DNA of 35,932 bases, from positions 1 to 35,932 of the forward strand of contig JAIXRE010000117.1 of assembly GCA_027485375.1 (NCBI GenBank), given 5' to 3'. The position numbers and the translations under genes are program-made. Source of the stretch: Rickettsiaceae bacterium. GTDB lineage: Bacteria > Pseudomonadota > Alphaproteobacteria > Rickettsiales > Rickettsiaceae. This document shows positions 1 through 35,932 of the stretch, piece after piece; within the stretch, counting starts at the first letter, position 1; each line of letters begins with the position of its first letter. Under the pieces are notes generated by a model. It made no database searches. It had not been told where the DNA came from and saw only the letters and a list, made by a program, of their open reading frames with translations.

Positions 1-1116
1 AAAAAAAAAAAAAAAAAAAAGCAAGATAGTAAGGAGTTGCTAACTTCTAATTACATTTTAAAGCTGCTTTTTATCTGCGGCAATGGATATATTAAACAGC
101 ATAAAGGTAAACTTGCGCAAGCAGTACCAAAAGTACCTGAGCACAAGCAAGACCCGCAGTACGGCGCACCAAACCTTGAAGTAATAGAAGAGTATACCGC
201 AGATAGTTCAAGATTTGGTAGGAAAACAAGCGGCGAGCTTGCGGAGCGTACAAAAGTACGTGAGCACAAGCGAGACCCGAGGTTTGACGCACCAAATCTT
301 GAAGTAGCAAAGGTATACAGTAAGGTTTTTCCATTGCAGCTATCTGCCACTGACGTTGAAGCACTTATTCGTAGCCCTTATAGTTTCTATGCTAAAAAAA
401 TTCTTGGTCTTAGGAAGCAAGATAGCATGGCTACCCCGCCTAAATTGTCAGAATTTGGTAGTTTCGTGCATAAGGTGATAGAAGATTATACTAATAATTA
501 CGCTAGCATTGCAGGTGCTGGCGAAGATATAAAAACTTCATACATTAGCAAACTTAGCTCTGGGCTTTTAGCAGAAGCAATATTACCATGTGTCGTTAAA
601 AAGTTTTGGCAAGCCAAATTTGCAGCCCTTGCCCCAGAGTTCATACAATTTGATGAGGAGAGGCGCAAAAATTGTCATAAAGTAATGTCTGAAATAAGGG
701 GCGAAATGTTGCTTGATGTTGCAGGCGGGCAGATAAAAATCACAGCAATAGCAGACCGCGCAGAGATTGATAAGCAAGGAAAAATAACTTTGCTTGACTA
801 TAAAACAGGTAGCTTACCTACTAAGGCAGATGTCGCAGCAGGTTTATCACCGCAACTAATTATAGAAGCCTTAATCGCCTTGCAAGGAGGTTTTGGTTTT
901 GAAGTACAAAGCGTAGAAAGCATAGTATATGTTAAAATTTCTAGCTCCCAGCCATATATCAACACTGTTGAAATAAAACTGGAAGAGGAAGAGCTAAAGA
1001 GACATGAAGAAGGGCTAAGGCATCTACTAGAAGAATATTATACTAACAAGTTGTTTTCCTTAGAATTAGACTTGCTTAAATACAACGACTATAAACATTT
1101 AGCAAGAAAGCTCTAA
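1..1116 (+). CDS. AddB-like PD-(D/E)XK nuclease domain protein, C-terminal part (5' end outside window)
   Basis: Frame is open from base 1 (KKKKKKKQDSKELLTSNY...) to the stop at 1116. The nuclease-like region contains LSATDVEALIRSPYSFYAKKILGLRKQD, FGSFVHKVIEDY and ITAIADRAEIDKQGKITLLDYKTGS, typical of the AddB/RecB-family PD-(D/E)XK domain. Confidence 0.8.
   Translation, partial: KKKKKKKQDSKELLTSNYILKLLFICGNGYIKQHKGKLAQAVPKVPEHKQDPQYGAPNLEVIEEYTADSSRFGRKTSGELAERTKVREHKRDPRFDAPNLEVAKVYSKVFPLQLSATDVEALIRSPYSFYAKKILGLRKQDSMATPPKLSEFGSFVHKVIEDYTNNYASIAGAGEDIKTSYISKLSSGLLAEAILPCVVKKFWQAKFAALAPEFIQFDEERRKNCHKVMSEIRGEMLLDVAGGQIKITAIADRAEIDKQGKITLLDYKTGSLPTKADVAAGLSPQLIIEALIALQGGFGFEVQSVESIVYVKISSSQPYINTVEIKLEEEELKRHEEGLRHLLEEYYTNKLFSLELDLLKYNDYKHLARKL
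114..181. repeat. Second, more degenerate copy of the same palindromic element
   Basis: aaaagtacctgagcacaagcaagacccgcagtacggcgcaccaaaccttgaagt aligns to aaaagtacgtgagcacaagcgagacccgaggtttgacgcaccaaatcttgaagt. The peptides KVPEHKQDPQYGAPNLEV and KVREHKRDPRFDAPNLEV are clearly repeated. Confidence 0.65.
207..303. repeat. Palindromic element (RPE-like) inserted in frame in the addB-like ORF
   Basis: Perfect 13-bp terminal inverted arms ttcaagatttggt (207-219) and accaaatcttgaa (291-303), with inner palindrome gcgtac-aaaa-gtac. The core agtacgtgagcacaagc recurs in other parts of the window. Confidence 0.75.
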
Positions 1117-1232
1117 GCAAAAATACCATAATTACGATAAAATAGTCTTAATAGTTACTATTAATTCTAGGTTTCAATTAATAATTGCATTAGGCTAGCA
1201 ATCAGAAACTATTTAATTAATCGGAGTTATTC

Positions 1233-2474
1233 ATGAAACATAACACAAGTTTTAAGCTTTTATCAACAAGCGCATTATTAATATCAATTTTAGCCACCAC
1301 AAACGCACATGCTGTACGTAACGGCGCTCTACCTTGCGGTCTTGGCGCACGTGTATCTTTAGGCGGAGCAGGCACAGCCTTGCCGCTTGATATCGTCTCT
1401 GATGTCGACGTAAACCCAGCTTTAACTGCCCAGACAGGAAACCACGCAGCATTATTTGTTGGAACTGGCTTGCAAAAACATAAAATTGATACTCGTGCAA
1501 CGCCAAATGCAGTGCCAGTGCTAAACCCAGCAGCACCAGGAGGAGTAGTATTCTTACCTTTAGGCAACACAAGTGGCGTTGCAAAAAATAAGATTCACTC
1601 TGTACCATTCGCTTTTTTTGGTGCAAACTACATGCTAAATGACCAAGTAACTTTAGGGATGGCTTTCCTTGCTACCAGCACTCAGCAAAAATATGATAAA
1701 CCAGTTTTCAATCCTCGTCTATCAACACATCACACTAGAATGGCTCAACCTATTTACATAATTGCACCAACTATGTCTTATAAGGTTGCTGATGATCATT
1801 CTTACGGTATTAGTGCCTTAATAGGATATTCTTCTGTAAGAAGTAACCTTGTTGACTCAAACTTAAGGCTAACCAAGGGCTCTATGAAAACTGACCATGC
1901 TTATGGATTTGGCGTGAAAGTTGGTGGTTTTTGGGGAATTAGTGATGCTGTAAAGCTTGGAGCTGCAGCTAGTACTCCACTTACGTTCCAAAAATTTAAA
2001 AAATACTCTGATAATTTACCATCTCCTTTAGTTATACCAGCAACATATAAAGTTGGTGTTAATGTTACTATGTCTGAAGGTTTAAATTTGTTACTAGACG
2101 TAAAAGAAATTCGTTATCGTGACGTCAAATGGTTCAAAAGGCTAGGCTGGAATAATCAAACAAGCTATATGGTTGGTGTTCAATACAAATTTAATCCAGA
2201 ATGGACAATGCGTGCTGGTTACAATTATGGTAAATCACCAATTCCAAAAGGCTATGTGTTACGTAATGCATTAGCACCATTTATCAGCGAACAAACTTTT
2301 GGTCTTGCTGCAGTGTATAACTTACCAAGTGGCTTATCAGTAGAGCTTGGCGGTGGTTACACACCATCTAAAAGCATGACTGATAATGGTTCAGTATCGG
2401 CAGCAGCTAAAGGGGCTAAAATTACTGTAAAAGAAGAAACTACAATGCGTCTTGGCTTAGTTTGGAAGTACTAA
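1233..2474 (+). CDS. FadL/OMPP1-like outer membrane protein
   Basis: N-terminal signal peptide (LLSTSALLISILATTNAHA), GLGARVSLGGAGTALPLDIVSDVDVNPA motif, beta-barrel-like alternation and a terminal aromatic residue (LGLVWKY); SD-like ggag upstream. Confidence 0.75.
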   Translation: MKHNTSFKLLSTSALLISILATTNAHAVRNGALPCGLGARVSLGGAGTALPLDIVSDVDVNPALTAQTGNHAALFVGTGLQKHKIDTRATPNAVPVLNPAAPGGVVFLPLGNTSGVAKNKIHSVPFAFFGANYMLNDQVTLGMAFLATSTQQKYDKPVFNPRLSTHHTRMAQPIYIIAPTMSYKVADDHSYGISALIGYSSVRSNLVDSNLRLTKGSMKTDHAYGFGVKVGGFWGISDAVKLGAAASTPLTFQKFKKYSDNLPSPLVIPATYKVGVNVTMSEGLNLLLDVKEIRYRDVKWFKRLGWNNQTSYMVGVQYKFNPEWTMRAGYNYGKSPIPKGYVLRNALAPFISEQTFGLAAVYNLPSGLSVELGGGYTPSKSMTDNGSVSAAAKGAKITVKEETTMRLGLVWKY

Positions 2475-2723
2475 GATTTAAAAAATTGAGAAACGTCCCC
2501 CGGGCGTGCCCTTTGTCATTCCCGGCGTGCCTTTTGTCATTCCCGCGCGCCCTTTGTCATTCCCGCGCAGGCGGGAATCCAAAAAACCATTAAATGGATC
2601 CCCTCCTCCGAGGGGATGACAAAGAAAGGGCGAGGGGATGACAAAGAAAGGACTAGGGGATGGCAAAAAAGAAGAAAAAATGACATGAAGGCAAAAATTA
2701 TCCCAAATTCAAATTAATTTACT
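2475..2723. repeat. MITE-like palindromic repeat element (copy 1)
   Basis: GC-rich block with 21-bp cgtgccctttgtcattcccgg repeats and a 70-bp palindromic core (2552-2621). Right terminus ttatcccaaattcaaattaatttact (2698-2723) matches the inverted terminus of copy 2 at 24/26. The left terminus is degenerate. Confidence 0.7.
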
Positions 2724-3008
2724 AATAGTTATAGTACACCTGCCCCACCAATGACTCGTAATTCAAGCAAGAACCCAGTAAAATTATAAGCTATGTTATT
2801 TTACTAACGTTTTTTAATACCGCTACTAGCAATATGTGCTTTTTTTATCACAATTAATAAATAAAATAGAATTTGTCTCTTTATAAGTAGACAAGTTGCG
2901 ATACATTCTTTTATTATACACATGGTAATATGTACGGGTTGTTCCTTTTAGCAGTTCGTGCAAAATTCGATAAAACAAATTTTAATTTTTAAGGAGAAAT
3001 ATTGATAT

Positions 3009-6000
3009 ATGGCAAAAAATCCAAAATTTATCAAAAATTTACTAACCACAGCTTCTGCGCTAGCTGTAGCAATTGGCACAACTAATGCAATGGCTGTTGG
3101 TGGTCTTCCTGCTGCTGCCCCTGCTAACCCCGTTATCTTTATAGAGCCGCAAGCAGGAGCTCCAGCTGATAGTAGCCTGGCTTTAGGTTTCCTTTTAGAA
3201 GGTGGTCCTGCTACTGCTGGCAGTATCTCTGGGGATAACATCCAGAACGCTAATGCTGGTGGTGGTGCTAACGCTGCTGCTATTCCTGGTCCCTATGACT
3301 TGATAAAATTAGACGATGCAGATCTTCTTATAACAGGTGCTTTTGACCCCGCTAACACCTTTGACTTCTTTGGCTATGGTGGTGGTATTGTCGGTAATGC
3401 TGCTGCTCTGACTACTCTAGGTAATGTAATAAACACAGGTCCTGCTGTTGCGACTGATGTTGGACTTGGGAATGTTGGAGTCTATCTTGCTGCCGTTCGA
3501 GCTGCTAGTGGTTTTGGTGCTGCTGCCCCTGGTAATGAAGCTAACGCTAATACAAGGGGTTATCGCTTTGCTGGTAATCAAGAGACGAGGGTTACTGGTG
3601 ATGTTTCAGCTTTGGGGTACTTCTCTTTTGAACGTTTCAATCAGCCATTGATATTCAATCTTGCTCAGCAGAACGTTGGTCTCATTAGTGGTAATATTGA
3701 TCTTGCTAATGTTGTTGCTAATGATCCTGATGGCTTTGGTTCCGTCGTTGCTAATGAAAACATTACATTTATACGAGGGTTTGATAATCGTCCTAATCAG
3801 AAAGTTAACGATTTAACTGTTGCAGCTGCCAAACAAGTTAATGTCCAAGGTGATTTTGTTCTAGTAAACCAGCTAGAGATAAGAGCTGGTGCTACTACAA
3901 CTATTAAGCCTAACGCTGGCGTTCCCCTTAATCCTCAGGGTGATGCTCCTGTAGGTGTGGATGTTCCAACAGTTGTTTTTGGAGACGCTGCTTCTAAATT
4001 AGTACTTGCAACTGATGGTGCTCGCAACTCTGTTCATGTCCTAACTAAGACCATTGCTTTTCAAGGTCAAGGTAAAGTTGAGCTGAATGCTAATGGCTTC
4101 GATTTAGCTGTTACTGCTAATGTTGCTGCTCCTAATCCTGCTCTAGTAGCCTTAGGTGCTAACAATGGCGCTGGTAGGGTTACAGAATTAATTGTTTCTG
4201 GTGCTAACGCTGTTCATGTTAACGTTCCAACTCGCGCTAAAAAGATAATTGTTCAGGGTAATGGTATTCCCGGCAATCCTGCTGCTGCTAGGGATTTGGT
4301 ATTCCTCAAGATAGTTGACTCTGGCGCCGATGGATTACTACAATTAACTGGTGCTAGAAATATCAACTTTGCTGAAAATACGACAATTGGCAATGTAGCT
4401 GATGCTGCTACAGGTATTGACTTTAATGGTCAAAGATCAACAATAGTAGTTGATAACGGAAAAAATTTAATAGCTAATGTTAATGGTAATGCTGCTGATG
4501 CTGCTGGTGCTGCTCGTAATGCTAATGCTAACCTAGTAATACTAGGTGGAGAGTATACAGGAACAGCAAAAAATATAGCTAGAATGCAGATGTCTCTGAA
4601 TGGAAATAGTAAATTTGTAACACAAAATGCTGCGCACACAATTGCTGAATTAGGATTGGCAGCTAATGTAACGACTCTCCCTGCTGGATTTAAAAATACT
4701 GGTGTGGTTGTAGGTAATGGTAATGCTATATTCGAAGGTAACGCTACCTTTGATGGTAATGTTGGTACTGCTCTAGCTCCTGCGGGTAATTTCAGAATGG
4801 ACGGAGCTAACTCAGTAGTAAACTTTACTGGTACTACAAATATGGGAACACTTTTTTTCAATGCTGCTGATCAAAAATTCTTAGCTGGCGGCAATTTTAA
4901 AGGTGGTCTAAATTTCGTAGGCAACAATGGATTATTTAAATTAACAGGGGACGCTGACACTACAGTTGATTTTAGTGCTGGTGTTACTAACCCTGCAAAT
5001 GGTAAATTTGATTTTAGCTCAATTCTTGCTGGTCATACTCTAACTATAAACAACGCTTTTGGTACAGCGGCTGCTAAAATTAAGGAAGTTAATGCTACTG
5101 GTGGTGCCAAAATAGTATTCACTACTGCTGCTGGTGCTGCTCCTGCTAATGCTGGGCGTTATATCGAGAAGCTTGATATAGGAGCGCATGATACAACTAT
5201 AGTCTTTGATGACCAAGCAGCTAATCCTCTTCCTGTGGTCGGTAACTTATCCAACCAAGCAGGAAAAGGTATCCTTCAAATAAACAGAGATACAATATTT
5301 GGTGATGCTAACACTGCCTTTACTTCTAGTAACCAAGTTAATAAATTGGAATTTACGGCTGATGCGTGGTTAACCATAGGCAAACAAGGTCTTAAACTTT
5401 CTCCTGTTAACGGTATAACTACTACAGCTTTAAATACTGGTAAATTAGAATTTACAGGTGGTGATAACGTTCTTAATTTTACAGTCGCTACTGAGGCAAA
5501 TCCTTTAGGTAGAATGATATTAACAGATCTTGTTGGCGTTGCTCCTGCTGCTGGTGCAGCTCCTGGTGCTCCTAACGTTTTTGCCAAGGTTACCTTGCTG
5601 AAAAAAGCCTATTTTAGGCGCGATATTGAGTTGGCAATAAATAACACTTTAGAAATTCAAGATGATTTAACTTCTTCCCAAGTATCTGGATCTGGCGCAG
5701 CTAACAACGAAGGTATATTCATCTTAAACAATAAGAAGAGTTCAGGAGTTTTAACCTATAACGGAAGGGTTGGTGGTATCCCTGGTGCTAATGAGGCTTT
5801 GCAGGCTGTTAGAATCTCTGGCGGTGACGCAGCTGTAGCTCAGTTTGCTGCAGGTCAAGATGCTACACAAAGAGTTGAATTTACTAATGCTAATACTCCT
5901 GCAACCTTTACAATCAAGGATATATTAGGTGGCGTTCTTAATACTACCGTCACTAGTGCGGGCAACGGTATACATAAATTAGTGCTAGGTACTGCTCCTG

Positions 6001-8204
6001 CAGCTGGTGCTCCAGCTCCAGCTCCAGTTGGTTTAGTAACATTACAAGGTAGTTATGGTACAGCGGCTAACAGGGTAGGTATTACTGTTGATAGTGCTAA
6101 CGTAGCTGTCGACGCACCAGTATTTGCAGATTTAGCAACTACTGCGGATAATACTTATTCAATAAGTTTTCTAAGACCGACTACTGGTATAAATACTGCT
6201 GGTAGTGCTGCGAATGCATATACTACTGCAACGTTCACACCAGCAGCTACTGGTACTCAACTAGGTGATTTATATACAAGACAAGCAGCCATACAAGCTG
6301 GTACAACTGTTGCGTTCAAAGGTACATTATCCTCTGCAACTGGTGATGCTGGTCAAACGACACTTGCTGGGGTTGGTGCTGGTGCAGCTGTACTTCAATT
6401 AGGCACTGTTCCTGCAGCTCCTGTAGCTGGCGCAGCTCCTGTAGCTGACAACACTCTTGCTATACTAGATCATAATGTGAATGGCGTCGCAGCTGGTCAA
6501 GGTGTTGTAGAAATTGTAGGTAATACTTCTATTCTTAAAGCAATTGGTAATACGAGTCCTGTTCAAGTTTTCAGAGTTGTTGGCGTGAATCCTAAAAAAA
6601 TTGATTTAGGAGCTAATATTAGTGCTGAAGGTGTAAACTTAGGAGCTGGTAACACTTATAACCTTAAAGCTACTGCTGAAATTACAGCTAATCCTAATGG
6701 AATTGTTTCTGATAACAACACTTTGAAAATAGCTGGCGGTAACACTTTAGCACTTAGTGGTGCTACAACCTTACAGAATACTACGACAGTTAATACTAGT
6801 TATGATGCGGTCTCAAATAGCTTTGGTAAAGTCGTTGTCACTAACCTAGCAGCGGCTGGAACACAAATAAAAATCGACATTGACGATAAGGGACTAGTGG
6901 TAGGTAATACTCCAGTATCTTATCAAGTTGTTCAGATTAATGCGTTAGGAGCAGGTGTGGTTCCCGTGACTGTAGCGGCTGGGGTCAATCCTCGTAGCTT
7001 GAACACTTTGGCATTAGATGCAGCACAGCTAGGATATATAGTTGCTACCAACAATGCTAAAAATGTTGTTAATAATAACAATGCCTTAAATAACGATCAG
7101 AAAGCTTTCTTAACTCCATTAGTTGATCCTACAACAAATACTAATGATGAAGCTCGTGCTGAAATACAAGCTACATACGAGTTAAGTGATGAGAAGGCTA
7201 AAGAATTTATAGGTCGTTATGGTTCACAAACTACCAGCGCTGTAACTGCAGAGCTTGCAAATCAAAATGCAGAAGTGTTTAGCGTACTTGGTAGTCGTAT
7301 TGCTTCTGTGACAGCTCCTGAAGTAAAAACAGTCTCAGTTGGTCAAGCAGCTGGTGATGATGTAACAAGGAGTGGTGCTTGGGTCATGGGATTCTATGGT
7401 CAAGGTGCACAAAAAGCTAAAAACGGTGTTGCAGGTTACAAATCTAAATACGCTGGTGCAGTAGTTGGTGCTGATACTATGGTTAATGATTCATTAACTC
7501 TTGGTGTTGCTGTAACTCTTTCAAGAAGCGATATGAAGCATAAAGATGTTCTTGCTGGTGGTAAAACAAAAGCAAACACTGCTATGTTCTCTCTATATGG
7601 CTTGCAAAGCTTCGCTGGTGATTGGTTTGCTCAAGGTATAGTATCTTTCGGTTCAAGCAAAGTTACTACACGTAGCAAACAACTAGTTGGCGCTAACTAT
7701 CAGACAGGAACTGGCAAGTATGATGTTCTTTCTTATGGTGCTGAAGTACTGACTGGTTACAACTATAAAATGTCACAAGATGTAGTTTTAACTCCAATGC
7801 TTGGTTTGTCTTATACTAGATTCAATGATTCTGGTTATAAAGAAACTGGTCTTGGCGCTCTAAACAGAACTGTAAGCAAGAGAGCTACAGATAAGTTTGA
7901 AGCGATTCTTGGTGCAAGAGTTGCAACAAATACTCAAATGAACGGTATGGAAGTAACTCCTGAAGCTCATGCTTTTGTAAGACAATCTTTAGGCAACAAA
8001 GCACCAAAAGTAGATGTTAGAATGGATGGTCTAGCTAATCCTCTAGCAGTTAAGAAAGGTAAAGTCAGTAATACACTGGTTAACCTAGGTTTTGGTGTGA
8101 ATGCTAAGTCTGGCGCTATGGAATATGGCGTAGGATATGATGCTACCCTAGGAAGCAAATATATGGGTCACCAAGGTACTTTAAAAGTTAGAGTAAACTT
8201 CTAA
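3009..8204 (+). CDS. OmpB/Sca5-like autotransporter surface protein
   Basis: 1731 aa; signal peptide MAKNPKFIKNLLTTASALAVAIGTTNAMA; long Gly/Asn/Ala-rich passenger; C-terminal autotransporter beta-domain (RSGAWVMGFYGQGAQK...GVGYDATLGSKYMGHQGTLKVRVNF); SD aaggag. Confidence 0.85.
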   Translation: MAKNPKFIKNLLTTASALAVAIGTTNAMAVGGLPAAAPANPVIFIEPQAGAPADSSLALGFLLEGGPATAGSISGDNIQNANAGGGANAAAIPGPYDLIKLDDADLLITGAFDPANTFDFFGYGGGIVGNAAALTTLGNVINTGPAVATDVGLGNVGVYLAAVRAASGFGAAAPGNEANANTRGYRFAGNQETRVTGDVSALGYFSFERFNQPLIFNLAQQNVGLISGNIDLANVVANDPDGFGSVVANENITFIRGFDNRPNQKVNDLTVAAAKQVNVQGDFVLVNQLEIRAGATTTIKPNAGVPLNPQGDAPVGVDVPTVVFGDAASKLVLATDGARNSVHVLTKTIAFQGQGKVELNANGFDLAVTANVAAPNPALVALGANNGAGRVTELIVSGANAVHVNVPTRAKKIIVQGNGIPGNPAAARDLVFLKIVDSGADGLLQLTGARNINFAENTTIGNVADAATGIDFNGQRSTIVVDNGKNLIANVNGNAADAAGAARNANANLVILGGEYTGTAKNIARMQMSLNGNSKFVTQNAAHTIAELGLAANVTTLPAGFKNTGVVVGNGNAIFEGNATFDGNVGTALAPAGNFRMDGANSVVNFTGTTNMGTLFFNAADQKFLAGGNFKGGLNFVGNNGLFKLTGDADTTVDFSAGVTNPANGKFDFSSILAGHTLTINNAFGTAAAKIKEVNATGGAKIVFTTAAGAAPANAGRYIEKLDIGAHDTTIVFDDQAANPLPVVGNLSNQAGKGILQINRDTIFGDANTAFTSSNQVNKLEFTADAWLTIGKQGLKLSPVNGITTTALNTGKLEFTGGDNVLNFTVATEANPLGRMILTDLVGVAPAAGAAPGAPNVFAKVTLLKKAYFRRDIELAINNTLEIQDDLTSSQVSGSGAANNEGIFILNNKKSSGVLTYNGRVGGIPGANEALQAVRISGGDAAVAQFAAGQDATQRVEFTNANTPATFTIKDILGGVLNTTVTSAGNGIHKLVLGTAPAAGAPAPAPVGLVTLQGSYGTAANRVGITVDSANVAVDAPVFADLATTADNTYSISFLRPTTGINTAGSAANAYTTATFTPAATGTQLGDLYTRQAAIQAGTTVAFKGTLSSATGDAGQTTLAGVGAGAAVLQLGTVPAAPVAGAAPVADNTLAILDHNVNGVAAGQGVVEIVGNTSILKAIGNTSPVQVFRVVGVNPKKIDLGANISAEGVNLGAGNTYNLKATAEITANPNGIVSDNNTLKIAGGNTLALSGATTLQNTTTVNTSYDAVSNSFGKVVVTNLAAAGTQIKIDIDDKGLVVGNTPVSYQVVQINALGAGVVPVTVAAGVNPRSLNTLALDAAQLGYIVATNNAKNVVNNNNALNNDQKAFLTPLVDPTTNTNDEARAEIQATYELSDEKAKEFIGRYGSQTTSAVTAELANQNAEVFSVLGSRIASVTAPEVKTVSVGQAAGDDVTRSGAWVMGFYGQGAQKAKNGVAGYKSKYAGAVVGADTMVNDSLTLGVAVTLSRSDMKHKDVLAGGKTKANTAMFSLYGLQSFAGDWFAQGIVSFGSSKVTTRSKQLVGANYQTGTGKYDVLSYGAEVLTGYNYKMSQDVVLTPMLGLSYTRFNDSGYKETGLGALNRTVSKRATDKFEAILGARVATNTQMNGMEVTPEAHAFVRQSLGNKAPKVDVRMDGLANPLAVKKGKVSNTLVNLGFGVNAKSGAMEYGVGYDATLGSKYMGHQGTLKVRVNF

Positions 8205-8242
8205 TTTTAGCCTTGTAACACTAAATATTTGTGTTATATTAC

Positions 8243-8276
8243 AAAGCACCTCTGCAGAAATGTAGAGGTGCTTTTG
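8243..8276 (+). terminator. Rho-independent terminator of the autotransporter gene
   Basis: aaagcacctct-gcagaaatgt-agaggtgctttt hairpin. Confidence 0.85.
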
Positions 8277-8328
8277 TAATTATGTAAAGAGCAAGCAATA
8301 AGCCATTTCGCAATGATGGTGTTTGCAA

Positions 8329-8691
8329 TATAGTAAATTAACTTGAATTTGGGGTAAATTTTGCCCTAATGTCATTGCCTCTTTTTTGTCATCCCCTCGG
8401 AGGAGGGGATCCAGTTAATGGTTTTTTTGGATTCCTGCCTGCGCAGGAATGACAAAGAGGCGCAGGGATGGCACAAAAGGCGCGGGAATGGCAAACTTCT
8501 TTTGTGTCATCCCCTCGGAGGAGGGGATCCATTTTAATGGTTTTTTGGATTCCCGCCTGCGCGGGAATGACAAAGAGGCGCAGGGATGGCACAAAAGGCG
8601 CAGGGATGGCACAAAAGACGCGGGGATGGCGCAAAAGGCGCGCGTGAATGATAAAAGAGACGTTACCCTAAATTTAAGTTAATTTACTATA
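8329..8691. mobile_element. MITE-like non-autonomous element (copy 2) with terminal inverted repeats
   Basis: agtaaattaacttgaatttggggtaa (8332-8357) versus ttaccctaaatttaagttaatttact (8663-8688): 24/26 inverted match, extending outward by tat/ata. The interior contains two ~71-bp palindromic units (8387-8457 and 8505-8575) and a 20-bp tandem array. Confidence 0.75.
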
Positions 8692-8699
8692 ATAAATAA

Positions 8700-8787
8700 G
8701 GAGAGGTGGCCGAGTGGTTTAAGGCGCCCGCCTGGAAAGCGTGTTCACGGCAACGTGTCAGGGGTTCGAATCCCCTCCTCTCCGCCA
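8700..8787 (+). tRNA. tRNA-Ser (GGA anticodon), CCA encoded
   Basis: ggagaggtggccgagtggtttaaggcgcccgcctGGAaagcgtgttcacggcaacgtgtcaggggttcgaatcccctcctctccgcca; complementary acceptor arms, long variable arm, GGTTCGAATCC T-arm. Confidence 0.97.
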
Positions 8788-8839
8788 TGCTAATTAACCG
8801 CTTGCTCCTAGTAAGCTATAGCAATAACAAATGTAGGTT

Positions 8840-10051
8840 GTGATGAAAACCCGTTATTTATTAGTTGTTATGTGCTTAGTATTAGCGATAGTAGCGATTT
8901 TCAAAATCTATCATTTGGATACAAATCCTAAAATATTAGATGTTTTTGCCCGTTATTATTTTGATCAGGATTATTACCTAAAAAATTATCCTGAAGTAGA
9001 AAAAACAGGTTTATCTCCTTTTGATCATTACAGCAAGCAAGGCTGGTTAGAGGGAAAAAATCCTAACCCGCAATTTGATACTAGGTTATACCAAAACCTT
9101 TACCCGCATTATAAAAAATATCAATTAAATCCTTTGCAGCATTATGTACGCAGCAAACTGAGTTTAGAAAAGATATACACTAACTCCAAGCACTTAAAAA
9201 AGGCAACTCTCTTAAAATCTCCGCAATATTACCTAGCGCTTGTTGCTATCTTCCAAAATGAGGCACGTTTTTTAAAAGAGTGGATAGAATTTTATAGACT
9301 AATAGGCGTAGAACATTTTTATCTATATAACCATTTAAGCACAGATAATTACGATGAGGTCTTAGCGCCCTACATAAAAAATGGTATAGTAGAATTACGA
9401 GACATTACGTCTAAGCCAAGTAACCTGATTGAGTGGAATGCATTACAAACCAGTATTTATTCAGCAGTGGCAAACCAAGTTAAGGATAAAGTAGAATGGT
9501 TAGTAGTAGTTGATACAGATGAGTATTTATTTCCAGTGCAAGAGCAAAACCTAGCGCATGTTTTAAAGAATTATGATGATTATGCTAGTCTTTCAGTAAA
9601 TTGGCGGCTATTTGGTAGTAATGGAGTGAGTAGGATTGCCCCTAAAGAGCTATTGATCGAAAAACTTACTAAAGCGGCTGCTTTAGGTGATAATCATGTA
9701 AAAACTATTGTTAAACCTAGGTATGTAAAGAAATTTCTTAATCCTCATTTTCCGCTTTTGCAATTTGGTTATGCTCAGGTTACTGAAAATAAAGAGTATT
9801 TTTTTGGACCTTTTTCACCTAACCAGTCATTGCAATTTGTAAGGATTAATCATTATTGGTCAAGGGATCTAGAGTTTTTTAACAATAACAAGCTAGCTAG
9901 AGTACATGTCTTGGCGTATGATTTAAGTGAAGAGCAAAAAAAGCTAAAATTAGACAAAATTATAGCTCAGGATCGTTCTATCTCTGAAGAGTATGATAAT
10001 TCTATAACAAAATACATCAAAGACTTGCGTGCTCGGCTACAAGGACTCTAA
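8840..10051 (+). CDS. Membrane-anchored glycosyltransferase (GT92/GT2-like)
   Basis: N-terminal TM; FDQDYYLKNYPEV...LSPFDHYSKQGWLEGKNPNPQFD repeat-like motifs; LVAIFQNEARFLKEWIEFYRLIGVEHFYLYNHLSTDN and WLVVVDTDEYLFP (DxD-like). Confidence 0.8.
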   Translation: MMKTRYLLVVMCLVLAIVAIFKIYHLDTNPKILDVFARYYFDQDYYLKNYPEVEKTGLSPFDHYSKQGWLEGKNPNPQFDTRLYQNLYPHYKKYQLNPLQHYVRSKLSLEKIYTNSKHLKKATLLKSPQYYLALVAIFQNEARFLKEWIEFYRLIGVEHFYLYNHLSTDNYDEVLAPYIKNGIVELRDITSKPSNLIEWNALQTSIYSAVANQVKDKVEWLVVVDTDEYLFPVQEQNLAHVLKNYDDYASLSVNWRLFGSNGVSRIAPKELLIEKLTKAAALGDNHVKTIVKPRYVKKFLNPHFPLLQFGYAQVTENKEYFFGPFSPNQSLQFVRINHYWSRDLEFFNNNKLARVHVLAYDLSEEQKKLKLDKIIAQDRSISEEYDNSITKYIKDLRARLQGL

Positions 10052-10055
10052 TATT

Positions 10056-10757
10056 ATGAAAATTTTGGCTTTTGATACTGCTAATAATACCGTTTCAGTA
10101 GCGATTTCTGAAGGGCAGAAAATACTTTCATATTTAGAAGATTTAAGAAGTTCTGTGCAAGCAGAGCGTTTATTGCCTATGATTGAGCAAGCACTTAAGC
10201 AAGCTAGTCTCTCTTATCAAGAACTGGGCTGCGTAGCGGTAACCAAAGGACCTGGAAGTTTTACAGGAATCAGGATTGCTCTTGCAGCGGCAAAAGGAAT
10301 ACTCGCTGCCCTGCCGCCCAGCGTTCATGGTGTTGGCGTCAGTAATTTTGAAATCGCCTATTTCAGGGCAGTCTCGCAAGTTAAAGAATATAGCAAAATT
10401 TATACCATGCTAAATGCCTATAGAGGGCAATTATATTTACAAGCTTTTAGCCATGGACGCGCGGAGCAGCAGCCACAGCTAGTTGATTATAGCGGTGCTA
10501 CCACCCTAATTAAGCAAGAACTATATAGCTGTAGCGGTCCTATAATATGCGCAGGTAATGGAGTTAGCCTAATCCATGAACAACTCAAACAACATGCGGC
10601 AAGCAACAATAACTTAGTCATTTTGCCTCGTTTTGCACGTGTTAAAGCAATACAAATTTGTCGCTATGTAGATACAGCTATAGCGGCAAAAGGTGCTTTA
10701 GGCACAATTGAACCGCTATATATAAGACCGCCAGACGCTGCTTTGCCAAAGAGCTAG
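10056..10757 (+). CDS. tsaB: tRNA threonylcarbamoyladenosine biosynthesis protein TsaB
   Basis: MKILAFDTANNTVSVAIS...VTKGPGSFTGIRIALAAAKGI motifs. ATG at 10056 chosen over the longer ORF start at 10029. Confidence 0.9.
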   Translation: MKILAFDTANNTVSVAISEGQKILSYLEDLRSSVQAERLLPMIEQALKQASLSYQELGCVAVTKGPGSFTGIRIALAAAKGILAALPPSVHGVGVSNFEIAYFRAVSQVKEYSKIYTMLNAYRGQLYLQAFSHGRAEQQPQLVDYSGATTLIKQELYSCSGPIICAGNGVSLIHEQLKQHAASNNNLVILPRFARVKAIQICRYVDTAIAAKGALGTIEPLYIRPPDAALPKS

Positions 10758-10760
10758 TGT

Positions 10761-11885
10761 TTACGAAATTGAACACCAAGCGTCATTAGCAGAAACTTCT
10801 GGCGTGCTGCCGGCAACTTCTACACCTTGTGGAGCTCGCTCTCCTGCTGGTAATTCAGGAAATAAGGCTTCTGGACGCTGCTCGGGCTCAGAACTTTTAT
10901 AATGATCTGGGTTCGTAACCTGTATAATTGCTTGTTGTTTTACTGGCAAAGCTACCCAAGATAACGAAAGGTCAGCTAATGCATAGCTAGTAGCTTCAAT
11001 TTGCTCTGGAGCCGCCTGTTTAACCTCACCTAGTTCTGTGTGCTCAGGGTCTTCTGCTATGATTGATAATTTGGAGGGTTTTTCAAACTGATGAGCCTTA
11101 ACTATTTTTGTAGTTTTGGTAAACTCAGCTTCTGCAATTACCAAACTTAAAGCAGGCTCTAATGCCTGAATGATCAACTCTTGCTTAGCTTCTGCAGTTT
11201 GAGGTTCTTGTTCCTGATTTGCAGGCTCCTCAGCAGCCTCCTCAGCAGCTTGGTCAGAAAGGACGTCACTCATTATAGCAGCTGGAGCTTGGTCGCTAAC
11301 CGTAGCTTCTGCAGCTTGAGGCTGTTGTTCTTCTAAAATAGCCTCAGTTTTAACCGGTTCACCTCGTTTTTGCACAACCTCAGTCGTTCTATATATAGTA
11401 ATTTTAATAGCATTAGCTAGTTCTGGGTGATCAGATTGAGAAAATTCTACATGTTTATCTTGCATTGTAAGTATTAAAGGGCTGCTCTCTTTGCTTGGTA
11501 GATGCACTGTAAGCTTTGTATCTTTAGGTAATTTATCAATAAGCTGCTTTGCAACTTCTTTTATTGCTTCACTAAGTGGATTTTGCGCAGGGGTTTTTAC
11601 TAGTTGTTGTTCAAGCTGCGCTTTTTGCTTGCTATGTTTCTTGACTTCCAAAGCGTCCAGTACAGGAAATTTAAGAGCTCTTGGTATTTCAAGGAAAAAT
11701 ACACCAGTTGCCTGTTCGTTTTTTAGCGCTTTTAATAATGTCTCAACGGATAGTTTCTTAACAACCTTGCTAGGGGTTGTACAACTTTTTATTAATTTTG
11801 AGGCAGAGCTATGCTTCGAAGCATCTTTTCCATTTTGAGACTTGCCAGAAGTATGCTCGATACTTGATCTTGATGTTTTTTTCAT
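10761..11885 (-). CDS. Hypothetical charged protein (Lys-rich N-half, Glu/Gln/Ala-rich C-half) adjacent to PHA-type genes
   Basis: Full 374-aa ORF with no recognised domain; same strand as and 10 bp downstream of the thiolase gene. Confidence 0.7.
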   Translation of the reverse strand: MKKTSRSSIEHTSGKSQNGKDASKHSSASKLIKSCTTPSKVVKKLSVETLLKALKNEQATGVFFLEIPRALKFPVLDALEVKKHSKQKAQLEQQLVKTPAQNPLSEAIKEVAKQLIDKLPKDTKLTVHLPSKESSPLILTMQDKHVEFSQSDHPELANAIKITIYRTTEVVQKRGEPVKTEAILEEQQPQAAEATVSDQAPAAIMSDVLSDQAAEEAAEEPANQEQEPQTAEAKQELIIQALEPALSLVIAEAEFTKTTKIVKAHQFEKPSKLSIIAEDPEHTELGEVKQAAPEQIEATSYALADLSLSWVALPVKQQAIIQVTNPDHYKSSEPEQRPEALFPELPAGERAPQGVEVAGSTPEVSANDAWCSIS

Positions 11886-11895
11886 ATAACCCTCA

Positions 11896-13101
11896 TTATT
11901 TAGTTAACAAAGAAACGCTATGCACGTTCTCTATGCACATTGCAATACCCATTCCTCCACCAATACACATGGTAACAAGCCCGCGCATAGCGTGTTGCCT
12001 TTTCATTTGGTGAATTAAAGTAACCAAAACTCTTGCTCCACTAGCGCCAATAGGATGACCTATTGCTATTGCGCCACCATTAACATTAACCTTACTAGTA
12101 TCCCACTGCATTTCTTGATTAACATACGTAGCCTGAGCAGCGAAAGCCTCGTTACATTCTATTAAGTCAAGATCCTCTATGCTCCATCCAGCTTTAAACA
12201 AAGCTTGGCGCGAAGCTGGAACTGGTCCTGTGCCCATTAGGCTAGGATCAACGCCAGCAGAAGCGTAAGAAACAATCCTCGCAAGTGGCTTTAGGTTATA
12301 TTTTTTAAGCGCTGCTTCTGAGGCGACCATCAAGCAGGCTGCTCCGTCATTAATAGGAGAAGAGTTACCAGCTGTGACGCTGCCATGAGTCTCGAATGCT
12401 GGCTTTAGTTTAGCAAGTGTCTCAAGGCTTGTGGTTGACCTGATGGATTCGTCTGTTTTAAAGAGCACAGATTCTTTTTTGCTAATTACCTCTACAGGAA
12501 CTATTTCATCATTAAAATAACCTTTATCAGAAGCCTCGGCTGCTTTTCGTTGCGAATTAAAGGCTAGCTCATCCTGCATGTCTCTAGTAATGTTGAATTT
12601 TTTAGCTATATTTTCTGCTGTTACGCCCATAGCTGCGCCTGAGAATGCGTCTATTAAGCCATCATGCTGCATTAAATCTAGCATTTTCATATCACCAAGT
12701 TTGCGTCCAGCTCTTAAGTATAGACCATGCAAGCCTAGAGACATATTTTCCTGCCCCCCTGCTAGTACTATTTCATTATCACCTGTCATAATTGACATTG
12801 CAGCAAGACACACAGACTTTAAGCCTGAACCACAAACTTTGCCAATAGTAAAGGCTGGAACTTCTTGTGGCACGCCAGCGTTTATTGAGGTTTGTCTAGC
12901 AGGATTTTGCCCTGCGCCGCCTGTTAAAACTTGCCCTAGAATTACTTCATCAATTGAGGCAGGATCTAGCTTGCTTTCGGCTAGTATGTTTTTGATAAGG
13001 CTTGCGCCAAGGGTAGGAGCAGAGATAGTGCTTAAAGTTCCTAGCAAAGAGCCTACTGCTGTTCTTTTTGCATGTGTTATGTATACAGCTCTATTATTCA
13101 T
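11896..13101 (-). CDS. phaA: Acetyl-CoA acetyltransferase (thiolase)
   Basis: GKVCGSGLKSVCLAA, NEAFAAQ, GGAIAIGHPIGASGARVLVTLIH and CIGGGMGIAMCIE thiolase motifs. Confidence 0.93.
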   Translation of the reverse strand: MNNRAVYITHAKRTAVGSLLGTLSTISAPTLGASLIKNILAESKLDPASIDEVILGQVLTGGAGQNPARQTSINAGVPQEVPAFTIGKVCGSGLKSVCLAAMSIMTGDNEIVLAGGQENMSLGLHGLYLRAGRKLGDMKMLDLMQHDGLIDAFSGAAMGVTAENIAKKFNITRDMQDELAFNSQRKAAEASDKGYFNDEIVPVEVISKKESVLFKTDESIRSTTSLETLAKLKPAFETHGSVTAGNSSPINDGAACLMVASEAALKKYNLKPLARIVSYASAGVDPSLMGTGPVPASRQALFKAGWSIEDLDLIECNEAFAAQATYVNQEMQWDTSKVNVNGGAIAIGHPIGASGARVLVTLIHQMKRQHAMRGLVTMCIGGGMGIAMCIENVHSVSLLTK

Positions 13102-13105
13102 TTTA

Positions 13106-14206
13106 TCATTCTCCTAGCTGGCTTACTGTAAGCCACGCTTTATATTCAGTTATTAAAGTGCTTAATTCCTTGTTGATGAGGTAACTAATATGTCCTCCAT
13201 CTAGTTCAATTAGCTTAGAGCTTTTTAATTGCTTGTGTAAAGCCAAAATTGACGATCTTGTAGCAATTTTATCATTTTTTGCTAAAATCTGACATACTGG
13301 TTTGTAAAATAGGGTGGGGCAGATGGTCATATTTCCTATTTTCCATTGTATTTTTGTTTGTGTGTTCTTCAGTAGTATATCATTGATAATTTGAAAATAA
13401 GCCTTTGAGGGCAGAGGCAAACCAGACATAAGCCAGTTTTCTACTAGCAGGAATAATTCTTTTTCCTGAGCAGTTTTTAGGCTGAAATATTTAGCCGCTT
13501 TAACTATAAAACTTGGAGTTAGGTTGGCATAATCTATCTTATTTGCCCCTAGGCTATATTGATTAAATAACTCTAGTAAGAAAAATAAGATTTGTACGTA
13601 TATAGGAGGAATGAATTGTAATTCTTTGACGCTGCTATGTAAATTTATAGCTTGATATATTTGCGCTGCTGTAGAAAAATGGCTAAAGTCCCAAGGCGTG
13701 GTAAGCAAAGTTAGGGTATTGAGTAAATGCTGATTAGAAATTGTTGCAGCTAATGCTAGGTTGCCCCCTATGCAGTGACCAATAACTTCCACTGGCTTTT
13801 GGTAGCGCTTATTTAGTAACTTTAAAGCGTGCGTTATCTCTTTTGCGTAGTCATCCAAAGAGAAATCAGGGTTAGTAATTTCTAACCAGTTAACAAGATA
13901 TACTCCTCCTATTTCCTGCAGCTGCGCTATAAGGCTTTGTGCTTGGTTGAGGAATAAAATTTCTGGAGAATTAAAAAGCGATGGTACTACTAGAAATACC
14001 TTAGTTGAATCACTATTGCTAGAGCAATTGTAACGCAATAATTGATGGTAATCAGAACATGATATAACTTCCGCCGCACTTGATAAGTGAAGTTTTCCAG
14101 CCCCTGCTTTAGTGATAAAGTTTTGATATTCTGCAAAGTAGCACTTTAGAATATTAGCGCTTTCTAAAACACAATTTTTAGGAATAGTATAATTATTATA
14201 ATGCAT
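13106..14206 (-). CDS. phaC: Poly(3-hydroxyalkanoate) synthase PhaC-like alpha/beta hydrolase
   Basis: VIGHCIGGNLALA (PhaC-type lipase box with Cys), LLTTPWDFS, ILAKNDKIATRSS and DGGHISYLIN triad contexts. Confidence 0.82.
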   Translation of the reverse strand: MHYNNYTIPKNCVLESANILKCYFAEYQNFITKAGAGKLHLSSAAEVISCSDYHQLLRYNCSSNSDSTKVFLVVPSLFNSPEILFLNQAQSLIAQLQEIGGVYLVNWLEITNPDFSLDDYAKEITHALKLLNKRYQKPVEVIGHCIGGNLALAATISNQHLLNTLTLLTTPWDFSHFSTAAQIYQAINLHSSVKELQFIPPIYVQILFFLLELFNQYSLGANKIDYANLTPSFIVKAAKYFSLKTAQEKELFLLVENWLMSGLPLPSKAYFQIINDILLKNTQTKIQWKIGNMTICPTLFYKPVCQILAKNDKIATRSSILALHKQLKSSKLIELDGGHISYLINKELSTLITEYKAWLTVSQLGE

Positions 14207-14280
14207 AAAATTTTATAAATATTATAGAAAAATGAGCTTTGATAAAAACTAACATTTGATAAGCTCCTTTGACAAATTCC

Positions 14281-14309
14281 TTGACGTTAAATAATTAATG
14301 TTGTATAAC
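14281..14309 (+). promoter_or_regulatory. Sigma70-like promoter P1 upstream of tlc
   Basis: TTGACG - 17 bp - TATAAC. Confidence 0.6.
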
Positions 14310-14393
14310 ACGTTAAATTTACTAGCTACTCATAAACATTGACAAGCTAGCATATAAACGGGAATTCATTAATTCACTTCACCTCGAGGTGGT

Positions 14394-14421
14394 TTGGCAG
14401 CCCTGCGACGTAAATTATAAC
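14394..14421 (+). promoter_or_regulatory. Candidate sigma70-like promoter P2 upstream of tlc
   Basis: TTGGCA - 16 bp - TATAAC. Confidence 0.45.
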
Positions 14422-14459
14422 TTTTAAATAAACAATATGGTTATTTAAGTTTTTTTTTT
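14419..14459 (+). terminator. Terminator-like hairpin in the tlc leader (candidate attenuator)
   Basis: TTAAATAA (14424-14431) - 9 nt - TTATTTAA (14441-14448), extended AAC/GTT across a TT bulge, followed by a run of 10 T's (14450-14459), 17 nt before the tlc ATG. Confidence 0.55.
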
Positions 14460-14476
14460 GTCTTCAGGAATTTATA

Positions 14477-15976
14477 ATGGCAAACTCACAATCAAATCTA
14501 TTTACTAGCAAACTAAGAACAATTTTTTGGCCTATTCATGGCAACGAACTTATGAAGTTTGTGCCTATGTCATGCCTTATGTTCTGTACATTATTTAACC
14601 AAAATATTTTGCGTATCTTAAAGGATAGTATCCTTATTTCTGAGATTAGCGCTGAGGTAGCAAGTTTTGCTAAAGTTTATGCAGTTACCCCAGCTGCAGC
14701 TATATTTGTAATATCTTATGCTAAGATGGTTAATCACCTAAGCTTTGAACAAATATATAATTATCTAATTGGTTTTTTCTTAATCTTTTTCATTGCTTTT
14801 GCTTTCATCATTTATCCTAACGTGCATAATTTTCATTTTAGTTCTGATGCATTAGAGCAAATGATGATATCGCACCCACATTTAAAATGGTATATAGCCT
14901 TAATAGGTAATTGGAGCTATATAGTTTTTTATACTTTGGCGGAATTATGGCCTAATATTTTTTACGTGTTGTTATTTTGGCAATTTGCTAATGAGATGAC
15001 GACGACGCAGGAAGCTAAGAGGTTTTACACTTTATTCTCGTTATTTGGCAACTCGTCGCTAATATTTGTTGGCTTCTTAATGATGAATTTATCATCAGAA
15101 AGGACGATAATTGGACGTTTCTTTGAAATTACTGACAATAAAATGGTGCTTGTGCAGGTCTCTACTGCCTTAGTGGTGGTGTCTGGTATCGCGTCATGTT
15201 TCTTGGTGCGTTTTATGGCAAAACGTGTGCTTACAGACCCAAGATTCTATAAGAAAGCTAAGAAAGAAAGAAGCGGCAAAGAAAAACTAAGTATTTTAGA
15301 AAGCTTTAAATATATAGCAAGATCCAAGTATTTATGGTTGATGCTGATTTGTTCTGCGTCTTTTGGCTTATCGATGAATTTGGTAGAAGCGGTGTGGAAA
15401 TCCAAAATCAAGGAACTATACCCCACAGTCAACACTTATGCTGAATTTAACAGCCTATACATATTGTGGACGGGCGTTGCTATTATGGTCATGACTATCA
15501 TTGGAAATAATATTATGCGGAGCCATAGCTGGTTCGTTGCTGCTGTTATTTCTCCTATAATAATTATGGTTACTGGTATAGCATTTTTTGTTTTGGTAGT
15601 TTTTGATCATCAGGTTTTATCGTTATTTGAGGGTGCGATTTTAATGACACCACTTGCTCTTGCTGTCTCGATTGGTGCTATACAAAATATTCTCGCTAAA
15701 GGGACTAAGTACTCTGTGTGGGATACTTCTAGAGAAATGTTGTACATACCTTTAGATGATGAGTTAAAAACGAAAGGCAAGGCTGCGGTTGATGTTATTA
15801 GTTCCAAGGTAGGTAAATCCTCTAGCGGGCTAGTGCAGTCAATTATCTTTACGCTAATTCCAACGGCTACTTTTACCTCAATATCGCCTATTTTGATGGT
15901 TATCTTCACAGTAGTTTGCTTACTATGGATTTATGCAGTAAGGAAAATATACTTCGAATATCAAAAAATCGTTTAA
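14477..15976 (+). CDS. tlc: ATP/ADP translocase (Tlc-family nucleotide transporter)
   Basis: 499 aa polytopic; KLRTIFWPIHGNELMKFVPMSCLMFCTLFNQNILRILKDSILISEISAE and LYIPLDDELKTKGKAAVDVISSKVGKSSSGLVQS are Tlc hallmark motifs. Confidence 0.95.
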   Translation: MANSQSNLFTSKLRTIFWPIHGNELMKFVPMSCLMFCTLFNQNILRILKDSILISEISAEVASFAKVYAVTPAAAIFVISYAKMVNHLSFEQIYNYLIGFFLIFFIAFAFIIYPNVHNFHFSSDALEQMMISHPHLKWYIALIGNWSYIVFYTLAELWPNIFYVLLFWQFANEMTTTQEAKRFYTLFSLFGNSSLIFVGFLMMNLSSERTIIGRFFEITDNKMVLVQVSTALVVVSGIASCFLVRFMAKRVLTDPRFYKKAKKERSGKEKLSILESFKYIARSKYLWLMLICSASFGLSMNLVEAVWKSKIKELYPTVNTYAEFNSLYILWTGVAIMVMTIIGNNIMRSHSWFVAAVISPIIIMVTGIAFFVLVVFDHQVLSLFEGAILMTPLALAVSIGAIQNILAKGTKYSVWDTSREMLYIPLDDELKTKGKAAVDVISSKVGKSSSGLVQSIIFTLIPTATFTSISPILMVIFTVVCLLWIYAVRKIYFEYQKIV

Positions 15977-16048
15977 TACTAGTTTTTATTACTTGATAAT
16001 AGTTTAAAACTTTGCTATTCTATAGGTAATGATATCTGAGTGTTGGAA

Positions 16049-16072
16049 GGTGGGCTTGACCCGCCTTTTTTA
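16049..16072 (+). terminator. Rho-independent terminator between tlc and rimP
   Basis: ggtggg-cttga-cccgccttttttatt. Confidence 0.7.
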
Positions 16073-16121
16073 TTAGCCATTGCACAAAGCTTGTGCTATT
16101 AACAATATTAGTTAGGTTGTA

Positions 16122-16622
16122 GTGAGTCAATTCATTGAACAAAAAGTTGCCGCCATCATTGAGTCCACGCTAAACACGCTAGGGTTTGACCTAGTTAGGG
16201 TACGTATGTCTGGCGCAACTTTTAAGGTGCTGGAAGTACTTGTAGATCGTCTTGATGGACAAAAAATTAGCGTTGCTGATTGCAGAAGTGCTAGCCGTAA
16301 TATTTCGGCATTGCTTGATGTAGAAGATGTAATAAAAGATAAGTATTATCTTGAGGTTGCCTCGCCAGGAGTAGAACGCCCTTTAATGAAGGTTAGCGAC
16401 TACACAAAATTTTTAGGGTACGTTATTAAGGTAAGGCTAAAAGAGAAGATACATGGCGCAGGGCATTATCAAGGCAAAATTGAAAAGGTTGATGGACAGC
16501 AAATCTACCTGCATGTTGCGGGTAATGAAATAATAATTGATTTTGACCTAATAAAAAGTGCTAACTTGGTATTAACAGACGAAATATTTAAACAATTATT
16601 GAACAAAGAAACTAACAAATAA
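16122..16622 (+). CDS. rimP: Ribosome maturation factor RimP
   Basis: TLNTLGFDLVRVRMSG...LEVLVDR...YYLEVASPGVERPL motifs; directly upstream of nusA. GTG start. Confidence 0.93.
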   Translation: MSQFIEQKVAAIIESTLNTLGFDLVRVRMSGATFKVLEVLVDRLDGQKISVADCRSASRNISALLDVEDVIKDKYYLEVASPGVERPLMKVSDYTKFLGYVIKVRLKEKIHGAGHYQGKIEKVDGQQIYLHVAGNEIIIDFDLIKSANLVLTDEIFKQLLNKETNK

Positions 16623-16636
16623 TATTTAAGGATTAT

Positions 16637-18130
16637 ATGATTAACGTCGGTAACTCGGAAATTTTACAAATTATTGAAGCGGTCTCTAGAGAAAAAGGGA
16701 TACCAAAGGAGCATTTAATTGCTACTATGGAGCAAGCTGTACAAGTTGCAGGACGCCGTAAATATGGTCATGAGCATAATATTAAAGCCGAAATTAGCAG
16801 AAAAAGCGGTGATATTAAGTTATACCGGGTGTTAAAAGTTGCAGAAAATCCTGAGGATTACTTTACTGAAATTTCGTTAGAAGACGCCAAAGAGAAAAAA
16901 GTAGATGCTGTAATAGGTGATGAGATTTATGAATTACTGCCGCCAATTGACTTAGGTAGAGTAGCTGCGCAAAGTGCTAAGCAAGTTATTGTCCAGCGCG
17001 TGAGTGAAGCAGAAAGAGAAAAACAATATCAGGATTTCAAGGATCGTATAGGTGAGATCTTAAACGGCGTAGTGAAAAGAGTAGAATTTGGTAATGTAGT
17101 AGTCGATCTTGGTCGCGCTGAAGCTATAATAAAGAAGGATCAGTTAATTAAAGGAGAAAACTTTAAGATAAATGATAGGGTTAAAGCTTATGTACAAGAT
17201 GTAAGACTTGAATCCAAAGGACCTCAGATTTTCCTATCTAGAACTGATGATAATATGCTAGCTAAATTATTTGAGCTAGAAGTGCCAGAAATTTATGACA
17301 ATGTCATTGAAATAAAGGGTATAGTACGTGACCCTGGTTCAAAAGCAAAAATAGCAGTTTATGCTACAGATTCTAGTGTTGATCCTGTAGGTTCATGCGT
17401 TGGTATAAGGGGAAATAGAGTAAAAGCCATTACTAACGAATTAGCTGGCGAGAAAGTAGATATTATTTTATGGACTAATAACGTAGCGCAATTTGTTATC
17501 AATGCTATGGCTCCAGCTGAGATTGCTAAAATAGTAATTGACGAAGATAAAAATAGAGTTGAAGTTGTTGTGCCTAACGAGCAACTAAGTATTGCAATAG
17601 GTCGTCGTGGTCAAAATGTTCGCTTAGCCTCAAGATTGACTGGCTGGAGTATTGATGTAATGACTGAAGAGCAAGAATCCAAACGTCGTACTGATGAATT
17701 TAATTTCACTACAGATTTATTCGTCAAAGCTTTGGATGTAGAGGAAGTGATAGCCCAGCTTCTATCAGTAGAAGGATTCTCAACAATGGAGCAAATAGCG
17801 ACGGCAGATATAGACACGCTCAGTTCAATAGAAGGGTTTGATGAAGCGCTAGCAACAGAATTACAAAGCCGTGCAATCAACTACGTCAATGCTAAAAACG
17901 AAGAAATAGTTGTGAAATTAGAACAACTTGGTGTAGAACAAGAGCTAATAGATGTTTTAGATCTGCAGCCAGATAATATATTGAAGCTTGCTGAATATGG
18001 TATAAAAACTATAGAAGATTTAGGTGAAATGACAGTTGTTGAATTTAAAGCATTAGTGCCAAATTCAAATTTATCTGATCAAGATATAGAGCTCTTAATT
18101 CAAACAGCTCGTGGACAAGATCAGGAATAA
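16637..18130 (+). CDS. nusA: Transcription termination/antitermination factor NusA
   Basis: S1 and KH motifs: VRDPGSKAKIAVYATDSSVDPVGSCVGIRGNRVKAITNELAGEKVDIILW, VPNEQLSIAIGRRGQNVRLASRLTGW. Confidence 0.97.
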   Translation: MINVGNSEILQIIEAVSREKGIPKEHLIATMEQAVQVAGRRKYGHEHNIKAEISRKSGDIKLYRVLKVAENPEDYFTEISLEDAKEKKVDAVIGDEIYELLPPIDLGRVAAQSAKQVIVQRVSEAEREKQYQDFKDRIGEILNGVVKRVEFGNVVVDLGRAEAIIKKDQLIKGENFKINDRVKAYVQDVRLESKGPQIFLSRTDDNMLAKLFELEVPEIYDNVIEIKGIVRDPGSKAKIAVYATDSSVDPVGSCVGIRGNRVKAITNELAGEKVDIILWTNNVAQFVINAMAPAEIAKIVIDEDKNRVEVVVPNEQLSIAIGRRGQNVRLASRLTGWSIDVMTEEQESKRRTDEFNFTTDLFVKALDVEEVIAQLLSVEGFSTMEQIATADIDTLSSIEGFDEALATELQSRAINYVNAKNEEIVVKLEQLGVEQELIDVLDLQPDNILKLAEYGIKTIEDLGEMTVVEFKALVPNSNLSDQDIELLIQTARGQDQE

Positions 18131-18163
18131 TCAAAGTTTTGAAAAAAGATAAATAATTTATAT

Positions 18164-20662
18164 ATGACAGATATTAAAGACGACAAACCAAAGCTTACAG
18201 CTCCAAAGTTAACTTTGGGGGGTGGGAAGCTATCGCTTAATAGACCGCTTGACAAAGCTAACGTTACAAAAACTTTTGTTAGCTCTAAGTCTAACACTGT
18301 GGTGGAAGTTAGAAAAAGCAAATTATTAGGTGGTGGATTGTCGTTAAACAACGTTACTAAAGCTGCTGAAGAGAATAAAAATTTGCAGCAAGGGAGTGAC
18401 GATTTTAACAAGCGCTTAAATCTCTTAAAAAGAGCAGCAGAAGATGCTAAGTCTAGAGAAGATGAAGTTAGTAAGATCAGTACGCTTAGCAAATTAGTGG
18501 CTATTAATCAAGCTAAGTTGCCAGAGCCAGAGATCCAAGGAAGTGCTGAAGAGCAAATTCAAGATAAGGGAACGGAAGACGTAAAAACGACAGAGTTAGG
18601 CGTTGAAGTTACTCAAAATGATGACCATAAAGCAGAGCCTCGTAAACCTAATCAGTCTCAGACTCCAGTAAGCTTTGAAGATGAGGAAGAGTTACTCGCT
18701 AAGAAAAAACTAGCTGATAGTAAAGCATTACCACAAAAGCCTAAAGTTGAAGAGCCAAAAAAACTTAAGAAAACTGATATCTTAGGCATGCTTGAAGCTG
18801 ATGAGACTGGCAGTGGCGGTAAGACTAGAAGTTTTGCCTCTATTAAAAGAGCTAGAGAAAAAGAAAAGCGTAAATTAGAGCAGCAAAAACAGGAAAAAGT
18901 TTACCGTGAAGTTGTTATTCCTGAGGTTATCACAGTTGGTGAACTTGCTAACCGTATGACTGAAAGAGCTGCAGACGTGATTAGAGAGTTGATGCGTCTT
19001 GGAATTATTGCAAGTGCTAGCCAAACCATTGATGCTGATACAGCAGAAATTATAGTAACAACATTTGGTCACACAGCTAAAAGAGTTCAAGAATCAGACA
19101 TTGAAAATATCCTGATTGCAGAAGAGGATACTCCAGAAAGCCTAAAACCTAGAGCGCCTATAGTCACAGTAATGGGGCACGTGGATCACGGTAAAACATC
19201 CTTGCTTGATGCGCTTAAGTCAACTGATATTGTAAGCGGAGAAGCGGGTGGGATCACTCAACATATAGGAGCTTACAGGATAACGTTAAAAGATGATAGG
19301 TCCATAACCTTTATAGATACCCCAGGTCATGAGGCTTTTACTGAAATGAGAACTCGTGGCGCGCAAGTAACGGACATAGTGGTATTAGTGGTAGCTGCAG
19401 ATGATGGTATAAAAGCACAAACCATAGAGGCTATTAATCACGCTAAGGCTGCTGGTGTTCCTATAATTGTCGCTATCAATAAAATAGATAAATCTTACGT
19501 AAATATTGATCAGGTTAAACATGAATTACTAAATCATGGCTTAGTGTCAGAAGAATTTGGCGGTGATGTCATGATGATTCCTGTATCGGCTTTGAAGAAA
19601 ACTAATTTAGATAAATTAGAGGAGTCGATATTGCTACTTGCTGAAATGCAAGACTTGAAAGCGAACCCAAATAGTGCCCCTTCTGGCGTTGTTGTTGAAG
19701 CAAGAGTGGATAAGGCTAAGGGGATAGTGGCTACTATTTTAGTAAGACGCGGGACTTTAAGAGTTGGCGACTTGGTAGTGGCTGGCGGTGCTTACGGTAA
19801 GATTAAATGGATGAACAATGACAAAGGCGTTGAAGTAAAAAGCGCTATGCCAAGTGAACCTGTAGAAATATATGGTCTAAATATCGCTCCTCATGCTGGC
19901 GATAAGTTTGATATTGTACAGACTGAGAAACAAGCTAGAGATATAACTGAGTATCGTACTAGAACAGCGAAAGAGAAAAAAGTTTCTATTACCCAGCGTG
20001 CAAGTTTAGAAGATTTGTTCTTAAAAGCCTCTGGCGGTGGTATTACCAAAGAATTGCCGTTAATTCTTAAAGGTGATGTGCAAGGTTCAGTGGAAGCAAT
20101 TATTAGTAGCTTAATGAAATTGCCAAGTGATGAGATTAAACTTAAAATTTTACATAGCGGAGTAGGCGGTATTACAGAATCTGATGTTGCACTAGCGGCA
20201 GCCTCTGGTGCAATAATTTTAGGATTTAACGTAAGATCTGGCGCTCCAGCAGCGGTTCTGGCTGAAAAAGAGAAGGTAGACTTGCGCTACTATTCTATAA
20301 TTTATAATTTACTAGACGATATTAAAGCTGTAATGAGTGGTATGTTATCACCAATAATTCGTGAACAATATATAGGGTCAGTAGAGATTAGGCAGGTCTT
20401 TAATATCACGAAAATTGGTAAGATTGCAGGTAGCTATGTTACAAAAGGAGTTATTAAACGTGGCGCGGGTGTTAGGTTGCTGCGTGATAATGTAGTGATA
20501 CATGAAGGCAAGCTCAAAACCCTAAAACGCTTTAAGGATGACGTCAAGGAAGTTAGAGAGAACTATGAGTGCGGTATCGCCTTTGAACATTATGAAGACA
20601 TTAAGGTTGGCGATACTGTGGAAGTGTTCGAAATCATCGAAGAGAAAAAGCAATTAATGTAG
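18164..20662 (+). CDS. infB: Translation initiation factor IF-2
   Basis: [71 protein letters not shown]. Confidence 0.98.
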
Positions 20663-20681
20663 TTATATCAAAACTAGAACA

Positions 20682-20827
20682 ACTAGAGGCGCGCAGCCCC
20701 GCAGCGGACTTAAATAGTACGTGAGGATTCAGGGCACCGGTAGAGCGCACAAATTACTCGTCTAGTAGTAGTTTTGCAGAAGGTATATTTTGAAATCAAG
20801 GCTTCTAGTGCGCTTCAAGCCTTGATT
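20682..20827. repeat. Diverged palindromic-element copy plus strong hairpin in the infB-traX intergenic region
   Basis: cgcagcggacttaaatagtacgtgag (20700-20725) matches the zapA-downstream element core cgcagcgtactatagagtacgtgag. Separate perfect 11-bp inverted repeat aatcaaggctt/aagccttgatt (20794-20827). Confidence 0.5.
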
Positions 20828-20969
20828 CTAAAAGCTGCTATTTGCTAATAAATATAGGCAGGGTAAGTTATAACACTCTCATGCGCCCCTCCTTACTACA
20901 AATATTACCCATTGCTTAGCACGCAAAAAGTATTATTTACTGCGCAAATAAACTTTTGGCGGACAGACT

Positions 20970-21698
20970 TCAAATTGAGTTAATATATATAAATATGCTT
21001 TCCAGCAGTAAGTAATGGGCAAAATAAATGAACAGTATGTTGCGGCTAAGGAAGCTTATATTGAAGGCTATTCGTTCGCTAAAATCTTTCGCAACCATCA
21101 AAAAATATTCTAGTCCTGCTATAATGCAAATAGCTAACACTTCTAAGTAAGTAAAATTATATGCAGGCATAAAGATATCAAGAGTATGATATACAGACAA
21201 TACCATAGCAGCAAAAACTAGTAATTTTAAATCTAGCGGATCTTGCTGCACTCTATAACCAAGAATCATAATAGCTATAGATATAGTGCCATAGTCAATC
21301 AAGTTTTTGGTAACTGGAAACAATAAAGCTAGAAAGATAACATGGACAAATGAATAATAGAAATTCTTTACCGTATTTTGTGTCAAAAATAGATATACTT
21401 GCCCTAGAAAAATAGAAATAAGTATATTAGCTGAGATATGGAGGTTGTGTACCAGCAAAGTGTCTACATATAGCAGCAAACCATATAGTAAGATAATAGG
21501 GTTAACTTTGCCCTTAAAATTATATCCAGCAAAAAAACAAAACATAGGCATCGCCGTGCGACCTATCATTCGCAATGATACATGTTCAGGAAAGAAATAG
21601 AAGCCTACATGGTCAATGACCATAGCAATAATAGCGAGTACCTTTAGTAAGTCCTGATAATTTGCATAAGCAGCGGTTTTATACTTGGTATATATCAT
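20970..21698 (-). CDS. traX: TraX-like membrane protein
   Basis: DLLKVLAIIAMVIDHVGFYFFPEHVSLRMIGRTAMPMFCFFAGYNF is TraX-family-like; polytopic. Confidence 0.8.
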   Translation of the reverse strand: MIYTKYKTAAYANYQDLLKVLAIIAMVIDHVGFYFFPEHVSLRMIGRTAMPMFCFFAGYNFKGKVNPIILLYGLLLYVDTLLVHNLHISANILISIFLGQVYLFLTQNTVKNFYYSFVHVIFLALLFPVTKNLIDYGTISIAIMILGYRVQQDPLDLKLLVFAAMVLSVYHTLDIFMPAYNFTYLEVLAICIIAGLEYFLMVAKDFSERIAFNISFLSRNILFIYFAHYLLLESIFIYINSI

Positions 21699-21709
21699 TA
21701 CTCTTACTC

Positions 21710-22129
21710 CTAGAATTGATGTATAACGCTAGTAACAACTCCGCAAATATAGCAAGTGTCATCTAACGTAGTTATAGATGGAGCGCTATTTTCAGTCACT
21801 AAAAAGCTTTCACCATTTTCTATCTTCAAGCGACGCAAGGCAAAATTGCCATTAATAACAGCGACTACTATATCAGTATGTTTTGGAGTTATGAACTTAT
21901 CAACTACCAGCCAATCTTCCTCGCCAATACCAGCGTTTACCATAGCATCGCCGATGACCTGCACGAAGAAAGCGGTCTCTGGATTTTTAATTAAATGTTT
22001 ATTTAAGTCGACTTTGATAAAGCTTGTATTATCGATTAAGCTAGGCAAGCCAGCCTGAATTTTCATGTGAAAAAATGGAATAAAACAACTACTATCAGTA
22101 GAAACTTGTAAAAAATTAACGACGTCCAT
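21710..22129 (-). CDS. UmuD-like (S24) protein with replaced catalytic residues
   Basis: IPFFHMKIQAGLPS...DLNKHLIKNPETAFFVQVIGDAMVNAGI...NGNFALRRLKI aligns by eye to UmuD; Ser of GDSM is Ala (codon 21944-21946), catalytic Lys is Arg (codon 21833-21835). Confidence 0.85.
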   Translation of the reverse strand: MDVVNFLQVSTDSSCFIPFFHMKIQAGLPSLIDNTSFIKVDLNKHLIKNPETAFFVQVIGDAMVNAGIGEEDWLVVDKFITPKHTDIVVAVINGNFALRRLKIENGESFLVTENSAPSITTLDDTCYICGVVTSVIHQF

Positions 22130-22173
22130 AAAAAAGTATATTTTGTTACGAAAATAGCATCAGTATGAAATAG

Positions 22174-22596
22174 CTAGAATTTTTGGATTACGCTTGTTAC
22201 CACGCCCCATATATATGAATCCTTATCCATTTTAATAGGGGCAAAATCCTTATTTTCTGGCATAAGGTAACCTTCGCCATTGATAATTTTCAATCGTTTT
22301 ACAGTAAACTCATTATTTACCACCGCTATAACAATTTTATTGTTAGTCGCCACAATTGACTTATCTACAACGAGCAAATCATTTTCTTTAATTCCTGCAT
22401 CAATCATGGACTCACCAGTAACTTGGACAAAGAACGTAGAGTTAGGATTCTTAATCAAATGCCTATTTAGATCCATCCTATTACACATATATCCATCAGC
22501 AGGAGAAGGCGTACCAGCCTGCACTTTCATATCAAAAAAGGGTATTTCGCACATTTCTTCTGAAACAGCGCACTGTAAAATATTTGCAACTTGCAT
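22174..22596 (-). CDS. umuD: UmuD-like (S24) protein with intact catalytic Ser/Lys
   Basis: IPFFDMKVQAGTPSPADGY...DLNRHLIKNPNSTFFVQVTGESMIDAGIKENDLLVVDKSI...NNEFTVKRLKI; Ser (22408-22410) and Lys (22297-22299) retained. Confidence 0.88.
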   Translation of the reverse strand: MQVANILQCAVSEEMCEIPFFDMKVQAGTPSPADGYMCNRMDLNRHLIKNPNSTFFVQVTGESMIDAGIKENDLLVVDKSIVATNNKIVIAVVNNEFTVKRLKIINGEGYLMPENKDFAPIKMDKDSYIWGVVTSVIQKF

Positions 22597-22775
22597 ATTT
22601 AATAAACTAGCATATTAAAAATTTATTACCTAAATTGTTATTATAATGACAATATATTGATTTAGCAAAAGAAAATAAGATCTTAATAAAATATGGTTAC
22701 AAAAATCTATTCATATTGCCTTACTCGTTAATATAATATAATATATCTATTCTTAACGTAGCTGGTAAAATATTA

Positions 22776-25700
22776 ATGACAATATCAAGCATCTCTCACC
22801 TTAATGGAACAGATAACTCAGAAGAGCAGGACTTAAACAAACTAAAAGCTCTGTGGAATGAAACTTTTTATGAAGAACTAGCAAGCAAATCTAATAATAA
22901 AAAATCTGATTTAATTGCAACAAATTTGGATAAAATATTTCCACTTGATTATAAGCATAAATTTAGCCCTGAATTTGCTATTATCGACCTTAACTATTTA
23001 AAACTAGCAACCACTGAGCAAAAACTAAAATTTAATTTAGAAACCTCAAGTGCGATTGATTTTAAATTAAAGATTTATAGCCCCAGCAAAAGCTTAGCCT
23101 TATCAGATATATTGCCGTTGATAGAAAATTTAGGCTTTAAAGCTATTGATGAACAAAGCTTTGAGATAAAAGCTGAAGGAGATATAGAGAAAAGCTGGAT
23201 TTACTACTTTATTTTAGCCGCTCCTGCTGCTATTGAGCGTAATCCTAAGGAGCTAAAGGCTAATATTGAAGATGCTTTAGATAAAATAGCCCTTGGGTTA
23301 CTAAGTTCAGACTCCTTAAGTAAGTTAGTGGTACTCTCTTCCTTTAACTGGCAGCAAGTAAAATTGCTAAAAGCCTTGACAAGGTACTTGCATCAAACAG
23401 GCTTTACTTATGGTAAAGGTTATGTACAGCTAATGCTTATAAAGCATTTTCAGTATACTGAATTACTTATGTCTTTATTTACTGCGAAGTTTGATTTAAC
23501 CAAGCATTCTGAAAGAGAATTCTCCTCAGTCAAGGCAGCTATGCTGCAATATCTTGATAATGTCGAAAGTAGCGCTGAAGACAAGGTGCTGCGTAGTATG
23601 CTAGAGCTTATAGAAGCTATAATACGGACGAATTATTATCAGTTAGACCCAAATGGCGTACCGAAAAATTATATTTCTTTTAAATTTGATTCTTCCAAGG
23701 TTCCAGGGTTACCTCGCCCTCTGCCTTATGCTGAGATTTATGTTTATTCTAACGATTTTGAGGGTATCCACCTGCGCGGCGGTAAAGTAGCGCGCGGCGG
23801 TATAAGGTGGTCTGATCGTGGCGAAGATTACCGCACTGAGGTGCTAGGGCTGATGAAAGCGCAAATGACAAAAAATGCTGTGATAGTGCCTGTTGGTTCA
23901 AAGGGTGGCTTTTTTGTGAAACTCTCTGCTGAAGGCTTGACTCGTCCAGTTTACATGGATGCTGTTATTACCTGCTATAAAAATTTCTTACGTGGTTTGC
24001 TAGATCTTACTGATAATATAGTAGAGCATAAAGTTATCCATCCTGAAGGAGTTGTGATTTACGACGCAGCAGATCCTTACCTAGTAGTGGCTGCAGATAA
24101 AGGTACAGCAACATTTTCTGATTATGCTAATAGCGTCTCTGCTGAATATAATTTTTGGCTTGGTGATGCTTTCGCTTCTGGAGGTTCTGCAGGTTATGAT
24201 CATAAAAAAATGGCTATTACAGCAAAAGGTGCTTGGATATCAGTAACAAGACACTTTGCAGCAATGGGTATTGACGTGCAAAAAGACCCTATCACAGTTG
24301 TTGGTATTGGTGATATGTCAGGCGACGTCTTTGGCAATGGCATGCTATTATCTAACTCTATTAAACTTGTTGGAGCATTTAACCACAAGCATATTTTTAT
24401 CGATCCTACTCCAGATCCGCAAATAAGTTTTGCAGAAAGGCAGCGCCTATTTAATCTTCCTATGTCTAGTTGGTCAGATTATGATGTGAAATTAATTTCA
24501 CAAGGCGGCGGGGTGTTTGAACGTAATGCAAAATTAATTACCTTATCTTCTGAAATTAGGGAATTGCTAGAGATTGAATCAACAGAGATTGCGCCAGACG
24601 ACTTAATCAAAGTTTTGTTAACAGCAAAAGTAGATTTGATTTGGAACGGTGGTATAGGTACTTACTTTAAAGCATCAACAGAAACGCACTTAGATATAGG
24701 TGATAAAGCTAATGACGGGCTGCGTTGTAATGCAAAGGATATTAAAGCAAAAGTTATTGCAGAAGGTGGCAATATTGGTGTTTCGCAGCAAGCAAGAATA
24801 GAGTATAGCAAGCTTGGTGGTTTAATTAATACAGACTTTATTGATAATTCAGCCGGTGTTGATTGTTCAGATCACGAGGTTAATATCAAAATTATTTTGA
24901 ATCAAGCCGTCACTGCAGGAAAATTAAGCCTTGAGGAACGCAATAAGCTGCTTGCAAGTATGACGCAGCAAGTAGAAAAGCTAGTGCTAGCAGATAACCA
25001 TCAACAAAATCAGGCTATCACTATAGCGCAGCTCTCGCCCGCCTTAAGCGTCGAGATTTTTAGCCATTTAATAACTTCATTAGAAGAGGAAAAGCTGCTT
25101 GATCGCAAGGTTGAGTTCTTGCCTGATGAGGCAGAGTTAAATAGAAGATCAATAGCAAAAGAACGTATGACTAGACCAGAGCTTGCCATGCTGCTTTCTT
25201 ATAGCAAAATGTCAGTATATAACGATTTGGTTCATGCAAAACTAACAGAAGATAAATATTTTGAATCTTATCTAGTAAATTATTTTCCTCCTTTAATGCA
25301 AGAGCAATTTCGTTCTGAAATACTAGCACATCCATTAAGGCAAGAAATTATCAGAACTATTATAACTAATAAGATAGTTAACCAGCTAGGTGGACCTATT
25401 ATTAACAATATTAAGCGTGAAACTGGCGCAGCACTTTGTAATATAATACGCTCATATACGATAGTATGTGAAATTTTTAACTTGGATTATTTATGGCAGT
25501 CTGTAGAAAATTTACCTACAAATGTCGATCATAGTATAAAAATCGATATGTTTACAGAGTTAGAAAAAATCATGCGCCGCGGTAGCTCTTGGTTTGTACG
25601 CAATCTAGAACAACCTATTAATATCGAACAAACTATAAAAGAGTTTAAAGAACCAGCTGAAAGACTTAGCCACAAAATTGCTACTTTGCTTGCTGGCGAG

Positions 25701-26201
25701 GCTAAAAGTAGGTTTGATGCTAGGTTAAAAAAATATAGCGTGCCTGGTGTTAATCTTGAACTTGCTAACTCAATTGCAATACTTGACAGTTTAGTTTCTG
25801 CCTTTGATATAATTTTTGTTGCAAAACAAACTACAGCGCAAGATACTGATGTTGCTAATCTATATTTCGCTAGCGGCAATAAATTTAACATTGATTGGCT
25901 GCGTAGAACTGCAGAAAAGCATCTAGACGATTCATATTGGAATAGGTTATCAATTCAATCGTTAAAAGATGATTTATATGGTAAACAAAGACTTTTGTTA
26001 ATTAAAATGATTAACCAGCTTGATAGTAATTTATCTATAAACCCAACTTCAATACTTGAAACTTGGATTGAGAAAAATAAGGATGCAGCTAGCATATTTA
26101 TTGATTTTATAGAAGATATAAAACTACAAGAAAATATAAATCTTCATATGGTGCTATTAGCAAATAAAAAATTTGAGATCTTTTTAAACAAACTTCCATA
26201 A
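22776..26201 (+). CDS. Large NAD-specific glutamate dehydrogenase (apparently N-terminally short)
   Basis: GGKVARGGIRWSDRGEDYRTEVLGLMKAQMTKNAVIVPVGSKGGFFVK, GDMSGDVFGNGMLLS, WNGGIGTYFKASTETHLDIGDKAND are NAD-GDH hallmarks. Confidence 0.92.
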   Translation: MTISSISHLNGTDNSEEQDLNKLKALWNETFYEELASKSNNKKSDLIATNLDKIFPLDYKHKFSPEFAIIDLNYLKLATTEQKLKFNLETSSAIDFKLKIYSPSKSLALSDILPLIENLGFKAIDEQSFEIKAEGDIEKSWIYYFILAAPAAIERNPKELKANIEDALDKIALGLLSSDSLSKLVVLSSFNWQQVKLLKALTRYLHQTGFTYGKGYVQLMLIKHFQYTELLMSLFTAKFDLTKHSEREFSSVKAAMLQYLDNVESSAEDKVLRSMLELIEAIIRTNYYQLDPNGVPKNYISFKFDSSKVPGLPRPLPYAEIYVYSNDFEGIHLRGGKVARGGIRWSDRGEDYRTEVLGLMKAQMTKNAVIVPVGSKGGFFVKLSAEGLTRPVYMDAVITCYKNFLRGLLDLTDNIVEHKVIHPEGVVIYDAADPYLVVAADKGTATFSDYANSVSAEYNFWLGDAFASGGSAGYDHKKMAITAKGAWISVTRHFAAMGIDVQKDPITVVGIGDMSGDVFGNGMLLSNSIKLVGAFNHKHIFIDPTPDPQISFAERQRLFNLPMSSWSDYDVKLISQGGGVFERNAKLITLSSEIRELLEIESTEIAPDDLIKVLLTAKVDLIWNGGIGTYFKASTETHLDIGDKANDGLRCNAKDIKAKVIAEGGNIGVSQQARIEYSKLGGLINTDFIDNSAGVDCSDHEVNIKIILNQAVTAGKLSLEERNKLLASMTQQVEKLVLADNHQQNQAITIAQLSPALSVEIFSHLITSLEEEKLLDRKVEFLPDEAELNRRSIAKERMTRPELAMLLSYSKMSVYNDLVHAKLTEDKYFESYLVNYFPPLMQEQFRSEILAHPLRQEIIRTIITNKIVNQLGGPIINNIKRETGAALCNIIRSYTIVCEIFNLDYLWQSVENLPTNVDHSIKIDMFTELEKIMRRGSSWFVRNLEQPINIEQTIKEFKEPAERLSHKIATLLAGEAKSRFDARLKKYSVPGVNLELANSIAILDSLVSAFDIIFVAKQTTAQDTDVANLYFASGNKFNIDWLRRTAEKHLDDSYWNRLSIQSLKDDLYGKQRLLLIKMINQLDSNLSINPTSILETWIEKNKDAASIFIDFIEDIKLQENINLHMVLLANKKFEIFLNKLP

Positions 26202-26218
26202 AATAGTTTATAGGGGCT

Positions 26219-26716
26219 ATGTCGTCTAAGCAAGTAACTGATACACTAAATACTGAAATTTTTGCATTAGGAGCTGAATTTTCAACTACCTTAATATCTT
26301 CTGACGAGCGCAAGATAGGTAGCATACTGAAAAAGGCAAGGTGCAATGCAGGATACAGCTTAGCCGACGTTGCAGAAAAGATTAATGTCAAAAAACAATA
26401 TCTTGCTGCTCTTGAAGAAGGTGATTACAACCTGATTCCGGCCCGTGTTTATGTACAGGGTTATTTGAAATTATATATAGATTATTTAGGGCTGAATATA
26501 ACCCCTGAAATCAGTAATAATGACCTTGTTCCCCCTAGTAATAAAAACGCAAGCTTGAATAGAACTTTGCATATTTATTTGATACTTTTATCAGTCACTA
26601 TGCTTATTGTCATTGAATTAGTTTACAATGTGACCTTTGCAAAAGAACAAAAAACTGATACAATAGTCGAGATAAACTTGCCACAAATTGGTAGCACGCA
26701 ATCATATGGACAATAA
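26219..26716 (+). CDS. RodZ-like HTH membrane protein
   Basis: IGSILKKARCNAGYSLADVAEKINVKKQYLAALEEGDYNLIPARVYVQGYLKLYIDYLGL plus a single TM (LILLSVTMLIVIELVYNV). Confidence 0.75.
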   Translation: MSSKQVTDTLNTEIFALGAEFSTTLISSDERKIGSILKKARCNAGYSLADVAEKINVKKQYLAALEEGDYNLIPARVYVQGYLKLYIDYLGLNITPEISNNDLVPPSNKNASLNRTLHIYLILLSVTMLIVIELVYNVTFAKEQKTDTIVEINLPQIGSTQSYGQ

Positions 26717-26960
26717 AATTAACTCAGACACCGCTAATCTGCAAGTATTGATGCATCAGGTAGAGCAATCTGTGGATAATATGCTTGCTAAAATATCAAA
26801 GCAAGAGGAAGAGATTCATAAACTGCAGGCTGAAAATACTAGAATTTGTGAGCATTACGAAGAAGTTATCAAGAAAGTAGAAAATAAGATCGAGCAATAT
26901 GTTGCAGAATTAGAGAGATTAAAAGCTTCTTATGTCAATAGTAACAATAACAATAAATAA
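26706..26960 (+). CDS. Small coiled-coil protein upstream of zapA
   Basis: MDNKINSDTANLQVLMHQVEQSVDNMLAKISKQEEEIHKLQAENTRICEHYEEVIKKVENKIEQYVAELERLKA; heptad-like pattern; overlaps zapA by 29 bp. ATG at 26706. Confidence 0.7.
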   Translation: MDNKINSDTANLQVLMHQVEQSVDNMLAKISKQEEEIHKLQAENTRICEHYEEVIKKVENKIEQYVAELERLKASYVNSNNNNK

Positions 26961-27264
26961 TCGGCAGTTTCAACTCTCTTGCGAGGATGGAAGAGAAAAT
27001 CAGTTGCGGGAGCTTGCTACTGAGGTAAACGAGAAAGCTACTACAATAAAACAAGCTAACCATTCTGCATCTTCTGAACTGGTTCTTCTCATGACTGCTT
27101 TAAGCCTGCAAGATCAATTAAAAAGCTCTCTTGCAAAGTTAGAAGAAGTGTCGAAAAAATCAGATAATAATGGCAATAAAACCCTTGAAGACGAAAAATT
27201 CGCTGAGACCTTAAGTGGTATAGCAAAATATTTAGAAAGTCTTGCGCAGAAGATAGGAAAATGA
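26932..27264 (+). CDS. zapA: Cell division protein ZapA
   Basis: VTITINNRQFQLSCEDGRENQLRELATEVNEKATTIKQ...ELVLLMTALSLQDQL. Confidence 0.88.
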   Translation: MSIVTITINNRQFQLSCEDGRENQLRELATEVNEKATTIKQANHSASSELVLLMTALSLQDQLKSSLAKLEEVSKKSDNNGNKTLEDEKFAETLSGIAKYLESLAQKIGK

Positions 27265-27303
27265 TATAATAAACTTTGTGCAAATGAAGACTTGATAGAC
27301 GAA

Positions 27304-27416
27304 GTTCAACGTCAAACAGGGCTAGGAGTCCTCAAGTCGAGTAGCGCAGCGTACTATAGAGTACGTGAGCACACGCAGATCTTGAGAGACGACAACGCCA
27401 ATGCTTGACGTTCAAC
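27304..27416. repeat. Intergenic palindromic element downstream of zapA
   Basis: Outer arms gttcaacgtcaa (27304-27315) / ttgacgttcaac (27405-27416), 11/12; middle arms ctcaag/cttgag; inner gtact-atag-agtac. Shares agtacgtgagcacacgc with the addB-like elements. Confidence 0.7.
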
Positions 27417-27473
27417 GAGTATATTTTTCTTTTCCAGGCTGCTTGACAAGTCAGGTAGATTTTATCCTAGAAC

Positions 27474-27564
27474 TATAATCATCCATTTATATACTGTCCC
27501 TGTTTGTTGCTGTGGCACGAACATATGGTATAAAAACTTAACAGCAGGTTCTGTTAGGATTATA
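27474..27564 (+). ncRNA. Candidate structured RNA (unassigned)
   Basis: Closing stem TATAATC/GATTATA enclosing gtttgttgc-tgtg-gcacgaac and taacag-caggtt-ctgtta hairpins. Confidence 0.3.
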
Positions 27565-27619
27565 AACCAACGGTCGAAGCGGTCTGGTCCACATTTTTAA
27601 AATCAAAATAACCTCGAAA

Positions 27620-28261
27620 ATGCTTGCACAACCCCTACTTTATTATGCACCTTTCTTGAAAGGATTCTGCACCAGTGCTGGTTTGATTATGGCAATCGGC
27701 GCTCAGAATGCTTTCGTTTTAAAGCATGGTATAATGAGATCGCATATCTTCTTGATAGCAACGTTATGTGCGATAATAGATACTAGCTTAATATTCTTAG
27801 GTGTTGGCGGTATGGGTAAGCTTATCATAACAATACCAGATTTATTGCACATCACTAAGTATGGCGGCGCGATTTTTTGCTTTTCTTATGGCGTAAAATC
27901 TTTTTACTCAGCTTTGAGTTCTAAAAATGCAATTAATGTTGAAGTTGCAAGTAATAACGGCAAAAGTGATTTGCCCGTAACAATCATTACTCTTTTAATG
28001 GTTAGCTTCTTAAACCCACATGTTTATCTTGATACTATTATTCTCATAGGTAGTGTTGGCGCGCAATTTAATCCAGTACCTCAGCAACTTGCTTTTGCTA
28101 TTGGTGCTAGCCTTGCTTCTTTTGTATGGTTTTTTGCCCTTGGTTACGGCGCTGGATATTTAGCACCTTTTTTCAGCAAACCTTCAACTTGGAAGTTGCT
28201 TGATATTTTTGTTGGAATAATCATGTGGTGTATTGCCATAAGTTTAATCCTTTCTTCTTAA
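27620..28261 (+). CDS. LysE/ArgO-family amino acid exporter
   Basis: GFCTSAGLIMAIGAQNAFVLKHGI and VSFLNPHVYLDTIILIGSVGAQF. Confidence 0.92.
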   Translation: MLAQPLLYYAPFLKGFCTSAGLIMAIGAQNAFVLKHGIMRSHIFLIATLCAIIDTSLIFLGVGGMGKLIITIPDLLHITKYGGAIFCFSYGVKSFYSALSSKNAINVEVASNNGKSDLPVTIITLLMVSFLNPHVYLDTIILIGSVGAQFNPVPQQLAFAIGASLASFVWFFALGYGAGYLAPFFSKPSTWKLLDIFVGIIMWCIAISLILSS

Positions 28262-28285
28262 AAAGATATATAGACTTTTTGTATG

Positions 28286-29179
28286 ATGAACAGTTGGATA
28301 AATATTTACAAGCCAAAAGGCATAAGCTCTGCTAAGGCAGTGGCTATTGTTAAAAAAGCCTTGAAGGGCTCTAAAGTTGGGCATTGTGGTACGCTGGATG
28401 TGGAAGCAGAAGGTATTTTGCCACTTGCTATTGGCGAGGCGACTAAACTAACGCAATATTTGATGGATGCTAAAAAAACTTATGTTTTTACCATTCAATT
28501 TGGGGCGCAAACTGATACAGCAGATAGCGCAGGCAAGGTTATAAAAACTACTAACCACCTGCCGCTCAAGGAAGATTGCCTAAATATTTGTCCTAAATTT
28601 ATAGGTACTATCTCACAAACTCCGCCAGCTTTTTCTGCTTTAAAAGTGGGCGGTGTTAGGGCTTATAAATTAGCCAGAAATGGAGAAACTCCTATTTTAA
28701 ATTCACGGCAAATTGAAATTTATGATTTAAAACTACTAGATTTTACAGGGCAATCTGGCTCTACTACCGCTACTTACATTGCAGAATGCTCAAAAGGTAC
28801 ATATGTAAGGACACTTGCAGAAGATATTGCTTTATCCTTGCAAAGTTTGGGTTTTGTGGTAGAATTGCGCCGTACCAAGGTTGGAAGATTTGTAGAGCAG
28901 GATTCTATAAATATTACAGAGCTGGATGGTCTAGATCAAGAGACAATTCAGCATATCCTTGCGGCAAAAAGTTTGAAGATTGAAACAGTGCTGGACGACA
29001 TCCCGGTCATAGATATCACCGCAGAGCAGGCTAAGCAAATCAAATACGGTCAGAAATGTTTTTTTGATAATATCAATGATATTTCTTGCGTATGGATGCG
29101 CTATAATGGCTCGCTACTGGCTATCGGTGATATCCATAATTATTGTTTCAAGTCTTCTAGAGTGTTTAACATAATTTAA
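28286..29179 (+). CDS. truB: tRNA pseudouridine synthase B
   Basis: [22 protein letters not shown]...[30 protein letters not shown]. Confidence 0.97.
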
Positions 29180-29193
29180 ATGGAGAAGTTTCG

Positions 29194-29463
29194 ATGTCGA
29201 TTACAGCTGAGCGTAAGCAACAATTAATTAACGAATATGCTACTGGTCAAAATGATACTGGTTCTGTAGAGGTGCAATGTGCTATCCTCACAGCGCGTAT
29301 TAACAGTTTGACTGGGCATTTTAAAACTAATCATAAAGATTTCGCATCAAGACGTGGTTTATTGATGTTAGTTGGTCGCCGTCGTAGGCTACTAAGCTAC
29401 TTAAAGAGCAACGATGCAAAGAGATATCTAGATCTAATCCAAAAGCTAGGAATTAGAAAATAA
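29194..29463 (+). CDS. rpsO: 30S ribosomal protein S15
   Basis: [49 protein letters not shown]. Confidence 0.98.
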
Positions 29464-29483
29464 AAATGGCTGCTAAGCTATAA

Positions 29484-29530
29484 ATATATACTTTTGGTGC
29501 ATAAAAATCTAATGCATCAAAAGTATATAT
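29484..29530 (+). promoter_or_regulatory. Long stem-loop in the rpsO-pnp intercistronic region
   Basis: atatatacttttggtgca (29484-29501) - 11 nt - tgcatcaaaagtatatat (29513-29530); 18-bp stem with one G-U. Confidence 0.8.
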
Positions 29531-29553
29531 AAATTAATTTATAAGGAATATGC

Positions 29554-31860
29554 ATGTTTAATGAAATAACAAAAACGATAGAATGGGGTGGTAGAACTCT
29601 TGAATTACAAACTGGTAAAATTGCACGACAAGCAGATGGTGCAGTAATAGTTAAAAGCGGCGGTTCAGTGGTACTATGTACAGCAGTTAGCGCTAAAGAA
29701 ATGAAAGAAGGCGTAAATTTTTTTCCGCTTACAGTACATTACAGAGAAATGTCCTTTGCAGCAGGTAAAATTCCAGGAGGCTTTTTAAAAAGAGAAGGTC
29801 AAGCTTCCATGAGAGAAGTTTTAGTCTCACGTTTAATAGATCGACCAATTCGTCCGTTATTCCATCCTTCATTTTTCCACGAAACACAAGTTATCTGTAC
29901 AGTTATGTCATATGACCCTGAATGTGGTACAGATTTTCTAGCTATCGTTGGTGCTTCGGCGGCATTAGCTTTGTCAGGAGTACCTTATGAAGATATAGTA
30001 GCTGCTGCGAAAGTTGGACGTATTAATGATGAATTCGTCCTAAATCCTTCATTCGAAATACTAAAAAACAGCGAATTAGACTTGATGGTTGCTGGTACAA
30101 AATCTTCTGTAATGATGGTTGAATCTGAAGCTAGCATGCTTTCTGAAGAAATGATGCTTGATGCAGTTAAATTTGGTCATCAAGCTTTAAAGCCAGTTAT
30201 TCAGATGATTGAAGAACTAGTGCAAGAAGCTGGTAAGCCTAAGTGGCTAACAAGCTCGCTATTCTCTGATGAACTCAAAGCGCAAATTAGAGAAAAAGAA
30301 GAGACGCAAATCAAGAACGCATTTAGCATTAAAGCTAAGCAAGAAAGAGTAATGGCGCTAAAGCAAATTCGTGCTGGAGCGGTTGAGCATTTTGCGGCTG
30401 GTGGACAATTTACGCCTGTGCAAATTGGGTTAGCGCTTGATGAAGTCGAATCAGAAGTTTTGCGTGGTGGCTTGTTTGAAACTAACTTGCGTATTGATAG
30501 CAGAACACCAACTGATATTAGACCTATAGAATGTGAAGTATCTTTACTTCCTAAGACTCACGGCTCTGCTTTATTTACTAGGGGCGAGACACAAAGTTTA
30601 GTAGTTACCACCCTTGGTACTGGTCAAGATGAACAAATTATTGATAGCTTGGACGGCGAATATAAAGACCGGTTCATGCTAAATTATATTTTCCCGCCTT
30701 ACTCTGTTGGTGAATCTACACCAGTTAGAGCTCCTGGAAGAAGAGAGATAGGTCACGGTAAATTAGCTTGGCGTGCTATTAATCCTATATTGCCTACCAA
30801 GGAACAATTCCCTTACGCTATAAGAGTAGTATCTGAGATCACAGAATCTAACGGATCTTCTTCAATGGCAACGGTTTGTGGTACTTCGATGGCTTTAATG
30901 GATGCTGGCGTTCCTATTAAGACGCCTATAGCTGGTATTGCTATGGGGCTGATTAAAGAAGGAGAAAAATGTGTTATCCTTTCTGACATTTCAGGTGATG
31001 AGGATCATCTTGGTGATATGGATTTCAAAGTAGCTGGTAGTTCTACTGGTATTACTGCTTTGCAAATGGATATTAAAGTTGCTGGAATTACTTTTGAAAT
31101 TATGGAAAAGGCTTTGCAACAAGCGAAAGCAGGACGTTTGCATATATTAGAAAAAATGAACAAAGCAATTCAGCAATCTAGTAACACTGTTAGCGAACAC
31201 GCTCCATCGATTCAAAGCTTCAAAATTGACAAGGATAAAATTCGTGAAATCATAGGACCCGGCGGTAAAGTAATTCGTGAAATCTGCGAAACAACTGGCG
31301 CTAAAATTGATATAAGCGAGGATGGTACGGTCTCCGTTTCTGCAGTAGGCAGAGCCAAAATGGACGCTGCTATCAGCAGAATCAAGGCTATAGCTTGCGA
31401 CGCAGAAGTAGGTGACATCTTCAATGGTACTGTTGTGAAAGTTCTTGATTCAGGTGCTTTTATCAATTACCTACCTAACAAAGATGGTTTCGTACATATT
31501 AGCGAAATTGCAGAGGAGCGAATTGAATCTGTTGCTAAAGTGCTAAATAATGGTGATATTGTCAGAGTGAAGGTTTTAGGCTTTGATAATAAAGGTAAAG
31601 CTAAGCTTACTATCAAAAATGTTGATAAGAAAGCGGATAGTGCAGTTGTAAATAACACAGCAACTCAACCTATAAAAAGCGAGCAAATAGCGGCAGTTGT
31701 TGCTACAGAATCAGTAGTTGAAGCGCCAGCTCCTAAAGACAAAGAGTTAGCCGGAGAAGAGGATAAGAAGCCTAATCGCCGTGAGTCAGCAAAAAAATGG
31801 CAGACTAACAGTAACTCTAGTGATGCTGGGGTTGTTAAAGAACGGAAGTACTTTAACTAG
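29554..31860 (+). CDS. pnp: Polyribonucleotide nucleotidyltransferase
   Basis: [47 protein letters not shown]-like region, C-terminal KH ([11 protein letters not shown]) and S1. Confidence 0.98.
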
Positions 31861-31882
31861 TCTTTTTTTAAAGTCATAAAAT

Positions 31883-31915
31883 AAAGGGTCTTTTACGCTT
31901 TGAAAGACCCTTTTT
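31883..31915 (+). terminator. Rho-independent terminator after pnp
   Basis: aaagggtcttt-tacgcttt-gaaagaccctttttt-type hairpin. Confidence 0.85.
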
Positions 31916-31935
31916 AGGTAATTAACCATCCTAAT

Positions 31936-32544
31936 ATGAAAATCTTCATCACTGGTACGGACACTAATATAGGCAAAACGACCATAAGCAGCTGGTTATG
32001 CTTGCACTCAGGTTATTCATATTTTAAGCCTATTCAAACTGGCGCTATCATAGATAGGGATAGTAATTTAGTTAGCTGGTTGTCTGGCTGCTATGCATAT
32101 CCTGAAGTTTATAGATATCCAGCCCCTGTTTCTCCGCACCTTGCTGCAAGGCTAGCAGGTGATGAGATTGATATAAGTAAAATACATCTTCCAGCAGAGG
32201 AGAAACTTATTATAGAAGGCGCAGGCGGGATATATGTTCCAATTAACGACAAATTGTTAATGGTTGACCTTATAGAATATTTGGCAGTGCCAGTACTCAT
32301 CGTAGCAAGCTCTGCTTTAGGCACAATAAACCATACTTTATTGACAATAAGTGCTCTAAAGGATCGCAGCATAGAACCACTTGGTGTTATTTTAAATGGC
32401 GAGCCCAATATAGAAAATGTTAAGGCTATAGAATATTACGGTAAAACTAAAGTATTAGCCTCCTTCCCTAAACTTAGCACGGTAGACAATACTACATTAA
32501 GTGCTATACCATTAAGCGACGATTTAAAAAGAATCTTATCATGA
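31936..32544 (+). CDS. bioD: Dethiobiotin synthetase
   Basis: MKIFITGTDTNIGKTTISSWL, YFKPIQTG, LIIEGAGGIYVPIND. Confidence 0.92.
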   Translation: MKIFITGTDTNIGKTTISSWLCLHSGYSYFKPIQTGAIIDRDSNLVSWLSGCYAYPEVYRYPAPVSPHLAARLAGDEIDISKIHLPAEEKLIIEGAGGIYVPINDKLLMVDLIEYLAVPVLIVASSALGTINHTLLTISALKDRSIEPLGVILNGEPNIENVKAIEYYGKTKVLASFPKLSTVDNTTLSAIPLSDDLKRILS

Positions 32545-33821
32545 ATCTAAGCACGCGCGATCGAAGACTTATTTGGCATCCTTTTACCCAAGAACAAACA
32601 GCTAGCATACCTATCGCAGTTAAGAGAGGATTTGGAGCATATTTATATGACGAAAATGATAAGGCTTATTTGGACTTGATTTCTAGCTGGTGGGTGAATT
32701 TACATGGTCACTCTAATGAATTTATCGCAAATGCTATTTATCAGCAGGCGCAAAAATTAGAACATGTTATATTTGCTGGTTTTACTCATGAGCCAGCAGT
32801 AACTTTATGCGAAAAATTACAAGCGTTGTTGCCTAAAAAACTAGGGCGATTTTTTTTCTCAGATAATGGCTCAACTGCTGTAGAAGCGGCTTTAAAAATG
32901 GCTTATCAATATTGGTATAATAAGGGTGAGACGCAAAGGACTGTTTTTTTAAGCCTTGCGGGCGGCTATCATGGCGATACTTTTGGTGCAATGAGTGTAG
33001 GCGCTAGTTCTGGTTTTCATGACCCGTTCCAAAGCTTATTCTTCTCTACTGAAACTATACCTTACCCTTATACTTGGCAGGGCGATGAATCTGCATTATT
33101 GAAGGAAGAGCAAGCACTTGCTGAATTAGAAGAAAAATTACATTTTAAGGGCAATAATATTGCTGCTTTGATTTTAGAGCCCCTTATGCAGGGTGCTAGC
33201 GGCATGCGCATGTGCAGTGCAAATTTTATTGAGAAAGTGGTAGGTTTAGCTCGTTCTTATGGTGTTTTGGTAATTTTCGACGAGGTTATGACTGGTTTTT
33301 ACCGCACCGGCAAGCTATTTGCTTTTGAGCATACAAAGGTAGTACCTGACTTTCTATGCTTATCCAAAGGGCTTACAGGAGGCTTTTTGCCACTGGCATT
33401 GACTATAACCTCTGAAGAGGTATACGAGGCTTTCCTTAGCCCACATTTTAGCAAAGCCTTTGCTCATGGTCATTCTTATACAGCTAATCCGCTTGGTTGC
33501 GCTGCTGCTATAGCTTCTTTAGAACTGCTAATGAGTGACAATACAATTGAGGCAATAAAAACTATAAACAAAGCCCATCAAGTAGGAATGGAAAACTTGC
33601 GCGTACTACCTCGGGTGCAAAAATTGAGGACCATAGGTACTATAGCTGCCTTTGACCTAGAATTTCCACTAGAGAAAATAAAAGAGATCAAAGAGCAACT
33701 ATTACAAGAAGGGTTATTAATCAGACCACTTGGCAAATCTGTTTACCTCCTGCCCCCTTATTGCACTAGCTATAATGAATTAATCAGGACCTATGAGATA
33801 TTACAAAGCTTCATAGATTAG
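32541..33821 (+). CDS. bioA: Adenosylmethionine-8-amino-7-oxononanoate aminotransferase
   Basis: RLIWHPFTQ, LISSWWVNLHGHSN, FFSDNGSTAVEAALKMA, FDEVMTGFYRTGKLFA, LSKGLTGGFLPLALT; overlaps bioD by 4 bp. Confidence 0.95.
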   Translation: MNLSTRDRRLIWHPFTQEQTASIPIAVKRGFGAYLYDENDKAYLDLISSWWVNLHGHSNEFIANAIYQQAQKLEHVIFAGFTHEPAVTLCEKLQALLPKKLGRFFFSDNGSTAVEAALKMAYQYWYNKGETQRTVFLSLAGGYHGDTFGAMSVGASSGFHDPFQSLFFSTETIPYPYTWQGDESALLKEEQALAELEEKLHFKGNNIAALILEPLMQGASGMRMCSANFIEKVVGLARSYGVLVIFDEVMTGFYRTGKLFAFEHTKVVPDFLCLSKGLTGGFLPLALTITSEEVYEAFLSPHFSKAFAHGHSYTANPLGCAAAIASLELLMSDNTIEAIKTINKAHQVGMENLRVLPRVQKLRTIGTIAAFDLEFPLEKIKEIKEQLLQEGLLIRPLGKSVYLLPPYCTSYNELIRTYEILQSFID

Positions 33822-34065
33822 TTAAATCTTGCCCTATAGACATTTTATTTATGCGCTGTACAATATAATGAATGTTACTAATAATACGATAATTATGGTA
33901 TATTTACAACACTTACCCCTATAAGAGCTTATGAAATCGTAAATTACCCTTTGCATACTAGTGATTACTAGTATATTATTAAGGAGTTAGGTCGTATTAG
34001 TCTTAAAACACTAAGCGACTAATAAGTCATTATTAATTAAATTTATTTAAAAGGAGATCTATATT

Positions 34066-34518
34066 ATGTTCAAGAAAGTCACAGTAGCATTTTTGGCGTT
34101 ACTATTGCTATCTGCTTGTAGCTCAAGCAATAAAAAAGTAGGCATGGGTTCTGATGCTGAAACTTCATTAATTGCCGATTTCGAAAAAAACGTTGGCGAT
34201 AGAGTTTTCTTTGCTTTTGATAGCTCAAGCCTAAGCAACGAAGCTAAGGAACAACTTGCAAAAGAAGTTACTTGGTTAAAAAACCATCCAAAAGTAAAAG
34301 TAACTGTTGAAGGACATGCTGACGAAAGGGGTACTAGAGATTATAACGTAGCACTAGGTGAAAGAAGAGCTGAAGCTGTAAAAAATTTCTTGGTAAATCA
34401 CGGCGTTGATGCTGCTTCTCTAGAAACAATTTCTTATGGTAAAGAAAGACCAGCTGTTGTTGGTAACGATGAAAGTTCTTGGAAACAAAATCGTAGAGCT
34501 GTAAGCGTTGTAAGATAA
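34066..34518 (+). CDS. pal: Peptidoglycan-associated lipoprotein
   Basis: Lipobox LLSAC; VFFAFDSSSLSNEAKEQL...VTVEGHADERGTRDYNVALGERRAEAVKNFL; SD aaaggag. Confidence 0.96.
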   Translation: MFKKVTVAFLALLLLSACSSSNKKVGMGSDAETSLIADFEKNVGDRVFFAFDSSSLSNEAKEQLAKEVTWLKNHPKVKVTVEGHADERGTRDYNVALGERRAEAVKNFLVNHGVDAASLETISYGKERPAVVGNDESSWKQNRRAVSVVR

Positions 34519-34553
34519 GGTTTATTTATAACGATTGTTATAAACTCCTATAT

Positions 34554-34591
34554 AAGGGTGGAACTGATTAAATCAGTCCCACCCTTTTTTT
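34554..34591 (+). terminator. Rho-independent terminator after pal
   Basis: aagggtggaactgatt-aa-atcagtcccacccttttttt. Confidence 0.9.
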
Positions 34592-35188
34592 ATCCATCCA
34601 AATCCTTAGTTTAGTCTTCCACTCCTTGACTAGCAAAAGCTCTAGCTTTCTCAAAAAAATGTAAAAATTAGAACCATGCTCTATACTACCCATGTTAACA
34701 TTAAAAATTTCCTAATTGAGGTATAAAGCCTCAGTACACAACATAAAAGTTAACGTAGGACTAATTTTTTAATTATAGGCGCTAGGAGGACCGAAGATAA
34801 GGGCTATTTCTCTTATTTTGCTGACTGAAGCTAAAGGGTGTAGTAATATTTGTTGCAGGTAATCCAGCCCGTATCTAAAAAAGACATTGCTTTTATTTTA
34901 TGGCTTTTAATTTTCATCGGTTGTATTTCATGGCGCCAAATTCCTACAACGTGACATCAAGTAAAGGCTACAGCCAGTATTGCAAGCAGTTTATCTATAT
35001 TTAGCTAGCTCTAGCATATGGGTATTTTCAAAGTTAGCCCACCTTTGGCAGCTCTGCGCTACACCACGGGCAATAAAAGATAGGTCATTGCAGGTGCAAA
35101 ACTTTAAATCATCTTGGTACTAGATAAATCTTGTATAGTCATGTATTATGCAGCAATCAAATCACAGATACAAAAGGCTAAAATAACT

Positions 35189-35716
35189 ATGAATTACTTT
35201 GAGTTACTAGAGATAAAGCGAGAACACGAGCTAGATTATGCTCTAGACTCACAAGTTTTAACCAAGCAATATTTTACTATGCAAAAAAGGTTTCACCCTG
35301 ACAAGGCTAGAAACAACGAAGAAAAACGATCTTTTTTGAAAATTACCATAGATTTGAACGCCGCTTATGACACTCTGCGCGCAGATTTAAAACGGGCAGA
35401 ATATTTATTAAATTTATATGGAATAAGTCTTAGCGATACAGAAATACGTGCTAGAATGTCTCCTGAGCAATTAAATAAAATTTGGCAGGAAATGGAGGAG
35501 CTCGAAAATATCAACGGCGCTTCAGAGCTGCAGAGCTATTATGAGCAAAAAGATGCTGATAGAACTCTATTACTTACTGAATTAACAGCTGCTTTTGCAA
35601 GAAAAAATATAGAAGAAGCGCTTGATCTTACTCTTAAGCTTAAGTATCTTACAACGATTATTGATAATACTAAAAAACAGCTTTTGGCGAGTAGAGATGC
35701 AAATAATAGAAATTAA
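35189..35716 (+). CDS. hscB: Fe-S cluster co-chaperone HscB
   Basis: MNYFELLEIK...FTMQKRFHPDKARNNEEK (HPD motif), C-terminal helical HSCB region. ATG 35189 preferred over the 35114 start. Confidence 0.9.
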   Translation: MNYFELLEIKREHELDYALDSQVLTKQYFTMQKRFHPDKARNNEEKRSFLKITIDLNAAYDTLRADLKRAEYLLNLYGISLSDTEIRARMSPEQLNKIWQEMEELENINGASELQSYYEQKDADRTLLLTELTAAFARKNIEEALDLTLKLKYLTTIIDNTKKQLLASRDANNRN

Positions 35717-35932
35717 TGAACCAACCAACCCAAGACTACAAGACAAGCTAGAGATAGCAGTAGGTATCGATTTTGGCACTACTAATTCCTTGATTGCTAT
35801 AGCTAGGGGCTTGGTTATAGAGGTGATTAAGGATAAGGATGGCAGAGATCTTATTCCTACCATTATAAATTTAGGGGGCACAAAATTATCCTCCATAAAG
35901 CGCTTACTGGGAAAATCTACCGCAGAAATTGT
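35697..35932 (+). CDS. hscA: Fe-S protein assembly chaperone HscA, 5' part (truncated by window end)
   Basis: Own translation: MQIIEINEPTNPRLQDKLEIAVGIDFGTTNSLIAIARGLVIEVIKDKDGRDLIPTIINLGG...; Hsp70 DFGTTNSL motif; overlaps hscB by 20 bp. Confidence 0.93.
   Translation, partial: MQIIEINEPTNPRLQDKLEIAVGIDFGTTNSLIAIARGLVIEVIKDKDGRDLIPTIINLGGTKLSSIKRLLGKSTAEI

Follow-up and report, generated by a model that had tools for sequence, protein, structure and literature searches.

The locus described here raises the question of why a bacterium would keep, next to a UmuD with an intact active site, a second UmuD in which both catalytic residues are replaced. Two open questions lie behind it, namely whether self-cutting is the essential property of UmuD and what UmuD does without UmuC; both have so far been approached with engineered S60A and K97A mutants. 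The DNA analyzed (hereafter, the window) is a stretch of 35,932 nucleotides from a member of the Rickettsiaceae, the same family as Rickettsia, and it represents one contig of a 1.27 Mb assembly that is 92.7% complete (G000). An earlier note on this DNA had described two adjacent UmuD-like genes, one live and one dead. We found this pair to be real, as both open reading frames were recovered at the coordinates below and both gave their top match to the UmuD model. The features discussed are as follows.

22174 to 22596, minus strand: UmuD copy A, 140 amino acids, with an intact Ser63/Lys100 dyad, an Ala27-Gly28 cleavage site and a 27-residue N-terminal arm
22408 to 22410, minus strand: copy A codon TCC, catalytic Ser63
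22297 to 22299, minus strand: copy A codon AAA, catalytic Lys100
21710 to 22129, minus strand: UmuD copy B, a pseudoprotease of 139 amino acids beginning 44 nt downstream of copy A, in which Ala62 replaces Ser and Arg99 replaces Lys
22049 to 22054, minus strand: copy B Ala26-Gly27 cleavage-site dipeptide, retained (MKIQAGLPS)
21944 to 21946, minus strand: copy B codon GCT (Ala62) in the catalytic serine column; both orthologues have TCA/TCT (Ser)
21833 to 21835, minus strand: copy B codon CGT (Arg99) in the catalytic lysine column; both orthologues have AGA (Arg) and every A copy has AAA/AAG (Lys)
20970 to 21698, minus strand: TraX-family membrane protein, 11 nt downstream of copy B

Both copies matched the Pfam family Peptidase_S24 (PF00717) with E-values of 7e-19 for copy B and 2e-27 for copy A, and the top match of both was the UmuD subfamily model NF007621, for which the NCBIfam cut-off is 110 bits. 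Copy A passed this cut-off with 146.9 bits, whereas copy B fell below it with 100.7 bits, close to the 102.0 bits of its orthologue in genome G084. Against the HumD family model (NF051876; cut-off of 120 bits), the copies scored only 34.7 and 65.3 bits. The phmmer alignments to E. coli UmuD among the PDB sequences (8gmt and 1umu) spanned both copies from end to end and placed Ser60 and Lys97 of E. coli UmuD at Ser63 and Lys100 of copy A and at Ala62 and Arg99 of copy B; the E. coli cleavage dipeptide Cys24-Gly25 corresponded to Ala-Gly in both copies. Thus, the Ser-to-Ala and Lys-to-Arg replacements read earlier from the sequence lie exactly in the dyad columns, the two codons had been located correctly, and the concern that the catalytic residues might sit elsewhere in copy B is answered by the same alignments. 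The copy B frame is open without a frameshift and its Ala-Gly site is present, both as previously claimed. Copy A therefore carries the Ser-Lys dyad together with the cleavage-site dipeptide that mark a UmuD, whereas copy B has the S24 fold and the dipeptide without the dyad. The two copies are 52% identical, a likeness that is not due to chance. From these residues, RecA-stimulated self-cleavage would be expected for copy A and is predicted to be absent from copy B. An AlphaFold2 model of copy B had a mean pLDDT of 63.6, mostly 70-90 in the globular part and below 50 over residues 1-50, so the structure of the arm is uncertain; the nearest solved structure to this model of low-to-moderate confidence was UmuD' (1umu; E-value of 2e-7, TM-score of 0.74 by target). 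Copy B is a UmuD paralogue that has lost the dyad and kept the fold, the arm and the cleavage site.

It had been proposed to search Rickettsiales genomes for the pair, which proved rare but not unique: among 85 family genomes and 344 order genomes, adjacent A and B copies were present only in the window genome and in G083 and G084, which represent another Rickettsiaceae genus. In G084, both copies lie on one contig of 1.68 Mb, so the arrangement is not an assembly artefact. The copies lie on one strand and are adjacent in all three genomes, with a gap of 44 nt in the window, approximately 42 nt in G084 and 208 nt in G083. An A-type copy alone is present in five Rickettsia genomes, and a sixth (G061) has an A pseudogene. 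By names that rest partly on sequence recognition, the neighbors of the pair are a sodium:solute symporter-like gene, GNAT and ribonucleotide reductase in G083 and G084, and infB, TraX and NAD-glutamate dehydrogenase in the window. The TraX-family gene (F pilin acetylase-like), which follows the dead UmuD and carries a clear ribosome-binding site, is likely to be co-transcribed with copy B; it is absent beside the pair in G083 and G084. Promoter and terminator scans around the pair gave matches at chance level only. A search of the genome contig collection with copy B alone returned no match. A phage or plasmid origin of copy B was considered and rejected, as a scan of viral contigs yielded a single remote S24 match (31%), and the phage and plasmid collections contained only ordinary UmuD proteins, with 33-42% identity among the records listed.

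A tree was built from an alignment in which the two dyad columns were masked. In this tree, the B copies of the window, G083 and G084 formed one clade with support of 100/100, which joined the A copies from those genomes at 97/87 (94/97 for the A and B grouping in a smaller tree); the combined group lay inside a larger one (98/97) that also contains the single copies of Rickettsia. These groupings point to a tandem duplication of copy A in an ancestor shared by both genera, from which copy B probably arose. An older event, preceding the divergence from Rickettsia and followed by loss of B in that lineage, was not rejected by the AU test (p = 0.105). In G083 and G084, copy B retains the serine (GESM[I/V]DAG) and has arginine in the lysine column (KFTIRRL). 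Since Lys-to-Arg is common to all three B copies and Ser-to-Ala is found in the window B alone, the lysine was lost before the serine. The double loss reported earlier thus holds for the window but is the last step of its lineage, only the lysine being replaced in the relatives. The arginine is encoded by AGA in G083 and G084 and by CGT in the window, which shows that it was retained through codon turnover and that it is not a base-call error. Invariant among the B copies is CxIPFFxMKxQAGxP, which spans the arm-docking stretch and the cleavage site; in E. coli UmuD, the arm docks through T14, L17 and F18 (PMC5342242).

Selection on copy B was estimated with a branch codon model (our own maximum-likelihood implementation, F3x4, multi-start fits). 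The omega values were 0.029 for the A and single copies and 0.088 for the B branches of G083 and G084. The window B branch gave 0.05, a rough estimate because that long branch is saturated at synonymous sites; saturation was far milder for the G083/G084 B pair. An omega of 1 was rejected for both the G083/G084 B branches (2dlnL = 48.2, p = 4e-12) and the window B branch (2dlnL = 30.3, p = 4e-8). Neutral dN/dS and disabled copies in close relatives had been named as signs that would speak against a function; the omega of approximately 0.05-0.09 rules out the former, and the latter were not found, the B frames of G083 and G084 being open. On the B stem branch, the data were compatible with an omega of 1 (p = 0.69), as a burst of change following the duplication would produce, and B evolved 2-3 times faster than A, which together point to a relaxed phase in its history. 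Copy B is under purifying selection and is not decaying.

The cellular context differs from that of a classical umuDC locus. RecA is present in G000, where recA is split over two contig ends (C56 and C61), and the LexA DNA-binding domain (PF01726) is absent from this assembly. No Y-family polymerase domain (PF00817; IMS/UmuC/DinB) was found in G000 by a search that was positive in 11 of 14 control genomes, nor did the single contig of G084 give any IMS/UmuC/DinB match. It is possible that UmuC was missed in the 92.7%-complete assembly, but single-contig G084 is also without it. In G083, only a DinB-like gene was found; the polymerases of G083 and G059 are DinB-like, are encoded on other contigs and fall far short of the UmuC model in score. 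In none of the three genomes, therefore, was UmuC found encoded with UmuD. The usual pol V reading is thus inapplicable to the window pair, which is not a pol V operon given that G000 and G084 are without a Y-family polymerase and G000 has RecA without LexA. Single-contig Rickettsia genomes without any Y-family polymerase (G044, G053, G054 and G062) keep an orphan UmuD (L087, L088, L089 and L090) under strong purifying selection. Taken with G000 and G084, these four make the A lineage an orphan UmuD, and the strong selection on it points to a role that may be independent of UmuC.

The reading that we favor, to which we would give nearly an even chance, is that selection maintains copy B as a pseudoprotease UmuD and that it pairs with copy A, which either cuts the arm of copy B in trans or leaves it on. 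After duplication from copy A, copy B would have lost first the general-base lysine, to arginine, and later, in the window lineage, the nucleophilic serine. It would form a heterodimer with co-expressed copy A, as may be expected from the ready exchange of E. coli UmuD protomers (PMC5342242). On RecA-ssDNA, only copy A would cut, and the arm of copy B would be removed in trans. The premise of such cleavage between protomers, on which the earlier note had relied, is established for E. coli UmuD, in which a live protomer cuts a dead one and the S60A arm is cut by the active site of its partner (PMC5342242). The arm of copy A would stay, because the opposite protomer has no working active site, and the outcome would be a mixed cut/uncut dimer instead of a symmetric UmuD'2. 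Alternatively, copy B might remain uncut and hold the dimer in the uncut state. In either case, the dimer may act on the replicase (Pol III alpha and the beta clamp) and on RecA rather than on UmuC, these being the probable targets because neither a Y-family polymerase nor LexA was detected in G000. Such targets resemble those of E. coli UmuD where it acts as a 'polymerase manager' independently of UmuC; in that species, the S60A mutant binds to Pol III alpha, and the full-length protein disrupts the alpha-beta interaction (PMC5342242).

Of the other explanations, the one that survives best, although we consider it unlikely, needs no heterodimer: a copy B homodimer would be a permanently uncut, S60A-like UmuD with a constitutive hold on the replicase or clamp, and copy A would be the switchable form. 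It agrees with the whole arm kept in copy B and with the E. coli S60A protein, which retains alpha binding and sensitizes cells to UV (PMC5342242). The adjacency of the copies in three genomes and their 52% identity instead favor interaction between them, and exchange between protomers would work against separate homodimers.

The pair might also manage a Y-family polymerase that is gained and lost with plasmids and other mobile elements and is merely missing from these assemblies, which we regard as distinctly unlikely. DinB-like polymerases do occur on accessory contigs of G083, G059, G047, G056 and G063, and E. coli UmuD binds DinB (PMC5342242). These enzymes, however, score 78-100 bits against a UmuC cut-off of 431, and no such polymerase is present in G000, in G084 or in the four single-contig Rickettsia genomes with a single A-type UmuD.

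There is little probability that the pair is a LexA-like transcriptional switch. The idea is suggested by the absence of LexA from G000 and by two reports on Acinetobacter, in which UmuDAb (with DdrR) appears as a UmuD relative that took on a new role, as a repressor, in a LexA-less lineage (PMC11332147, PMC4807011). UmuDAb needs its own N-terminal domain for repression; copies A and B (139-140 amino acids) have the short UmuD arm only, with neither this added DNA-binding domain nor the winged-helix N-terminal domain of LexA. The alphaproteobacterial SOS-box pattern GTTC-N7-GTTC was not in excess in the window, where its 10 one-mismatch matches were below chance and none was near the pair.

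That copy B is a functionless, decaying duplicate is very unlikely. Its omega is well under 1 on both B lineages, its frames are open and free of indels in three species, and the differences between the window and G084 B copies are biased to third positions (42, 29 and 80 at the three codon positions over 139 codons); the arginine kept through codon turnover also argues against decay. These points outweigh the faster evolution after duplication, the stepwise loss of Lys and then Ser, and the lone UmuD that became a pseudogene in Rickettsia G061, all of which decay would account for. The weakest explanation, and hardly a credible one, is the sequencing or assembly error that the earlier note had allowed for at the dyad codons: Lys-to-Arg is secure from the AGA codons of the relatives, and while Ser-to-Ala is found in this genome only and its GCT lies one base from Ser (TCN, as in TCT), so that copy B could be merely a Lys-to-Arg variant like its relatives, the surrounding motif has also diverged (GDAMVNAG versus GESMVDAG), other dead UmuDs have lost the serine too, and the loss of the lysine and the main conclusion are unaffected either way.

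The dyad residues were surveyed in 93 distinct S24/UmuD sequences, almost all of them from Rickettsiales. Further inactivated copies were found, and by the tree, dyad loss must have originated independently five times or more. The window pair is therefore one case of a broader pattern, in which dead UmuDs (umuD*) recur across Rickettsiales, some of them in the following umuD*-umuC operons.

L137, 6259 to 7938 (G029): umuD*-umuC operon
L138, 8564 to 10356 (G220): umuD*-umuC operon
L139, 8359 to 10151 (G219): umuD*-umuC operon
L140, 1050 to 2857 (G219): second umuD*-umuC operon

In these four copies, Ala or Leu stands for Ser and Arg for Lys, and Ala-Gly is kept, as in copy B; a live UmuD is found elsewhere in the same genome. 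Unlike copy B, they lie directly upstream of, or overlap, a UmuC-subfamily gene; their origin is independent of that of copy B. The dead orthologues of G219 and G220, which share a contig with a live UmuD, differ at 59 third positions and 4 of 174 amino acids, a pattern close to that of the live copy (50 and 1, respectively), and these nearly unchanged dead proteins are plainly under selection. The Ala-Gly site is kept in three dead clades and is lost or changed in G233/G234, G009 and G625, a pattern that mildly favors the trans-substrate version for copy B. The dead-dyad proteins without the original site are L120 and L118 (G233 and G234), L143, 9637 to 10164 (G009), and L220, 2867 to 3280 (G625). 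Arg replaces Lys in nearly all independent losses, which suggests that a long basic side chain may be needed for packing. In a class-wide sample, 69 of 73 non-window matches had Ser-Lys, three had Cys-Lys and one had Ala-Arg, so dyad loss was rarer outside Rickettsiales in this sample.

It is conceivable, if doubtful as a whole, that pairs of a live and a dead UmuD are asymmetric heterodimers that switch the replicase directly upon DNA damage, work without a translesion polymerase or LexA and evolved repeatedly in Rickettsiales, elsewhere with UmuC attached. Compared with known systems, the window copies are closest in sequence and structure to E. coli UmuD/UmuD', and they share with this polymerase manager (Ser60/Lys97) the fold, the length, the arm and the position of the cleavage site, with the full dyad in copy A. 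In contrast to E. coli UmuD, copy A has a tandem dead paralogue, no UmuC partner gene and no LexA control. Engineered S60A heterodimers share the Ser-to-Ala change with copy B, and their S60A arm remains open to cleavage in trans (PMC5342242); copy B differs in being natural and heritable, in having Lys-to-Arg as well and in being under purifying selection. ImuB, a catalytically inactive Y-family partner, follows the same principle, in that a dead paralogue serves lesion tolerance by being kept as a structural partner (PMC6511836, PMC12926913), but it belongs to another protein family and another complex. In the open-access literature searched, neither a naturally occurring pair of dead and live UmuD nor UmuD in Rickettsia was found to be described; the UmuD family is known, and the live/dead arrangement and its recurrence appear to be undescribed. 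Evolution has made UmuD mutants of the engineered kind several times and kept them under selection beside or together with a live copy, in some cases in genomes without any translesion polymerase. They represent natural separation-of-function proteins for the study of heterodimer asymmetry, trans-cleavage and the UmuD-replicase checkpoint.

Some minor observations were also made. In one genus outside Rickettsiales, Cys replaces the catalytic Ser (SQGNCMLQA) and Lys is kept (L170, L181 and L186, from G672, G497 and G594), possibly giving a Cys-Lys self-cleaving form. Many Rickettsiales UmuDs (L012-L027 and L138, 6667 to 7191) have an N-terminal extension, GG.R.GAGRPKG.GKYG..TK.IRVP, that resembles a basic AT-hook or DNA-binding arm; judged by this motif, these proteins are candidate UmuD-derived repressors in LexA-less genomes. 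Elsewhere in the window, adjacent open reading frames at 31936-33821 resemble what we take to be bioD and bioA of biotin synthesis, with no further bio genes in the window. A 1731-amino-acid reading frame rich in Ala, Asn and Gly at 3009-8204 has an autotransporter-like C-terminus and presumably resembles rickettsial surface antigens.
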